Counted from the first letter of the stretch, positions 1 to 64,000 are shown. The stretch: 64,000 nt of DNA from Marinitoga aeolica (GCF_029910535.1 NZ_CP069362.1:620001-684000), one strand, 5' to 3'. The notes: a model not told the origin generated them from the letters alone. A program made the numbers and translations.

Positions 1-19
1 CTACTAAAATTTTAAACAC
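1..19 (-). CDS. possible 5' end of a gene cut by the window edge
   Basis: On the minus strand a GTG at 19-17 opens a frame reading VFKILV that runs off the window. It is preceded by AAGGTG at a normal distance (5 nt), 12 nt after the stop of the next gene upstream. An ATG three bases earlier leads to a stop after five codons. Only six codons are visible, so no function can be given and the call is tentative. Confidence 0.3.
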
Positions 20-31
20 ATAATCACCTTC

Positions 32-481
32 TTAATATGTAAATCCAATATATAGTTCCTTCAATGTTGTTTCAATTATCATATAACCCCCAAAATTTTC
101 TAAAAAGAATTTTATGCCATACTTTGTCGAAAAATCCAAATTAGATGATACTGGCTGTTCAATAATAATTGACGCTTCTCTCTTTCCAAATGTTGCCATT
201 ATAGAAAATTTCGTGTTATAATCCACAGTATCTATCAACGTACTAAAATCAAATGTCCCTTTTAAATCATATAAATAATATTTGATAAACGGAAAGGAAA
301 AACCTGAATCAAAACCATATTTAATATTGGAAACATCTTTAAAAGATAAAATTCCATCAAATCTTCCTGTCACATCATTAAGGGTAGGAATAACTATATC
401 CAACGAGAATACTGACTTCGCCGCAGTTCCTACATTAATCATCATTATCAATAATACAAAAATTAAAAATACCTTTTTCAT
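32..481 (-). CDS. hypothetical secreted protein, 149 aa
   Basis: The first ~20 residues form a typical signal peptide: MKK, then a run of hydrophobic residues (VFLIFVLLIMMINVG) ending in TAA. The rest is mostly polar and aromatic, with alternating patterns that could be beta strands, and no further membrane helix. I do not recognise a family. A GGGGGG ribosome binding site precedes the ATG, and the gene is transcribed divergently from hslV. A periplasmic or outer-membrane-associated role is only an inference from the signal peptide. A possible next gene starts 12 nt downstream. Confidence 0.6.
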   Translation of the reverse strand: MKKVFLIFVLLIMMINVGTAAKSVFSLDIVIPTLNDVTGRFDGILSFKDVSNIKYGFDSGFSFPFIKYYLYDLKGTFDFSTLIDTVDYNTKFSIMATFGKREASIIIEQPVSSNLDFSTKYGIKFFLENFGGYMIIETTLKELYIGFTY

Positions 482-540
482 CTTTTTACCCCCCTATGTT
501 ATAATATATTTGTAATCTACTAAAATTATAGTTTATTTAT

Positions 541-569
541 TTTACAATACAATTAAAACATATTATAAC
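541..569 (+). promoter_or_regulatory. candidate hslV promoter
   Basis: TTTACA and TATAAC are separated by 17 nt, about 60 nt upstream of the hslV start. Several other TATAAT-like words lie nearby in this AT-rich spacer, so the assignment is weak. Confidence 0.3.
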
Positions 570-627
570 TAATTATAATATATTATTCTTAGAAATTACT
601 TAAAATCAAAATAGCGAGGTGTTTAAC

Positions 628-1161
628 ATGGAATTTAGAGGAACCACAATCGTTGGAGTTAGAAAAAATGGAAAAACTGTAATTGCTGGTGATGGTCAAA
701 TTACACTTGGCAATACAATATTTAAAGGAACTGCAAGAAAAGTTAGAAGATTAGGAGAAGGTAAAGTTATTGCTGGTTTTGCTGGTTCAGTTGCCGATGC
801 TTTAGCTTTATTTGAAAGATTCGAAACCAAATACAGAGCAAATGCAGGAAATTTATTAAAAGCTGCTGTTGAACTTTCTAAAGATTGGAGAACAGATAAG
901 GTTTTAAGAAAATTAGAGGCTATGTTATTGGTAGGAGACAAAGATTATTTACTATTAATTTCAGGAAATGGTGAAGTTATTGAACCAGAAGAAAATGTAA
1001 TGGCTATTGGTTCTGGCGGTCCATATGCTTTAGCTGCTGCAAAGGCATTATTGCAAAATACAGATTTAGATGCAGAAGAAATTGCAACAAAAGCTTTAAA
1101 AATAGCTGGAGATATATGTATATATACTAATCAAAATATCACTGTGGAGGTTATTGAATGA
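628..1161 (+). CDS. hslV: ATP-dependent protease subunit HslV (ClpQ)
   Basis: Threonine peptidase subunit of the HslUV proteasome-like protease; it forms a double hexameric ring that degrades proteins unfolded by HslU. The N-terminus [18 protein letters not shown] carries the TT pair whose first threonine becomes the catalytic N-terminal residue after processing. [27 protein letters not shown] and [16 protein letters not shown] are classic family blocks, and the length (177 aa) is normal. I chose the ATG at 628 over an upstream GTG because GCGAGGTG (614-621) lies correctly spaced before it and overlaps the GTG. The partner ATPase gene hslU is not adjacent or elsewhere in the window. The stop overlaps the start of the NUDIX gene (ATGA), implying translational coupling. 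Confidence 0.96.
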
Positions 1162-1742
1162 AAGAAAAAGTTTGGGTAGTAAATAATGAAATTTTACAGG
1201 ATATCGAATTTTATAATGGATTTACTATAGTAGAACAAAATATGCTTGAAAAAATTTTTAAAAATGCCTATTTTATCGATAGAGAATTAGCAGAAACTGA
1301 TGAATCAAAAAAACAAATTATTCCATATGTTGTTATAAAAGATGAAAAAGGTAAAATTTTAGTTGTACAAAGAACAAAAAAACAAACAGAAAAAAGATTA
1401 CATAATTTATACAGCGTTGGAATTGGCGGTCATATAAACCCTATTGATGAAAGCAACAATCCTGAATTGACATTTTATAATGGATTAAACAGAGAATTAA
1501 ACGAAGAATTATATATTGACAAATTAAAATCATTAGAATATGTTGGTTTGATTTTAGATGATTCAACAGAAGTTTCCAGAGTTCATCTTGGAATTCTGTT
1601 TATTGCTTATGTTACAACCGCAGATATTAGAGAAAAAGAAAATTTCAATGAATTATGGTTAGATGAATTAGAATTTAGAAATTTCAATGGTAATTTTGAA
1701 GGTTGGTCTCATATTGCATTAAGAGCTCTTGAGGTGATTTAA
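1158..1742 (+). CDS. NUDIX-type hydrolase (predicted MutT-like phosphoesterase)
   Basis: A 194-aa protein with a diverged NUDIX region: [19 protein letters not shown] followed by [10 protein letters not shown], where REL-EEL corresponds to the metal-binding REUxEE core. The spacing between the Gly and the REUxEE part is longer than in the canonical box. It resembles the conserved family annotated as predicted MutT-family phosphoesterase; the substrate is unknown. It overlaps hslV by 4 nt and ispE by 1 nt, so it is the middle gene of a coupled operon. Proximity to ispE could hint at a prenyl or nucleotide diphosphate substrate, but that is speculation. Confidence 0.8.
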
Positions 1743-2497
1743 TGCTCTTAAAAGCATATGCAAAAGTCAATCTTTTTTTAGATGTGGTGAATAAAAGAGA
1801 TGACGGATATCATGACATTTTAACTTTATTTAATAGTATTCCATTATACGATGAAATTGATGTTGAATTTTCTGAAAAAGAAATATTTACATCTACTCCT
1901 AAATTAGATTTTCCATGGGAAAATAATCTAATAAAAAAAGCAATAGATACTTTTAAAAAACTAACTGGTTATAATTTCAATTTGAAAATTCATTTAAATA
2001 AAAAATTACCTCAAGGCGGTGGAATCGGTGGTGGAAGCGCTGATGCTGCCGTCATTTTAAGATTTTTAAAAGAACATTATAAAATAAGTAATTCAGATAT
2101 TATAGAAATTGGGTCAAAAGTCGGTGGTGATGTACCTTTTTTAATATTTGGTGGTACCGCGATTGCTGAAGGAATTGGGGATAAACTTACATTTTTAGAA
2201 CCTCTAAACCTGGATTTTGAATTTAAATTTCCAGGAATACATGTTTCAACTCCTGAAATGTATAAAGAAATTGATAATAATTGGAACAACTTAAAACATT
2301 TAGGTAATCCAATGATATTATACGAAGCTTATAAAGAAGGAAATATAGAAAAAATAAGAAAAAATTCTTTTAATATTTTTGAACAGGTTGTTTTTCTTAA
2401 ATATCCAAAATTAAAAAATATTAAAGAGGAAATGTTAAAAAACTCTATTGTTTCATTAATGAGCGGCTCTGGAAGTACTATATTTTCAGTAAAATAA
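1742..2497 (+). CDS. ispE: 4-diphosphocytidyl-2-C-methyl-D-erythritol kinase
   Basis: GHMP-superfamily kinase of the MEP isoprenoid pathway; phosphorylates CDP-methylerythritol at the 2-hydroxyl using ATP. The N-terminus AYAKVNLFLDVVNKRDDGYH is the signature of IspE (Lys and Asp of the active site). The glycine-rich ATP loop LPQGGGIGGGSADAA lies near residue 90, and the C-terminal GHMP motif LMSGSGSTIF is present. The length of 251 aa is slightly short for the family (about 270-290). The start overlaps the preceding stop (TAATG), and a hairpin terminator follows at once. Confidence 0.95.
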   Translation: MLLKAYAKVNLFLDVVNKRDDGYHDILTLFNSIPLYDEIDVEFSEKEIFTSTPKLDFPWENNLIKKAIDTFKKLTGYNFNLKIHLNKKLPQGGGIGGGSADAAVILRFLKEHYKISNSDIIEIGSKVGGDVPFLIFGGTAIAEGIGDKLTFLEPLNLDFEFKFPGIHVSTPEMYKEIDNNWNNLKHLGNPMILYEAYKEGNIEKIRKNSFNIFEQVVFLKYPKLKNIKEEMLKNSIVSLMSGSGSTIFSVK

Positions 2498-2521
2498 GCT
2501 GCCATTGGGCAGCTTATTTTA
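2491..2521. terminator. bidirectional terminator between ispE and purB
   Basis: A 13-bp stem (AAAATAAGCTGCC with its complement) around a short loop, flanked by A and T runs on either side, lies between convergent ispE and purB. Both stop codons fall in the hairpin. Confidence 0.85.
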
Positions 2522-3809
2522 GATTAAATCTTCTATATATCGCATCGATATTTCTTAAATAATAATGTGGTGTGAAAATTTCATCAAATTCTTCCTTAGA
2601 AAATAGATTTCTGATTTTTTCATTATCCCATAACAATTCTTTAAAGTCTTTTCTTGTTTCCCATGCTTCTAATGCATATTTTTGAACAAACTTATATCCT
2701 TCTTCTCTGCTCATCCCCTTATCTATTAACGATAATAACACTCTTTGAGAATATACTAAATTATATGACCTTTCAAATGTTTCTTTCATCCTGTCTTCAT
2801 TTACAATAAGATTTTCTATTAAATATTGTGTTTTTTTCACCATATAAAATGCTATTAATGTTGCATCTGGTAAAAATACTCTTTCAACAGAAGAATGAGA
2901 TATATCTCTTTCATGCCATAATGCTATATTTTCATATCCTGCTACAGTATAGCTTCTAAGCATTCTCGCCATACCTGTTAATCTTTCACATAAAATAGGA
3001 TTCTTTTTGTGTGGCATAGCTGATGACCCACGTTGTCCTTTTTTAAATGGTTCTTGTGCTTCTAAAACCTCTGTTTTTTGCAAATGTCTTATTTCAACCG
3101 CTATTCTTTCTATTCCTGCTCCAATTAATGATAATACAGAGAGATATTCTGCATGTCTATCACGCGGCACAACTTGTGTTGCTACTGTTTCTGGTTTTAA
3201 ACCTAATTTTGTTAATGCTATTTTTTCTATTTCTGGATCTATATTAGCATAATTTCCCACAGCACCACTGAGCTTCCCATAAGATATATTCTCAATTGCC
3301 CATTCAAATCTCTTTATATTTCTTTCTAATTCTGCTAAATATGATAACATTTTTAATCCAAAAGAAGTTGGTTCAGCATGTACTCCATGTGATCTTCCTA
3401 CTGTATATAAATACTTGTATTTTATGGCCTTTTCTTTTAATATTTCTACTAATTTTTTTAATTCTTCTAATATTAATTCTCCAGCTCTTTTGAGCCCCAA
3501 AGACCAGGCGGTATCTACTATATCTGAAGAAGTTAAACCTTTGTGAAAATACCTTGCTTCATCATCCATACCATCTGTAATTGATTTTATAAATGCTATT
3601 ACATCATGATCTACAACACTTTCAATTTCAAGAATTTTATCTACATCTATTTTTGCTTGACTTCTAATTTTTTCAGCAGTACCTTTTGGCGCTATCCCTT
3701 TTTCTTCAAATGCTTCAACTACAGATAATTCTATTTCCAACCAACGTTTATACTTTTCTTCTTCTGTCCATATTTCTTTCATTGGTGATAAAGAATATCT
3801 TTCTATCAT
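2514..3809 (-). CDS. purB: adenylosuccinate lyase
   Basis: Fumarase/aspartase-superfamily lyase acting twice in purine synthesis (SAICAR to AICAR, adenylosuccinate to AMP). The signature GSSAMPHKKNPILCERLTG near residue 260 is diagnostic; KGLTSSDIVDTAWSLGLK and VGRSHGVHAEPTSFGLK are the other two conserved regions. The chosen start gives MIERYSLSPMKEIWTEEEKYK, with GGAGGG six nucleotides upstream; an extra 19 upstream codons are open but lack homology. The start overlaps the stop of the MBL gene (ATGA), so the two are coupled. The 431-residue length is normal. Confidence 0.96.
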   Translation of the reverse strand: MIERYSLSPMKEIWTEEEKYKRWLEIELSVVEAFEEKGIAPKGTAEKIRSQAKIDVDKILEIESVVDHDVIAFIKSITDGMDDEARYFHKGLTSSDIVDTAWSLGLKRAGELILEELKKLVEILKEKAIKYKYLYTVGRSHGVHAEPTSFGLKMLSYLAELERNIKRFEWAIENISYGKLSGAVGNYANIDPEIEKIALTKLGLKPETVATQVVPRDRHAEYLSVLSLIGAGIERIAVEIRHLQKTEVLEAQEPFKKGQRGSSAMPHKKNPILCERLTGMARMLRSYTVAGYENIALWHERDISHSSVERVFLPDATLIAFYMVKKTQYLIENLIVNEDRMKETFERSYNLVYSQRVLLSLIDKGMSREEGYKFVQKYALEAWETRKDFKELLWDNEKIRNLFSKEEFDEIFTPHYYLRNIDAIYRRFNLK

Positions 3810-4465
3810 TTTTTCCCTCCATATTTTAAAAAAATATTGTTTTTCTTTAATTCTTTTAATGTACAAATCCCCATATGTCCTGGCATTATCAGGGTAGTTT
3901 CTTCTTTTGCTTTAATATACTCATTGAATTTAGCTAATGATTGAAACATTATTTTTTCATCTCCATAGGGCAAATCCGTTCTCCCTATTGATTCTGAAAA
4001 AATAAAATCACCTGTAAAGATAAAATCGCCAAAATCATATATCATGGAACCAGGAGTATGACCAGGATAATATGAAGCTAAAAACTTTAAATCACCATAA
4101 TTATAGTATCCTTCATATAATTCTTTATAATGAATATTTAGTTTAAGTTCATCAGAAAATAAAAAACTGAGATTAACAGAAGAATCTGTTAACCCCATTT
4201 TCTCTTTTTCTGGAATCATTATTTCAAAATTCTCAAAGTCTTTTAATCCTATTATGTGATCATAATGGGTGTGTGTAACAAGCACCCCTTTGTATTTAAA
4301 AGAGCCTATGTCAAAAAAGTTAAATATTAACCCATTAAATTTCCCTGGATCTATTATAATTATCGTTTTATTAGTTGTAATTACATAAGTATTTACACCA
4401 AATGGTGGCAAAATAAACAAATAAACTTTAATACCTTTATCTCCATAAAAAGGGAATATATCCAT
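3806..4465 (-). CDS. MBL-fold metallo-hydrolase (glyoxalase II-like)
   Basis: A 219-aa metallo-beta-lactamase-fold hydrolase. The metal ligand motif HTHYDH is at about residue 82-87, GHTPGS supplies the next histidine, and FTGDFIFSESIGRTDL carries the bridging Asp and the GRTDL word typical of the YcbL/glyoxalase II branch; PGHMG near the C-terminus gives the last His. Likely a thioester hydrolase, but the substrate is not set by sequence. It lies upstream of purB with a 4-nt overlap and 12 nt downstream of a GGDEF gene. Confidence 0.85.
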   Translation of the reverse strand: MDIFPFYGDKGIKVYLFILPPFGVNTYVITTNKTIIIIDPGKFNGLIFNFFDIGSFKYKGVLVTHTHYDHIIGLKDFENFEIMIPEKEKMGLTDSSVNLSFLFSDELKLNIHYKELYEGYYNYGDLKFLASYYPGHTPGSMIYDFGDFIFTGDFIFSESIGRTDLPYGDEKIMFQSLAKFNEYIKAKEETTLIMPGHMGICTLKELKKNNIFLKYGGKK

Positions 4466-4477
4466 TTTTCTTTACCT

Positions 4478-6142
4478 CTAATCATTATTTTTTAATCTTC
4501 TTAATAATTCTTTTTTCTTATCTTTCATTTCTTTCATACGTTTTTTAGAATCAATAAAAATAGATTCAATATCCTGGCCACTATATTCTAAAAGGCCATA
4601 GCTAATTGAAATTTTATATACTTTATCTGTTGTTATATTGAACTTTTTTACAAAGTCTACCAATCTTTTCAGAATCTTTTGAGTTATCTCAAGGTTTAAA
4701 TACCTTAACACAATTAAAAACTCTTCTTCCCCTATTCTAAAAACAAAATCTCTATCCCTAATAGTCTTCTTTATAATCCCCACTAACTCTAAAATCATTT
4801 CATTTGCTTCATTTTTACCATGTTGTTCCAATACACTTTTATAATTATCCAAACTTATATATATTACGCAAAAACTCTCTTTATTACTTATTATTTTTTG
4901 AAATACTTTTATTGATCCTTTTTTATTAAATAATTTAGTCAAATCATCTTTCAATGCCATATCATATAAAAGTTCTTTTTCCTTTTCAATCATTTCGAAT
5001 TTCTTTTTTAAATTTAATAATTCATTCTCCTCTTCACTTATTTTCTTTGAAAGAGTTGTTACTAAATGGGAGTAATATTTAATTAAAGTATCAATCTCTA
5101 AAACATTCGTTTCAACTTCTTCTACCTTCCCATTTTCAATATTTTTTATCAATCTAATCAAAGGTTTTTCAACTTTTCTTGAATTATAACCTATAACCAT
5201 AGCAAAAATTAAAATAAACCCACCTATAACCAGCATCGAAATATATATTAAATAATTCTTTACTTTTACAATATCTGAAAAATTTATTTCTACTTTCGTC
5301 AAAGCTGCAAAATTAAAACTTTTTTCATCACCAGATGGTCTCCATTTAAAATAAATATATACTTTCTTACCATCAGATTTTTCTTTAATTATATAATCTT
5401 TTATTTCACCATCAGAATATTTTAATTTGCTAAAAATATCCTTTTCTTCATTATCCAATAATGGATAATCTGATGAAAACGGAATATATGAATTATTATA
5501 AGTGTAAATACCCTCAATAAAATTGAATTTTATAACAGAAATATCTTTCAAAAAATTAGGGATATTTTTTTCATTAAGTAATAATCCAACCTCAAATATA
5601 TTACCATTTTCCATTACTTTATATCCATATATTCTTGGATTATTTGTTTTTACTTCAAAAGATATTTTCCCTATAAATTTTTTATCATTTTCTAACTTTT
5701 TTTTCAAGTTTCTCCAGTATTCAGGAACCCTTAACGACAAATTCAACCCCAAATCATTTGTATAATCAGTTTCTATTATTATTCCATTCTTATCTATTAT
5801 ATAATAATTTACATTTTTTATTATTTGTTTTTCTTTCAAAAATTTTATTTCCGGTATTGAAAAAATATTCTGTCTATTATTCTTCTTATAATTCGAATAT
5901 GCTTCATCCAGAGTTTCTGACAAAATCTCTTCATAATTACTGCTATGAAATTCTAGATATTTTATACCATTATTATAATATCTCGAGATAGACGCAATGG
6001 AGCCTTTTATAGTCGAATTATACAAATGTCTAAATAATATATTTTCTGTTACCGAAATAATTATAATCATTATTATTCCTAATATTACCATTATAATAAA
6101 TGAATTGCTAAATAATAAATCTTTCAATCTTTTTTTATTCAA
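4478..6142 (-). CDS. membrane-anchored GGDEF-domain protein with periplasmic sensor
   Basis: A 554-aa protein: one helix near the N-terminus (FIIMVILGIIMIIIISV), a roughly 240-residue extracytoplasmic region resembling a Cache-type sensor, a second helix (YISMLVIGGFILIFAMVIGY), a HAMP-like linker and coiled coil, then a GGDEF domain. The active-site signature reads GEEEF, so the second glycine is Glu; the inhibitory I-site RDRD is intact, five residues before it. Cyclic-di-GMP synthesis is therefore possible but uncertain. I chose a TTG start because GGGAGGTGA is ideally spaced before it (6 nt); upstream codons lie within or before that site. Confidence 0.85.
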   Translation of the reverse strand: MNKKRLKDLLFSNSFIIMVILGIIMIIIISVTENILFRHLYNSTIKGSIASISRYYNNGIKYLEFHSSNYEEILSETLDEAYSNYKKNNRQNIFSIPEIKFLKEKQIIKNVNYYIIDKNGIIIETDYTNDLGLNLSLRVPEYWRNLKKKLENDKKFIGKISFEVKTNNPRIYGYKVMENGNIFEVGLLLNEKNIPNFLKDISVIKFNFIEGIYTYNNSYIPFSSDYPLLDNEEKDIFSKLKYSDGEIKDYIIKEKSDGKKVYIYFKWRPSGDEKSFNFAALTKVEINFSDIVKVKNYLIYISMLVIGGFILIFAMVIGYNSRKVEKPLIRLIKNIENGKVEEVETNVLEIDTLIKYYSHLVTTLSKKISEEENELLNLKKKFEMIEKEKELLYDMALKDDLTKLFNKKGSIKVFQKIISNKESFCVIYISLDNYKSVLEQHGKNEANEMILELVGIIKKTIRDRDFVFRIGEEEFLIVLRYLNLEITQKILKRLVDFVKKFNITTDKVYKISISYGLLEYSGQDIESIFIDSKKRMKEMKDKKKELLRRLKNND

Positions 6143-6330
6143 AATATTCACCTCCCATTCCCCCGTAATATTATACAATAAATTTTCCAAAAAAGAAAAT
6201 CAAATAATCAAAAAAGTTATAAAAGTTATTACTTCCTCGAAATCCTATTTTGACCTAATTTTAACAGTATTAAAGTAAATTATCTGTATAATATACACTA
6301 GAAAAAAACTTTAGAAAAGGAGTGTTGAAC

Positions 6331-7614
6331 GTGCAAAAAGAAATTATTTCCGAAGAAAAGAATGTAAAAAGGTATCTTATCAAATTTGACAAAAAAGAAA
6401 TTGATAATGCAGAAAACCAAATAGTTAGAGAATTAAACCAAAGATACACATTTCATGGATTCAGAAAAGGTAAAGTCCCAAAAAAAGTTATGAAAATTAA
6501 ATTTGGTGAAGATTTTATAGAAATGGTTAGAGAAATTTTAATCGAAAAAGTTGAAAATGAATTTAAAGATGCGAAAGTTTTGTTTGGTCCATATATTGAA
6601 TCATTTGCATTAGATAACGACTACGCTGAAATCGAAGTATTAATTCACGAACATCCTGAAGTTGTTTCAACCAAATTCGAAGAATTAAAAGTTGAAGTCC
6701 CTACAGAAAAAAAAGTTGTTGAAAAATTTGTAGAAGACAGAATCAAAGAATTATTAGAGGAAAATCCTATTTTAGAAGAGAAAGAAGAACCAGCTGAAAT
6801 TGGAGATTTAGTAAAAGTAAAATACACTGTATTAAACGAAGAAGGAAAAGAATTATTCAAAGATAAGGAAAGTGAATACGTATTATACGAAGAAGACAAA
6901 AGACCTATGGTTACAGATTTAATTGGTAAAAAGAAAGGCGATTATGTGGAAATAAACAGAGAATTTGAAGATAAAAAATACTTATATCAAATAACTGTTG
7001 AAGGCGTCTATAAAAGAATTGTTCCAGAATTAACAGATGAAATTGCAAAAACATTAGATGCAGAAGTAAATTCAGTACTCGAATTAAAAGAAAAATTATC
7101 TAAAGAAGGTGCAGAATCATTTAGAGTATGGAAAGATGATTATATTAAAAATTATATCCTTGCTGAACTACATAAATATGTTGAAATTGATGTTGCCGAT
7201 GAAACAATTGATGATTTTGTTGAAAAAACTTTAGAAAGAGTAAAACAAAACGGAAAATATGACGAAGAAGTTGAAAAACACGGCGGAGAAGAAAACTACA
7301 TTAACGAATTAAAAGAACAAGCTATAAAATCAGTAAAAGAAATGACAATAATAAATAAAATTGCTGAAGAAAATAACTTAAAAGTTGAAGAAAAAGAATT
7401 GAGCGAATCTATACATTCTTTTGCACACATGTACAGAATTCCACATGATAAAGCAAGAGAAATAATTTATTCAAACGCTGAAATATTGGGAAATTTAATG
7501 TGGGATATTTTAAGTAAAAAAGTTGCTGAACATATTTCAAAAAATGTTGAAGTTGTTGAAGTAGAAAACTTCGAAGAAAAACAAAACGAAGAAAACAAAG
7601 AAGATGAAAATTAA
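6331..7614 (+). CDS. tig: trigger factor (ribosome-associated chaperone, PPIase)
   Basis: Ribosome-tail chaperone. The N-terminal ribosome-binding signature appears as FHGFRKGKVPKKVMKIKFG near residues 45-65. A central FKBP-like PPIase domain follows (GDLVKVKYTVLNEEGKELF), then the helical C-terminal arms and an acidic, charged tail (ENFEEKQNEENKEDEN). The GTG at 6331 is preferred since AAAAGGAG ends 8 nt upstream; an in-frame GTG at 6322 overlaps that site. The length of 427 aa is normal. A strong terminator follows. Confidence 0.95.
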   Translation: MQKEIISEEKNVKRYLIKFDKKEIDNAENQIVRELNQRYTFHGFRKGKVPKKVMKIKFGEDFIEMVREILIEKVENEFKDAKVLFGPYIESFALDNDYAEIEVLIHEHPEVVSTKFEELKVEVPTEKKVVEKFVEDRIKELLEENPILEEKEEPAEIGDLVKVKYTVLNEEGKELFKDKESEYVLYEEDKRPMVTDLIGKKKGDYVEINREFEDKKYLYQITVEGVYKRIVPELTDEIAKTLDAEVNSVLELKEKLSKEGAESFRVWKDDYIKNYILAELHKYVEIDVADETIDDFVEKTLERVKQNGKYDEEVEKHGGEENYINELKEQAIKSVKEMTIINKIAEENNLKVEEKELSESIHSFAHMYRIPHDKAREIIYSNAEILGNLMWDILSKKVAEHISKNVEVVEVENFEEKQNEENKEDEN

Positions 7615-7620
7615 TAAAAA

Positions 7621-7656
7621 TTAATAAAACAGGGATATAATCCCTGTTTTATTAAT
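7621..7656 (+). terminator. terminator of tig
   Basis: Perfect stem TTAATAAAACAGGGA with its complement around a TATAA loop, directly after the trigger factor stop and ending in a T-rich run. Confidence 0.85.
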
Positions 7657-7706
7657 TTAATTTAAGCTTTGATTATTAGCTAAAAGTATGATTTAGGGGT
7701 GATTTG

Positions 7707-9860
7707 ATGAATATTTTAGAGGTTATTTCAAAAGATATAAAAGCTAAAGAATGGCAGGTAAAAAATACTATAGAGTTGCTGGATAATGGAAATACAATTC
7801 CTTTTATTAGTAGATATAGAAAAGAAGCCACAGGAAATTTAACAGAAGAAGATGTTAGAAAAATTTCTGAATTGTACCAATATTATACGGAGTTAGAGAA
7901 AAGAAAAGAAAGCGTCATAAAATCCATAGAAGAACAGGGAAAATTAACAGAAGATTTGAAAAATAAAATATTAAATTCCATGAAGCTGAGCGAAGTTGAA
8001 GATTTATATTTGCCTTATAAAAAAAGAAAAAAAACTAAAGCAGACATTGCTATCGAAAATGGTTTAGAACCATTAGCACAAAAATTATTATTACAGGAAA
8101 TAACAGAGATTGAAAAAGAAGCTGAAAAATTTATAAATGACAAAGTTCCTTCTATTGATGAAGTTTTAGAAGGGGTTAAATTTATTATAGGGCAGTATTT
8201 CGCCCACAATGAAAAAATAAGAAAAACTTTAAGAAATGATTTATTAAGATTTGGAAAAATAGAAAGCTCTAAGAAAAAGAAATTCTTAGAAGAAAAAACT
8301 AAATATGATATGTATCACGAATTTTCTCAAGAAATTTCAAGAATACCTAATTACAGAGTGCTCTCTATCAATAGGGGTGAAAAAGATGGTGTTTTAAGTG
8401 TCAAATTAACTATCGAAGATAAATATATTGAAAAATTATATAGAAATTATTTAACCAGATTTCCAGAAAATAATAAGGTTATAAAAGTAGGGCTCGATTA
8501 CGGATTTAAAAATATGTTATTCCCATCTATTTCGAATGAAGTTAGAAATATTTTAACTCAACGTGCAGAAGAAAAATCAATTGAATTATTTTCTAAAAAT
8601 TTAAAAGAATTATTACTTACACCACCTTTAAAAAATAAAAGAGTTTTAGCTATAGATCCAGGTTATAGAACAGGATGTAAGGTTGTAGCTTTAGATGAAT
8701 CTGGTAAGTTTTTGGAAAATAATACTATTTATCCTGTTCCACCTCAAAATGATTTTGAAAATGCTGAAAAAATTGTTTTAGATCTAATTAAAAAATATAA
8801 TTTGAATCTTATCGTAATAGGAAATGGAACTGCTTCTAGAGAAACGCAAAAATTTATCGTTGATACTGTTAAAAAACATAATTTGAATTTAAAATATATT
8901 TTTGCTGATGAGTCTGGTGCTTCTGTGTATTCCGCTTCAAAATTGGCTGTTAAAGAGTTTCCAGATCTTGATGTTACTGTAAGAGGAGCTATAAGTATCG
9001 GAAGAAGAATTCAAGATCCATTAGCAGAATTTGTAAAAATAGATCCAAAATCTCTTGGAGTTGGACAATATCAACACGATATGAATCAAAAATTATTAAA
9101 AGAAAAATTAGAAAATACCGTTGAACATGTAGTAAATCTTGTTGGTGTTAATTTAAACACTGCATCTTCAGCATTATTACAATATATTTCTGGTATTACA
9201 CCAAAACTTGCAGAAAATATAGTAAAATATAGAGAAGAAAATGGTCCTTTTAAATCAAGAAATGAATTATTAAATGTTAAGGGATTTGGTCCAAAAGCTT
9301 TTGAACAGGCTGCTGGCTTTTTAAGAATATTTGATGGAGAAAATCCTTTAGAAATTACAGGTATTCACCCTGAAAGTTATGAAAAAACAGAAGAATTACT
9401 AAAATTTTTCGGATTCAAAAAAGAAGATATTCTTGATAATGAAAAATTAAATTTGATTAGAAGAGAATTGGATAAATATACAACCAATGACAAGATCAAA
9501 GAATTATCTGAAAAATTAGATATTGGAGAGTACACATTAAAAGATATTATTTCAGAATTAAAAAAACCCGGAAGAGATTTAAGAGATGATCTACCTCAAC
9601 CATTATTATATGAAGATGTTCTAACTTTAGATGATTTAAAAGTTGGTATGATTTTACAAGGAAGAGTGACTAACATCACAGATTTTGGAGCATTTGTAGA
9701 TCTTGGTATAAAAGAAAATGGTTTAATCCATAAATCAAATGTTTCAGATAAATTTATTAGGCATCCTTCTGAGGTTCTAAGTATAAATCAAATTGTTACT
9801 GTAGAAATTTTAGATATAGATAAAGATCTTAAAAGAATTAATTTAAAACTTAGATCATAA
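7707..9860 (+). CDS. tex: Tex family S1 RNA-binding transcription accessory protein
   Basis: A 717-aa protein with full Tex architecture. It has the helical N-terminal region with ISRYRKEATGNLTEEDVR, a YqgF/RuvC-like nuclease fold (VLAIDPGYRTGCKVVALDESG at about 310), and helix-hairpin-helix segments (ASSALLQYISGITPKLAENIVKYR; FKSRNELLNVKGFGPKAFEQAAGFLRI). A C-terminal S1 domain follows (GMILQGRVTNITDFGAFVDLG). Tex proteins bind nucleic acid and influence transcription; the exact role varies. ATG at 7707 follows AGGGGTGAT; a TTG directly before it is less likely. The gene stands alone between two terminators. Confidence 0.95.
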   Translation: MNILEVISKDIKAKEWQVKNTIELLDNGNTIPFISRYRKEATGNLTEEDVRKISELYQYYTELEKRKESVIKSIEEQGKLTEDLKNKILNSMKLSEVEDLYLPYKKRKKTKADIAIENGLEPLAQKLLLQEITEIEKEAEKFINDKVPSIDEVLEGVKFIIGQYFAHNEKIRKTLRNDLLRFGKIESSKKKKFLEEKTKYDMYHEFSQEISRIPNYRVLSINRGEKDGVLSVKLTIEDKYIEKLYRNYLTRFPENNKVIKVGLDYGFKNMLFPSISNEVRNILTQRAEEKSIELFSKNLKELLLTPPLKNKRVLAIDPGYRTGCKVVALDESGKFLENNTIYPVPPQNDFENAEKIVLDLIKKYNLNLIVIGNGTASRETQKFIVDTVKKHNLNLKYIFADESGASVYSASKLAVKEFPDLDVTVRGAISIGRRIQDPLAEFVKIDPKSLGVGQYQHDMNQKLLKEKLENTVEHVVNLVGVNLNTASSALLQYISGITPKLAENIVKYREENGPFKSRNELLNVKGFGPKAFEQAAGFLRIFDGENPLEITGIHPESYEKTEELLKFFGFKKEDILDNEKLNLIRRELDKYTTNDKIKELSEKLDIGEYTLKDIISELKKPGRDLRDDLPQPLLYEDVLTLDDLKVGMILQGRVTNITDFGAFVDLGIKENGLIHKSNVSDKFIRHPSEVLSINQIVTVEILDIDKDLKRINLKLRS

Positions 9861-9893
9861 AAAATGCTGAGGTTAATTCCTCAGCATTTTTTT
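9859..9893. terminator. bidirectional terminator between tex and a GGDEF gene
   Basis: Stem AAAAATGCTGAGG with its complement around a short AT loop, flanked by A and T runs. The stop codon of the convergent GGDEF gene lies within it. Confidence 0.85.
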
Positions 9894-11275
9894 GTTTTTT
9901 TCATTTCATACATCAATGTATCTACTTTTTTTAAGTTTTCTGTTAAAGTTATCGTTTCATCCAATTCCGTTATTCCAAAAGAAATGCTTATTGGAAATTC
10001 CGAATGTTTCAATTTTTCCTTTATTCTATTCATAATTTTTTTTGAATCTTCAATATTTGTATTTGGAAAAATAATAATAAATTCGTCTCCACCATATCTT
10101 GCAAAAATATCAGATTCACGGATATTTTCATTAACAACTTCAGAAAATAAAATTAAACACATATCTCCATAATCATGCCCATAAATATCATTTATCATTT
10201 TAAAATCATCTATATCTATAAAACTTATTGTTATGAGATCACCATATCTTTTACTTTGTTCATAAATTTTTTTTAAATATTCCCCTAAAAAATTCCTATT
10301 ATATGCTTTGGTTAAATGGTCTTTTATCGACATTTCATAATATTTTTCTTTTTCCTGATACAATTCTCTATATAGATTGTTAAATCTTATAACCGATTGA
10401 ATTGCATATGTTATTTCATCTAACAATGCAAATTCCAACTTTGTAAATCTATCATTTTTAGGTCTTTCATACAAAATTGCTCCATATACTTCATCATTTT
10501 CATCCTTTAATGGAACGCCATAAACACTATATGGTTTTGGCCTGGCACCAACATGGTGTATTTTATATCCATATGGTAGCTCATAATTAAGAGAATCTGA
10601 AATATATATTTTTTTGTTGTAATCTATAACGTATGAAGTCAATGTTTTATTACTTCTTAAAAATTCTTTTCCTGTTAAAACTATATCATCTATAATACCA
10701 AATTCAATATAAATTTTGTTTTTATCTTTCAAAGTGGCTATAGCTATTTCTTTAATAATATCATATTCTTTTAAAACATTAAATATCTTTTCATACGTTC
10801 TTCTACTATTGAAATTTAATTTTGATAATTCTTTAAAACTTATCTCACTTATCTTTTTTGATATTTCAAGATATTTATAATCGAGTAATTTTATTTCATT
10901 TGTTACATCTAAGACTGTTATTACATAATATTTTTCATTTTCTATAATAACACCTTCAAAACCAATTTCTATATACCTTTCTTTAAATTCTTTTACATCT
11001 TTAAAGGAAATTTCATTATTTGCATTTTGGAATATATTTATATAATCCATCAAATTATGCAGTTTAGTTATATCTGATTTTATTTTAACATAGTTTTTAT
11101 AATCAAAATAAATCTCCAATGGTGAAATTTCTTCTAAATTTACATCAAATAATTTAGCTATTCTTTTAAATGCATTATTAAGATATTCAACTTCTCTTTT
11201 GTGAATTATCAATATCCCCATATTTTCATTTTCGAAATGCTTTTCAAATATAATATTCTTTACTTTATCATTCAT
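9881..11275 (-). CDS. PAS-GAF-GGDEF diguanylate cyclase
   Basis: A 464-aa soluble protein with no membrane helix. The first ~130 residues look PAS-like (MGILIIHKREVEYLNNAFKR), residues ~165-310 look GAF-like (SVYGVPLKDENDEVYGAILYERP), and a C-terminal GGDEF domain carries the intact signature RYGGDEF and an I-site RESD five residues before it. It is therefore predicted to make cyclic di-GMP with product inhibition, responding to a cytosolic signal. The start at 11275 places AGGGGG 6 nt upstream; earlier in-frame Met codons overlap the binding site. Confidence 0.9.
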   Translation of the reverse strand: MNDKVKNIIFEKHFENENMGILIIHKREVEYLNNAFKRIAKLFDVNLEEISPLEIYFDYKNYVKIKSDITKLHNLMDYINIFQNANNEISFKDVKEFKERYIEIGFEGVIIENEKYYVITVLDVTNEIKLLDYKYLEISKKISEISFKELSKLNFNSRRTYEKIFNVLKEYDIIKEIAIATLKDKNKIYIEFGIIDDIVLTGKEFLRSNKTLTSYVIDYNKKIYISDSLNYELPYGYKIHHVGARPKPYSVYGVPLKDENDEVYGAILYERPKNDRFTKLEFALLDEITYAIQSVIRFNNLYRELYQEKEKYYEMSIKDHLTKAYNRNFLGEYLKKIYEQSKRYGDLITISFIDIDDFKMINDIYGHDYGDMCLILFSEVVNENIRESDIFARYGGDEFIIIFPNTNIEDSKKIMNRIKEKLKHSEFPISISFGITELDETITLTENLKKVDTLMYEMKKTKKC

Positions 11276-11392
11276 AGCCATCCCCCTGAATAACAATGAT
11301 TATCTATTTTATTCTATATCTATTTTTTTACATTTTAATGTTTTTGGTGACAATAATTTTAATTATAGATTAGCAGAAGATTGATTATTAGT

Positions 11393-12583
11393 TTATAATA
11401 TATTTCCTTTAAATATAACATATTGCGGTTTTTCATGATTTCTCAATGATTCTAATATATTTTTCTCTTTTAATATTACCAAATTAGCTAAATTCCCTTC
11501 TTTTATTTCAAAATCTTTTATTCCCATACTTTTAGCTCCGTTAATAGTTATCATATCATATAATATTTCCATATCTTTTTGTGTTGTCATCCATAAAATA
11601 TGAGATGCTAAAAAAGCTACTTCAAGCATATTATTCCTTCCATAAGGATAATAAGCATCCGAAATATCATCTTGTCCTAATGCTACTAATGCTCCTTCTG
11701 AAATTAATTCTTTTACTCTTGCATGAAGTGGCCCAGTATGAGGATCTGTTATAATTCCAATTCTTGCTTTTTTTAATAATTCTATTAACTTCATTAAGTA
11801 TGGTGTAGAATACATAGACATTGCTCTGGCGTGATGAGCCAATACTTTTCCTTCAAACCCTTCCTTTAAAGTTTTTACGGCTAACATTTCAAGTGTTTTT
11901 AATCCAGGGTCTCCAGCATCATCAACTAACATAGATATAGGTTTATTAAATTCTTTAGCAATTTCAAACATTTTATCGATATGTTCTTTTTCATCTTCTT
12001 CGGTTAATTCAATCCACGGAATACCTCCAACAACATCTGCACCTAATTTTATTGCTTCTTTAATCAATTCATATGTCCCTGGTTCTTTTACAATTCCATC
12101 TTGAGGAAAAGCTACAACTTCTAAATACAATTTATCTTTAAATTCTTCTTTTACTTTTAACAAAGATTTTACTCCTACAAGTTTAGCTTTACTATCTACA
12201 TCTGCAAAAGCCCTTATATGGGTCACTCCATTTTCTACTGCTAAGTTTAATGCTTTTCTTACATTTGGAATAATCCATTTTTCATCATATTGCTTTTTTA
12301 TCTCTGCCGCAAGCTCAATAGCTGTCATAGCTCTTCCCATATTTTCACCATGATAATCTTTTAATGCTTCTTCATTCATTTTCATTAATGTATAAACTTT
12401 ACATAGGTGAAGATGCGGATTAACAAAAGATTCTGTTACTAAATTCCCATGAGCTTCAATGATTTTTTCTGATTTATCACTAATATTATCTGAAATTTCA
12501 ACAATCCTACCACCTTTTATACCAATATCTTTTAACTCTTTATAATTCCTTAATTTTGCATTTTTAATTAAAATATCGAACAT
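11393..12583 (-). CDS. cytosine-deaminase-like amidohydrolase
   Basis: A 396-aa amidohydrolase-superfamily enzyme. It has the metal-binding NPHLHL near residue 65, an AHHARAM block (His ligands), and the late Asp in LGQDDISDAYYPYGRNNMLEVAFL, which matches the cytosine/isoguanine deaminase branch. It probably deaminates a pyrimidine or related heterocycle; exact substrate unknown. The start has GGAGGG 5 nt upstream; 13 additional upstream codons overlap the hairpin of the preceding intergenic space and are not used. It is the last gene of the nucleobase cluster, separated from the previous one by an attenuator-like hairpin. Confidence 0.85.
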   Translation of the reverse strand: MFDILIKNAKLRNYKELKDIGIKGGRIVEISDNISDKSEKIIEAHGNLVTESFVNPHLHLCKVYTLMKMNEEALKDYHGENMGRAMTAIELAAEIKKQYDEKWIIPNVRKALNLAVENGVTHIRAFADVDSKAKLVGVKSLLKVKEEFKDKLYLEVVAFPQDGIVKEPGTYELIKEAIKLGADVVGGIPWIELTEEDEKEHIDKMFEIAKEFNKPISMLVDDAGDPGLKTLEMLAVKTLKEGFEGKVLAHHARAMSMYSTPYLMKLIELLKKARIGIITDPHTGPLHARVKELISEGALVALGQDDISDAYYPYGRNNMLEVAFLASHILWMTTQKDMEILYDMITINGAKSMGIKDFEIKEGNLANLVILKEKNILESLRNHEKPQYVIFKGNIL

Positions 12584-12595
12584 TTTCTCCCTCCT

Positions 12596-12620
12596 AGCAA
12601 AAATGCGGCAATAATGCCGC
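12596..12620 (-). terminator. intercistronic hairpin (attenuator or partial terminator)
   Basis: On the minus strand ATGCGGCA and its complement TGCCGCAT close a small loop and are followed by TTTTTG. It lies between the two deaminase genes, and the ribosome binding site of the downstream gene begins a few bases after the T run, so it should lower expression of the last gene. Confidence 0.7.
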
Positions 12621-12626
12621 ATCTGT

Positions 12627-13982
12627 TTATAAACTATTTATAACTTTTTTTGATATTTCATTGTGTTTTTCTATTAATCTTGGTAATTCCTCATCAAGAA
12701 TTTTTCCATCTTTAACTCTTATTTCCCCATTAATAACATTCAAATCAACTTGTTTTCCATCACACATTAAAACAGCTCCAAGTGGATCATCAAGTCCTCC
12801 AGCAAATTCTAATCTGTTTAAATTAAATCCAATAAAATCAGCAGCTTTACCAATTTCTATACTTCCAATATAATCATCCATTCTTAGAACTCTTGCTCCA
12901 CCTATTGTTCCCATTTTTAATGCTTCTTTTACAGTTAAAGCATCCGCACCGTATTTTACCCTTTGCAATAATAATGCGTTCCTTATTTCTGCAATCATAT
13001 TATTAGTATCATTACTTGCGCTTCCATCTACAGCTATCCCTATTCTTATTTTATCCTTCATTTTTGTTACTGGTGCAATCCCAGAACCTAAACGCATGTT
13101 TGAAGAAGGACAATGTGCCATACCTACATCATTTTTTGCCAATTTTTCAATATCTGAATCGCTCAACCAAACAAGATGAGCAAACCAAGCTCTCGGATTA
13201 AGCCAACCTAATTCTTCCATATAATCAACAGGTTTTTTGCCAAATTTTTCTAAACAATACTTATCTTCATCTAATGTTTCAGCTACATGCGTATGCATTA
13301 ATACATCGTATTCTTCTGCTATTTTCACAGTTTCTTTCATAAGATCTGCTGTTACAGAAAATGGAGAACACGGAGCTAATGCTATTCTTAACATTGAATA
13401 TTTTTCAGGGTTATGATATTTTTCTATAACTCTAATACTCTCTTTTATTATTTCTTTTTCAGTTTGAACAACACTATCTGGAGGTAATCCACCATCTTTT
13501 TTACTCATAGACATACTTCCACGCGTTGGATGAAATCTTATTCCCGTTCTCATTGCTCCTTCTATTTCTGCATCTATAGCTTCATTTAATCCATATGGAT
13601 ATAAATATAAATGATCAGTTGTAGTAGTAACCCCTGTTTTCATCATTTCATAATTAGCAATAATAGAACTAATATAAAATCCTTCCCTATCAATAAATTT
13701 CCATCTTTCATATAAAAAAACTAACCAATCAAATAGTTTTGCATTTTGAGCTCCTTTAACATTTCTTGTTAATGATTGATATAAATGATGATGTGTATTT
13801 ACAAACCCTGGCATTATAAGCATATCTTTACAATTAATTATTTCATCTGCTTCTAAATCAGGATCACCTGTACCCATATCCTTAATTACATTATCCTCAA
13901 TATAAATATATGCATTTTCAAGTTCCGTATCTTTATTATCAAAAGTTGCAAGATATGATATGTTTTTAAATAACTTTTTCAT
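12627..13982 (-). CDS. 8-oxoguanine-deaminase-like amidohydrolase
   Basis: A 451-aa zinc amidohydrolase. PGFVNTHHHLYQSLTRN gives the HxH metal site with the Leu-Tyr-Gln pattern of the 8-oxoguanine deaminase / AtzB branch, and HPTRGSMSMSKKDGGLPPD is a near-diagnostic block of the bacterial 8-oxoguanine deaminases. HTHVAETLDE and the late AVDGSASND supply further ligands. The reaction would be 8-oxoguanine to urate plus ammonia; related enzymes act on other purines or triazines. Its start overlaps the preceding PLP gene stop by 4 nt. Confidence 0.88.
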   Translation of the reverse strand: MKKLFKNISYLATFDNKDTELENAYIYIEDNVIKDMGTGDPDLEADEIINCKDMLIMPGFVNTHHHLYQSLTRNVKGAQNAKLFDWLVFLYERWKFIDREGFYISSIIANYEMMKTGVTTTTDHLYLYPYGLNEAIDAEIEGAMRTGIRFHPTRGSMSMSKKDGGLPPDSVVQTEKEIIKESIRVIEKYHNPEKYSMLRIALAPCSPFSVTADLMKETVKIAEEYDVLMHTHVAETLDEDKYCLEKFGKKPVDYMEELGWLNPRAWFAHLVWLSDSDIEKLAKNDVGMAHCPSSNMRLGSGIAPVTKMKDKIRIGIAVDGSASNDTNNMIAEIRNALLLQRVKYGADALTVKEALKMGTIGGARVLRMDDYIGSIEIGKAADFIGFNLNRLEFAGGLDDPLGAVLMCDGKQVDLNVINGEIRVKDGKILDEELPRLIEKHNEISKKVINSL

Positions 13983-15394
13983 TCGTCAAGCCACACCTTC
14001 CTTAAAGTTGCTTTATGTTCCTCTCTATATTGTTCTAGCATTTTATCCATTTCCTCTACTTTTCTTTGATGCTCTTTCCAATATTTTTGTTCTTTTTGTG
14101 CATTCAGTTCTTCTAATGTTTTTCCCTGTTGTTCAATCCATGTATAATATTTTAAGTTGTGCCATCTTTCTCTATTATATTTATCTCCTTCAAATATGCC
14201 TGATGTTTCCTGATAAAGGAATATTCTCTCTACTCTTGATTTTGCTTCTGCTCTATCAAGTTTTCCATATGTTTTTGTCATTTGTTCCATAACAGAATGA
14301 TATCTATCTATATTGTCAGTAGCAACCACAAAAATATTATCATCAGATTTTAAATTATAGAATTTAGCCATTTTTATAGCCCCAATTACATTCGCAACAC
14401 CTGAAATACCAAATTTATCTGAAATATATTCTACCATTTCTGGATCAACAAATTCTTTTAAGAATTTTTTACCTTCTTCGTCTGTTAAAACTTGAAGCAT
14501 TTTTTTACTGTCAATGTCATCTACTAACACAACCGCATCATTATTCATAACGTTATGAATCCATGTAACGTGTTTATCTCCAATTCCTTGAATATCATGT
14601 CCTCCATAACCATTTAATGAAATTGTTGGACATTGAACTGGTTCCATAGCTACAACCTTAGTCTCAGGAAATTCTTGTTTTACTCTATCTCCACTTGCAA
14701 TTGTTCCTGCAGACCCTACACCCAACACTATTGCAGCGATTCTTTCATTACCAATATGATATCTTTTAACAGTTTCTATCATTGTGTTTCCAGTTACATA
14801 ATAATGGAATCTATAATTTCCAAAAGCTTCGAATTGATTCAAAATCCTTATGTGTTCCGGATCTGATTCATATAGTTCTTTTGATTTATCATAAATTTCT
14901 TTTACATTTGATTCACAACCAGGTGTTGGAATAACCTCTGATCCATACTTTCTTATTATTTCAAATCTTTCTTTACTCATTTCTTCTGGCAATAATACAA
15001 GAGAATCATAATTCATTCTTGAACTAACAAATGCACCACCTATACCATAATTTCCTGTTGACGGCCATACTAATTTGTGAATAGATGGATCAACTTCGTG
15101 TGTAATAGTCTTTTCCATTAATACAGAATATGTTGCTCCCACTTTATGACTTCCAGATGGAAAATCTTTTGCATATAACACGATAATATTTGCCTCTACA
15201 CCTGTTAATTCCTTAGGCATAACAAAATACCTTATTTCATTATTCTCATCCTTCCAGGATATGTTAAATAAATTAATTGGATGAAGAGGATCTTTCTCTT
15301 TCATTTCAATAGCTCTTTGTCTGATTTCTGGATCAATTTTTTCTGGATGTAACATCTCTTCATAAGTTGGTCCTACTATTGGCACTCTTTTCAT
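13979..15394 (-). CDS. fold-type II PLP-dependent enzyme (cysteine synthase/ammonia-lyase-like)
   Basis: A 471-aa tryptophan-synthase-beta superfamily protein. The PLP lysine lies in FPSGSHKVGATYSV (about residue 100), a phosphate/substrate loop follows (WPSTGNYGIGG), and a PLP-phosphate glycine loop appears at VLGVGSAGTIASGD. The long charged C-terminal helix (EEMDKMLEQYREEHKATLRK) is unusual for plain cysteine synthases. Homologues are often found next to purine-degradation genes; a beta-elimination or ammonia-lyase activity is likely but unproven. It sits between the oxidoreductase and the deaminases in one operon, coupled downstream by ATGA. Confidence 0.8.
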   Translation of the reverse strand: MKRVPIVGPTYEEMLHPEKIDPEIRQRAIEMKEKDPLHPINLFNISWKDENNEIRYFVMPKELTGVEANIIVLYAKDFPSGSHKVGATYSVLMEKTITHEVDPSIHKLVWPSTGNYGIGGAFVSSRMNYDSLVLLPEEMSKERFEIIRKYGSEVIPTPGCESNVKEIYDKSKELYESDPEHIRILNQFEAFGNYRFHYYVTGNTMIETVKRYHIGNERIAAIVLGVGSAGTIASGDRVKQEFPETKVVAMEPVQCPTISLNGYGGHDIQGIGDKHVTWIHNVMNNDAVVLVDDIDSKKMLQVLTDEEGKKFLKEFVDPEMVEYISDKFGISGVANVIGAIKMAKFYNLKSDDNIFVVATDNIDRYHSVMEQMTKTYGKLDRAEAKSRVERIFLYQETSGIFEGDKYNRERWHNLKYYTWIEQQGKTLEELNAQKEQKYWKEHQRKVEEMDKMLEQYREEHKATLRKVWLDE

Positions 15395-15423
15395 TCTATC
15401 AATACCCCCCTGAGTTTAGATTT

Positions 15424-17679
15424 TTATATTATGTCTTCCATGGAAATTGGAATCTTTATTATCCTCTTTTTTATAGCATTAGAAACAGCATTTGCTATAG
15501 ATGGCGGAGCAGTCATTAAAGATGGTTCTCCTATTCCTTTTGCACCAAAAGGTCCATATGGAAATTCTTCTTCAACAACATCAGGAATTATTTCTGGAAC
15601 ATCTTTTATTGTTGGAATTATATAATTGTTGAAATTATCTGTAATTATCTTCCCATTTTTCTGTTTTATTTCTTCCATTATGGCATGGCCCATTCCCTGA
15701 ACAGCACCACCCTGTATCTGTCCTATAACTCCATCATAATTTATTGCTTTACCTATATCATGCGATATCCACATTTTTTTCACATCAACCTTGCCTGTTA
15801 AAGTATCTACTTCAACTAAAGTTAATTGAGTCGAATATGTATAAGTTACATATGCTTCTCCAACACCATTTTCCATATCAAAATGCAATTTAGGAGATCT
15901 ATACCATCCTGATTCATTTAACTTTACATTTGAATCATTACACATTTTCGCAATTTCATCAAATGAATATTCTTTATCATTTATTTTGTATACTCCTAAA
16001 TTTATTTTTATATCTTCTGGTTTAACTTTAAATTTATTACATAAAAACTCTATAATATTATTTTTAATTTTTTCAGCTGCATCTTTAGCAGCATTTCCAC
16101 TAAATACTGTAGTTCTTGAAGCAACTGTTGGGCCACTATCCTGAACTATAAATGTGTCTGTTTGCAATACATTTATTTTATCTAGTTTCTGACCTAATAT
16201 TTCAGAAACTATCATTGAAATCGCAGTTTTTGAACCCTGACCTATTTCTGTTCCACCAAACATAACGTTTATTGTACCATCTGGGAACACATGAACCTCA
16301 GAATTAGAAGCATCCAAATGTTGCCCACCTGCCCCTAAACTTACTCCATATATTATATGTGACCATCCCAAACCTCGTTTTTTTATATTATTATTTTTAT
16401 TAAATTCCTCGACTTCTTTTTTCAACTGTTCATAATTTGATAATTTTTTTATATTTTCAAGTGTTTTTTTAGCCCCAACAGAAAATTCTAATTTATGTCC
16501 TGTTGCTGTTTCGCCGCCAACTTCAAGTGCATTTTTATATCGAATTTCCCATGGATCAATGCCTAATTTTTCCGCAGCTTCATCCATTACAGATTCAATA
16601 GCAAATAATACCTGTGGTGATCCAAATCCTCTAAATGCACCACATGGAACTTTATTTGTATATACACCATATACATCAACATACACATTTGGAACTTTAT
16701 ATGCACCAGCAGAATGCGTGAGAGTTCTATACATAACTATTGGTGACAATGTTGAGTATGCTCCCATATCAAGATATGTTTCGCTTTTTAACCCTATTAT
16801 TGTTCCATCTTTTTTAAAAGCTACTTTATATTTCGATTTTGAAGGATGTCTTTTACTTGTTTCCTTTATATCATCTTCTCTTTTATATATAATTTTTACA
16901 GGTCTTTTTGTCAAATAAGACAATAATGCTGCTTTTGATGCAATATAAGATGGAACATCTTCTTTACCTCCAAATCCCCCTCCCGTTTCCATCTGTATTA
17001 CATCAACTTTATTAAATGGAATATCTAAAATTTCAGATACATCTTCCTGAACATAAAATGGGCATTGCATTGATCCATAAATTCTCATGATTTCTCCATC
17101 AAAATTTGCAACTGCACCCTGAGTTTCAAGATATGCCTGCTCTTGATAATCTGTTCTAAATTCTCTTTCTATTATCAAATCAGCTATTTCAAAACTATTT
17201 TCTACTTCTCCTCTTCTGATTTTTTTATGAAATGCTATATTAGTTTCTTCATTATTTACCTTTATTTCATCTTTTATAGCTTCCTCTATAGTTAATACAG
17301 CAGGCAATTCCTCAACTTCAAACTTTACTTTTGATATAGCTTCTTCTACAGCTTCTTTAGTTTCACCAGCAATTAATGCTATCGCATCGTGCTCAAATCT
17401 AATTTTTTCTCCTACTGGAATTAAAAACCACATATCTTTCGTTAATACCCCAAATTTATTTGTTCCAGGAACATCTTCATATGTAGCCACTTTTACAATT
17501 CCCGGAACTTTCTCTGCTTCAGATATATCTATGCTCTTTAAAATACCGTGTGATATATTTGAATATACCACTCCTGCATATAGCATTCTATCAAAATATA
17601 TATCAGGCGTATATTTGGCTTCACCATAAGCCTTTTCTTTCCCTTCTATTCTCTTTACAATTTTTCCTACAACTTTCAT
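15424..17679 (-). CDS. molybdopterin-binding large subunit of a xanthine-dehydrogenase-type hydroxylase
   Basis: A 751-aa large subunit of the xanthine oxidase family, carrying the molybdenum cofactor. Seen: GGGFGGKE and GAFRGFGSPQ (conserved Arg contacting the substrate), and the C-terminal GAKGIGEPSL, whose Glu (about residue 718) is the catalytic base. The FAD and 2Fe-2S subunits that normally complete the enzyme are not adjacent or in this window. GGGGGG precedes the ATG. It is first in the cluster, so hydroxylation of a purine would feed the deaminases that follow. It could instead act on another heterocycle or aldehyde. Confidence 0.9.
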   Translation of the reverse strand: MKVVGKIVKRIEGKEKAYGEAKYTPDIYFDRMLYAGVVYSNISHGILKSIDISEAEKVPGIVKVATYEDVPGTNKFGVLTKDMWFLIPVGEKIRFEHDAIALIAGETKEAVEEAISKVKFEVEELPAVLTIEEAIKDEIKVNNEETNIAFHKKIRRGEVENSFEIADLIIEREFRTDYQEQAYLETQGAVANFDGEIMRIYGSMQCPFYVQEDVSEILDIPFNKVDVIQMETGGGFGGKEDVPSYIASKAALLSYLTKRPVKIIYKREDDIKETSKRHPSKSKYKVAFKKDGTIIGLKSETYLDMGAYSTLSPIVMYRTLTHSAGAYKVPNVYVDVYGVYTNKVPCGAFRGFGSPQVLFAIESVMDEAAEKLGIDPWEIRYKNALEVGGETATGHKLEFSVGAKKTLENIKKLSNYEQLKKEVEEFNKNNNIKKRGLGWSHIIYGVSLGAGGQHLDASNSEVHVFPDGTINVMFGGTEIGQGSKTAISMIVSEILGQKLDKINVLQTDTFIVQDSGPTVASRTTVFSGNAAKDAAEKIKNNIIEFLCNKFKVKPEDIKINLGVYKINDKEYSFDEIAKMCNDSNVKLNESGWYRSPKLHFDMENGVGEAYVTYTYSTQLTLVEVDTLTGKVDVKKMWISHDIGKAINYDGVIGQIQGGAVQGMGHAIMEEIKQKNGKIITDNFNNYIIPTIKDVPEIIPDVVEEEFPYGPFGAKGIGEPSLMTAPPSIANAVSNAIKKRIIKIPISMEDII

Positions 17680-17810
17680 TTTATCCCCCCAATTATTGAC
17701 TTATTATAAATTCTATTTTAAATTTTACCTTATTTTAGCCTTTTTTTAATAACTCGTTTTAAAAAGAAATATAATCTTTTTTAGATATAACTCGTTATAA
17801 ATACCTCAAA

Positions 17811-18176
17811 TCACTTTTTTTCAAGAACATATAATAACACATCATTTTCTTCTTTATCCTCTTCTATAAATCCTTTGTTTAAAACAATTCTTTTATCTAT
17901 TTGTCTTTTAGGAATCATATATGTCATATATATTTTTTTCAGTCTTACTGAATAAATTTATAGAAAAGTCTAAAGCTTTTTCATAATTTCCAGAAATAAA
18001 TGAGATAGAATTTGTATTATATTTTCTCATATAGTTACTTAAAATTATTAAAGACTCAATATTTTGTCTGCTTTCAACATTTTTATAATATTAGGAATAT
18101 AATCATCTTCCCATGCATATTTAGATATTTCAATTAAATCTTTTTTATCTTCCTTTTTTGCTTTCCTAATGATCAT
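17811..18176 (-). pseudogene. frameshifted GNAT-like acetyltransferase remnant
   Basis: The minus strand has a good AAGGGGGAG site and ATG opening MIIRKAKKEDKKDLIEIS, a typical GNAT N-terminus, but the frame stops after 42 codons. Coding-like sequence continues in a second frame (SLIILSNYMRKY, ISGNYEKALDFS) and then a third (KRIVLNKGFIEEDKEENDVLL) that ends at a TGA at 17811. Two frameshifts therefore disrupt a gene of about 120 codons. The remaining bases of the 17680-18307 spacer hold only the promoter of the next gene. A sequencing error could also explain the shifts. Confidence 0.6.
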
Positions 18177-18237
18177 GTTATCTCCCCCTTAAATTTTTTC
18201 ATTGTTCTCACAATATATTCGTTATTATATTTAATTA

Positions 18238-18266
18238 TTGAAAATAATTTTTATTTATGGTAAAAT
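18238..18266 (+). promoter_or_regulatory. promoter of the GH13 gene
   Basis: TTGAAA, 17 nt, TAAAAT, located about 40 nt upstream of the GH13 start. This is a good match to a vegetative promoter. Confidence 0.6.
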
Positions 18267-18307
18267 ATCTCTGCTTATCTCAAAAATTTATATGAAAGAG
18301 GTGTATT

Positions 18308-19684
18308 ATGGAAGCAAAAATTGGATATCAAATTTTTCCAGATAGGTTTTATTCATATTATAACAGAGGAAATGTAAAGTGGAATACTCCTATTACGGCT
18401 AAGAATTATTCTGCTCATACAATGTATGGTGGAGATCTAAAAGGAATACAGGAAAAGATTGATTATCTTAAAGAATTAAATGTGGATTTTTTATACTTAA
18501 CACCCATTTTTGAATCTAATAGTAATCATAGATATGATGCGAAAGACTACTTTAAAATAGATCCTATACTCGGAGATGAAAATGACTTAAAAAATCTAAT
18601 AACTGTATTACATAAGAATAATATAGAATTATGTTTGGATATAGCATTAAATCATATGAGCAATGAAAGCATATGGTTCAAAAATGCCTTAAATAATGAA
18701 AAGGAAAAAGAATTTTTCAGATATGAAAATGGAGATTTTACATATTGGCGAGATCATAAATCTTTGGTAGAACTTAATTTAGAAAGTAAAAATCTTCGAA
18801 AAATATTGTGGCAAGATGAAAATTCTGCAATGAAAAAGTGGACAAAATTAGGCGTTGATCATTGGAGACTTGATTGTGCATATGATTTGGGTTTTGATAT
18901 TTTAAAAGATATTGTTAAACATATAAAATCTCTCGGCGAAAACCACGATATAATCGGTGAGGTTTGGGCTTATCCAAAAGAATGGATTCAGATTATGGAT
19001 GGTATAATGAATTATTATTATACAGTAATAATAAGAAACATGCTAAATGGTTCATTAAAACCCAAAATTGCTGCAGAAATACTTAAAAATACTATAAAAG
19101 ATAGTGGTATGAAAATTTTAAAATCATGGAATATGCTTTCGTCTCATGATTCACCAAGAATTAAAAACACCTTTGGAAACAAATGGAAGTTAGCAGTAAT
19201 AATGCAATTCACACTACCTGGAAGTCCTTTGATATATTATGGTGAAGAATTAGGTATGGAAGGTGATCATGATCCATTCTGTCGTGGAGTCATGGAATGG
19301 GACAAGGTAAATGAAAATAATGAAACACTTAAGTTCTATATGAAATTAATAGATTTATTCAATAATTCAATAGCTTTGAAAAAGGGGAAATATTATGAAG
19401 TTATATCAAACGACGAGAATATTTTAGCTTATTATAGGAAATATAATAGTATCAGAGATGGAAAATTAGTTGTCATTAATCCAACAAATGAAGATAAAGA
19501 AATTCAACTTTATTTTGAAGAATCATTATTATTGGATGCCATGCATCTTTTTGACCATTTTAGCGATAATGAACTTTACATAGAAATGGGAAGTGTGAAA
19601 GGAAAAATACCTGCTAATTCATTTGGTATTTTTCATATGAAACCACGAGAATATAAAACTTATTCCGCTTATAAAAGATTATAA
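18308..19684 (+). CDS. GH13 alpha-amylase family glycosidase (neopullulanase/cyclomaltodextrinase-like)
   Basis: A 458-aa intracellular enzyme (no signal peptide). It starts IGYQIFPDRFY, the neopullulanase-type opening, with MYGGDLKGIQEKIDYL typical of that subfamily. Catalytic residues are visible: Asp in WRLDCAYDLG, the acid Glu in IIGEVWAY, and the transition-state Asp in LSSHDSPR; the DIALNHMS block is the first conserved region. It lacks the ~120-residue N-terminal domain of classic neopullulanases. Likely hydrolyses maltodextrin or cyclodextrins in the cytoplasm. Monocistronic, with its own promoter. Confidence 0.88.
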   Translation: MEAKIGYQIFPDRFYSYYNRGNVKWNTPITAKNYSAHTMYGGDLKGIQEKIDYLKELNVDFLYLTPIFESNSNHRYDAKDYFKIDPILGDENDLKNLITVLHKNNIELCLDIALNHMSNESIWFKNALNNEKEKEFFRYENGDFTYWRDHKSLVELNLESKNLRKILWQDENSAMKKWTKLGVDHWRLDCAYDLGFDILKDIVKHIKSLGENHDIIGEVWAYPKEWIQIMDGIMNYYYTVIIRNMLNGSLKPKIAAEILKNTIKDSGMKILKSWNMLSSHDSPRIKNTFGNKWKLAVIMQFTLPGSPLIYYGEELGMEGDHDPFCRGVMEWDKVNENNETLKFYMKLIDLFNNSIALKKGKYYEVISNDENILAYYRKYNSIRDGKLVVINPTNEDKEIQLYFEESLLLDAMHLFDHFSDNELYIEMGSVKGKIPANSFGIFHMKPREYKTYSAYKRL

Positions 19685-19708
19685 ATAGAAATAGAAGCTA
19701 TCGCTGAA

Positions 19709-19774
19709 GCATAAAAAATCCCTCCTAGTAGTTCAGTGTTTTTTTATTAATTACACTGTCTACTTTGGAGGGAG
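19709..19774. repeat. long imperfect palindrome, possible IS-end relic or terminator
   Basis: TCCCTCC, AGTAG and CAGTGT on the left pair with ACACTG, CTACT and GGAGGGA on the right around an AT-rich loop, giving about 18 bp of pairing. A T run follows about 10 nt later. The arm wording (ACACTGTCTACTTTGGAGGG) resembles ends of bacterial insertion sequences, but no transposase fragment is nearby. It may simply serve as a terminator for the convergent GH13 and udg genes. Confidence 0.5.
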
Positions 19775-19793
19775 CATTTCATTTTTTTTGGAG

Positions 19794-20459
19794 CTATTTT
19801 TTTATCCTATTTTCAGCTGCTATTATTCCTTTTTCTGTTATTTCAACTAATTTTTTCAAATCAAGGTTTGGATCAGCTTTTAATTGCTTATACATGTATC
19901 CTATCGCTTGCATATCCAATTTTGCGTAAAATAAAGGAGAACCTTCTTTTTCACTTCTATTTCTTAATAAATAACTTGGATGAAATGTTGGAAAAATATA
20001 TATCCCTCCATACCATTCTTTAAACTTTCCTCTATGTCTGGTAATTGGAACAACTTGTTTTAAAAAATAATTCAATGCCGTGGAACCTAAAGCCACTATT
20101 ATTTTTGGTTTTATCACTGAAATTTGAGCCATTAAAAAATGACTGCATTTTTCCATTTCTTCAGATGTTGGTACTCTATTTTTTGGCGGTCTACATTTAA
20201 CAACATTTGTAATATATAATTTTTCTCTTTCAACCTTTGCTACTTCTTTTAATAGCTTATCAAGCAAATTTCCCGCTCTGCCAACAAAAGGTCTTCCCTG
20301 TAAATCTTCATTTGCTCCTGGCCCTTCACCTACTAACATTATTGGAGAATCCGGATTTCCTTCGCCAATTACAACATTTGTTCTTGATAAGCTCAAAGAA
20401 CAACTATCACATTTTTTTATTTTTTCACCAATTAATTCTAAATCTTCAATTTTAGACAT
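19794..20459 (-). CDS. type-4 uracil-DNA glycosylase (Fe-S)
   Basis: Removes uracil from DNA in base excision repair. Motif 1 GEGPGANEDLQGRPFVGRAG and motif 2 FPTFHPSYLLRN identify the thermophile family 4 enzymes. Four cysteines that hold the 4Fe-4S cluster are seen as KKCDSC, NVVKCRPPKNR and EKCSHF. The 221-aa length is normal with a short basic tail. It is the last gene of the long minus-strand operon, 11 nt after the fusion permease gene. Confidence 0.93.
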   Translation of the reverse strand: MSKIEDLELIGEKIKKCDSCSLSLSRTNVVIGEGNPDSPIMLVGEGPGANEDLQGRPFVGRAGNLLDKLLKEVAKVEREKLYITNVVKCRPPKNRVPTSEEMEKCSHFLMAQISVIKPKIIVALGSTALNYFLKQVVPITRHRGKFKEWYGGIYIFPTFHPSYLLRNRSEKEGSPLFYAKLDMQAIGYMYKQLKADPNLDLKKLVEITEKGIIAAENRIKK

Positions 20460-20470
20460 ATTATTCCTCC

Positions 20471-23400
20471 TCAGAAAATATTAATATCCACACCTTTCTC
20501 TTCTGTATAACCAAAAGACTTCTCAGGAATATCGGTTATAAAAAATTTTAATTCAAAACTCTTTAATGAAAACTCAGGTAATAGTTTTACATCACCTTTG
20601 AAATAAATAGACCAACATACAAGTTGTTTATTTATTTCAAATTGTGTAAAATTCCATACATTATTTTTTATATCATATATAAAAGAAATTTTAGCCCAAT
20701 CGTATTTAGTCGAGGTATCATAACCCAAACCTGTTTTCAAATATTCATTTTTTATATCATAATCAAGATTTAAAACTAATGATTTTTTTGCTCCTTTTGA
20801 TTTATATTTTAGATCATAGTGTATATTTTCATAATTATTAAATAAATTAAGATTTCCTTCATATTTTCCACCTTTTGAATCATAAAGCAAATATTTAGAT
20901 TTTATTTGAGGTATAGTTTCCTTAAATGTTGTTTTCTTCAAATAATAATCATAATTTATTTCTATTTTATTTTTACCAAATATTATTTCATCTTTATTAT
21001 TTACGAATGAAATATGTTCATCTTCAGCTTTATGATTATAATCAAATTTATAATTATGTTTTAAAATAGCTATTTTCAAAAAACCTGTAAAATTAGTATT
21101 TATAAATTCAAATTTTTTTTGTTCTAGTGTTGTCTTAGTATTATTTTCTAAACTTAAAATACCATAATTAAATGTATACTTTGAAGTTAATGAATGACCA
21201 ACAAACTGTTCTTCAAGCTTTTCCTTCATAAAATCATATGTCCTATTATATCTTAAATCAAAATAATTCTTCGTTTTTAATAAGTTTAAATTAAATTCCA
21301 TACCTGCAAAATCAGTTAATTTGTTTGTATGTGTTGCAGGATTTGATATCCATTTTGGTTCATTTACTAAAACTCTATAATATTGATAATCAGAAACTCC
21401 ATATTGAAAAATTAAAAACTTACTTTTGAAATTAGCTTTTAACCCATAAGCATAATAATTGTATATTTTATCAGGAAATCTATTTCTAAAAGCAAATTTT
21501 AATTCTGGTGTAATTGATGTATCTAGATACAATGAATTTTTATTATATTTTATAGGCTTATAATTATCCGAGATTTCATTTTTAATATACAAATTGTAAT
21601 TCTTTAATTCATTTTTTTCATAAAAACTTGAATAACTGAGCTTTATTGTATTTTTTTTATTATTACTATAAATCTTTGAATCTAAAGATGTATTTATTGA
21701 TATATTTTTTGTATTCCATGATTCAAAAATTTTTGTAGCTGGTCCAGTAATATTTACTCTTGTAGAATTTAATTTGAAAAATGTTTTTTTATACTTCTTG
21801 GTTAAAGATGGTGTGGTAAGATTTAAAAAATTTACTTTTATAATTTGTTTATCTTTCCAGGAAAAAGCTGATGAAATAGAGAATTTTCCTAAATCTGTTT
21901 TTATATCTTTAAAATTAAGAGAAAAGGTATCACTATTTGATGAAAAATTATGTGATAATGATGAATAAAAATTTAAATACTCTAATTTCTTAGAAAGATT
22001 TATTTTCAAATCAGAAAACGTATTATTTTTTATGCTATTTGAAATGGACAATGTTCCTAAAATAAAAGGTATTGAATATGTATAACTCAAAGATTGTGAA
22101 AGTGTGTCTTCCTTAACATTTCTTGCATATTCTTGGGAAAAAGATAATGACGATTTATTTGAGAAAGTATGATTAATTTTAATAGAAATGGTTACAGTAT
22201 CTTCTTTAAAGGCAAATGCTGCAATAAACGGGGCTTCTTTTTCGCCTGAAAGACTTTGGAAATAAAAAGGGAAATAAAATACAGGTATCCCAAAAAATTC
22301 AAGCGTAACATCACGTGCCACTAAAAATTCTTCCGGGTATATTGTAACATGCGAAGCTTTAAAATAATATGTTATACATTCTTTACATGTTGTCATTTTA
22401 ACTTTTTCCGAAAACACTACATCTTCATCAGTTTTTTTTTCAGAAATTTCAGACCAAACTCTTACCTTTACATTTTTTTTCTTTTTATTTTTAAATGACT
22501 CAATCGAATATGTATTGTTTAATACAACATCTTTACTTTCAAAATTCACTTCCATCGCAGAAGCCTCTATTGTTCTTTTATTATATATATACGTTACATT
22601 TCCAAACAAATTCGCTTTTAATATTTTATTTTCATCATCTAAAACTCCAAATCCCTTATTTGTAGTTATTATAGAATCTTTATATTTAATAGTAGTACTA
22701 CCTTCAAATGTAATTTTAGTTCCTTCGAGAGTTATGTTTGGAGACTCAATATATACTTTTTCCGAAAATCCATTTGTACTTAAAACAATTAATATAATAA
22801 TAGCACCCAATACTCTTTTTAATGGTTCTATTAATTTATATGCAGTTCTTGTATCCAACAATCCAAATAATATTATACCAACAAGACCAAAAATAACATT
22901 TGGAATCCATGGAGCAAAATATGGATTGATTATTTTTTCTTTACCAAGTGCACTCAACCATGCTCCTGATCCCTGATATAAAACTACAAGAACAAATGTC
23001 GATATAACACTCCATGATTTACTTCTAAGATTAATAAAAAGAGATAAAGCTACTCCAAGTAACGCGATAACAATGGGAGCTACTGAATTAGAAAATTTTT
23101 CTTGATACCCAACTATTAATGCTGAAGCATCTCCTCCAAGCTTTTGAGTTATCTCTATTTTATGTTTTAATTCTTTTGTTGTCATATCATTTGGACTCTT
23201 TGAAAATCTCAAGTATTCTTCAACATTTTTCGAAATATCTAGCTCCAACTTTTTAAAAGTTATATCTAATTTTAATAATCCATCATTTGTTAATCGAAAT
23301 ATACGGCCATTTTCCATATACCATTTATCTTTATCTTTAAATGCTTTTTCAGCATGAAAAACCGTAGTTTTAGAATAGTCTACTTCATACAACAATATGC

Positions 23401-23920
23401 CATATAATATTCCGGAATCTTTGTCTATTTTTCTAACATAAAGATATTTTTTATTTTTTTCCACTTCAACAAATTTATTCATTTCAATATTGGCTTCAAC
23501 ATTTTTATATACATATTTTGATATTGCTTCTTTTGCTTTCATATTGGATTTAGGAACAATTGTATCATATAATGCAAAAGTTACAACAGAAAGAATCATA
23601 GCCAAAACCAAAAAAGGAATAACTATTCTTTTTGATGGGATTCCAAGAGATTGTAAAGCTATAATTTCGTTATCATTGGATAATCTGGATAATACCCAGA
23701 ATATAGAAAAAAGTATTCCTACTGGAATACCCATAACTAAAAAATATGGTATGTGATACATAATTAATATAAAAAGTTTATCAATCCCAACTTTATTTCT
23801 TACAATTATATCCGAAAGTTGATACAACAATTCAACACTTACAAAAACTATAAACCCCACTAATCCCATAAAAAATGGTGCTGTAAACTCTTTTGAAATA
23901 TATTTTATTAATTTTAACAT
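20471..23920 (-). CDS. fusion of LptF/LptG-type permease with OstA/LptD-like outer-membrane protein
   Basis: A single 1149-codon frame. Residues ~1-360 form a YjgP/YjgQ (LptF/G) permease: three helices, a periplasmic beta region, three more helices, including LSRLSNDNEIIALQSLGIP. Residues ~367-387 (KRVLGAIIILIVLSTNGFS) form a seventh hydrophobic segment, positively charged on its N-side, which would carry the rest into the periplasm and resembles a signal sequence. Residues ~388-560 look OstA/LptA-like and include ARDVTLEFFGIPVFYFPFY, a hallmark of LptD; the remainder is rich in alternating beta strands and ends in Phe (INIF), as beta-barrel proteins do. LPS-type export normally splits these roles over several proteins. 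Whether signal peptidase cleaves after NGFS is open. It is followed by udg and preceded by a PhoU-like gene. Confidence 0.85.
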   Translation of the reverse strand: MLKLIKYISKEFTAPFFMGLVGFIVFVSVELLYQLSDIIVRNKVGIDKLFILIMYHIPYFLVMGIPVGILFSIFWVLSRLSNDNEIIALQSLGIPSKRIVIPFLVLAMILSVVTFALYDTIVPKSNMKAKEAISKYVYKNVEANIEMNKFVEVEKNKKYLYVRKIDKDSGILYGILLYEVDYSKTTVFHAEKAFKDKDKWYMENGRIFRLTNDGLLKLDITFKKLELDISKNVEEYLRFSKSPNDMTTKELKHKIEITQKLGGDASALIVGYQEKFSNSVAPIVIALLGVALSLFINLRSKSWSVISTFVLVVLYQGSGAWLSALGKEKIINPYFAPWIPNVIFGLVGIILFGLLDTRTAYKLIEPLKRVLGAIIILIVLSTNGFSEKVYIESPNITLEGTKITFEGSTTIKYKDSIITTNKGFGVLDDENKILKANLFGNVTYIYNKRTIEASAMEVNFESKDVVLNNTYSIESFKNKKKKNVKVRVWSEISEKKTDEDVVFSEKVKMTTCKECITYYFKASHVTIYPEEFLVARDVTLEFFGIPVFYFPFYFQSLSGEKEAPFIAAFAFKEDTVTISIKINHTFSNKSSLSFSQEYARNVKEDTLSQSLSYTYSIPFILGTLSISNSIKNNTFSDLKINLSKKLEYLNFYSSLSHNFSSNSDTFSLNFKDIKTDLGKFSISSAFSWKDKQIIKVNFLNLTTPSLTKKYKKTFFKLNSTRVNITGPATKIFESWNTKNISINTSLDSKIYSNNKKNTIKLSYSSFYEKNELKNYNLYIKNEISDNYKPIKYNKNSLYLDTSITPELKFAFRNRFPDKIYNYYAYGLKANFKSKFLIFQYGVSDYQYYRVLVNEPKWISNPATHTNKLTDFAGMEFNLNLLKTKNYFDLRYNRTYDFMKEKLEEQFVGHSLTSKYTFNYGILSLENNTKTTLEQKKFEFINTNFTGFLKIAILKHNYKFDYNHKAEDEHISFVNNKDEIIFGKNKIEINYDYYLKKTTFKETIPQIKSKYLLYDSKGGKYEGNLNLFNNYENIHYDLKYKSKGAKKSLVLNLDYDIKNEYLKTGLGYDTSTKYDWAKISFIYDIKNNVWNFTQFEINKQLVCWSIYFKGDVKLLPEFSLKSFELKFFITDIPEKSFGYTEEKGVDINIF

Positions 23921-23923
23921 TAA

Positions 23924-24649
23924 TTACTCCCCCAAAGAATAAAAAATATTAAATCCCTCTTTATTACATTTATATCTATCTCCCGTAAGGATAAATATTG
24001 AATATTCAGCTATATTTGTTGTTAAATCAGAAAATTTCTCTAAATTTGATAAAATTTCTATATTTGCCATAATAGATCGAAAATTATCCTTTGTTACCTT
24101 ACCCATTAAATTTCTTTTAAATGCACTATATAAACTATCTACTTCTGTATCTGTTTTACATATCCATTTAGCAAGATCTATAGATTCTTTTACTAAATAT
24201 GAACTTTTACTTTCAGCAATATTTGAATACAACCTTAAAGACTCTCCAAGCATATTTTGTGATATCTCAAATAAATCCTCAAATTGATATGGATTAATTG
24301 AATTTGGATAGGATAACAAATCAATATTATTTTTAGCCATTGTTTCACACATATCTGCCATACTTTCTAAAATTCCAATTATCTTATTTCCTAAGAATAC
24401 TATTTTAAAATATCTACCATACAAATTATTAATAGCCAATATTTCCATAGATTTATACTCCAATCTGGCTTCAATAAAGTCAACTCTCATATCCTGTTGA
24501 ATTATTTCCTTTGAAAGTTTTACATTTTTTTCAAAAAAAGCGTCTTTAAACTTTAAGAACATCCCCTGAACAAGACGCCCCATTTTCAATATTTCATTAT
24601 GATAGGATATAACCTGTCTTTTTGTTTCTTCAGATAGTAACTCTATCAT
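23924..24649 (-). CDS. PhoU-domain protein
   Basis: A 241-aa all-helical protein with two PhoU-like three-helix repeats (residues ~15-110 and ~125-220), including IIQQDMRVDFIEARLEYKSMEILA, a typical PhoU pattern with acidic metal-binding residues, and LEKFSDLTTNIAEYSIFILTG near the end. PhoU proteins regulate phosphate transporters or kinases; no pst genes are near, so the partner is unknown. It overlaps nadK by 4 nt. Confidence 0.8.
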   Translation of the reverse strand: MIELLSEETKRQVISYHNEILKMGRLVQGMFLKFKDAFFEKNVKLSKEIIQQDMRVDFIEARLEYKSMEILAINNLYGRYFKIVFLGNKIIGILESMADMCETMAKNNIDLLSYPNSINPYQFEDLFEISQNMLGESLRLYSNIAESKSSYLVKESIDLAKWICKTDTEVDSLYSAFKRNLMGKVTKDNFRSIMANIEILSNLEKFSDLTTNIAEYSIFILTGDRYKCNKEGFNIFYSLGE

Positions 24650-25473
24650 ATAATTCTCCTTCCAAACCCCAATTTATTATTTAACACTTTAAAAAAAGAA
24701 TAATCATTCTTTTGAGCTAACGTTACTTTTTTCTCTGAAGAAGAAACAACTACTGCCATTCCCGCTTCTATCCTATGAACAATATCTCCATCTACAGTTA
24801 CATAAGCATTACCTGCATCTATATGATGAATAACAATTTCAACATAATTATCAGGAGAAATCACAAGCGGTCTTATATTTAATGAATGCGAAGCCAAAGG
24901 ATTTATAGTTATTAGATTTAATGTTGGTTCAACAATAGGTCCTCCCATTGATAAAGCATATCCCGTTGAGCCTGTAGGTGTAGATAATATTACACCATCT
25001 CCAGAATAATTTAATACACTTTCACCTTTTATAAAAATTTCAAGATCAACAGTTCCTATAGGCTGACTTTTTTGAATAGTTATATCATTTAAGGATATTA
25101 ACTTTTTACCTCCAACATAACATTCCAATAAATATCTATCCGAATAGTGCAAATTATTCGAAGCTATGTCTTTTGCTGCTTGTTCAATTTCTGTACTATC
25201 ATATGCTGTCATAAAACCTAACGTCCCAAGATTTATTCCTATAATTGGTACAGAATTTTCTGCAGAAAGTTCCGCTACCCTTAACACTGTCCCATCTCCA
25301 CCAAGAACAATAAAAATATCTGCTTCTTGATATAAAGAATTATCAGCAAGCGCTGATCCTGCAGGCATTATCTTTAATATTTCAATATCATTATTGTGAA
25401 AGATATCAAAAAATTGTTCCTGAATTTCATCTTTTCTGGCTTTTAGTGGATTAAAAAATAAAATTGCTTTCAT
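24646..25473 (-). CDS. nadK: NAD kinase
   Basis: Phosphorylates NAD to NADP. Motif FIVLGGDGTVLRVAEL (GGDGT) is at residues ~55-65, NLGTLGFMTAY follows, and the glycine-rich NAD site STPTGSTGYALSMGGPIV is near residue 165. The 275-aa length is normal. It sits in an operon between yggT and a PhoU-like gene, overlapping the latter (ATGA). Confidence 0.95.
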   Translation of the reverse strand: MKAILFFNPLKARKDEIQEQFFDIFHNNDIEILKIMPAGSALADNSLYQEADIFIVLGGDGTVLRVAELSAENSVPIIGINLGTLGFMTAYDSTEIEQAAKDIASNNLHYSDRYLLECYVGGKKLISLNDITIQKSQPIGTVDLEIFIKGESVLNYSGDGVILSTPTGSTGYALSMGGPIVEPTLNLITINPLASHSLNIRPLVISPDNYVEIVIHHIDAGNAYVTVDGDIVHRIEAGMAVVVSSSEKKVTLAQKNDYSFFKVLNNKLGFGRRII

Positions 25474-25477
25474 TTTA

Positions 25478-25786
25478 TCACCTCAATACGCGCGCAAGGT
25501 CAAACAAGGTGGCAACAAGAAAATTATCCAATAATATCAATAGTAGAATTGCTACAAAAGGTGTAAAATCAAACATTCCAAAAGTAAGATTAAAATACCT
25601 TCTTATAGGCCTTTCTATTATGTTAGAAACTGAATCAAAAAATTGCCTAATCGGGTGATGATAATTAAAAGAAATAAAGCTAAAAATTGCCGATATTATT
25701 AAAGAAATTTCAAAAAAGTTTATCACAATTCTTAACACCACTGCTAAAGCATAAAATAAATTACCAAGTATAAACAATTTTATCAT
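25478..25786 (-). CDS. YggT family membrane protein
   Basis: A 102-aa integral membrane protein with hydrophobic segments at ~5-38 and ~75-95 and the family core HHPIRQFFDSVSNIIERPIRRYF between them. YggT proteins are linked to membrane or division functions in various bacteria but are poorly defined. Its start overlaps the yggS stop by 4 nt; the yggS-yggT pairing is widely conserved. Confidence 0.88.
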   Translation of the reverse strand: MIKLFILGNLFYALAVVLRIVINFFEISLIISAIFSFISFNYHHPIRQFFDSVSNIIERPIRRYFNLTFGMFDFTPFVAILLLILLDNFLVATLFDLARVLR

Positions 25787-26481
25787 CCTCCTATATTATA
25801 GTTTCTTTTTCCAAAAATACTTGAACCTATTCTTAGCATTGTTGATCCGCATTGAATTGCTACATGATAATCGTTACTCATTCCCATTGATAATTCCTTT
25901 AAATCCGGATAATTTTTTACATATTTTTCTTTTATTTCTTTTAAGCCGCAAAATACTTTTTTTATAACTTCTTCATCATCTGTATATGGCGCCATTGTCA
26001 TAAGACCAGTAACTTTTACATTATCATATTTTTTTGCTATTTCTAACAAATCTTCCAATTCATTTTCTGATATTCCACCTTTTGTTTCCTCGCCAGAAAT
26101 ATTCATTTCAATTAATATTTTTTGTATTTTATTATGTTTTTTTGCTATTTTATCTATCTCTGCTATTTCTTTTTCTCTATAAACTGAATGTATATATTCT
26201 GCAATTGGAACTATGTATTTAACTTTATTCGTTTGTATTCTTCCTATAAAATGCCATTTTATATCATATTCTTTCAATTCTTCTGCTTTTTTTCTCAGTT
26301 CTTGCGCTTTATTTTCCGCAAAATCTTTAATACCAAAATTATATGCTTCTTTTATATATTCAACCGGGAATGTTTTAGAAACTGCTACTAATAAAACATC
26401 TGAATAATTTCTATTCGCCTTTTCTGCATAAATTTTAATTGATTGAGTGATTTCTTCTAAATTTTTTTTGATAAAATCCAT
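25783..26481 (-). CDS. YggS family PLP homeostasis protein
   Basis: A 232-aa alanine-racemase-like single-barrel protein that binds PLP and helps maintain PLP balance. Seen: LLVAVSKTFPVEYIKEAYNFGIKDFAENKAQE (Lys of VSK binds PLP), WHFIGRIQTNKVKYI, and the C-terminal LSMGMSNDYHVAIQCGSTMLRIGSSIFG. It lies one base after ruvB's stop and is coupled to yggT. Confidence 0.94.
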   Translation of the reverse strand: MDFIKKNLEEITQSIKIYAEKANRNYSDVLLVAVSKTFPVEYIKEAYNFGIKDFAENKAQELRKKAEELKEYDIKWHFIGRIQTNKVKYIVPIAEYIHSVYREKEIAEIDKIAKKHNKIQKILIEMNISGEETKGGISENELEDLLEIAKKYDNVKVTGLMTMAPYTDDEEVIKKVFCGLKEIKEKYVKNYPDLKELSMGMSNDYHVAIQCGSTMLRIGSSIFGKRNYNIGG

Positions 26482-26482
26482 C

Positions 26483-27508
26483 TCAATTCCCCCATAACGA
26501 ATATAATTTTTTATTATTTTCCCTTGTATATCCCAAATGTTTTAAAGCTTTTTCTGTGACTACTCTACCTCGATGCGTTCTAACTAAAAAACCTTTTTGA
26601 AGCAAATATGGTTCATAAACTTCACTAATACTATCTGATTCAATACCAAGAGATGCTGCTAATGCTTTTAATCCTACAGGGCCTCCTTTGTAAAATTCTA
26701 TAATTGTTTTTAAAATTCTTCTATCCATATCATCAAGACCTTCAGTATCTATTTCAAGTAACGTCATTGTCTTTTCTGCAGATTCTCTATCTATAACACC
26801 ATCATTATTTATTTGCGCAAAATCTCTTACTCTTTTCAATAATCTATTAGCAATCCTTGGTGTCCCTCTTGAGCGTTCAGCTATTAACAAAGCTGCATCT
26901 TCTGTAATTTCTACATTTAACAATTTCGCACTTCTAGTTATAATATCTTTTAATTCTTCTGGTGGATAAAAATTCATTTCCATTATTATTCCGAATCTAC
27001 TTCTCAACGGAGCTGCTATTAATCCTGTTCTTGTAGTCGCTCCTATTAATGTAAAATGGTTTAAATCAATTCTTATTGATCTGGCTCCTGGTCCCTTACC
27101 TATAACAATATCGAGTTGAAAATCTTCCATCGCAGAATATAATATTTCTTCCACAGACCTATTAATTCTATGAATTTCATCAATAAAAAGCACATCCCCA
27201 TTTTGCAAATTAGTCAAAATGGCTGCTAGATCACCTGCTCTTTCTAAAACAGGACCACTCGTTATTTGAATATTTGCTCCCATTTCATTTGCAATAACAT
27301 TTGCAAGTGTTGTTTTACCCAAACCAGGAGGACCTGCCAACAAAATATGATCAAGCGGCTCTTTTCTCTTTTTAGCCGCATCAATAGTAATTTTTAATTT
27401 TTCTTTTACCTTTTCTTGACCTATATATTCATCTAATTTTTGAGGTCTTAAATTAATTATAGTGCTTTCTTCTGTTCTTTCCGAAGGATCTAAAAGTCTT
27501 TCATCCAT
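26483..27508 (-). CDS. ruvB: Holliday junction branch migration helicase RuvB
   Basis: AAA+ motor of the RuvAB complex. Walker [12 protein letters not shown], Walker [10 protein letters not shown], sensor 1 [12 protein letters not shown], Arg finger region APLRSRFG, and a C-terminal winged helix ([21 protein letters not shown]) are all present; 341 aa is normal. First gene of a seven-gene operon that ends with udg, giving a DNA repair frame around envelope and cofactor genes. ruvA and ruvC are not in the window. Confidence 0.97.
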
Positions 27509-27571
27509 AAAATACCTCCATTCTACTTATATTATTATAACATATAATTATTTTAAATAGGTAATTATTAA

Positions 27572-27600
27572 ATGACTAAAAATTTTAATTATGGTATAAT
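27572..27600 (+). promoter_or_regulatory. candidate promoter of the MATE gene
   Basis: ATGACT, 17 nt, TATAAT, ending 40 nt before the ATG. The divergent ruvB operon starts just upstream. Confidence 0.5.
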
Positions 27601-27640
27601 CAATATACAAATAAAATTGCAACAAACTGGGAGGAACTAT

Positions 27641-29011
27641 ATGGAAAATGAAACAAAAGGTACTTTATTATTAAAAGGTGATCCAAAAATCGCAATAAGA
27701 AAATTATCATTGCCTATGATTTTAGCAATGTTAGTACAAACATTATACAATTTAGTTGATGGTATTTGGGTTGCTGGTTTGGGATCTAATGCTTTAGCTG
27801 CAATAGGATTATTTTTTCCTATATTTATGATAATTATTGCTTTAGCATCTGGTCTTGGTATTGGTGCAAGTTCCGAAATTTCCAGAAAAATAGGTGAAAA
27901 AAACAAAGAAGGCGCTGATTCTGCCGCCATCATATCTATATTATTGGCAATAGGTTTAGGATTAACTACTGCAATTATTTTATTAATAACAATAAAACCT
28001 ATACTACAATCTATAGGTGCTGATGGAAAAACGCTTAAATTAACATTAGATTATGCTTATATTTTAATAATATTTTCTCCATTACTTATGTTTAATAATG
28101 TATCGAATGGTATTTTAAGAGGCGAAGGTGATGCTAAAAAAGCTATGTATGCTATTACCGCTGGCTCTCTATTAAATATATTCTTAGACCCTCTATTTAT
28201 TTATGGATTTAAATTAGGAATAAAAGGTGCAGCTTATGCTACAGTAATATCTTTTAGTATATCATCATTTTTAATAATCTATTGGATGTTTATAAAAAGG
28301 AACACATATTTAAATATTACTTTTAAAGATTACACATACGATAATAATATACTAAAAAATATATTAAAAGTTGGTATACCCGCATCATTATCTCAAATTT
28401 CAATGTCTATAGCTATATTTGTTCTTAATGTTTTTGCTGTGAAAGCTGGTGGGGATTTAGGAGTTGCTATTTTTACGAGTAGTTGGAGAATTATAAACTT
28501 TGGTACTGTCCCATTAATCGGAATAACAATGGCTGTAACCACAGTAACTGGAGCGGCATATGGGCAAAGAAATGGAGAAAAATTATCCACTGCGCATTTA
28601 TATTCCATAAAATTTGGATTAATAATAAGTTTTATCGTTATGATAACTATTTTTATATTCGCACCTCAAATTGCAAAAATATTTACATACTCAAAAGATG
28701 GTTCTCTTATATACAATGACTTAGTAAAAGCGCTAAGAGTAATGAGTCTATTCTTACCCGGAGTTCCATTTGGGATGTTCACATCTTCCATGTTTCAAGG
28801 AATAGGCCATGGAGCAAAAAGTCTTATAGTTTCCATTAATAGAACAATAATAATGCAAGTATTGTTTTCTTGGTTATATGTTTTTATATTTAAAATAGGA
28901 CTTTCTGGTGTTTGGTGGGGAATAGTTACAGGAAATGCGGTGTCATCTGTTATAACATTTACATGGGGAAGAATGACCATTAAAAAGTTAAGACAAATAG
29001 AAGGGATATAA
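27641..29011 (+). CDS. MATE family efflux transporter
   Basis: A 456-aa membrane protein with about 12 helices in two homologous halves. The N-half motif LVQTLYNLVDGIWVAGLGSNALAAIGLFFP and the second half IFTSSWRIINFGTVPLIGITMAVTTVTGAAYGQRN are typical of MATE proteins, which export cationic compounds in exchange for Na+ or H+. The ATG follows GGGAGGAACTAT; 23 extra upstream codons lack a site. It is the last gene before the RiPP region; a role in export of the peptide cannot be excluded, but nothing specific supports it. Confidence 0.9.
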   Translation: MENETKGTLLLKGDPKIAIRKLSLPMILAMLVQTLYNLVDGIWVAGLGSNALAAIGLFFPIFMIIIALASGLGIGASSEISRKIGEKNKEGADSAAIISILLAIGLGLTTAIILLITIKPILQSIGADGKTLKLTLDYAYILIIFSPLLMFNNVSNGILRGEGDAKKAMYAITAGSLLNIFLDPLFIYGFKLGIKGAAYATVISFSISSFLIIYWMFIKRNTYLNITFKDYTYDNNILKNILKVGIPASLSQISMSIAIFVLNVFAVKAGGDLGVAIFTSSWRIINFGTVPLIGITMAVTTVTGAAYGQRNGEKLSTAHLYSIKFGLIISFIVMITIFIFAPQIAKIFTYSKDGSLIYNDLVKALRVMSLFLPGVPFGMFTSSMFQGIGHGAKSLIVSINRTIIMQVLFSWLYVFIFKIGLSGVWWGIVTGNAVSSVITFTWGRMTIKKLRQIEGI

Positions 29012-29030
29012 AAATCATAATATCATATTA

Positions 29031-29131
29031 TTGACAAACTCTATATTTAAATACAAAAATTTATAAATCCTCGAAAATTCACAAAGATTTTCTCATATTA
29101 TTTTTTTTATTTTGACAACAGTCTAAAAGGC
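29031..29131 (-). repeat. internally deleted copy of the foldback repeat (copy D)
   Basis: About 100 bp match the two ends of the repeat at 56837-57075 in reverse orientation. TTGACAAACTC, TTAAATACAAA and AAATCCTCGAAAATTC stand on one side, CTCATATTATTTTTTT and TTGACAACAGTCTAAAAGG on the other. The central hairpin region is missing, with the ends directly joined. Confidence 0.65.
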
Positions 29132-30193
29132 CATACATTATTAAGGTCTTTTTTGGAATGTATATGTGCTTTTTCAACATTAAGTATCACTACAATTTTA
29201 TTTTCAGAGTGATTAAAATTCTAAAATTGTTCTTATTCGTCAAAAAGAGAAGTGGAGTTATTATAAATATATTTTGTCATATCAAATTAAAAATAATTTT
29301 TAATAGTTAAAATTTATATAAATAAAAATTTATAATGATTTTTTTAATAAAATATTAACCATAATAACTTATCACATGATAATATAATCATGTAAATTTA
29401 TTAAATTTAAGAAACAATAATTTTACTGTATTTTTACTTTGATGTTATTTTTTTTTTTTTTTTTTTTTGATAAAATTACTATGAATAAGTGAAAATATTA
29501 ACTTTAAACAATTAATAATAAATGTATAATAAACATGATAACAATAACTTCCATAATTATTTAAATCTCATCATATTTAATGTAAAATGGAATTTATAAT
29601 TAAAGGAAAAGTTATTAATATTTATAATTTCAGAAATAATAAAATTTCCAATAAACTTTTGAACAGTCTTTTAAATGATATGCCGTCTCTCTATAATAAT
29701 TTTTATACTAATTAAGAACTTTTTCTGATATTAAAAACATTAGAGGAAGTGAAATTAAAATAATTTATTAAAACATATAATTTAAAGAAAAACAAGAACA
29801 TTTTAAATATTAAAATTTCATCAAATTATAATGTGAAAGTAGCGCTAATATTTTTGAAAATAAGCAGATTCTTAAACATAATATACTTATAGAAAATGCC
29901 TTTAATAGTATCTTCAAAAAACACTAAATTTATTTTATAAATATTGATATAATCAAAAACTAAAAATACAGTTTTTAGATTAAAATTCTAACTGTGAATA
30001 TATAAAAACTTTTATATTTCTTGAAAACAAAAACACTTTATCTGGTAATATTCAACTTATATGTTAGTTAGTCAATTTTTTTATAATTTTTTACATATAA
30101 AATTGACAGAATTTCTATAATTAAACAATAATTTTGGATATATACTTTCTAAAGATCGTTTCATATTATTAATTATACGAGGGGGGTGATTAT
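29132..30193. other. 1.06-kb AT-rich spacer with no convincing gene
   Basis: Stop codons are frequent in all frames. It contains a 21-T homopolymer (29448-29468) and a 42-codon open stretch from ATG 29587 to TAA 29715 without a ribosome binding site, followed by more coding-like scraps in other frames around 29716-29890. This looks like decayed coding sequence. A TTGACA lies at 30103-30108, but no -10 sits at a proper distance. No known family was recognised. Confidence 0.5.
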
Positions 30194-30292
30194 ATGTTAA
30201 AAGGGTTCTACTCAATATCAAAAGAACCTATTATTGCTTCAGAATGCTATTTTTGTCAAGGAGCAATTGTTGTATGCGCAGTTACTTGGTAA
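30194..30292 (+). CDS. RiPP-type precursor peptide 1 (Cys/Trp-rich, 32 aa)
   Basis: ATG after the strong site GAGGGGGGTGAT. The peptide begins MLKGFYSISKEP and ends CYFCQGAIVVCAVTW. It has three cysteines (18, 21, 28), a C-terminal Trp, and a hydrophobic core. It is 32 residues, the same length as its neighbour, and matches it at both ends. The short conserved N-terminus is the likely leader that the RRE domain of the downstream radical SAM enzyme binds; the Cys-rich part is the likely modified core. No Gly-Gly leader cleavage site is present. Which bonds are formed is not predictable from sequence alone. Confidence 0.85.
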   Translation: MLKGFYSISKEPIIASECYFCQGAIVVCAVTW

Positions 30293-30313
30293 CTATGAAG
30301 GAGGGAAGAAGTT

Positions 30314-30412
30314 ATGTTAAAAGGATTTTATTCTGTAAATAAAAGTAACACCCCATTATTGTTATGTGCATTTTGCCAAAGTGCAATAGTTGTTTGTGGT
30401 GTTGTATGGTAA
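30314..30412 (+). CDS. RiPP-type precursor peptide 2 (Cys/Trp-rich, 32 aa)
   Basis: Starts 21 nt after the first peptide gene with site GGAGGGAAG. It begins MLKGFYSVNKSN and ends CAFCQSAIVVCGVVW. Cysteines at 18, 21 and 28 and Trp 32 align exactly with peptide 1, while residues 11-17 differ freely (EPIIASE against SNTPLLL). Such conservation at both ends around a variable middle argues for purifying selection on leader and core. A two-component bacteriocin or a duplicated substrate are both possible. A hairpin follows before the modification gene. Confidence 0.85.
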   Translation: MLKGFYSVNKSNTPLLLCAFCQSAIVVCGVVW

Positions 30413-30452
30413 TAGAGTTTTTAGAAATTTTATATTTTGATTAAAGTAAAAT

Positions 30453-30502
30453 GAAGCACCTTCTAAATATTTATATAAAATGATTTTTTGTGAAGGTGCT
30501 TC
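30453..30502 (+). terminator. intercistronic hairpin between precursor and maturase genes
   Basis: GAAGCACCTT (30453-30462) is complementary to AAGGTGCTTC (30493-30502), with a 30-nt AT-rich loop containing TTTTTT. It would reduce read-through or protect the upstream transcript, giving more precursor than enzyme, as is common in RiPP operons. Confidence 0.55.
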
Positions 30503-30570
30503 TATGTATTATAGAAAGCATTTTATAGAATTCTTTAAAATTTGAAAATAATGTTAAAAAGGGGGATATT

Positions 30571-31944
30571 ATGAAAAATGATATATTACTATTATCACCA
30601 AAAATTGATTTAATAAAAACTAATAAGGGTGCCATATTAAAGTATATTGGTGGAACTAATTTAATCTTTTTAACCCATACAGAAGCATATTTTTTGTCGT
30701 TATGTGATGGAACCAAAAATGTTGAAGAAATAATATTAAATATTTCTGAATTATATGATGTGCCATATAATATAGTTAAAAATGATCTAACCGATTTAAT
30801 AAATAAATATTTAAAAGCTAATATAATTAGTATTTTACCTCAAAAATTAAATAAGAGATTATCTAGATATAAAAAAGATGAATTTATATTTATCCCTGAA
30901 ATGGATAATCCTGTAATAATACCTAAAAAAATAAATAGCATAGGTTTTTCATTAACTGATTATTGCCCTTTAAATTGCGACTATTGCTTTGGTAAATTTA
31001 ATCCAAATACTTCTAGAACATATTTACCTACAGAAAAAGTTATTTCTATAATAAAAGAAGCTGAAGAATTAGGGAAAGTTGAATATGTATCATTATCCGG
31101 TGGTGATCCTATTGCGCATCCTGGATTATCTGAAATAATACGTTTTTTAGAAAAAAGAAGAATAAATTACGAACTTTCAACAAAAGGAACATTGTTAACT
31201 AAAAATAAAATTATTGAATTAGTTGAAGCTGGTTTAAGAAACATTCAAATTAGTATAGATACATGGGATCCTCAAAAATGGGCGAAATTAACTGGACTAA
31301 ATAAAGATGAATTTGAAAAAGTAATAGAAGCATTTTATTGGTGCAATGTGTATAATATAAAGACTCGAGGAAGAATAACTTTAACAAAGGAAAATTTATA
31401 TGATTTAGAAGAACTATTTAAAAATCTTCCAATTTTAGGTGTTGAAGAAATAAGAATTGTTCCTTTATTACCTATTGGAAGGGGAAACGTCTCTGAAACC
31501 CTTGAGAAGGACGATTTAAATTATGCTATAACTTTAGGAAAAAAATATGAAAAAATATATAATAAAAATATTAGAGTTGTTTTTGGATTGCAAACATATA
31601 CTTTAAACATAACTTGTGGTGGAGCAAAAATCTCTATGCAGATTTGTGCCGATGGGGAAGTTGTATTATGTGATGTTGTGGAAGGGATAGACAAAAAGGC
31701 TTTTAGTTATGGAAATATATATAAAAATACAATAAAAGAAATATGGTTTTCTCAAAAAGCTAACGAATTTAGATATAATGGGAATATTGAAGATTGCATT
31801 GATTGTGAAAAATTTAGTATGTGCAATGGTGGTTGTAGAGCAGTATCATATAAATATTATGATGATTTTTATAAACATGATCCAAGATGCTTAAAGTTTG
31901 CGAATAAAAAAGAAGGTGAATTATTCATATGGCAGAAAAAATAA
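30571..31944 (+). CDS. radical SAM/SPASM peptide maturase with N-terminal PqqD-like RRE
   Basis: A 457-aa protein. Residues ~1-90 resemble a PqqD-like peptide recognition domain (TEAYFLSLCDGTKNVEEI, then helices ending IINKYLK-like). The radical SAM cluster motif is CPLNCDYC (CxxxCxxC) near residue 133, followed by LSGGDPIAHP, the SAM-binding GGD/E motif. The C-terminal SPASM region has CGGAKISMQICADGEVVLCDV and CIDCEKFSMCNGGCRAV plus a last Cys (DPRC), giving enough cysteines for auxiliary 4Fe-4S clusters. Such enzymes form thioether or C-C crosslinks in peptides. GGGGG precedes the ATG. The gene overlaps the ABC exporter gene by 16 nt. Confidence 0.92.
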   Translation: MKNDILLLSPKIDLIKTNKGAILKYIGGTNLIFLTHTEAYFLSLCDGTKNVEEIILNISELYDVPYNIVKNDLTDLINKYLKANIISILPQKLNKRLSRYKKDEFIFIPEMDNPVIIPKKINSIGFSLTDYCPLNCDYCFGKFNPNTSRTYLPTEKVISIIKEAEELGKVEYVSLSGGDPIAHPGLSEIIRFLEKRRINYELSTKGTLLTKNKIIELVEAGLRNIQISIDTWDPQKWAKLTGLNKDEFEKVIEAFYWCNVYNIKTRGRITLTKENLYDLEELFKNLPILGVEEIRIVPLLPIGRGNVSETLEKDDLNYAITLGKKYEKIYNKNIRVVFGLQTYTLNITCGGAKISMQICADGEVVLCDVVEGIDKKAFSYGNIYKNTIKEIWFSQKANEFRYNGNIEDCIDCEKFSMCNGGCRAVSYKYYDDFYKHDPRCLKFANKKEGELFIWQKK

Positions 31945-33608
31945 AAAATGAAAAATTAGAAAAAAGAGAAATAAACCATTTTTTGTTTGGATTGTTTAAA
32001 AAGTATTGGAAAAGACAGGTAATCGCCATTATTTTTATAAGTTTAATGGCATTATCAATATTGATTTTTCCAATGTTGATAAAATATACAATAGATACAG
32101 TAATACCATCTAAAAATATAAATATTTTGTTTAGATACATATTATTGATGATAGCAACTCTTTTTGGAATTTCTTTAATAACATATTTTGGAGAAGTTAT
32201 TTTTGAATTTAATGCTTTAAAAGCAAAAAAAGATATTAGAAAGGAAATAATTATAAAACTAACAAGATTGCCATATGAATTTTTCATGAAGATAAATTCT
32301 GGAGAATTAATTTCAAAATTAATGTCTGATCTTGAAATGGTTGGTGTTGTAGTTTCTCAGGTATTTCCGATTTTTGCATTATCAGTTTTGCAAATAACAG
32401 GAATAATAATAATGCTTTTTTATTTAAATTGGAAATTAGCATTAGTACCAATTATTTTAACAACATGTTCTTTGTTAATTTTAAAATTAATTAATAAAAA
32501 AGCAGAAAAACTTTCTATTCATGAAAGAGAAGTATTTGGAGAAATATCGAATATGTTAATTGACATTATAAATAACATGAAAACAATTAAATTAATGTCA
32601 TCTAATATGTGGATATCTAATATGATAGATAATTATCTTGATAATCACTATAAAATAGGCAAAAAATTTACTAAATGGATAAAATTAACAGGTGCATTAG
32701 GGAATTCTATAAACGGCATGATAACAGTAGGTGTATTCAGTTATGGCGGTTATTTAATAATAAAAAATGAAATAACATTGGGTACATTAATTGCTTTTTG
32801 GACATATATACAGACATTAATGAATCCATTGCAATTATTGATGAAGGTAAATACTGTATTAAGAAGTTCCTGGGGAGGTATTAAAAGAGTTGTTGAAATA
32901 ACAAAATATGAAGAAGAAAATATTCCAGAACTCAAAGAAGAAAACAATATAAAATCTATAAAACTTGAAAATATTGGATTCAGCTTTGATAATAAAAAGA
33001 TTTTAGATTCAATAGAATTAAGTTTAGAAAAAGGTAAAATCACAGGAATAATTGGGGAAAACGGTGCTGGAAAGACTACGTTATTTAATATTTTAATGGG
33101 TTTATATAAAGCTAATAAAGGAAATATAAAATTTAATGATACTGAAAATGCAAATATAAGCCTTTTAAGAAAAAATATTGGATTTGTTGAACAAGAACCT
33201 GAGTTATTTAAAAATTGTACTATAAAAGAAAATATATTAATGGGAAGAAAAATATCAAAAGAAAAATTAAAAGAAATTTTAGAGGTAACCGGAATAAAGA
33301 GAATAGCATCAAAATTTGAAAAAGGGATAGATGAAAAAATTAAAGACATAAAATTATCTGGAGGTCAAAAACAAATAATTGCTATAGCCAGAGCTTTAAT
33401 AGATGATCCACAAATTATATTACTCGATGAGTTTACTTCTGCAATGGATTCAAAAAATGAAGAATTAATTCATAATATTTTGATAAAACTAAAAGAAAAA
33501 GGAAAAATAATTGGGATAATAACTCATAAAGATTCTACTCTAAAAATATGTGATGAAATATATGAAATTAAAAAAGGGATATTATTAAAAAATAAAAGCA
33601 GAGTTTAA
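31929..33608 (+). CDS. ABC exporter, fused membrane and ATPase domains (peptide export or immunity)
   Basis: A 559-aa half-transporter. Six helices lie in residues ~30-310; the ATPase part has Walker A GENGAGKTTLFN, signature LSGGQKQ, Walker B IILLDEFTSAMD and the H-loop ITHKDS. There is no N-terminal C39 peptidase, so the leader must be cut by another protease or kept. The first ~20 residues are very charged. It would work as a homodimer in the inner membrane. Overlap with the maturase gene and the terminator after it define the end of the RiPP operon. Confidence 0.92.
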   Translation: MAEKIKNEKLEKREINHFLFGLFKKYWKRQVIAIIFISLMALSILIFPMLIKYTIDTVIPSKNINILFRYILLMIATLFGISLITYFGEVIFEFNALKAKKDIRKEIIIKLTRLPYEFFMKINSGELISKLMSDLEMVGVVVSQVFPIFALSVLQITGIIIMLFYLNWKLALVPIILTTCSLLILKLINKKAEKLSIHEREVFGEISNMLIDIINNMKTIKLMSSNMWISNMIDNYLDNHYKIGKKFTKWIKLTGALGNSINGMITVGVFSYGGYLIIKNEITLGTLIAFWTYIQTLMNPLQLLMKVNTVLRSSWGGIKRVVEITKYEEENIPELKEENNIKSIKLENIGFSFDNKKILDSIELSLEKGKITGIIGENGAGKTTLFNILMGLYKANKGNIKFNDTENANISLLRKNIGFVEQEPELFKNCTIKENILMGRKISKEKLKEILEVTGIKRIASKFEKGIDEKIKDIKLSGGQKQIIAIARALIDDPQIILLDEFTSAMDSKNEELIHNILIKLKEKGKIIGIITHKDSTLKICDEIYEIKKGILLKNKSRV

Positions 33609-33664
33609 ATCTATTATGAAAAATGAAAGAGTCAATATAAAGTTTTATGCAAATAAAAAAATAA

Positions 33665-33713
33665 TCCCCTCTTCTTGGTATGGTAAGCAAAACCAAAAAG
33701 AGGGGTATTTTTT
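33665..33713. terminator. terminator between the RiPP operon and asnS
   Basis: CCCCTCTT and GGT pair with ACC and AAGAGGGG, followed by a T run on plus and preceded by an A run that serves the convergent asnS transcript. Confidence 0.75.
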
Positions 33714-33746
33714 TATATTTATATTCAAAATATTTAGATTATTTAA

Positions 33747-35045
33747 TTATGGATATACTCTATATAACGTTCTTGCAAATGGAATTGCTTCCCTAATATG
33801 TTTTAAACCACAAATCCATGCAACAGTTCTTTCTATACCAAGTCCAAATCCACTATGAGGAACAGAACCGAATTTTCTTAAATCAAGATACCATTGATAT
33901 TCCTCAACAGGCAAATTATTTTCTTTTAACCTTTCTATTAATACATCTTCTTGCCAAATTCTTTCTGAAGCTCCTATAATTTCCCCATAACCTTCTGGAG
34001 CAATCATATCATCACATAATACTACATCTGGATTTTCTGGGTCTGGTTGCATGTAAAATGCTTTAACAGATTTTGGGTATTTTTCTATTATTACAGGTTT
34101 ATCAAAATCTTCAGCAACCATTGTTTCATCATCTGCACCAAGATCTTCACCCCATTTAATATCTGATCCTTTTTTATTTAATAATTTGATTGCTTCTGTA
34201 TATGTAATCCTTGGGAATGGGGCTTCAATTTTTTCCAATTTTGATATATCTCTTCCTAATGCAACTAAATTTTCTGATGCATTTTCTAATACTTTTTTCA
34301 CTACATAAGATACGAGATTTTCTTGTAATTTCATATTATCTTCGTGTGTATAATATGCGACCTCTGCTTCATTCATCCAGAATTCTATTAAATGCCTTCT
34401 GGTTTTTGATTTTTCTGCTCTAAATGTAGGACCCAAATTGTATACTTTGCCTAATGCCATTGCAGCAGCTTCAAGATATAATTGACCAGTTTGAGCTAAA
34501 TAAACTTTTCCATAGTCAAAGTAATCTATTTCAAATGTATTACCTGCACTTTCTCCAATTGATCCAGTAAATATTGGAGTATCAACCAAAGTAAATCCAT
34601 TGTTATTATAAAATTCTCTTATTGCTCTAATAATTTCGTGTCTTACTTTTAAGATATGGAATTGTCTTCTTGATCTTAACCATAAGTGTCTATGTTCCAT
34701 TAAAAAGTCAATACCATGCTCTTTTTTTGATATAGGATAATCTTCTTCTGGATTATGAATAATTTCAACATCATCAATATGCAATTCAAAACCTACTGGT
34801 GACCTTTGATCTTCTACAACAGTACCTCTAACAATTAAGGAACTTTCCATTTTTAATTTTTTTACTTTTGCATATTTTTCTTCTCCTAACGTACTTTTTT
34901 CAACAACACCTTGAACAAAACCTGTTCCATCTCTTAATTGTAAAAATGCGATTTTCCCACTTGCTCTTTTATTCCATAACCATCCTCTAAATTCAACTTT
35001 TTGCCCTATATATTTCTTCATATCTTTAATATACACCCATTCCAT
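33747..35045 (-). CDS. asnS: asparaginyl-tRNA synthetase
   Basis: Class IIb synthetase charging tRNA-Asn. N-terminal OB fold ([28 protein letters not shown]), motif 2 [21 protein letters not shown] and motif 3 [15 protein letters not shown] are clear; AsnRS-type sequence in [12 protein letters not shown] separates it from AspRS. The 432-aa length is typical. The ATG at 35045 follows GGGAGGGAGAATT; an upstream TTG lies in that site. Confidence 0.95.
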
Positions 35046-35135
35046 AATTCTCCCTCCCAAAATTCAATTTTTATATATTATAACATATTATATGTTATAA
35101 TTAAATTAAATAATCATTGAAAGGGGGCTTATAAT

Positions 35136-36020
35136 ATGGATAAAATTAAAGATAGATTCATCGGTGCAATGTTTGGCTTAATTATTGGAAATACTTTGGG
35201 GGCTCCCTATAAAAATATTGAATTTGATGAAATTAAAGATTTTGCAAAAGGCGGTATTTATAATTTAAATACTGGCGAATGGACTGACTCTGCATCAATG
35301 GCTCTATGTTTAGCTGAAAGTTTAATAGAAAATGGTTTTGATTTAAATAGTCAGATAAAGTATTATTTAAGATGGATAGATGAAGGGTATTTATCTTCTA
35401 AAAATAAAGCATTTGGTATAGATAATCAAACAATGGAAGCATTGATATATTTTGAAAAAAACAACAAATTCGTTGATATTACAGACAAAGATTCAAATAA
35501 ACCATTAGCAAGATTAGCCCCTGTACCATTATATTTTAAAAACTCTTTTACAGATGCTGTTTATTATTCTGGTCAAAGTGCTTATACTACTCATAATAAT
35601 ATTTATACTATTCATTCATGCAAATTAATAGGCGGCGTTATTCAACAAGCTATTCACGGTGAAAATAAGAAGTTTTTGATAGAAGAAGTTCATAAACATA
35701 TGGATTTGATATATGATGTTAAGCTAAAAATAGTAGATATTCCATATAAGACAAAAAATGAAATAAAATCTTCTAGTTCTGCTTTAGATTCTTTAGAAAT
35801 AGCTTTATGGTCTTTATACAATACAGATAATTTTAAAGATGCTGTTTTGACAGCTGTAAATTTTGGTGGAGACACTGATACTATTGGAGCTATTATAGGG
35901 CAAATAGCAGGAGCATATTATGGTTTTGATAATATTCCAAAATTATGGACATTAAAAATTGTAAAAAGAGATAAAATAATGGAAATAATTGAAAAATTGT
36001 ATGAAGTATCTAAAAAATAA
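35136..36020 (+). CDS. ADP-ribosylglycohydrolase-like protein (DraG/ARH family)
   Basis: A 294-aa all-helical protein. It starts DRFIGAMFGLIIGNTLGAPY, typical of the family, and ends with FGGDTDTIGAIIGQIAGAYYG, the C-terminal magnesium motif. The N-terminal metal motif, usually TDDT, reads GEWTDSASMAL here, so one Asp and the Thr are lost. Activity as a protein de-ADP-ribosylase is therefore doubtful, or the metal site has changed. Monocistronic between asnS and a terminator. Confidence 0.85.
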   Translation: MDKIKDRFIGAMFGLIIGNTLGAPYKNIEFDEIKDFAKGGIYNLNTGEWTDSASMALCLAESLIENGFDLNSQIKYYLRWIDEGYLSSKNKAFGIDNQTMEALIYFEKNNKFVDITDKDSNKPLARLAPVPLYFKNSFTDAVYYSGQSAYTTHNNIYTIHSCKLIGGVIQQAIHGENKKFLIEEVHKHMDLIYDVKLKIVDIPYKTKNEIKSSSSALDSLEIALWSLYNTDNFKDAVLTAVNFGGDTDTIGAIIGQIAGAYYGFDNIPKLWTLKIVKRDKIMEIIEKLYEVSKK

Positions 36021-36038
36021 AAACAATTACATCTATTA

Positions 36039-36068
36039 GTGCCTCAGGAAAAGAGGCACTTTTTTATA
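36039..36068 (+). terminator. terminator of the DraG-like gene
   Basis: GTGCCTC and GAGGCAC pair around AGGAAAA and are followed by a T run. Confidence 0.85.
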
Positions 36069-36089
36069 TATTCTTAAAATAAAAAAATA

Positions 36090-36110
36090 TTTTTTTGTAA
36101 TACAAAAAAA
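36090..36110. promoter_or_regulatory. perfect 21-bp palindrome upstream of the glycosyltransferase gene
   Basis: Seven T, GTA, a central A, TAC and seven A form a perfect inverted repeat, about 55 nt before the start and just upstream of a TATAAT-like -10 (36123-36128). This is a plausible operator; the regulator is unknown. Confidence 0.45.
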
Positions 36111-36163
36111 GAAAATTTATTATATAATATAGCATATATAATTTCAAAAAGGAGAGGAGTTAT

Positions 36164-37480
36164 ATGAAAATAGGATTAATGCATTTCAGGGTTGGCGAAA
36201 CAGATGGTGTTTCTTTAGAAATGAAAAAGTGGAAAATTGTTTTAGAAAAACAAGGACATGAAGTACATTTTATAGCTGGTACTTTAGGTAAAGAGGAAGG
36301 AATAAAGATTCCATTATTGGCTTATGAAGAACCCAGAAATCTCGAAATAAGGCAACGAGCATTTCAATCTTTAGAAGATTGGGCAAAAGATAAATTAAAA
36401 AATGAAATTGATAAATTAGCTGAAGATATTTATATTGAATTAAAAGAAAAAATGGAAGATTTTGATATTGTTGTAGTAAATAATATTTTTTCCTTAGCTC
36501 ATAATTTATCTGCCGCAATAGCTTTGAATAGATATTTTAAAGAAAATAACACTAAAGTTATAGGACATCATCATGACTTTTATTGGGAAAGAGATTTTTA
36601 TTCAAACCCTACATCAGAATATGTAAAAGAAATTTTAGAAAATATTATGCCTCCAAGGGAAATTAAACATGTAGTTATTAATTCTCTCGCCCAAGAGAGC
36701 TTAAAAAATTTCAAAGGCGTTGATAGCACAATAGTTCCCAATGTTTTCGATTTTGAAGCACATTTATGGGAAAAAGATTCATATAATTCAAAAATATTAG
36801 AAAAGACTGGAATAAAAGAAAATGATATAGTATTTTTACAAGCAACAAGAGTTGTTAAAAGAAAAGCAATAGAATTAGCTATAGATACTTTATCTGAATT
36901 ACAAAAAAATATAAAAAATTATGTTGGGAAAGAAATTTATACTGGCAAGAAGATATCCGAAGATTCTAAAATTATATTATTAATGCCAGGATTAGATGAA
37001 GAACCATCATACAAGGAATTATTAATAAAACATACAAAAGACAAACAAGTTAATACAATTTTTTGCAATGAATTATTAGAAGAAATTAGAGATGAAGAAA
37101 AAGGAACTTTTTCATTATGGGATTTTTATGCAATTAGCGATTTTATCACCTATCCAAGCGTTTTAGAAGGTTTTGGTAATCAATTTTTAGAAGGTTTATT
37201 TGCAAAAAAACCCCTTCTTGTTTATGAATACCCTGTATATGAAAAAGACATTAAAAAAAATGGATTTGATATAGTAAGTTTGGGTAATAATGCAACATAT
37301 ATAAACAATAAGTACGAAATTGATAATTCCATTATTAAAAATGCTGCTAGTAAAATTTTAGAAATATTATTTGATAATGAAAGGGCAAAAAACATTATTG
37401 AAAAAAACTTTGAGCTTGGTAAAAAATTTTACTCCTATCAAACATTAGATATAATATTGAAAAAAATATTTGATTTATAA
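36164..37480 (+). CDS. GT4-family glycosyltransferase
   Basis: A 438-aa GT-B fold enzyme. The N-domain has MHFRVGETDGVSLEMKKW and HHHDFYWERDFY; the C-domain has TRVVKRKAIELAIDTL and the donor-site EX7E block LEGFGNQFLEGLF. It probably transfers a sugar from a nucleotide donor. Neighbouring genes (sugar ABC importer, GH13_18 phosphorylase) and the use of glucosylglycerate-type solutes in Petrotogaceae suggest a compatible-solute synthase such as a mannosylglucosylglycerate-type enzyme; this is inference. AAAGGAGAGGAG precedes the ATG. Confidence 0.8.
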   Translation: MKIGLMHFRVGETDGVSLEMKKWKIVLEKQGHEVHFIAGTLGKEEGIKIPLLAYEEPRNLEIRQRAFQSLEDWAKDKLKNEIDKLAEDIYIELKEKMEDFDIVVVNNIFSLAHNLSAAIALNRYFKENNTKVIGHHHDFYWERDFYSNPTSEYVKEILENIMPPREIKHVVINSLAQESLKNFKGVDSTIVPNVFDFEAHLWEKDSYNSKILEKTGIKENDIVFLQATRVVKRKAIELAIDTLSELQKNIKNYVGKEIYTGKKISEDSKIILLMPGLDEEPSYKELLIKHTKDKQVNTIFCNELLEEIRDEEKGTFSLWDFYAISDFITYPSVLEGFGNQFLEGLFAKKPLLVYEYPVYEKDIKKNGFDIVSLGNNATYINNKYEIDNSIIKNAASKILEILFDNERAKNIIEKNFELGKKFYSYQTLDIILKKIFDL

Positions 37481-37558
37481 AATATTTAGATTTTTATATC
37501 TAATCAAAAATATATACGTAATATGATTTTTAATTAGATATAATATCGAATATTCGAA

Positions 37559-37587
37559 TTGATAAAAATATTTTTTTATAGTATAAT
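37559..37587 (+). promoter_or_regulatory. promoter of the sugar ABC/RpiR/GH13_18 operon
   Basis: TTGATA, 17 nt, TATAAT: close to an ideal sigma-70 promoter, 64 nt upstream of the binding-protein ATG. Confidence 0.75.
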
Positions 37588-37612
37588 TAAAAAGAAAATT
37601 TTCTTTTTAATT
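37585..37612. promoter_or_regulatory. 28-bp perfect palindrome overlapping the -10: likely operator
   Basis: AATTAAAAAGAAAA followed immediately by its exact reverse complement, centre GAAAATTTTC. It overlaps the last bases of the -10 and the start site, where a repressor would block transcription. The RpiR-type regulator encoded in the same operon is the natural candidate. Confidence 0.65.
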
Positions 37613-37650
37613 ATTTCAAAAAAAAAGAATTCTCTAAAGGGGGTATTTAT

Positions 37651-38931
37651 ATGAAAAAGTTTTTAGTATTGATGTTGGTAGTAGTGCTAGTATCTGCTGC
37701 TTTCGCAAAAATTACATTCTGGACAACAGAAGTTGAGTCAGACAGAATGCAAAGGATCAGAGCATTGGCAACAATTTTCAAAGCACAAACCGGTATTGAC
37801 GTTGAAGTTGTTCCTGTAGAAGAAAATGACTTATTAAAACAAATTCCTATTGCTAAAAACGCTGGAACATTACCTGATCTTTTAGAAGGCGGAATTGAAC
37901 CAATGTTATTATTAGGTTCTCAAAACTTCTTAGATGAAGATCTAGCTACAAAAATTATAAATGATTTTGGGGATATTTATAACGGTGCTGCAAGAATGTT
38001 AAGTAATGGAATGGGAAAATATTATGCAATACCTTTCCACGCATGGGTACAAGGTATATGGTATAGAAAAGACATGTTTGCTTCACAAGATTTAGGAGAC
38101 CCAGTAACTTGGTATAATATTGCTTTAGCTGCAAAAGTTTTAAATAATCCTAAAAAAGGCGTATACGGTATAATCTTACCTAAAAAAGCCGATGCATATG
38201 CAGAACAAGTATTTACAGAAGTTGCTTTAGCAAATGGTGCAAGACCTATTGATGAAAACGGAAATATAACATTCAATACACCAGAAATGATTGAAGCATT
38301 TAGATTCTACAAAGAATTAGGAAAATATTCAAAACCTGGATTTACAACTGTTTTAGATGCTTTAAAAGGTTATTTAAATGGTGAAGCAGCAATGATTTTC
38401 TACTCAACATACATTATGGATGACATCGCAATTGAAGAAGTTCAAAAAGGAAGAATAAATAAATTTAATCCTGAATTAGTTAAAAACACAGGTTTTGCTA
38501 ACAAAATGATTAATACAAGACCTACATCATATGGTCAAGTTGTAGCTTTAGGTATTACAAAGAATGCTAACAAAGATGAAGTAGAAAAATTTGTTAAATT
38601 CTTAATGACAGATAAAAACTATGTATATTGGGTACATATGGCACCTGGCGGAATGAACCCAACAAGGAAATCTGTAGCTGAAAGTGATGCATTCTTAGAC
38701 AATCCAGTATTAGAAAGATATGGAAAAGCAAAGATTGCTGAAATCGTAGGTGCTTTAGATTCTGTTGAAAGATTCGAATTCATTCACGGAAAAGTTATTA
38801 CTGATATGAGCAAATTAAGTGCAAACTTTGTAATTGGTAAAGCAATTAATTATATGTTTGCTAATGATTGGACACCTCAACAAACAGCAATGTGGGCACA
38901 AAAAGAAGCAGAAAAAGTTTTAGGTAAATAA
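37651..38931 (+). CDS. sugar ABC transporter substrate-binding protein
   Basis: A 426-aa family 1 extracellular solute-binding protein. Signal peptide MKKFLVLMLVVVLVSAAFAK has a normal AFA cleavage site and no lipobox Cys. The mature part starts ITFWTTEVESDR and has IPFHAWVQGIWYRKDMF and GEAAMIFYSTYIMD, typical of MalE-like proteins. The ligand is not set by sequence; a sugar or glycoside solute is expected from context. AAAGGGGG precedes the ATG. Confidence 0.92.
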   Translation: MKKFLVLMLVVVLVSAAFAKITFWTTEVESDRMQRIRALATIFKAQTGIDVEVVPVEENDLLKQIPIAKNAGTLPDLLEGGIEPMLLLGSQNFLDEDLATKIINDFGDIYNGAARMLSNGMGKYYAIPFHAWVQGIWYRKDMFASQDLGDPVTWYNIALAAKVLNNPKKGVYGIILPKKADAYAEQVFTEVALANGARPIDENGNITFNTPEMIEAFRFYKELGKYSKPGFTTVLDALKGYLNGEAAMIFYSTYIMDDIAIEEVQKGRINKFNPELVKNTGFANKMINTRPTSYGQVVALGITKNANKDEVEKFVKFLMTDKNYVYWVHMAPGGMNPTRKSVAESDAFLDNPVLERYGKAKIAEIVGALDSVERFEFIHGKVITDMSKLSANFVIGKAINYMFANDWTPQQTAMWAQKEAEKVLGK

Positions 38932-38947
38932 TTTTATTCTTTTTCAT

Positions 38948-38976
38948 AAAGGGGGATTCCAAATCCCCCTTTTTTT
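38948..38976 (+). terminator. intercistronic attenuator after the binding-protein gene
   Basis: AAAGGGGGATT, CCA loop, AATCCCCCTTT, then more T. It lies between binding protein and first permease, so it should give a high binding-protein to permease ratio by partial termination. Confidence 0.8.
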
Positions 38977-38993
38977 AAAAAGGAGGTTTAAGA

Positions 38994-39860
38994 ATGGCTG
39001 TAATGTCTTTAAGAGAAAAAGAAGCAAGATTCGGTTGGAAATTAGTACTACCAACAGTTATAATTATAGCTTTGTTGATTTTATACCCCGTATTCTATAA
39101 TATATATTTAAGTTTTTTTGAGGTATCTATTTCAGATGCCCCAAATAGATTTGTAGGATTGCAAAATTATAGAGAAATATTGGCAGATTCTTCTTTTTGG
39201 AAATCATTCGGAATTACAATATTATTTACTTTTACAACAGTTATCGGAAGCATTCTTTTAGGATTAGGCGTAGCCTTATTAATGAATAGAGAATTTCCTG
39301 GAAGAGGTATTGTAAGAGCTTTATTACTACTACCATATGTTACGCCTTTAATAGCTATTGTTTTTGCATGGAAATATATTTTTTTGCCAATAGATGGCCC
39401 TTTAATGAAATTTTTAGCAAACTTTGGTATGAATCCTGGAAATGACTTTGTAAATAATCCAAATAATGCTTTCTGGGTTGTTTCAATATTTAATATTTGG
39501 AGAAATTTCCCATTTGTCTATTTAATGCTATTATCAAGATTGCAATCAATTAATTCAGATTATTATGAAGCAGCAGAAATAGATGGAGCTAGCGATTGGC
39601 AAAAATTTGTTCATATTACTTTACCTGAATTATATTTTGTTATTGCTTCTGTGGCATTATTAAGAGGAATATGGAATTTTTATAAGTTTGATGAGGTTTA
39701 TCTTATGTCTAAATTTGCCAATACTTTGCCTGTATATATATACGAAAAAGCATTTTCAGGAATTCCTGAACAAGGAGTAGCTGCTGCTATTGCTACTATT
39801 TTATTTGTAATAATGATTTCATTAATAGGTGTATATGTAAAGAAGGTGCTAAAATGGTAA
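38994..39860 (+). CDS. sugar ABC transporter permease (MalF-like)
   Basis: A 288-aa membrane protein with six helices. The EAA motif near the C-terminus reads YEAAEIDGASDWQKFVHITLPEL, the ATPase contact. Pairs with the next gene. AAAAAGGAGG precedes the ATG. No ATPase gene is in this operon, so a shared ATPase encoded elsewhere is implied. Confidence 0.92.
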   Translation: MAVMSLREKEARFGWKLVLPTVIIIALLILYPVFYNIYLSFFEVSISDAPNRFVGLQNYREILADSSFWKSFGITILFTFTTVIGSILLGLGVALLMNREFPGRGIVRALLLLPYVTPLIAIVFAWKYIFLPIDGPLMKFLANFGMNPGNDFVNNPNNAFWVVSIFNIWRNFPFVYLMLLSRLQSINSDYYEAAEIDGASDWQKFVHITLPELYFVIASVALLRGIWNFYKFDEVYLMSKFANTLPVYIYEKAFSGIPEQGVAAAIATILFVIMISLIGVYVKKVLKW

Positions 39861-40825
39861 AGAAAAAAAGTTTTTTAAGAACTCTTGGATTTTGGACTTT
39901 AATTGCTGCTTTAGTTATTTTTGTTACATATCCATTTGCATGGATGGTATCTGTATCTTTTAGATATGATACAGATGCTTTTGAACCTGGTATAATACCC
40001 AAAAGACCGACATTAGATACTTATGCTATACTACTTGGCTTTAAAAAATCTGTTCGTGAAGAACTTAGTAATGAGCAGCAACAATTATTAGATCTTGTAA
40101 AAACACTTCCAGAAGAGCAACGAAAAGCTGTATTAGCTCAAATAGAATCCCAAAGAAAAAAGGAATCTTTTCCATTTTTAAGATTCTTTAGAAATAGTCT
40201 GTTATTAGCAGGATTAAGTGCTTTTGTTAGCTTAATATTATCTATATTTGGTGCATATGCATTTAGTAGAATTGATTTTAAAGGAAGAGGAACTATACAG
40301 CGAGGAGTATTGATTGTATATCTTTTTGGTGGTACAATTTTAGCAGTTCCTCTTTATCAAATCTTTGTTAAAATTGGATTGACATCATCTGGAATATCTT
40401 CAGCTTTTGCTTTATTTATAATTTATATTGTTCAAACAATACCTGTTTCACTTTATATGCTTGGAAATTATTTTAGAACAATACCAAGATCTATTGAAGA
40501 AGCCGCTATTATAGATGGAACAAGTAGAATGGGCGTTATCACAAAAATAATAATTCCTTTATCTTTACCTGCTATAATTACTGTATATATTTATGCATTT
40601 ATGATTGCATGGAATGAGTTCCTATTTGCATCTATATTTGTAAGACCATTCCCAGAATTTTATACACTACCTCTTGGTTTAAACGAAATATTTAATTCTG
40701 AACACGCTATATGGGCAAAAATGATGGCAGCATCTGTTGTTACTGCTGTTCCAGTTGTTGTTATGTTTATGATGATGGAAAAATATTTAACAGGTGGATT
40801 AACCGCCGGTGGTGTAAAAGAATAA
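39854..40825 (+). CDS. sugar ABC transporter permease (MalG-like) with an inserted loop
   Basis: A 323-aa partner permease; the EAA motif reads IEEAAIIDGTSRMGVITKIIIPLSLP. Between helix 1 and helix 2 (residues ~62-106) it carries a ~45-residue charged helical insert (SVREELSNEQQQLL and similar) that plain MalG proteins lack, recalling the P2 loop of MalF. It overlaps the first permease gene by 7 nt. Confidence 0.9.
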   Translation: MVKKKSFLRTLGFWTLIAALVIFVTYPFAWMVSVSFRYDTDAFEPGIIPKRPTLDTYAILLGFKKSVREELSNEQQQLLDLVKTLPEEQRKAVLAQIESQRKKESFPFLRFFRNSLLLAGLSAFVSLILSIFGAYAFSRIDFKGRGTIQRGVLIVYLFGGTILAVPLYQIFVKIGLTSSGISSAFALFIIYIVQTIPVSLYMLGNYFRTIPRSIEEAAIIDGTSRMGVITKIIIPLSLPAIITVYIYAFMIAWNEFLFASIFVRPFPEFYTLPLGLNEIFNSEHAIWAKMMAASVVTAVPVVVMFMMMEKYLTGGLTAGGVKE

Positions 40826-40837
40826 GAGGTGAATTTT

Positions 40838-41644
40838 ATGATTATTAATAAAATTAAAGGAATTTATAATTCATTAACAAAAAGAGAAAAAAAGGTGGCC
40901 GATTATATTATAGAAAGAGCACCCGATGTTATTCACTATAGTATTACTGAATTGGCTAATTGGTCTGAAGTAAGCGAAACTACTGTATATAGAGTAATTA
41001 AGAAATTAGGATTTACTGGTTATCAGGATTTTAAAATTGCACTTGCTAAAGAGCTTTCAGAACCATCTTTTAAAGTAACTGGTGAAGAAGATCTTTTCTC
41101 TAATTTTCATAATAAAATTTGTAATAGTTTGAATGTCATTTATAAAAATTTAAATAAAGAACTTTTAAATAAAATTGCCGATAAAATTTTACAATCTGAA
41201 AAATTAATATTTTTTGCTGTAGGCAGGTCTTTCCCTGTAGCTCTTGATAGTTCATTAAAATTTGCTGCTTTGGGATTACCAGCTGCAGCTTATTCTGACC
41301 CACATATGCAAGTAATTGTAGGTGCAAATTTAAGCGAACAAGATACCGTTATATCAATTAGCCACTCTGGATACATTAGAGACGTTTTTAAATCAACACA
41401 AATAGCTAAAGATGCTGGTGCTTATACTGTTGCCATAACTTCTGGAGTAGATTCACCATTGAGCATGGTAGTTCATGATGTAATTTATACTACACCAAGT
41501 GATCCCTCAGAAAATGAATTTACACATGACAGAATTGGAGAAATGTATATAATTGAATTATTGTATAATATTGTTGTTTCTAAAAAATTTAACGATGAGC
41601 ATTTTGATAAACTAAAAGATGTTATAAAACCAAAGAAATTTTAG
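40838..41644 (+). CDS. RpiR/MurR family transcriptional regulator
   Basis: A 268-aa regulator. N-terminal HTH_6 domain (LTKREKKVADYIIERAPDVIHYSITELANWSEVSETTVYRVIKKLGFTGY in pieces) and C-terminal SIS sugar-phosphate domain (FFAVGRSFPVALDSSLKFAALG; ISHSGYIRDVFKSTQIAKDAG). It likely senses a phosphorylated sugar and represses its own operon through the palindrome at 37585. ATG at 40838 fits GAGGTGA; a GTG nine bases earlier lies inside that site. Confidence 0.93.
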   Translation: MIINKIKGIYNSLTKREKKVADYIIERAPDVIHYSITELANWSEVSETTVYRVIKKLGFTGYQDFKIALAKELSEPSFKVTGEEDLFSNFHNKICNSLNVIYKNLNKELLNKIADKILQSEKLIFFAVGRSFPVALDSSLKFAALGLPAAAYSDPHMQVIVGANLSEQDTVISISHSGYIRDVFKSTQIAKDAGAYTVAITSGVDSPLSMVVHDVIYTTPSDPSENEFTHDRIGEMYIIELLYNIVVSKKFNDEHFDKLKDVIKPKKF

Positions 41645-41661
41645 AATAGAGGTGTTTTTTA

Positions 41662-43344
41662 ATGAGCCAAAAAATTTATGAAAAATTAGAGTTCTTGTAT
41701 CCAAATAATACAAATGAGCTTTATGAAAAATTAATGAAATTAATAGAGCAATATAAAATTTCTGATAAAGACATTGATTTAACAGAAAAAGATGTTATTT
41801 TGATAACATATGGTGATTCCATAAAAAAAGATGGAGAAAAGCCTCTTCACACATTACATAAATTTTTAAATGATCATGTTAAAGGCATCATTAATACCGT
41901 ACATATACTCCCATTTTTCCCATATTCATCAGATGATGGTTTTTCTGTTATTGATTATAAAAAGGTAAATCCTGAATTAGGTGATTGGAAAGATATAGAA
42001 AAACTCTCAAAAGATTATAATTTAATGTTTGATGCTGTTATTAATCATATTTCTAAGAAAAGCGAATGGTTCCAAGAATACTTAAAAGGGAATCCAAAAT
42101 ATAAAGATTATTTTATAGAACAAGAACCAGTTGAAGAATTAAAATATGTAACCCGACCAAGGGCCTTACCTTTATTGCATGTTTATGAAACAAAAGATGG
42201 CAAAAAACATATATGGACAACATTTAGTGAAGATCAAATTGATTTGAATTATAAGTCAACAGATTTATTTTTGGAAATAGTAGAAATATTATTATTTTAT
42301 GCAAAAAAAGGCGCAAAATTAATTAGATTAGATGCAATTGGATATTTGTGGAAAGAAGTTGGTACCTCATGTATTCACTTAGAACAAACACATAAAATGA
42401 TACAATTGTTTAGAGATATATTAGACTTAACTGCTAAAGATGTAATTTTAATAACAGAAACAAATGTGCCTCATAAAGAAAATATATCTTATTTTGGTGA
42501 TGGATACAATGAAGCACAAATGGTATATAATTTTTCATTACCGCCATTAGTTTTACACTCATTCCTTTCAAAAAATGCTCATTATATTTCACATTGGGCA
42601 GATACATTAGAAACACCAAGTGATAAAACTACATTCTTTAATTTTTTAGCTTCGCATGATGGAATAGGATTAATGCCAGCAAAAGGGATTTTAAAAGATG
42701 AAGAAATTGATTATTTAGTTGAACATACTTTAAAAAATAAAGGGTTAGTATCTTACAAAAGTAATCCGGATGGTTCTAAATCACCATACGAATTAAATAT
42801 TAACTATTTTGACGCATTATATGAAGAAAATGAAGATATAGAATTAAATATTAGAAAATTTGTTTCTGCATATGCTATAGCTTCTTCAATGAAAGGTGTT
42901 CCTGGAATATATATTCATAGTTTGTTAGGTTCTAGAAATTACTATGAAGGTGTAAAAATAACTGGAATGAATAGGACTATAAACAGAGAAAAATTAAATT
43001 ACAATCAGTTAGAAAAAGAAATAAATGATCCGAATTCTTTAAGATATAAAATATTTAATGCTATGAAAAATATGTTGAAAATAAGAACTACTCATAAAGT
43101 ATTTAATCCTAAAGCAAAACAAAAAGTATTATTCTTAGATGATAGAATATTTTCATTTATCAGAGAATTTGAAGATGAAAAGGTTTTAGTTTTAACTAAT
43201 GTATCAAATGAAGAAATAAACCTTGAGTTAAAAAATAATTTTTCAGAAAATCCTATAGATTTATTATCTAATAAAAATATAGAAATAGAAAATAATAAAT
43301 TAAAAATTAAATTAAAACCATATGAAACTTTATGGATTAAATAA
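41662..43344 (+). CDS. GH13_18 phosphorylase (sucrose/glucosylglycerate phosphorylase type)
   Basis: A 560-aa enzyme related to sucrose phosphorylase. VHILPFFPYSSDDGFSVIDYKKVNPELGDW is diagnostic of GH13_18; the nucleophile Asp is in LIRLDAIGYLWKE, the acid Glu in ILITETNVPHKENISYFG, and the third Asp in NFLASHDGIGLMPAKG. It splits a glucoside with phosphate to glucose-1-phosphate. With a sugar importer, an RpiR repressor and a nearby glycosyltransferase, glucosylglycerate or a similar compatible solute is a good guess; sucrose or sucrose-6-phosphate are alternatives. A terminator follows. Confidence 0.88.
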   Translation: MSQKIYEKLEFLYPNNTNELYEKLMKLIEQYKISDKDIDLTEKDVILITYGDSIKKDGEKPLHTLHKFLNDHVKGIINTVHILPFFPYSSDDGFSVIDYKKVNPELGDWKDIEKLSKDYNLMFDAVINHISKKSEWFQEYLKGNPKYKDYFIEQEPVEELKYVTRPRALPLLHVYETKDGKKHIWTTFSEDQIDLNYKSTDLFLEIVEILLFYAKKGAKLIRLDAIGYLWKEVGTSCIHLEQTHKMIQLFRDILDLTAKDVILITETNVPHKENISYFGDGYNEAQMVYNFSLPPLVLHSFLSKNAHYISHWADTLETPSDKTTFFNFLASHDGIGLMPAKGILKDEEIDYLVEHTLKNKGLVSYKSNPDGSKSPYELNINYFDALYEENEDIELNIRKFVSAYAIASSMKGVPGIYIHSLLGSRNYYEGVKITGMNRTINREKLNYNQLEKEINDPNSLRYKIFNAMKNMLKIRTTHKVFNPKAKQKVLFLDDRIFSFIREFEDEKVLVLTNVSNEEINLELKNNFSENPIDLLSNKNIEIENNKLKIKLKPYETLWIK

Positions 43345-43367
43345 TAGGCCCAAATGGGCCTATTTTG
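43343..43367 (+). terminator. terminator of the sugar operon
   Basis: AATAGGCCC, loop AAAT, GGGCCTATT, then TTG-rich sequence; the stem begins inside the stop region of the GH13_18 gene. Confidence 0.75.
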
Positions 43368-43427
43368 TTTGTGATACAAATAAAATTATGGTAAAATAAA
43401 GAAAAGTATATTTGAAAGGATGTTTGT

Positions 43428-44516
43428 ATGTATTATGGTGATAGTTTATTAAGAAAATTTCTAAAATCTATTATAGCACCTTATATTATAAAAAAATATA
43501 ATATTAAAGTTATTGGAAAAATTCCCAAACCACCATTTTTATTTATAGCAAATCATACGCATATTTTAGATGGTTTTTTTATTCAATCAGTAATTCCATA
43601 TCCTATTAGTTTTGTAATGGCTGGAGGAACATATTATAATAAATGGGTTTATCCTTTTTTCAAACATTTCAAATTTATTCCAAAACAAAAAGGTGTTCCA
43701 GATATAAAAACCGTGAGAGATATTTTTAAAGTTTTAAAAAATGGTGGAATAGTAGGACTTTTTCCAGAAGGTTCTACTACGTGGTCTGGAAATTATCAAC
43801 CTGTACCGTCTGGAACAGATAAATTATTAGATAAAATAAAGGTACCAATTTTAGCTGCAAGAATTCATGGAGGTTATTTGTCTAAACCAAGATGGGCAAA
43901 AAAGGAAAGAAAAGGTAATATAATCATTGAATTAAAAACTTTTAATGATTCAGCAGCTTTAGAATATATTAAATATAATGAATGGGATTGGCAAGAAAAA
44001 AATAAATGGAAGTATTCTGGTAATAAAAAAGCGGAAGGTTTAGAAAGAATTATATGGTTTTGCGATAAATGCAATTCATTTAATTCAATAAAAGCTAAAG
44101 GTAATGTTGCAAAATGTACTAATTGTTCCAGGGAGTATGCTGTTGATGATTATGGGTATATAAACGGAAAAAGAATAGATAATATTATTTATACTCAAAA
44201 AGAAAAATTGATAAATTATATGAATAATAACAAATATATGGTTTTAGATATAGGAACTTTGGAAGAGAGAGACTTATTTAAACCCAAATTGTTGAATAAA
44301 GAAAAAGGTAATATAGAAGTTTTCGACTATGGAATAAAATTCAATAAAAATATATTTGAATTTAAAAAAATAAAAAATGGCGTATGTTTTGTATCAACTA
44401 TTTTTGAGTTTATATATGAAGAAAAGGTCTATAGAATTAAATCGGAAAATTATAGTTACTTGTTATACAATATCTACAAAATAAGGAGTGGAAAAAATGT
44501 ACATATCGATGGTTGA
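43428..44516 (+). CDS. PlsC-like acyltransferase with C-terminal zinc ribbon
   Basis: A 362-aa protein. The acyltransferase motif I HTHILD (HX4D) is at ~43-48 in ANHTHILDGFF, and motif III appears as LFPEGSTTWSG. After ~200 residues comes CDKCNSFNSIKAKGNVAKC with TNCS, a four-cysteine zinc ribbon, and then ~120 residues of unknown type. Likely acylates a lysophospholipid or related acceptor at the membrane face; the ribbon is unusual for the family. The gltS-like gene starts within its 3' end. Confidence 0.82.
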   Translation: MYYGDSLLRKFLKSIIAPYIIKKYNIKVIGKIPKPPFLFIANHTHILDGFFIQSVIPYPISFVMAGGTYYNKWVYPFFKHFKFIPKQKGVPDIKTVRDIFKVLKNGGIVGLFPEGSTTWSGNYQPVPSGTDKLLDKIKVPILAARIHGGYLSKPRWAKKERKGNIIIELKTFNDSAALEYIKYNEWDWQEKNKWKYSGNKKAEGLERIIWFCDKCNSFNSIKAKGNVAKCTNCSREYAVDDYGYINGKRIDNIIYTQKEKLINYMNNNKYMVLDIGTLEERDLFKPKLLNKEKGNIEVFDYGIKFNKNIFEFKKIKNGVCFVSTIFEFIYEEKVYRIKSENYSYLLYNIYKIRSGKNVHIDG

Positions 44517-45822
44517 TGATTTCTTTTGGATTTCCCTTTTCTTTGGTATTGCAATATTATTAAAAAGATTTATTCCAGCACTACAAAAATTTGTCATTCC
44601 GAATTCAATACTTGCAGGATTTATTGGTTTTTTAATGGGGCCTAACCTTCTCCATTTAATAGATTTAGATATTGATGGATTAGGAAGAATTATTTATCAT
44701 TTAATGGCAATAGGATTTATAGCTTTAGCTCTTAGAACTGTTAAAAGCAGAGGAAAATATGGAAAAGCTGGATTTATAATTGTTTCTACATATTTATTTC
44801 AAGGAATTTTAGGAGTATCTATAGCTAGTTTGTTTTATTTATTTGACAAAAAAACACCTATTCCTATAGGTTATATAGTTCCATTAGGTTTTGGCCAAGG
44901 GCCAGGTCAGGCATTTTCTATAGGTTCCCAATGGCAATTATTAGGTTTAAATAACGGAAGTGCTGTTGGATTAGCTATTGCAGCTGCAGGATTTGGCTGG
45001 GCAACGATTGGTGGTTTAGTGATATTAAACATATTATTAGCTAAATGGAAAAAAGATAAGTCAAAGGTTATAGTTCACAAAAAGGAATTAGTCGTAAAGG
45101 ATTACGAATTCTCTGATATGGATGGCTTAACTATACAATTTGTTTTAATTGGTATAGTCTATACAATTACATATTTTTTAATAAAAATACTTACAGAATA
45201 TTTAAATACGTTAGGTAATATAGGCCATACATTTGGAACAGTTTTATGGGGCTTTCATTTTGTTTTTGGAGCTATTGTAGCTATGATATTTAGAAGTGTA
45301 TATGTTAAATTAAGAGAAAAAAATATAGCTAAAGAAAATTATATAAATAATTTTTTATTACAAAGAATTTCCGGTGCAGTTTTTGATTTTATGGTTGCAG
45401 CATCAATTAGCGCAGTATCTTTAGCAAGAATTAGAGAATATTTTTGGCCAATATTCTTTATCACATTAACTGCTGGCGTATTAACTTATTTCTATGTAAT
45501 GTTATTAACTAAAAAAGTTATTGTGAAAAATGAAGTAGAGAATAGAATTGCATTTTTTGGAATGTTAACAGGAACAATTTCTACAGCTATGGCGTTATTA
45601 AGAGAAGTTGATCCTGCTTTAGAAACAGGAGCTGCAGAAAATTTGATTTTTGGAAGTGGAATCTCTCTAATGATAGGATTTCCATTAATTGCTATATTAA
45701 ACTTACCAGCTTTGTATTTAACATCTGGAAAAATTATATACAATTTCTATGGTTTAGGATTAATGATAGCCTATAATCTATTATTATTCTTAATTTTCTT
45801 TAGAAATCCAAAAAAAGTTTAA
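44497..45822 (+). CDS. GltS-like sodium/glutamate (ESS family) symporter
   Basis: A 441-aa protein with about 12 helices in two halves. VIPNSILAGFIGFLMGPN and GFGQGPGQAFSIGSQWQ match the glutamate:sodium symporter pattern (GxGxG region), and the second half repeats it loosely (GMLTGTISTAMALLREVDP). Probably imports glutamate or another anion with sodium; substrate not certain. The ATG at 44497 has AAGGAG upstream; a GTG nine bases earlier is adjacent to that site. It overlaps the acyltransferase gene by 20 nt. Confidence 0.8.
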   Translation: MYISMVDDFFWISLFFGIAILLKRFIPALQKFVIPNSILAGFIGFLMGPNLLHLIDLDIDGLGRIIYHLMAIGFIALALRTVKSRGKYGKAGFIIVSTYLFQGILGVSIASLFYLFDKKTPIPIGYIVPLGFGQGPGQAFSIGSQWQLLGLNNGSAVGLAIAAAGFGWATIGGLVILNILLAKWKKDKSKVIVHKKELVVKDYEFSDMDGLTIQFVLIGIVYTITYFLIKILTEYLNTLGNIGHTFGTVLWGFHFVFGAIVAMIFRSVYVKLREKNIAKENYINNFLLQRISGAVFDFMVAASISAVSLARIREYFWPIFFITLTAGVLTYFYVMLLTKKVIVKNEVENRIAFFGMLTGTISTAMALLREVDPALETGAAENLIFGSGISLMIGFPLIAILNLPALYLTSGKIIYNFYGLGLMIAYNLLLFLIFFRNPKKV

Positions 45823-45859
45823 TGTTCAAAAATTTATATTCAGGGAATGGTGATATAAA

Positions 45860-46399
45860 ATGGAAAATATAAAAAATTTTTTTGAAAAACAAAAACTTAA
45901 TTTTGATATTAATAGATTATTTAAAAATCATAATCAGAAAATAGCAGTAATTTGTTATGCAGAAAATGAAGAAAAAGAAATTTTAATGCTTGAAAGAATT
46001 AAAGAACCATTTTCCGGAAAATTAGTTCCACCTGGCGGAAAGGTTGAAAAGGATGAAGATATAATACATGCTATTAAGAGGGAATTTTCAGAAGAAACAG
46101 GTTTTGAATTAAATGATTTAAAATTAAAAGTATTTACTTCAGAAGAAGGTCCTGAACATTATAATTGGATATTATTTATATTTTTGGGTAAGGTAAAAAA
46201 ACAAGAATTACAATATTGTAATGAAGGAATTTTAAAATGGATAAAAAAAGATAGTTTGTTTGAAGAAAATTTGACAAATATTGATAAGAAAATTATTCCA
46301 TATTTATATGAAAAGGATGGAATCTTTTATATAGAAATAATTTACGATAAAAATAAAAATGCTGAAATTCTTAATGTCGAAAAAATAGGTAGCGTGTAA
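45860..46399 (+). CDS. NUDIX hydrolase (MutT-like)
   Basis: A 179-aa protein with a perfect NUDIX box: GKVEKDEDIIHAIKREFSEETG, i.e. G-x5-E-x7-REFSEETG, at ~55-77. The preceding PFSGKLVPPGGK matches 8-oxo-dGTP or nucleoside triphosphate pyrophosphatases. Function as a nucleotide sanitiser is plausible. A tandem 15-bp duplication covers its stop codon. Confidence 0.88.
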   Translation: MENIKNFFEKQKLNFDINRLFKNHNQKIAVICYAENEEKEILMLERIKEPFSGKLVPPGGKVEKDEDIIHAIKREFSEETGFELNDLKLKVFTSEEGPEHYNWILFIFLGKVKKQELQYCNEGILKWIKKDSLFEENLTNIDKKIIPYLYEKDGIFYIEIIYDKNKNAEILNVEKIGSV

Positions 46400-46417
46400 T
46401 TTGGTAGCATGTAATTT
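46388..46417 (+). repeat. 15-bp imperfect tandem duplication at the NUDIX stop codon
   Basis: GGTAGCGTGTAATTT is followed directly by GGTAGCATGTAATTT, differing in one base; each unit carries a TAA in frame. Probably a slip duplication with no effect on the protein. Confidence 0.7.
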
Positions 46418-46530
46418 TTTGTGTAAATGCCTTTCTTAAATAGTATGGATTAACAATTTTTTTTAATACAAATTTTAACTTATTAAATTTATTTTGATTT
46501 TTAGTATCGCTTTTGTATTTTGATAAAAAA

Positions 46531-46561
46531 ATAATCCAGCATTACTGCTGGATTATTTTTA
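46531..46561. terminator. bidirectional terminator, NUDIX / lipoprotein
   Basis: AATAATCCAGCA and its complement around a TTAC loop, flanked by A and T runs, between convergent genes. Confidence 0.85.
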
Positions 46562-46562
46562 T

Positions 46563-48077
46563 TTAGAAAGTATATTCAGTATCATTTAATGTTACTAATG
46601 TTTTTGAAACTGCTACATTATATTCTTTTCCATTTTTCATATATGTTCCTTCAAATACTCCATTACTATATGTTCCTGTAAATACTCCTCCGTCTATTTC
46701 TAAATTATTTACATTTACATTTGTTCCATCAAATGTGAATAATACTTTTTCATCATCTAATGATTTTTGTACTTCTGTTTTATTACTATAAGTTAATGTA
46801 TACCATGGTGCTTGATCTGATTTTACTATGCTTATTTCCCATGTAACTTCTATATTTGTCTCTTTATCAAAACTTGTTCTTGTTCCTGTCCAAGTATCAT
46901 TAGCTACTTCATCTATTTCTATAGTTTCATTATAATCCCAATTATTTTCTGACATATTATCGCTATCTTTCCATAATATAAATCCTAATTTTTGATAATC
47001 TGTTCCATCTCTTTCATCTCTTACATATTCATTTACATATCCTACTCCATCACCTTTTACTTTATCTTTATTATCAACTGTCTTTTCTATTGATATCTCT
47101 TTCAATTCTATATAATTTGTTTCTAGTTTATTTCTTTGAACTGTTTTTGTTTGTTTGTAATATTTCCCCTGATCTGGCATTTTTGTATAAATCTTTAAAA
47201 ATTCTGTTCCTACATTATCTTTTTCAGAATAGAATCTTTCACTATTTTTTTCATAGTTCCCATTTAAATATGATGGATCAAATGTAGATGTTGTATGTAT
47301 CCAATATACTCCTGTACTTTCTTTTGTTGGCTCATAATCATAATCATATAAATCTAAATGAGAAAGCACATCTGGCACTTCTCCATTTACTGTAAATAAT
47401 GGATAACCTGGATCATTTTCAATATCCTTCGCAAAATCTACAACTGTTTCTAATTCTTTAATCCAGCCATTTTTACTAATAACCTTTTCTCCTTCAATAT
47501 AATATACTTCATTATTATCATAATAATTTACTAAATACCATGCATCTTCCCTTACCATATATCTTTCTACACGCTTATATAAATTTACATTCATTTGAAC
47601 TTTTGGATATATATGCAGTTCTATTTTATATCCTGGAACATCTAATTCATTATCATCTGGATATACATCATCTACTGGTTCCATTGTAAAACCTACCCAA
47701 TAATTATCGTCTCCATTATACCCTTCTAATAATTCATCGAAATTAGGATTTTCAGGATCAAAGTTTTCTGGAACACTTATTTTATCATTTGTTTGATTTG
47801 TTTGTGATTTATAAGTATTATAAAATACTGCTGGTGTTGCGTCTTTAATTAAATCTGAAAATGGCACTGCTTCAAAATTAATTGTTTTAGTAACGTTTTC
47901 TTCTTGTGAAATTACAAAATCACTATACATTTTTGCTAATGGTTGTAGTTGATTTAAATCATATACGTTATTAGCTATTTCTTTATTTGCATCAACCTCT
48001 GGCTCTGTTTTCACCAAACATCCACTAAGTACAAATACCAATAACAATAATGATGTTAAATATACAATCTTTTTCAT
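46563..48077 (-). CDS. hypothetical lipoprotein, 504 aa
   Basis: N-terminus MKKIVYLTSLLLLVFVLSGC is a lipoprotein signal with lipobox LSGC, so it should be membrane-anchored by lipid outside the cytoplasm. The mature part is acidic, rich in Tyr, Asp and Asn, with no repeats or catalytic motif that I recognise. The C-terminal ~70 residues have short GGVFTGTYSNGVFEGTYMKNGK units resembling MORN-like or beta-hairpin repeats. Flanked by a terminator and a divergently unrelated exporter gene. Confidence 0.75.
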   Translation of the reverse strand: MKKIVYLTSLLLLVFVLSGCLVKTEPEVDANKEIANNVYDLNQLQPLAKMYSDFVISQEENVTKTINFEAVPFSDLIKDATPAVFYNTYKSQTNQTNDKISVPENFDPENPNFDELLEGYNGDDNYWVGFTMEPVDDVYPDDNELDVPGYKIELHIYPKVQMNVNLYKRVERYMVREDAWYLVNYYDNNEVYYIEGEKVISKNGWIKELETVVDFAKDIENDPGYPLFTVNGEVPDVLSHLDLYDYDYEPTKESTGVYWIHTTSTFDPSYLNGNYEKNSERFYSEKDNVGTEFLKIYTKMPDQGKYYKQTKTVQRNKLETNYIELKEISIEKTVDNKDKVKGDGVGYVNEYVRDERDGTDYQKLGFILWKDSDNMSENNWDYNETIEIDEVANDTWTGTRTSFDKETNIEVTWEISIVKSDQAPWYTLTYSNKTEVQKSLDDEKVLFTFDGTNVNVNNLEIDGGVFTGTYSNGVFEGTYMKNGKEYNVAVSKTLVTLNDTEYTF

Positions 48078-48208
48078 ATTAATCCCTCCAAGTTTTCTTA
48101 ATTCATATATGTATTATATCATATTTTTAAATTAATTACAAATTTAAAATAATTAAAAATTAATTATCTTTTTATTCTCTACATTACCTATTGACAATAA
48201 ATTATTTT

Positions 48209-49039
48209 TCACATTTCTCTAACTTCTTTAATACCAAATCTAACTGATGCTATAATTAAAGCAGATAATAATACTAAAGCCCCTATTATTTGTTGTGTTG
48301 TCATTGTCTCACCTAAGAAAACATATGCAGATAACATAGCAAATATAGGTTCTCCCACAAAAATAAATGCCGTTGTATTTGTTGATACAACTTTTTGATA
48401 TTTTAATTGAATTAATGTAGCTAATGTCGAAGCAAGAGCTGCTGTGAATATAGCTGTTCCAATCATCGGTAATGTAATATGTACTGGTTTTGTAAATGCT
48501 AAAGTACCATTTAAAACAGCTACAACTAAAAATTGGTACCCTAATAATGACGTTTCTTCAACTATTTTAGAATATTTAGTAATATATACCATTGATAATG
48601 CAAAAGCTACAGCACATATAAATGTTAAAATATCACCTAAATTTATTCCATTAATTCCACCTGATAAAAAATAGGATCCTATAGCGGCTAAAGGTAATGC
48701 AATGATATGGTTTATGTGGGGTTTTTCCTTTTCTACTAAATAAGAAAATAAGGGGGTTAATATTATATATAATGAAGTTATAAATCCACTTTTTGATGCC
48801 GTAGTTAATGTTAACCCTATAGTTTGAGTAATAAATCCTAAAGCAATAAATAACCCTATTATTGCACCATACTTAAAGTTTTGTTTCTTCCAAATAAGAA
48901 AAGACAAGAATGATGCAATTGCAAATCTTATTGCAAGAAAAATATATACGTCATCTCCACCAACTGTTACTTTTACCAAAGGAAATGTACTTCCCCAAAT
49001 AAAAGTAACTGACAATAACAAAATATACGCTTTAAACAT
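48209..49039 (-). CDS. DMT superfamily (EamA) transporter
   Basis: A 276-aa protein with ten helices in two EamA repeats: the first starts LLSVTFIWGSTFPLVK, the second LTFICAVAFALSMVYITKYSK. These proteins export metabolites; no substrate can be named. Site TTGGGGGGATTAA precedes the ATG. Confidence 0.9.
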   Translation of the reverse strand: MFKAYILLLSVTFIWGSTFPLVKVTVGGDDVYIFLAIRFAIASFLSFLIWKKQNFKYGAIIGLFIALGFITQTIGLTLTTASKSGFITSLYIILTPLFSYLVEKEKPHINHIIALPLAAIGSYFLSGGINGINLGDILTFICAVAFALSMVYITKYSKIVEETSLLGYQFLVVAVLNGTLAFTKPVHITLPMIGTAIFTAALASTLATLIQLKYQKVVSTNTTAFIFVGEPIFAMLSAYVFLGETMTTQQIIGALVLLSALIIASVRFGIKEVREM

Positions 49040-49146
49040 TTAATCCCCCCAATCAATATTTCGTATTACTAATTATTTTATCATTTTTCTTTTTTATTGT
49101 CAAAAAAAATGATATAATAAAAATAAGAGATTATGGAGGTGAAATT

Positions 49147-50259
49147 ATGCCATCAAAGGTTTATTTTACTGATTTAAGAACACGACCAGGAATGAATTTA
49201 CTTGATAAATTAGAAAGATTAGTTAAAAAAGCTGGTATTGAAAATATTGATTTTAAAGAAAAATTTGTTGCTATAAAGATTCATTTTGGAGAACCTGGTA
49301 ATTTAGCATATATTAGGCCAAATTACGCTGCGAGATTAGTAGAACTAATTAAAGAATTAGGTGGAAGACCTTTTTTGACTGATGCTAACACTCTTTATAG
49401 TGGAAAAAGATCGAATGCTTTAGATCATTTGGAAAGTGCATACGAAAATGGATTTAATCCTTTAGCTGTTGGGTGTCATGTTGTTATTGCTGATGGTTTA
49501 AAAGGTACAGATTACACCGAAATACCAATAAACCTCGAATATTGTAAAACTGCAAAAATAGGAACAGCTATTGTTGATAGTGATGTGATTATAGCAATGA
49601 CTCATTTTAAAGGACATGAACAAGCTGGTTTTGGCGGAACTTTGAAAAATTTAGGTATGGGATGTGCTTCAAGAGGAGGAAAATTAGAATTACATTCTAC
49701 ATCACAACCTAAAATTGTAGAAAAAAATTGTGTAGGGTGTGGCATCTGCGTTAAAAATTGTGCTCATGATGCTATTCACTTAAATGAAAAGAAAATTGCA
49801 TATATAGATTATGATAAATGTGTGGGTTGTGGTCAGTGTGTTGCTGTTTGTCAATACAATGCTGCACAGGTTGTTTGGAATGAATCATCAGAAATAATGA
49901 ATAAAAAAATAGCTGAATATACGTATGCAATTGTTAAAGACAAACCTGCATTTTATATTAATTTCATTATGAATGTTTCACCTGATTGTGACTGTTGGTC
50001 AAATAATGATTATCCAATAGTTCCAGATATAGGTATTGCTGCATCATTTGATCCTGTTGCTTTAGATATGGCAAGTGTTGATTTAGTTAAAAATGCTCCG
50101 ATATTACCAGGAAGTAAGATATATAAGGATCACTCTCATGATTTTGTAGGAGAAGATAAATTTAAATTCGTGCATCCTAATGCAGACTGGGAAGCAGGAT
50201 TAAATCATGCAGAAAAAATAGGCCTTGGAACAAAAAATTATGAATTAATAAAAGTATAG
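49147..50259 (+). CDS. DUF362 protein with two 4Fe-4S clusters
   Basis: A 370-aa protein. The N-terminal DUF362 part has KIHFGEPGNLAYIRP and MTHFKGHEQAGFGGTLKNLGMG; then a bacterial ferredoxin pair CVGCGICVKNC and CVGCGQCVAVC at ~195-240. The function is unknown; these occur in many anaerobes and are thought to take part in electron transfer. Site TGGAGGTGAAATT precedes the ATG. Confidence 0.9.
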   Translation: MPSKVYFTDLRTRPGMNLLDKLERLVKKAGIENIDFKEKFVAIKIHFGEPGNLAYIRPNYAARLVELIKELGGRPFLTDANTLYSGKRSNALDHLESAYENGFNPLAVGCHVVIADGLKGTDYTEIPINLEYCKTAKIGTAIVDSDVIIAMTHFKGHEQAGFGGTLKNLGMGCASRGGKLELHSTSQPKIVEKNCVGCGICVKNCAHDAIHLNEKKIAYIDYDKCVGCGQCVAVCQYNAAQVVWNESSEIMNKKIAEYTYAIVKDKPAFYINFIMNVSPDCDCWSNNDYPIVPDIGIAASFDPVALDMASVDLVKNAPILPGSKIYKDHSHDFVGEDKFKFVHPNADWEAGLNHAEKIGLGTKNYELIKV

Positions 50260-50290
50260 TAAAGGCAGCCATTTTGGCTACCTTTACTAT
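50256..50290. terminator. bidirectional terminator, DUF362 / flavin reductase
   Basis: A 15-bp stem with one mismatch (ATAGTAAAGGCAGCC against GGCTACCTTTACTAT). A short T run follows on the minus strand; the plus side has only a weak one. Confidence 0.7.
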
Positions 50291-50291
50291 A

Positions 50292-50741
50292 TTAAAACAA
50301 TTGATGTTCCCCATATAATAATGGTTGATCAAATTTTAATAGTTCTTGATTTACTACCTTACCTATATATACAATATGATCTCCTGCTTCAGCCTTATTT
50401 ACTATCTTGCACTCAAAAAAAGCAACAATGTTTTTTATCTTTGGAATTCCACTCTTTGTTAATTCAAAATCCACATTTTCAAATTTATTTATATTTCTTC
50501 CACTTTTGCTACCAAATATCTTCGCTAAATTTTTTTGTTCTTTTGATAATATACATACACCAAACTTATCTGCACTTTCTAATAATTCATATGAATATCT
50601 TTGCTTCCCAATTGATATTGCTATCATAGGTGGTTTTATAGATACTCTTGTTATCCAGGCTACAGTTATACCATTTAATTTATTATTTGAATTTATAGTA
50701 ACAATAGAAGCAACATTATATATTTTTCCTAAAGCATCCAT
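50292..50741 (-). CDS. flavin reductase-like FMN-binding protein
   Basis: A 149-aa protein of the flavin-reductase-like domain family: LNGITVAWITRVSIKPPMIAISIGKQRYSYELL and KFGVCILSKEQKNLAKIFGSKSG are typical, with flavin phosphate contacts in the first block. It could act as a flavoredoxin-type electron carrier near the ferredoxin-like DUF362 protein. AGGAGGGGAAAT precedes the ATG. Confidence 0.88.
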   Translation of the reverse strand: MDALGKIYNVASIVTINSNNKLNGITVAWITRVSIKPPMIAISIGKQRYSYELLESADKFGVCILSKEQKNLAKIFGSKSGRNINKFENVDFELTKSGIPKIKNIVAFFECKIVNKAEAGDHIVYIGKVVNQELLKFDQPLLYGEHQLF

Positions 50742-50755
50742 ATTTCCCCTCCTAT

Positions 50756-50784
50756 TAAAAAAGCGCCTTTCGGCGCTTTTTTTA
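50756..50784 (-). terminator. terminator of the parvulin isomerase gene
   Basis: AAAAAAGCGCC, TTTC loop and GGCGCTTTTTTT, positioned directly after the stop of the minus-strand gene. Confidence 0.85.
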
Positions 50785-52446
50785 ATTGTTATCTCCCATC
50801 ATATTCTTCAATGTTGTTTTAATTTCATCAATAATTTTTTGTGATTCTGTTTTTATTTTTTCATCATCAGTGGTTGATACTATTTTTTCAAATGCTTGCA
50901 ACATTTTTTCTAATTCTGGTTGAATAACATCTTTTGGTTGTGAAGCTATATATTGTTTTATATATTGATAATATGTATAATTGTATTCAAAAGAAATTTG
51001 AGGATCGTCAGGATTTAATTGATACAATCTTATTAAGGTATCCATATCTTTATTTTTTGTATACATTTCTTTTAAAATATTAAATTCTTTCATTTTTAAA
51101 TTGTTTATATATTTCTGAGTCTCTTGAATATTTATATTTTTATCAAATAATTCTGGATACATAATCTTTGCATAATACAAATTTTCCAAATCTTTTTTTA
51201 ATGCTGTTTTTTCCTCTTTCCCTTTTTCATCTTTAATGTTTTTTAATTCTTTTTCTAATTCGTCTATTTTATTGCTTATTTCTTTATCATTCATTTTTAC
51301 ATATTCAGTGTTTTTATATTTAGAAATTGTTTTTTCTAATTCAATCATTTCTGGCAAAGTTTGATTTAATTCTTTCACTAAATTTAAATAGCTCATTTTC
51401 CACAACTCTGGCGCTTTTTCATTATCTTTTATAGCATCATATAATTTTCTTTCAACATCCATTTTCTCATCTAACGTTTTTGCTTTTTCAATTTTATCTT
51501 CATATATAAGGGGCTCGTACTTTATAGCATAACTAAAATCTTTTGAATAATTAGAATACCATTTATATAGTTTATTATTTTTCAATTCTGATTTTAAATT
51601 TTTCATTAATTCACTATCAGATTTTATATCATCAATAGTGTTATATACTTTTTTACCTTCAACTTTTATAATATGATAACCATAATTTGATTTTACTGGT
51701 CCTACTATTTCTCCAACTTTCGCTTTAAATGCTGCATTAAAATATTCTGGTACTACTTGATTTTTTGCGACCCAGTCAATACTACCACCATTTTTAGCTG
51801 ATTGAGTATCAATAGAATATTTTTTTGCTGCATCTTCAAATGTAATTTTCCCACTCTCAATTTCATTTAAAATCTTATTAGCAGTTGCTTCATCTGTAAC
51901 TAAAATATGTTTTGTTAATACTTTTTCATTTCTTAATTTTATATCTTCAAAATTATTTTTTATATACTCATCTAATTCTTTATCCGTAACATTTCCTATT
52001 GTAGAATCTATATATTTATAATATTCCTCCGTAGATAATGCTTCTCTTAAATATTGTTTAAGTCTATCTTCTGATCCAAAGTAGTTGATAATTTGATCTT
52101 TAGTTTGCGGATTACTCAAATATTGTGAAGCTAAATCATTCACCTGTTGATTAATCTTGCTTGCATCTGGCGTATAACCGTTTTCTTTTGCATAATATTC
52201 AAGTATCTTATAATTCAATATATCTTTTATTGTTGATAACATATAATATGGTTCTTTCATCTTATCATATTGTTGTCCGCTTTGCTGTAAGGAATTGATT
52301 CTATTCACATATTCAATTTCAAATCTTTTGTCATCTAAAGAATAATCTTTTAAAACTTTCCCCTCTTTGGTCAAATATCCAATAACTTCTGAAAAAGCAA
52401 AAACACTAAACACAACTAATAGTAAAACTAAAACTACTTTTTTCAT
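50782..52446 (-). CDS. SurA/PrsA-type peptidyl-prolyl isomerase
   Basis: A 554-aa exported chaperone. Signal peptide MKKVVLVLLLVVFSVFAFSE; SurA-like helical N-domain; parvulin domain at ~175-270 with LTKHILVTDEATANKIL, FEDAAKKYSIDTQSAKNGGSIDWV and VKSNYGYHIIKVEGKK. The C-terminal ~270 residues are helical and charged with no known domain. It likely helps fold periplasmic or outer-membrane proteins, fitting the barrel-like protein encoded at 20471. Confidence 0.9.
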   Translation of the reverse strand: MKKVVLVLLLVVFSVFAFSEVIGYLTKEGKVLKDYSLDDKRFEIEYVNRINSLQQSGQQYDKMKEPYYMLSTIKDILNYKILEYYAKENGYTPDASKINQQVNDLASQYLSNPQTKDQIINYFGSEDRLKQYLREALSTEEYYKYIDSTIGNVTDKELDEYIKNNFEDIKLRNEKVLTKHILVTDEATANKILNEIESGKITFEDAAKKYSIDTQSAKNGGSIDWVAKNQVVPEYFNAAFKAKVGEIVGPVKSNYGYHIIKVEGKKVYNTIDDIKSDSELMKNLKSELKNNKLYKWYSNYSKDFSYAIKYEPLIYEDKIEKAKTLDEKMDVERKLYDAIKDNEKAPELWKMSYLNLVKELNQTLPEMIELEKTISKYKNTEYVKMNDKEISNKIDELEKELKNIKDEKGKEEKTALKKDLENLYYAKIMYPELFDKNINIQETQKYINNLKMKEFNILKEMYTKNKDMDTLIRLYQLNPDDPQISFEYNYTYYQYIKQYIASQPKDVIQPELEKMLQAFEKIVSTTDDEKIKTESQKIIDEIKTTLKNMMGDNN

Positions 52447-52461
52447 ACTACACCTCCAAAT

Positions 52462-53172
52462 TTAGATATCTATTTTTGACTTAAATTCGTTCTTATTCAT
52501 TTTTGAAATAGGAACTACATTAAATAAACTTTCATTAAAACACATTGTTAAATCTTTGTCTAACCCCATTTTTTTTAATTTTTGCGCATGAATAGAATAT
52601 TGTAATATTCTTGCATGTGGAATATTTGCCATATTAAGCGCAATATATGATTCGTCATTAAAATATGTAATATCCTGTTTAGATAATACACTAAGAAGTC
52701 TTCCAGCTGTAAATACATCTTCTAAAGAGACATTACCATCCGTTCCACTACAAATTATTCCTATATCATCTATTTTTCTTGTAAGTAAATACTGTAAAAC
52801 AGCTTTTAGGTTTATTAATGACGCTGCAATAGTTATTCCTTTAGAGTTAGCTAATAATAATGATTTAGAACCATTTGTAGTACACAATATAATTTTCTTA
52901 TTTTTAAAATGAGCTGCATTTTTTAATATTTCTGAAGGAGAATTAGAATAATCAAAACCCGAGATTTTCATTGCATTTCTTTCCCCTAATAATAACGTAT
53001 GCTCTCCTTTTAGTTCAAAAGCTTTTTCCGGGTTATTTACTATAGTAATACTATCACATCCAACAGACAATGCCGTAGCTATACTAGAAGTTGCTCTTAG
53101 TGTATCAATAACTATATAATATTTATGGGTTTCAATATTTTCTTTTGGTAAAAAATATGTATATAGCCTCAT
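52462..53172 (-). CDS. 2-phosphosulfolactate phosphatase-like protein (ComB family)
   Basis: A 236-aa protein: YYIVIDTLRATSSIATAL, LLGERNAMKISGFDYSNSP and IILCTTNGSKSL match ComB, which dephosphorylates 2-phosphosulfolactate in coenzyme M synthesis. No other coenzyme M genes are in the window, so another phosphate ester may be the substrate. It overlaps the histidine phosphatase gene (ATGA) and follows the same operon as an Fe-alcohol dehydrogenase. Confidence 0.88.
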   Translation of the reverse strand: MRLYTYFLPKENIETHKYYIVIDTLRATSSIATALSVGCDSITIVNNPEKAFELKGEHTLLLGERNAMKISGFDYSNSPSEILKNAAHFKNKKIILCTTNGSKSLLLANSKGITIAASLINLKAVLQYLLTRKIDDIGIICSGTDGNVSLEDVFTAGRLLSVLSKQDITYFNDESYIALNMANIPHARILQYSIHAQKLKKMGLDKDLTMCFNESLFNVVPISKMNKNEFKSKIDI

Positions 53173-53807
53173 AATTCTTCCTCCACTGTTTTTGGATGAA
53201 TTATTCTTTCTAAATCAAGATGCCATGTCTCATTTAAATTTAATAATCTTATATTTCCATTTATATATTCTAACGTTGTTACTGAGGCATTATCAAGCAT
53301 AAAATTTCTATGTTGATTCAATGGTAAATTTAATACCCAACATATTACAGTTCTTAATAATAATCCATGAGAAACAACTACAATATCTTTTTCATTTTCA
53401 CTAATAATTTTTTTTAAAGCTTTTACTCCTCTTTGCTGAACTTCAGCTAATGATTCAACTCCATTTACAAACGCCCACGGATCTTTTGACCATAACTCAA
53501 ATTCTTTTGGAAATTTCTTTTTTACGTCATTAATATTATAGCCATTCCACAATGCAACATGTGCTTCTTTCAAATCTTCAATTATTATTGGTTGAGATTT
53601 GATGTTTTCTGATATAGGTAAAGCAGTTCTATGCGCTCTCTTCAATGGAGAAGAATAAACTTTTACATAATATTCATTTTTAAATCTTCCTTTTAAATTT
53701 TCCGCCTGTTTTATTCCTATTTCATTTAATTCTACATCAACATTTCCCTGCCATTTTCTTTGCAAATTCCAATCAGTCATCCCATGACGTATTAAGTAAA
53801 TTTTCAA
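53169..53807 (-). CDS. histidine phosphatase (phosphoglycerate mutase-like)
   Basis: A 212-aa protein with the RHG motif YLIRHGMTDWNLQRKWQG at the N-terminus, and the second catalytic His in VVVSHGLLLRTVI. This fits a cofactor-dependent phosphoglycerate mutase superfamily phosphatase, substrate unknown (PhoE/CobC-like). I chose a TTG start because AAGGGGGAAAAATA lies just before; the open upstream codons overlap that site. Confidence 0.85.
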   Translation of the reverse strand: MKIYLIRHGMTDWNLQRKWQGNVDVELNEIGIKQAENLKGRFKNEYYVKVYSSPLKRAHRTALPISENIKSQPIIIEDLKEAHVALWNGYNINDVKKKFPKEFELWSKDPWAFVNGVESLAEVQQRGVKALKKIISENEKDIVVVSHGLLLRTVICWVLNLPLNQHRNFMLDNASVTTLEYINGNIRLLNLNETWHLDLERIIHPKTVEEEL

Positions 53808-53839
53808 TATTTTTCCCCCTTGACCTATTAAATATTCTA

Positions 53840-54934
53840 TCATATTTTTGTAATTTTTGTATACATCTCTTTAATCTTTTTTTCATCATAAACCCCTGGG
53901 GTATTTTTTATGTGCGCCGAAGACATTACTTCATTTGTAAATAATTCTAATTCATCATCAGTAAAAGTTATATTAAAATCATATATCCCTAAATCTTTTA
54001 AGAATTTAAAGAAATTATCTAATGTTCCAAATATATCTTTAATTATTTTTGTTTTTTCTGGTGAATATTTATCAACTTCTTCCGCCACTAAAGGTAAGAA
54101 AATAGCAGTTGCCTGACCATGTCTTATTCCTTTGTGAATAGTAATTCTATACCCTAAAGAGTGAGGCAATATTGTTCCAGTTTGAGCAATTACCATCCCC
54201 GCTAAATTTGAAGCAATTGCAAGTTTTTCTCTATATTCAACATTATCCAAATTAACTAATGTTTTTGGCAAGTATTCATATATAAGTCTAATTGATTCCC
54301 TGGCAAGTATATCAGACATAACTGTGGCCCTTTTGGAAAGTATCCCTTCAACCGCATGAGACAAAGCATCAACTGCTGTTGTAAGAGTTAATTCTTTATT
54401 CATTTTAACCATATATCTTGGATCTAAATAAGATACATCTGGGAATATTAAATCGCTTTTAAATCCAGATTTTCTCCCATTTGGTTTTGTTAAAACTGCA
54501 AAAGGAGTTACCTCACTACCTGTTCCTGAAGTTGTAGGTACTGTTACTATAGGCAAAGCAACATCATAATTTTCCATATCAAACAAATCATCTGGAGTTA
54601 AATCTGAATTAGCAGTTAATACTGCAATAGCTTTTCCAGCATCCATAGGACTACCGCCACCAATAGCTATTACAAAATCACATTCTTCTTTTAAAGCTAT
54701 TTCTTTCCCTTTTATTACCATTTCATATGTGGGATTTTCTCCGATTTCGTTATAGTGAATATATGGGATTCTATATTCCTTAAGAACAGAAATAACATCA
54801 TCTAATGCTCCTGTTACTTTTGCAGAATTCCTTCCTGTTACTATAATGGCCTTTTCCCCTAATATCATTTCTTCTTTATTTTCAAAAATACACTTCTGAC
54901 CATAATACAATTTTGTTGGCATGTAATATAGCAT
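53840..54934 (-). CDS. iron-containing alcohol dehydrogenase
   Basis: A 364-aa group III alcohol dehydrogenase. NAD(P) loop FVIAIGGGSPMDAGKAIAVL and the metal region ALSHAVEGIL plus HSLGYRITIHKGIRHGQATAIFLP hold the iron-binding His and Asp residues. It interconverts alcohols and aldehydes; substrate not set. ATG at 54934 is 6 nt after AGGGGTGA; a GTG two codons earlier is less well placed. Confidence 0.92.
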   Translation of the reverse strand: MLYYMPTKLYYGQKCIFENKEEMILGEKAIIVTGRNSAKVTGALDDVISVLKEYRIPYIHYNEIGENPTYEMVIKGKEIALKEECDFVIAIGGGSPMDAGKAIAVLTANSDLTPDDLFDMENYDVALPIVTVPTTSGTGSEVTPFAVLTKPNGRKSGFKSDLIFPDVSYLDPRYMVKMNKELTLTTAVDALSHAVEGILSKRATVMSDILARESIRLIYEYLPKTLVNLDNVEYREKLAIASNLAGMVIAQTGTILPHSLGYRITIHKGIRHGQATAIFLPLVAEEVDKYSPEKTKIIKDIFGTLDNFFKFLKDLGIYDFNITFTDDELELFTNEVMSSAHIKNTPGVYDEKKIKEMYTKITKI

Positions 54935-54936
54935 TT

Positions 54937-55803
54937 TCACTCACCCCTTATACAATATTTTTTCCAAAAATCATATAAAAAATCCGGACCTTTTTTAAAT
55001 ATATCTTTTAATGAATTAATATCATTATTATTATAATAAAAAAAATCTGAAATAGCAAACATTCCAGAAATTGCTATATACTTATCCCAATAATTGCTTG
55101 CAGTTATACCTTTAATTAAAAACTCTTTATCTTTATTTACATTCATTTCGTTTTTCAATATTTTATATGATTTATTTTTCTTTTCCAGTAAACTTTTTTC
55201 TTTCCAATTTATTTTTTCAATATTTTCTGAATAAGATAAAAAATGTGCTAATCCTTCATCGAAAAACAGATATTTCATCTGCTTTCCAATTTTATCTGGC
55301 CATTTATATTTTTTATGAATAAGAATATGAGCAAGCTCATGGGTTATCAATAATGATATATTTTTTTTTAATTTTGATATTTCCATGGATGAGTTACTCA
55401 TTTGATAAATATCAAAAATCATAAATGTGTTGTTATTTTCATCATATCTTATCATAGCATCATATGGTGAAGGAGCTCCAACAATAAAATATACTGTAAA
55501 ATCGAATACATCTCTCTCATAATTCTCAAAAATTGTTTTCCAAATTTTAAAATTACATGGTTTAAAGTTTTTTAATAATGACATAAATAACGAATATGTA
55601 TATTTTATACGCTCATATGCTTTAACCGGTGGTGCTTCAAATAAAATTTTACCACTTTCTATCATTGAAAATATTTTATGATTGAAAATTCCTTCTACTT
55701 TCTTTTCTTTTAAAAAATAATCTATTATTTCTGTGTTAATTTTCAACTTAAAATCACCGTCCTCAAAATAAATATCTAAATAATTATACAACATTTTATT
55801 CAT
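54937..55803 (-). CDS. predicted zinc metalloprotease-like protein (HELAH)
   Basis: A 288-aa protein with LLITHELAHILIHKKYKWP and, about 20 residues later, FFDEGLAHFLSYSE; HExxH plus a downstream Glu is the gluzincin zinc site. There is no signal peptide or membrane helix, so it should be cytoplasmic. No closer family was recognised. It is the first gene of the operon with the Fe-alcohol dehydrogenase; the ribosome binding site before it is weak. Confidence 0.75.
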   Translation of the reverse strand: MNKMLYNYLDIYFEDGDFKLKINTEIIDYFLKEKKVEGIFNHKIFSMIESGKILFEAPPVKAYERIKYTYSLFMSLLKNFKPCNFKIWKTIFENYERDVFDFTVYFIVGAPSPYDAMIRYDENNNTFMIFDIYQMSNSSMEISKLKKNISLLITHELAHILIHKKYKWPDKIGKQMKYLFFDEGLAHFLSYSENIEKINWKEKSLLEKKNKSYKILKNEMNVNKDKEFLIKGITASNYWDKYIAISGMFAISDFFYYNNNDINSLKDIFKKGPDFLYDFWKKYCIRGE

Positions 55804-55851
55804 TCTTTATTTTTTAGAGAATACGCACTAAATAAACTTAAAGTTGTTTAC

Positions 55852-55880
55852 TTGAAAACATATAACCTTTATGATATAAT
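55852..55880 (+). promoter_or_regulatory. promoter of the CPBP gene
   Basis: TTGAAA, 17 nt, TATAAT, 90 nt upstream of the start: a strong vegetative-type match. Confidence 0.65.
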
Positions 55881-55969
55881 GGTAACAAAAATTTTTCATA
55901 AAAAACAAAAAGTGTACTTGTTTTCGATATGTGAAAAAAATAACCATATTCAAACAGAGGAGGAAATTC

Positions 55970-56806
55970 ATGAATACAAAGACTTCAAGTCCCTGGAGCT
56001 TTTTTATTATTGCTCTGGGCATTTCCTGGTTTTTCTGGTTATGGATTATATTACTAAACTGGAATGTCTTTACATTCCCGGCAATAATTTTTGGAGCTAT
56101 TGGATTATTAGGGCCAACGATTTCAGAAATTCTTTTGATTTTTCACTCTAAAAACAACAAAGAATGGATAGACTATAGGCAAAGAATATTTGATATAAAA
56201 AGAATTGGGAAAAAATGGCATTTTGTAATATGGTTTACATTCCCTATTTTAAATATTGTTGCTATCGCTTTAAGTATTTTCACAGGATCGGATTTACCGG
56301 ATTTTGAAACAGTTAAAAATTTATTAAGTAATCCTTGGCAAATCTTTCCATTTGCTTTTTTTATTTTAATTTATGGGCCACTACCAGAGGAACTTGGATG
56401 GCGTGGTTATGCTCTTGATAAATTACAGGAAAGGTATAATGCACTTGTTTCAAGTCTTATACTTGGTGTAATGTGGTCTTTGTGGCATGTTCCACTTTTT
56501 TTTATGAAAGGCCAATGGCAACATGATGCTTTAAATTTTGGAACACTGGATTTTTGGATATTTATTTTAAATACAATTGTTTTATCGATTCTATTTACAT
56601 GGATTTACAATAATACAAACCATAGTACATTATCTGCTATACTTTTTCATTTTATGTGTAATTTTACTGGACAAATTCTCCCTTTAACAATGTTTGCAAG
56701 ACTTTATAGTTTTATATTGACTATCGTTTTAACAATATCAGTAGTTATTATTTGGGGGCCAAAAACACTAACCCGCCATCAAAATAAAAAAAAGACGAAA
56801 TCATAA
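55970..56806 (+). CDS. CPBP family intramembrane metalloprotease
   Basis: A 278-aa protein with about eight helices. The catalytic motifs are PLPEELGWRGYALDKLQ (EExxxR) and VMWSLWHVPLFF (FxxxH-like), with HFMCN as the third region. Such CAAX-type proteases (Abi) can act in protein processing or bacteriocin immunity. It is far from the RiPP cluster (23 kb), so no link is claimed. AGAGGAGGAAATTC precedes the ATG. Confidence 0.88.
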   Translation: MNTKTSSPWSFFIIALGISWFFWLWIILLNWNVFTFPAIIFGAIGLLGPTISEILLIFHSKNNKEWIDYRQRIFDIKRIGKKWHFVIWFTFPILNIVAIALSIFTGSDLPDFETVKNLLSNPWQIFPFAFFILIYGPLPEELGWRGYALDKLQERYNALVSSLILGVMWSLWHVPLFFMKGQWQHDALNFGTLDFWIFILNTIVLSILFTWIYNNTNHSTLSAILFHFMCNFTGQILPLTMFARLYSFILTIVLTISVVIIWGPKTLTRHQNKKKTKS

Positions 56807-56812
56807 GATAAA

Positions 56813-57099
56813 AAAGGAGTTCAGAAGAACTCCTTTCAGACTGTTGACAAAGTATTTTCTAAAAAAATAATATGAGCGAATACTTGAAAATTCCCGAAAA
56901 AATATGAATGAAGGCGGATAAAATCACATGGATGTGATTTTAAGCGAAACCAATCAGGATGTGCGTTTGAGCGACCGCCGGAAATGAATATTTTTGAGGA
57001 TTTAGAATTTCCCGTATGAGTGAATATTATTTTTGAAAATACTTTGTATTTAATTTTGAGTTTGTCTACAAACTGAAAGGAGTTCAGAAGAACTCCTTT
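56813..57099. repeat. 24-bp direct repeat flanking foldback element A
   Basis: The 24 bases at 56813-56836 recur exactly at 57076-57099. Each is itself a hairpin (AAAGGAGTTC with its complement). The right copy is the 3' end of the minus-strand radical SAM gene, whose TGA at 57084 lies in it; the left copy follows the CPBP stop and can act as its terminator. The repeats frame element A (56837-57075) as a target duplication would. Confidence 0.7.
56837..57075. repeat. foldback repeat, copy A (239 bp)
   Basis: Ends are inverted: CTCCTTTCAG, then CAAAGTATTTTC on the left and GAAAATACTTTG on the right. Inside is CTTGAAAATTCCCGAA, a hairpin with arms AAAATCACA and TGTGATTTT and loop TGGA (56920-56941), AAGCGAAACCA, a weaker hairpin around CAGGATG, TTTGAGCGACCGCC, and GAGGATTTAGAATTT. 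The same order occurs in copies B and C. No reading frame of note. Confidence 0.75.
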
Positions 57100-58088
57100 T
57101 TTAATAATAAATTTAGTAATTCCGCATATGAAAATTTCCTGTTATTTAAAATAAAATCTTCATTTTCATGAAATTGTATCTTCGATTTTTCCAATAGTTT
57201 TACATTCTTCTTTTTAAAGCCTATAAAATTAGATTTATATTTAATTGGTACAATTAATTCAGGAAATGCTTTTATAATATCTTCTGCTATTTTGGTTCTA
57301 ACAATATCCCCAAAAGAATCATGATAAGGACCAGCTACAACATTGTCTCTTTCTTTACCATATAAACATATTCCCAATCTTATCACTTTCTTTCCAGCAG
57401 CTTCTATTATTTCAGTCATACGAGCAACTTTATTGATTGCATCATCAAGAGTTTCTGGTTTATATTCACCATTTTTATACATTTTTTCTAATGTAGAATT
57501 TTTTAATATTACTGTTGGGTGTATCCTTACACTTTTCGCTTTAAAAAGCGTCGTTATAATAGCAGAATTTATATCTTTATTATATGAACTTTTAGGTAAT
57601 CCTGTCATTAAATGAATTCCATAATCAAAATTATTCTTTTCAAGCAATTCAATTGCATTCCATACGTCATCTAGATTGTGTGGCCTATTTGCAGCTTCTA
57701 AAACTTCTTTATAAAACGATTGAACCCCTATTTCAATAAAATTAATTGTATAATTTTTTAATATATCTATTTTTTCTTCTGTTATTTCTTCAGGAGATGT
57801 TGAAAATCTTATCCCAAAAGCTTTTTCTTCATATATCTTTTTTTGAGCCCAATCAAGATAATATTTCATTTTTTCATTTTCCATTCCTGTAAAGGTTGCA
57901 CCATAAAAAGCTATATACGGTTTTACATTTTTAGGAAAATAATTTATATATCTTTCAAATATCTCATTTAATTTTTCGATATCTGGTTTTAATTTTATTC
58001 CCGTAGCTGAGTATTCATTACAAAAAACACATATTTTTTTACATCCTGCATGTGGAATAAAAATTGGTATTATATATTCTCTAGACAT
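57084..58088 (-). CDS. radical SAM protein (Elp3-like, no acetyltransferase domain)
   Basis: A 334-aa enzyme. The cluster motif is HAGCKKICVFCNE (CxxxCxxC) at ~15-23, with YGATFTGM for SAM binding, FIEIGVQSFYKEVLEAANRPH and GIHLMTGLPKSS as in Elp3/YhcC-type proteins. Function unknown; tRNA modification is a common role of relatives. Its last codons overlap the flank of element A. Confidence 0.85.
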   Translation of the reverse strand: MSREYIIPIFIPHAGCKKICVFCNEYSATGIKLKPDIEKLNEIFERYINYFPKNVKPYIAFYGATFTGMENEKMKYYLDWAQKKIYEEKAFGIRFSTSPEEITEEKIDILKNYTINFIEIGVQSFYKEVLEAANRPHNLDDVWNAIELLEKNNFDYGIHLMTGLPKSSYNKDINSAIITTLFKAKSVRIHPTVILKNSTLEKMYKNGEYKPETLDDAINKVARMTEIIEAAGKKVIRLGICLYGKERDNVVAGPYHDSFGDIVRTKIAEDIIKAFPELIVPIKYKSNFIGFKKKNVKLLEKSKIQFHENEDFILNNRKFSYAELLNLLLKKEFF

Positions 58089-58104
58089 TTTTCACCTCTA
58101 TTAA

Positions 58105-58131
58105 AAAACCGGTGGAAAATTCCACCGGTAT
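58105..58131 (-). terminator. terminator of the spermidine operon
   Basis: ACCGGTGGAA and its complement around a small loop, followed on the minus strand by TTTTTT, just after speE. It overlaps the leader of the radical SAM gene, whose ATG is at 58088. Confidence 0.85.
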
Positions 58132-58142
58132 GATTTATTTAA

Positions 58143-59021
58143 TTATTTTTCACCAATTAATTTTTTTACAAATGTTGGCAATGCAAAACTTGCAACATGA
58201 ATTTCTTCATTATAATATTTTAATGTATCTAACTTTTCAAAATTTCTAACTTTTTCTGGATTAAAATCTTTTAATGGATCTAATCCTTTTGATGCGAATG
58301 CATAACTCCACATACCTGAAGGATATGTAGTCATAAAGCCCATATATGTTTTAGTTACAGGAAATGCGCTCTTAATTCTGTTATATGCAATTCCTACCCA
58401 TGCTCTATCATAGAAAGGATCTTCTGTTTCTGCTGAAAATACACCATTTTCTGTTAATGCATTATAACAAGCTTTATAAAAATCTTCTGTAAATAAATGC
58501 CCACCTTCTCCAGCTGTCGGATCTGTTGAATCCACAATAATTACGTCAAAATAATTTTCAAATTGTCTTACATATTCAGCACCGTTTTCATTCACTATTT
58601 TTAATTTTGGATTATTAAATTCAACACTTGTAGTTGGTAAATAATTTCTTGCAGCCTCAATAACCATAGGGTCTATTTCACATAAAATCACTTCTTCAAC
58701 TGATGGATGTTTTAAAACTTCTCTTGTTGATCCTCCATCTCCTCCACCAATTACCAATACTCTTTTTGGATTTGGATGAATAAACATTGGAACGTGAACC
58801 AACATTTCATGATACATGAATTCATCCACTTCTGTAGTCATTGTGATTCCATCTAAAGAAAATACTCTACCTAATTCTGGGTTTTCAAAAACATCTATTC
58901 TTTGGTATTCACTCTGAGCCGAATATAAAACTTTATTCATTTTCATAAATAATCCTACATCTCCACCTGTATACCATTCCATATATAATAAATGTCTTCC
59001 TGGTTCCAAATTCTTTTCCAT
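58143..59021 (-). CDS. speE: spermidine synthase (polyamine aminopropyltransferase)
   Basis: Transfers aminopropyl from decarboxylated SAM to putrescine or a relative. It has VLVIGGGDGGSTREVLKHPSVE, the cofactor loop, and IIVDSTDPTAGEGGHLFTEDFY, with the catalytic Asp; YHEMLVHVPMF is also typical. The 292-aa length is normal. Third gene of the operon with the XRE-cupin regulator and speD. Confidence 0.95.
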   Translation of the reverse strand: MEKNLEPGRHLLYMEWYTGGDVGLFMKMNKVLYSAQSEYQRIDVFENPELGRVFSLDGITMTTEVDEFMYHEMLVHVPMFIHPNPKRVLVIGGGDGGSTREVLKHPSVEEVILCEIDPMVIEAARNYLPTTSVEFNNPKLKIVNENGAEYVRQFENYFDVIIVDSTDPTAGEGGHLFTEDFYKACYNALTENGVFSAETEDPFYDRAWVGIAYNRIKSAFPVTKTYMGFMTTYPSGMWSYAFASKGLDPLKDFNPEKVRNFEKLDTLKYYNEEIHVASFALPTFVKKLIGEK

Positions 59022-59033
59022 TTCTATCCCTCC

Positions 59034-59429
59034 TTAAGCTTCCACTTTATGTGGTGAATTTTCATCTATTCCAATTTCTTCATATATTCCTCTTAAATGT
59101 TCTATTGTTTGCGCTCTCTGCGAATTAAATGCTTTTTTCAAAAATTCAAAACTTTTCCATGGATCGACATGATCTCCACATGTATAAATATCAACTGATG
59201 CATACCCATATTCAGGCCATGTGTGAATAGCAAAGTGAGACTCCGAAACAATAACAGCTCCACTTACCCCATGGGGCAAAAATCTGTGGAAAGTAGATGT
59301 TACTATAGTTGCTCCTGATTCTATAGAAGCTTTTTTCATTAACTCTTCTATTTTATCTACATCGTCTAAAATATCTTTATCACATTCATAAAATTCTGCT
59401 ATAATATGTCTTCCTAATGATTTTGCCAT
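59034..59429 (-). CDS. speD: S-adenosylmethionine decarboxylase proenzyme
   Basis: A 131-aa SpeH-type decarboxylase. Self-cleavage at the ES bond in VSESHFAIHTWPEYGYASVD gives the pyruvoyl Ser; YTCGDHVDPWKSFEFLKKAF is the second family block with the catalytic Cys. It makes the aminopropyl donor for SpeE. GGGAGGGTTGTAA precedes the ATG. Confidence 0.95.
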   Translation of the reverse strand: MAKSLGRHIIAEFYECDKDILDDVDKIEELMKKASIESGATIVTSTFHRFLPHGVSGAVIVSESHFAIHTWPEYGYASVDIYTCGDHVDPWKSFEFLKKAFNSQRAQTIEHLRGIYEEIGIDENSPHKVEA

Positions 59430-59467
59430 TTACAACCCTCCCCATGGTATTTTTATTTTATTTTTTA

Positions 59468-60001
59468 TTATTGTATTTCAATCCATAAAACCTTTGCTTT
59501 TTTCTTTTTGCTAGAGTTTTTTATATAATGTATCTTATCTGCTTTAAAATAAAATGCATCTCCTGTTTTTGCTTTATATTTAACATCATCTAGCCATAAT
59601 TCTATATTACCTTCCAATATATACCCAAATTCTGATCCTTCATGATAATTTTCTTCTTCCGTTTGAGCCATTGGTTCAAGTTCAACAATTATTGGTTCAA
59701 TCTTTTTCACTTCAGTATCAGTCATCAATAATTCTTCTTTTATTCCGTCTGGTGTATCATATATTGGAACTCTTTCACTTTTCTTATATATAATCTTTTT
59801 TTCTTCAAAATCAGAAAAAAATTCTTTCAGGTTTGTTCCTAACGCTCTTAAGATCATTTCCAAACTTTCAAGAGTCGGAGAAGTTAGGTCTCTTTCTAAT
59901 TGCGATATAAATCCTCTTGTCAAATCTGCTCTAACTGCTAATTCTTCCTGTGTTAACCCTCTTGAAAGTCTTAATTTTTTCAACTTTTCCCCTATTTTCA
60001 T
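59468..60001 (-). CDS. XRE-cupin transcriptional regulator of the polyamine operon
   Basis: A 177-aa protein: N-terminal helix-turn-helix (LRLSRGLTQEELAVRADLTRGFISQLERDLTSP) and C-terminal cupin (EGSEFGYILEGNIELWLDD). It resembles PuuR-type regulators. As first gene of the speD/speE operon and downstream of a palindrome on the promoter, it likely controls its own operon in response to a polyamine; this is inference. Confidence 0.88.
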   Translation of the reverse strand: MKIGEKLKKLRLSRGLTQEELAVRADLTRGFISQLERDLTSPTLESLEMILRALGTNLKEFFSDFEEKKIIYKKSERVPIYDTPDGIKEELLMTDTEVKKIEPIIVELEPMAQTEEENYHEGSEFGYILEGNIELWLDDVKYKAKTGDAFYFKADKIHYIKNSSKKKKAKVLWIEIQ

Positions 60002-60141
60002 AATATCACCTGTATTTTTAAAGTGTCTTTAATGTATTTTATAATAAACACATAAAAGTATTATTATAAAATATTTTCAGAACTTTATTCTTATTTTAAA
60101 GCCTTAAAAAACGCTTTTTTATGTTCTTATATGAATATTAT

Positions 60142-60160
60142 AATAAACAATACGTTTATT
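60142..60160. promoter_or_regulatory. candidate operator AATAAAC-AATAC-GTTTATT
   Basis: A 7-bp inverted repeat with a 5-nt spacer lies next to the minus-strand -10 of the spe promoter; a further TATAATAAACA word is seen near 60040. It is a plausible binding site for the XRE-cupin regulator. Confidence 0.55.
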
Positions 60161-60189
60161 ATTATAATCTTTTTTTCTTTCATTGTCAA
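60161..60189 (-). promoter_or_regulatory. promoter of the XRE-speD-speE operon
   Basis: On the minus strand TTGACA and TATAAT are 17 nt apart, an exact consensus promoter, about 160 nt before the regulator start. The 60002-60321 spacer holds nothing else besides the operator and the promoter of the next gene. Confidence 0.75.
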
Positions 60190-60246
60190 CAAAAATTCTT
60201 ATCAAAAACGTATTTTTAATATTAAAGTTTTTTTACACTTGCATTT

Positions 60247-60275
60247 TTGTTTTTAAATGAAATTAATGTTATAAT
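60247..60275 (+). promoter_or_regulatory. candidate promoter of the unknown/fliS operon
   Basis: TTGTTT, 17 nt, TATAAT, about 45 nt upstream of the gene at 60322. Confidence 0.5.
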
Positions 60276-60321
60276 TGAATTAGACGATATTAATTAAGAA
60301 CTATGTCAGGAGGTAATTTTT

Positions 60322-60927
60322 ATGGATAATATAAAAATTAAGGTAATCTACGAATCAGATAATCAAACATTTGAAAGGGAATTCTCAAAAGATCAATTTA
60401 ATAATTTTAATGAATTGGTTAATTTCTTTCAAACTGAAAAAATTAATTCGGTACTAACTGGAATGAAGATAAACGGAAAAGAAATTCCGATGAAATTTTA
60501 TGATGAAATTAAAAATGCTTTTTTTGAGGGCGGAGAAGAAATTGTACTAACATTTGATGACTTATATGGGTTGGTAAAAAAACTGCTTTTAGAAGGAGAA
60601 CAATACATTTCAAAAATAGAAAACTCACTGAGCACTATTTCAAAGGAAGTTATGTTGAATACCAAAGAAGGGCATAAAATGATTAAAGCTTTAGCAGAAG
60701 GATTACAAGCAATGAACACTATATTATCACAGGCTTCCAAAGTATTAAATAAAACATTTATAACCGATGAAGAAATGGAAAAACAAAAAAGTATATTAGA
60801 AAAAATTACAGAATCTCAAAGCATTTCTGATAATGTGGAAATTTCTGATATAATCGATTATGAATTTACTGAACTTTTGGATATTTTCAAAAAAGCTTTT
60901 GAAAGGGCTATAAACGAAATCGATTAA
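60322..60927 (+). CDS. hypothetical protein upstream of fliS, 201 aa
   Basis: Starts with a ~75-residue alpha/beta region (IKIKVIYESDNQTFEREFSK) and continues as mostly helical sequence with coiled-coil character. No signal peptide, helix or motif I recognise. It lies 17 nt before the fliS start with its own promoter, so a flagellar accessory role is a fair guess but not shown. Confidence 0.75.
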   Translation: MDNIKIKVIYESDNQTFEREFSKDQFNNFNELVNFFQTEKINSVLTGMKINGKEIPMKFYDEIKNAFFEGGEEIVLTFDDLYGLVKKLLLEGEQYISKIENSLSTISKEVMLNTKEGHKMIKALAEGLQAMNTILSQASKVLNKTFITDEEMEKQKSILEKITESQSISDNVEISDIIDYEFTELLDIFKKAFERAINEID

Positions 60928-60944
60928 GCGAGGTGGTGAGCTTT

Positions 60945-61391
60945 ATGTATCAACCAAATAATTTTCAAAATGCTAATAATAGATATGTTGAAAGTATGGT
61001 AAAAACTGCAAGCCCAGCAAAATTAGTTGAATTGTTATATTTAAATTCAATAGAAAGATTAAATAGAGCTATGAATATGATAAAAAACAAAAAGATAGCT
61101 GATGCCCATAATCAAATTGTAAGGGTTGAAGATATAATTATGGAATTAAACTTATCTTTAGATATGGAAAAAGGTGGCGAAATTTCAAAAAATTTGAGAG
61201 CTTTATATAACTATATGTATAGGCGCTTATTAGAAGCAAATTTAAACAAAGATATTGAAATATTAGAAGAAATAAAAGTCTTATTGAATACTTTATTAGA
61301 AGCATGGAGAGAAGCTATGAAACAGGCAGGGGATGTAATTAAGCAACAAGTTAATCAACCTACAAGAAAAGGATTGGACATTTCCACATAA
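60945..61391 (+). CDS. fliS: flagellar export chaperone FliS
   Basis: A 148-aa helical protein. NNRYVESMVKTASPAKLVELLYLNSIERLNRA is typical, with LYNYMYRRLLEANLNKD and LLEAWREAMKQ in the C-half. It keeps flagellin unpolymerised in the cytoplasm until export. ATG at 60945 fits GCGAGGTGGTGA; upstream GTG codons lie in that site. No fliD or flagellin gene is in the window. Confidence 0.93.
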   Translation: MYQPNNFQNANNRYVESMVKTASPAKLVELLYLNSIERLNRAMNMIKNKKIADAHNQIVRVEDIIMELNLSLDMEKGGEISKNLRALYNYMYRRLLEANLNKDIEILEEIKVLLNTLLEAWREAMKQAGDVIKQQVNQPTRKGLDIST

Positions 61392-61394
61392 TTT

Positions 61395-61420
61395 TAACTG
61401 GCTTTGTGCCAGTTTTTATT
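61395..61420 (+). terminator. terminator of the fliS operon
   Basis: AACTGGC, TTTGT loop, GCCAGTT, followed by a T-rich run. Confidence 0.85.
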
Positions 61421-61462
61421 TTTTGTGATATAATTGTAATGAGGAGCAAAAGGGGGGATATT

Positions 61463-62308
61463 ATGAAATTTAAAAAAGCAAGCGAAATTCCTAAGGTTGC
61501 TATCGTGGATTTAGTCAATCAAACTTTTAAAGACTATACTGTGCCAATTAATTGGACAATAACATCTTTTGAATATGATGTAAGAGAAAATTCAATTTCC
61601 TTGGATGATTCATATATTGTTTTTGAAGATGACAAGCCTATCGGTTTTTCTTTAGTCTCTATAAGGGGGGCAAGAGGAAGAATAGATGCTTTTGGTTTTT
61701 TAAAAGAATATAGATTAAAGGGATATGGTTCAGAATTACTTTATTACACAATTGAAAAAATGAAATGGAAAGGGATTACAAAGGTAACATTAGAAGTTGT
61801 AGATGAAGAACTTAGTGCAAAAAAGTTTTATAAAAAACATGGTTTTAAAGAAAAAAGAATATTGGATAGTTTTATTAAATATTTAGATAAAACTAATGAA
61901 TCAAAATTCAAATATGTAAAAACTGACTATAAGTGTATTCATGATAGAGCTGTAGAAGCATTGCATTATATTGGAAGAAATCCTAACTGGCAAAGGGAAC
62001 CAAAAACATTAGAATTATCAAGAGATAGATATCAGATGGAAAGGATTACCCAAAAAGGTTTTACTATTGGATATGTCGTATGGGGAACAACAAAAGAAGG
62101 AGCTTTCATAGTCGATGTTTCACCAATTATTGATGCTACAAGATATGATGAAATTTTAGAAGATCTATTAGCTCGATTTGCTGAATTGAATTTCAAAAAT
62201 GTTACTATCGTTTCTTTACCAGAAGATGATCCATTATATTCGTTAGTAAAAAAATATAACTTTAATTCTTTCTTAAGACAAGTAGAAATGGAAAAAAGAA
62301 TACACTAA
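61463..62308 (+). CDS. GNAT acetyltransferase with two GNAT-like halves
   Basis: A 281-aa protein. The N-half has FGFLKEYRLKGYGSELLYYTIEKMK, the acetyl-CoA loop (RxxGxG/S), and SAKKFYKKHGFKEKR. The C-half is a weaker GNAT-like repeat ending FAELNFKNVTIVSLPEDDPLYSLVKKYNF. Substrate unknown. ATG at 61463 has AAAGGGGGG upstream; earlier codons run through the fliS terminator and are not used. Confidence 0.85.
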   Translation: MKFKKASEIPKVAIVDLVNQTFKDYTVPINWTITSFEYDVRENSISLDDSYIVFEDDKPIGFSLVSIRGARGRIDAFGFLKEYRLKGYGSELLYYTIEKMKWKGITKVTLEVVDEELSAKKFYKKHGFKEKRILDSFIKYLDKTNESKFKYVKTDYKCIHDRAVEALHYIGRNPNWQREPKTLELSRDRYQMERITQKGFTIGYVVWGTTKEGAFIVDVSPIIDATRYDEILEDLLARFAELNFKNVTIVSLPEDDPLYSLVKKYNFNSFLRQVEMEKRIH

Positions 62309-62311
62309 TAA

Positions 62312-62347
62312 TAAACCGCGGCCGATTTACTCAACCGCGGTTTTTTT
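62312..62347. terminator. bidirectional terminator between the two GNAT genes
   Basis: AAACCGCGG and CCGCGGTTT pair around a 13-nt loop, flanked by A and T runs; the minus-strand gene ends within it. Confidence 0.85.
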
Positions 62348-62872
62348 ATGCCATTCTCTTCTTAAAATTCCCATTATTATTTCGTCATGATATTTTCCTT
62401 CTCTAAATATCTGTTCTCTTAATACTCCTTCAACTTTAAAACCAACCTTTTCATATGATCTTATTGCTCTTTTATTAAAACTAAAAACATGTAACTTTAT
62501 CTTATTTATATTCATTTCATTAAAAATAAAGCCTACTAATAATTCCATAGCTTCTGTTCCATATCCATTATTTAAAAATGGTTTCCCAAGAAAAATACCA
62601 ACAGTTGCAACAGAATTTTTCCAATCGACATCATTAATTCCACATCCACCAATATATTTATTATCCTCAATTCTTTCTATAGCAAAACTATATTTACCAT
62701 TACCCATAGGATTATTACTTTCATACCATTTTTCTTCATCTTCTATTCTAAATGGAAAAGGAATGCCTGGCATCAGATACTTTTTCACCTCATAATCATT
62801 GATATATTCTAAAACTTCTTTTAAATCATCTTTAGAATACGCTCTTAATCTTACTTTTTTACCCTCTAACAT
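62327..62872 (-). CDS. GNAT acetyltransferase (RimJ/RimL type)
   Basis: A 181-aa protein: VRLRAYSKDDLKEVLEYI, IGGCGINDVDWKNSVATVGIFLG, NNGYGTEAMELLVGFIFNEM (acetyl-CoA loop) and NKRAIRSYEKVGFKVEGVLRE are the full set of RimL-type blocks. It may acetylate a protein N-terminus or a small amine. GGGAGGGATTTT precedes the ATG. Confidence 0.92.
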   Translation of the reverse strand: MLEGKKVRLRAYSKDDLKEVLEYINDYEVKKYLMPGIPFPFRIEDEEKWYESNNPMGNGKYSFAIERIEDNKYIGGCGINDVDWKNSVATVGIFLGKPFLNNGYGTEAMELLVGFIFNEMNINKIKLHVFSFNKRAIRSYEKVGFKVEGVLREQIFREGKYHDEIIMGILRREWHKKTAVE

Positions 62873-63010
62873 AAAATCCCTCCCTAAAAAATCAGTTTTT
62901 TAAATAGAAGCACAAATATTTGAGAACATTATAACAAATTATAACTCCCATGTCAATTATAAATATTGATTTATTGAAATAAAATGTATTATAAAATTTG
63001 CATAATAAAT

Positions 63011-63165
63011 CTCGATCAGACGCTCATTTGCTAATCTGATAAAATCATTCATTTTCAGCTGTCGCTCAGACAACACATCGTGTGTTGCTTCGCTTAAAAT
63101 CCCATCCTTGGGATTTTAACAGCTACATTCATGATTTTATCAGGCAAATTTCGAGTCTTTTCTCA
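63011..63165 (-). repeat. foldback repeat, copy B (reverse orientation)
   Basis: Read on the minus strand it has the same core as copies A and C: a hairpin with arms AAAATCCC and GGGATTTT and loop AAGGAT (63096-63117), AAGCGAAGC, a hairpin with arms CAACACA and TGTGTTG (63071-63087), and CTGAGCGACAGCTG. The outer arms include TGATAAAATCAT and ATGATTTTATCA. The rest of the 62873-63497 spacer is AT-rich with outer inverted words (AACAAATTATAAC, AATATTGATTTATTGAA) present on both sides of B plus C. Confidence 0.7.
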
Positions 63166-63190
63166 ATTTATTATGAAATTTTATAATAAT

Positions 63191-63372
63191 AGCGAATTAT
63201 AACCTGAGGTAAGGCTTGAAAATTCCCGAATTAAATATTTGCGTGAGCTGGCAAAAAAACAGGATGTTTTTTTGAGCGAAACCATTGCACGGATGCAATG
63301 TTTGAGCGACAGCGGCAAGAAAATATTTAACGAGGAATTAGAATTTTCACCGCCTGAACGAGGGTTATAATT
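63191..63372 (+). repeat. foldback repeat, copy C
   Basis: Contains CTTGAAAATTCCCGAA exactly as in copy A, a hairpin with arms AAAAAAACA and TGTTTTTTT and loop GGA (63253-63273), GAGCGAAACCA, a hairpin with arms ATTGCA and TGCAAT and loop CGGA (63284-63299), TTTGAGCGACAGCGGC, and GAGGAATTAGAATTTTC. The ends ATTATAACC and GGTTATAAT are inverted. Confidence 0.75.
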
Positions 63373-63497
63373 TGTTATTATTAATTCCATATCAACTTCA
63401 ATAAATCAATATTATTAACAATATGGGATTATAATATTAAAAAATATTGTAGGTTTATATGTTATAATATATCAGAAAAACTTTAGGGAGTGGTTTT

Positions 63498-64000
63498 ATG
63501 ATTTTTGATACTATTGCCGCCATATCATCACCTTTAGGCACAGGAGCTATATCTGTAATAAGATTAACTGGAAAAAATGTTTTACAGGTTATAGACGATC
63601 TTTTTAGCAACAAAAATCCAGAACCCAAGAAGATGTATTATGGCTGGATAAAAGATAAAAATGAAATAATAGATGAAGTAACATGGGTATACCATAAAGG
63701 GCCCAAAAGTTATACTGGTGAAGATATGCTAGAAATTTTTGGTCATGGTGGAATTTTAGTTACAAAGAAAATTCTAAATATTATCCTATCAAAAAATATA
63801 AGAGAAGCATTACCAGGTGAATTTTCTAAAAGAGCTGTTATGAATAAAAAAATGGATTTAGTAAAGGCCGAAGCTATTAACGAATTAATCCATGCAAATT
63901 CCGAATATGCTTTAAAAGCAGCTGCAAATCAAATGGATGGAAAACTTTCAGAAAAAATACAAATTCTAAAAAAAGAATTATTCAATATCGCTGCAAGAAT
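63498..64000 (+). CDS. mnmE: tRNA modification GTPase MnmE, 5' part
   Basis: Starts MIFDTIAAISSPLGTGAISVIRLTGK, the diagnostic N-terminus of MnmE (TrmE), which with MnmG makes the 5-carboxymethylaminomethyl group of wobble U34. YTGEDMLEIFGHGG (folate-binding region) and ALPGEFSKRAVMNKKMDLVKAEAINELI are also clear. Only the first ~167 codons are in the window; the GTPase domain is beyond. TTAGGGAGTGG precedes the ATG, and repeat copies B and C lie just upstream. Confidence 0.95.
   Translation, partial: MIFDTIAAISSPLGTGAISVIRLTGKNVLQVIDDLFSNKNPEPKKMYYGWIKDKNEIIDEVTWVYHKGPKSYTGEDMLEIFGHGGILVTKKILNIILSKNIREALPGEFSKRAVMNKKMDLVKAEAINELIHANSEYALKAAANQMDGKLSEKIQILKKELFNIAAR

What the first reader, a model, noticed from the sequence alone, without database searches (positions are those of the whole stretch)
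30194..33608. Compact RiPP cluster with twin 32-residue Cys/Trp peptides, RRE-SPASM enzyme and peptidase-less exporter
Seen: two tandem tiny genes with strong ribosome binding sites encode peptides with the same start (MLKGFYS) and the same end pattern CxFCQxAIVVCxVxW, but a free middle. They are followed by a radical SAM enzyme with a PqqD-like N-terminus and a Cys-rich SPASM tail, then an ABC exporter without C39 peptidase. Known: RRE-SPASM enzymes install thioether or carbon-carbon crosslinks in RiPPs such as sactipeptides and ranthipeptides. The cysteine spacing 2 and 6 with terminal Trp fits no class that I can name. Inference: a two-peptide bacteriocin-like product, or a metal- or membrane-active peptide, from a Thermotogota member.
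Basis: partly seen in the sequence, partly recalled or inferred. Interest (0 to 1): 0.88.

Follow-up and report, generated by a model that had tools for sequence, protein, structure and literature searches.

The report
Cys/Trp peptide RiPP cassette in Thermotogota
A small bacterial gene cassette makes one or two 32-residue peptides that an enzyme probably cross-links near the end before they are pumped out; it is a new peptide family found only in Thermotogota, and several relatives sit next to what looks like an undescribed peptide-signalling switch that accompanies many such clusters across the phylum.

Summary
Two 32-aa genes with strong ribosome sites, an RRE-radical SAM-SPASM enzyme and a peptidase-less ABC exporter lie at 30194-33608. 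The peptides are real genes: orthologs accompany the same enzyme in seven further Thermotogota genomes, with a diverged one in an eighth, and pN/pS is 0.08-0.43. No library names the peptides. The enzyme's best structural matches are RiPP cross-linkers, SuiB first.

The TPR family occurs in 54 of 103 Thermotogota genomes. A pro-peptide precedes 30 of 56 TPR genes against 0 of 344 other genes; radical SAM or ABC genes lie on its divergent side in 25 of 39 cases against 1 of 39. This resembles Rgg/SHP control of RaS-RiPPs in streptococci, with the HTH after the TPRs. The window's own copy lacks the switch.

Verdict: a new RiPP precursor family, probably part of a quorum-sensing-coupled repertoire. 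Chemistry and signalling are inferred.

The parts
30103..30132 (+). promoter-like site (TTGACA-18-AATAAT, 11 of 12) upstream of the peptides
   Evidence: consensus match only, promoter-like sites are not clearly enriched over shuffles in this region
30179..30188 (+). ribosome binding site of peptide A (gaggggggtg)
   Evidence: read directly
30194..30292 (+). precursor peptide A, 32 aa, MLKGFYSISKEPIIASECYFCQGAIVVCAVTW
   Evidence: ortholog in G043 91% identical, pN/pS 0.10
30298..30307 (+). ribosome binding site of peptide B (aaggagggaa)
   Evidence: read directly
30314..30412 (+). precursor peptide B, 32 aa, MLKGFYSVNKSNTPLLLCAFCQSAIVVCGVVW
   Evidence: orthologs in G043, G044, G042, pN/pS 0.08-0.40
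30453..30502 (+). hairpin (11-bp arms gaagcaccttc / gaaggtgcttc) between precursors and enzyme gene; no T-run; probably keeps precursor mRNA above enzyme mRNA
   Evidence: z -4.3; hairpin at the same place, with other sequence, in G042, G043, G085, G054, not in G025
30571..31944 (+). radical SAM RiPP maturase: N-terminal PqqD-like RRE, CPLNCDYC, complete 7-Cys SPASM motif
31929..33608 (+). ABC exporter (TM domain + ATPase), no C39 peptidase; overlaps the enzyme gene by 16 bp
   Evidence: 71% identical to the exporter of the G042 cassette
33666..33718 (+). probable terminator (cccctctt ... aagagggg + T run) after the exporter
   Evidence: read directly; its loop is longer than the terminator scan allows

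Best explanation
This is a RiPP biosynthetic cassette. Peptides A and B are precursors. Their conserved N-terminus (MLxG[FY]Y) is probably the recognition stretch bound by the RRE of the radical SAM/SPASM enzyme. The enzyme then cross-links the conserved C-terminal block C21-x6-C28-x3-W32, most likely with C21 and/or C28 as one partner and a hydrophobic residue or W32 as the other. The product leaves through the ABC exporter; no protease is encoded, so any trimming is done by host proteases. A hairpin between precursor and enzyme genes probably keeps precursor in excess. In related loci the cassette is switched by a divergent TPR/HTH regulator that reads a Sec-exported pro-peptide, an RRNPP-like quorum sensor, so that the product is made at high cell density. 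The window's copy has lost or never had that switch. Shown: gene content, conservation, selection, hairpin, domain content, and association of regulator, pro-peptide and clusters. Inferred: RRE binding, cross-link chemistry, export of the product, signalling.
For: Domains; complete rSAM and 7-Cys SPASM motifs. Foldseek of the enzyme model: SuiB 1.1e-16, then SkfB, CteB and PqqE, all peptide cross-linking RiPP maturases; model quality only moderate, pLDDT 68. Peptide-enzyme linkage in Thermotogota. Purifying selection. Core alignment. Hairpin in 5 of 6 loci. Divergent TPR gene at the cassettes of G042, G044, G085 and G024; Sec-type pro-peptide in G042 and G044. Pro-peptide before 30 of 56 TPR genes vs 0 of 344 others. 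rSAM/ABC on the divergent side 25 of 39 vs 1 of 39. Cro/C1 HTH plus TPR in the family; TPR model pLDDT 90.8. Operator-like element with 11 hits in 103 genomes, all in this genus; the two orthologous cassettes G042 and G044 have it between TPR gene and pro-peptide.
Against: No mass data. Which residues are joined cannot be read from sequence; in the most diverged relative (G024) C28 is missing. The window and G043 cassettes have neither TPR gene, pro-peptide nor operator-like element, and no TPR remnant is detectable (41 of 200 shuffles score as high). TPR receptors bind many things, and no ligand contact was tested. Only two of the cassettes of this peptide family have the pro-peptide.
Confidence: 0.7

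Rival explanations
1. Thioether RiPP (sactipeptide- or ranthipeptide-like): C21 and C28 sulfurs are joined to alpha, beta or gamma carbons of residues in the AIVV block. (A sub-option of the best explanation that fixes the chemistry.)
For: Conserved Cys pair around a short hydrophobic block; SkfB and CteB, both thioether enzymes, among the top structural matches; 7-Cys SPASM.
Against: Spacing matches no curated family; the invariant terminal Trp is unexplained; C28 is absent in the diverged G024 peptide.
Confidence: 0.42
2. SuiB-like carbon-carbon or Cys-Trp macrocycle: W32 is joined to C28 or a neighbour (i, i+4, the same spacing as K-x3-W in streptide) or to C21. (Also a sub-option that fixes the chemistry.)
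For: SuiB is the best structural match over the whole length; W32 and C21 are invariant in all 11 peptides.
Against: Lys of streptide replaced by Cys, so chemistry must differ; sequence identity to SuiB about 18%; the closest solved sequence is PqqE.
Confidence: 0.3
3. Mycofactocin-like C-terminal processing: oxidative decarboxylation of the terminal aromatic residue after C-[AG]-[VI], giving a redox cofactor.
For: C-terminus ends in C-G-V-x-W, like C-G-V-Y of MftA as recalled; mycofact_rSAM is among the NCBIfam hits.
Against: That hit is far below its cut-off (82.5 of 265 bits) and other families score higher; no peptidase, dehydrogenase or glycosyltransferase partners directly beside the cassette; an exporter is present instead.
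Confidence: 0.1
4. Unmodified or disulfide peptides; the radical SAM enzyme has another substrate.
For: No direct evidence of modification.
Against: Strict linkage of peptide and enzyme genes; RRE domain; closest folds are peptide cross-linkers.
Confidence: 0.08
5. The TPR/HTH protein and Sec pro-peptide are a general regulator plus a toxin, envelope peptide or lipoprotein remnant rather than a signalling pair.
For: HTH lies after, not before, the TPR domain; receptor length of 473-628 aa in the set mostly exceeds the published 250-500 aa signature.
Against: Small Sec-type peptide, adjacency within 95-380 bp and TPR fit the published RRNPP signature; pro-peptide C-termini are conserved inside the genus (NPQIQ-x-E).
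Confidence: 0.3

Closest known systems
Rgg/SHP-controlled RaS-RiPP clusters of streptococci (PMC13361665)
   Same: radical SAM RiPP cluster with exporter next to a TPR-type peptide receptor and a small pro-pheromone; many clusters per genome
   Different: Different phylum; receptor has HTH after the TPRs and is ~530 aa; Sec-type pro-peptide instead of SHP; core motif is not one of the 16 subfamily names listed there; window copy lacks the switch
Streptide / KxxxW system with SuiB
   Same: RRE-rSAM-SPASM fold, best structural match; Trp four residues after a conserved residue
   Different: Cys in place of Lys, two or three Cys, Trp is the last residue; no sequence-level family match
Sactipeptides and ranthipeptides (SkfB, CteB, PapB)
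   Same: Cys-containing core, RRE-rSAM-SPASM maturase, exporter
   Different: Cys spacing and terminal Trp; NCBIfam models for StsB, CefB and PapB hit far below cut-off
Mycofactocin (MftA/MftC)
   Same: C-terminal C-G-V-aromatic-like ending (recalled), RRE plus SPASM enzyme
   Different: No other mft genes beside it; a residue stands before the terminal aromatic; exporter present
TM1316 locus of Thermotoga maritima (Frock et al. 2013, doi 10.1128/AEM.01627-13; title read, content recalled)
   Same: short peptide, radical SAM enzyme and ABC genes; the similar locus L096 has a divergent TPR gene and Sec-type peptide
   Different: Peptide (MQKMPKPVVPNDYLNPGKGCGGAGLVCGWCG in L096) shows no shared core and the enzyme is not orthologous. 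That L096 corresponds to TM1315-TM1319 is inferred, not checked

Membership tests
RRE-rSAM-SPASM RiPP maturase systems | PqqD-like RRE, CxxxCxxC and SPASM in the enzyme | tested here: met
RRE-rSAM-SPASM RiPP maturase systems | short precursor gene conserved beside the enzyme | tested here: met
RRE-rSAM-SPASM RiPP maturase systems | enzyme modifies the precursor | not testable with these tools
   needs co-expression and mass spectrometry
Sactipeptide or ranthipeptide | precursor or maturase matches a curated family | tested here: not met
   peptides 0 hits; StsB, CefB, PapB models below cut-off
Sactipeptide or ranthipeptide | Cys thioether to backbone or side-chain carbon | not testable with these tools
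   chemistry
Streptide (KxxxW) | K-x3-W core | tested here: not met
   C-x3-W
Mycofactocin | MftC-level score and mft partner genes | tested here: not met
   82.5 of 265 bits; neighbouring ORFs were judged by reading, no partner seen
RRNPP quorum sensing (regulator of related cassettes) | small Sec-type pro-peptide of 10-100 aa directly adjacent, -60 to 400 bp | tested here: met
   for the G042 and G044 cassettes, by hydropathy, no SignalP; signature. Not met for the window copy
RRNPP quorum sensing (regulator of related cassettes) | receptor with TPRs, 250-500 aa | tested here: inconclusive
   TPR met; length 473-628 aa, mostly above the limit
RRNPP quorum sensing (regulator of related cassettes) | N-terminal HTH in DNA-binding members | tested here: not met
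   Cro/C1 HTH at about 285-335, after the TPRs; Foldseek finds RapI and NprR only weakly, E about 0.1
Two-peptide bacteriocin | two different peptides always encoded together | tested here: not met
   single peptide in G042, G085, G054

The most novel reading that the evidence does not exclude
Thermotogota carry a phylum-wide, previously undescribed peptide quorum-sensing family (TPR receptor with a Cro/C1 HTH behind the TPRs plus a divergent Sec-exported pro-peptide), present in many copies per genome, which runs a repertoire of RiPP clusters; this cassette is one of them and makes a new Cys/Trp cross-linked RiPP class with its own chemistry.
Probability: 0.45. Interest if true: 0.85.

Novelty: new variant of a known kind. 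Interest (0 to 1): 0.68.

Why it matters
It adds a RiPP precursor family absent from the libraries searched, with a maturase closest in fold to SuiB but with Cys where streptide has Lys, so its chemistry is worth determining. It also exposes a likely peptide-signalling system outside the Bacillota, attached to RiPP clusters as Rgg/SHP is in streptococci. That would offer an explanation for stationary-phase induction of the TM1316 locus in Thermotoga, and makes cell-cell signalling in Thermotogota directly testable with synthetic peptides.

Tried and rejected
A decayed TPR gene in the empty stretch 29012-30193: the best DNA match is reached by 41 of 200 shuffles, so not claimed. Relatives outside Thermotogota: a pattern scan of ~85,000 species gave three hits; one is the uncultured Petrotoga MAG (G054), the other two lie across unrelated genes with no start codon context or radical SAM beside them and are taken as chance. 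Viral contigs: none. Plasmids: only PqqE and other remote radical SAM proteins. The search for related loci with the enzyme found nothing, but it only reaches close relatives. TM1317-like enzyme as ortholog: 18% identity over part, rejected. Rfam: nothing. Twin peptides as an obligatory pair: rejected.

Full report
Observation. Peptide A is MLKGFYSISKEPIIASECYFCQGAIVVCAVTW, peptide B MLKGFYSVNKSNTPLLLCAFCQSAIVVCGVVW. The enzyme has PqqD, Radical_SAM and SPASM domains; the exporter has a transmembrane and an ATPase domain and no C39 peptidase. Cysteines follow the full pattern C132-x3-C-x2-C and C349-x12-G-x4-C367 ... C409-x2-C-x5-C-x3-C422 ... C440. Neither peptide matches Pfam at its cut-off, or NCBIfam at all.

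Conservation. In 103 Thermotogota genomes, ten (the window's own included) have a match to the enzyme at E <= 1e-25; one of them, G052, is a different enzyme type with another peptide. Peptides of this family accompany the enzyme in three other genomes of the genus (in G044 on separate contigs), in two of another family (G025, G029), in G085 of a third family and in a Petrotoga MAG (G054). A diverged ...PWCHTAIVIW peptide precedes the G024 enzyme. A DNA pattern for the C-terminus hits 12 places in these genomes, control 0; eleven hits are beside the enzyme and the twelfth is near a contig end. pN/pS is 0.08-0.43. Alignment of 11 peptides leaves M1, Y6, C21, I25 and W32 invariant, and L2, G4, A24, V26 and C28 nearly so. 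The CxF cysteine is missing in G085 and G054, so the shared core is C-x6-C-x3-W-stop. Numbers follow peptide A.

Anatomy. A hairpin lies between precursors and enzyme in the window (z -4.3), G042 (-5.9), G043 (-4.3), G085 (-3.0) and G054 (-4.3), with different sequences, but not in G025. A good -35/-10 pair ends 62 bp upstream of peptide A, though such matches are not clearly enriched in the region. Enzyme and exporter overlap by 16 bp; in G085 they form one 980-codon frame.

Enzyme. Sequence neighbours in the PDB are PqqE, then MoaA, SuiB and CteB. The AlphaFold model is moderate (pLDDT 68, weakest at the N-terminus and in loops). Its best Foldseek matches are SuiB, SkfB, CteB and PqqE, all RiPP peptide-modifying enzymes. 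The bond type stays open; rivals are listed.

Surroundings of the relatives. The cassettes of G042, G044, G085 and G024 are flanked by a divergent ~530-aa protein; in G085 it is split by IS21-like genes. The family occurs in 54 of 103 genomes, with 18 matched places in G042 and 13 in the window's genome, some of them fragments of one gene. The model is confident (pLDDT 90.8, pTM 0.90): N-terminal TPR-like helices, then a segment that Pfam identifies in 11 of 43 members as a Cro/C1 HTH (best 4.2e-8) at about 285-335. Foldseek finds only generic TPR proteins, with RapI and NprR among weak hits.

Pro-peptide. Upstream of the TPR gene and divergent from it often lies a 40-57 aa ORF of the form MKK + hydrophobic stretch + polar tail. 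It is present in 30 of 56 TPR loci and beside 0 of 344 other ORFs of the same loci. The criteria were framed after seeing examples and paralogs are not independent, so the p-value is only indicative. Within the genus the tails end alike (TDSxNPQIQxEFSE). G042 and G044 carry one between the TPR gene and the RiPP peptide. Radical SAM or ABC genes stand on the divergent side of 25 of 39 TPR genes and on the other side of 1 (by sequence motif). An element TGATAAANARNGGATTTTTATTTT occurs 11 times in the phylum, only in this genus; in 8 cases a pro-peptide starts within about 115 bp of it, the orthologous cassettes of G042 and G044 included.

Window copy. It has none of these: no TPR gene, pro-peptide or element, and the 1.2 kb before the peptides is 17% GC and without a convincing ORF. 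No TPR remnant is detectable. So the switch can be claimed for relatives, not for the window.

Comparison. Published RRNPP systems are defined by a small Sec-secreted pro-peptide, a TPR receptor of 250-500 aa and adjacency, with an N-terminal HTH where one exists, and are described for Firmicutes. The one library paper that holds both RRNPP and Thermotog- is a phage-plasmid review, judged unrelated from its title and abstract. The Thermotogota pair meets the pro-peptide and adjacency criteria but not the HTH position, and mostly exceeds the length. Rgg/SHP control of radical SAM RiPPs in streptococci is the nearest functional analogue. An early RiPP survey listed one cluster for nine Thermotogae.

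Verdict. A real, conserved RiPP cassette with a new precursor family; chemistry unknown; the wider TPR/pro-peptide system is the more surprising result and needs experiments.

Noticed in passing
L111, L113, L115, L116 (G000:C1:532000-541000, 1731000-1747000, 2373000-2389000, 2391000-2401000): The window's genome holds at least six further RiPP-like clusters with other small Cys peptides, each headed by a TPR gene and a Sec-type pro-peptide.
   Followed up: partly
L019:4973-5125 (G085) and L025:4258-4520 (G054): In two cassettes from different genera the enzyme's RRE is broken by a frameshift at a run of 8-9 T; sequencing error or slippage-based switching.
   Followed up: no
L019:5125-8067 (G085): Radical SAM enzyme and ABC exporter form one continuous 980-codon frame.
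   Followed up: no
window 29012-30193: 1.2 kb at 17% GC without a convincing ORF in front of the cassette; function unknown.
   Followed up: partly
L096:6609-8836 and 13851-16490 (G091): This genome has two TPR genes, each followed by HicAB-like toxin-antitoxin ORFs, one heading a TM1316-like locus.
   Followed up: partly
L106:7170-9494 (G042): A cluster with six tandem small Cys-rich precursor-like ORFs (MKWIE... type) around one enzyme gene.
   Followed up: no
L019:9853-12001 and window 43428-45822: The same acyltransferase-like and GltS-like gene pair lies 2 kb from the G085 cassette and 10 kb from the window's cassette; may be chance.
   Followed up: no
L024:989-3917 (G024): Most diverged enzyme has a longer precursor ending PWCHTAIVIW and an MFS-like transporter instead of an ABC exporter.
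   Followed up: partly
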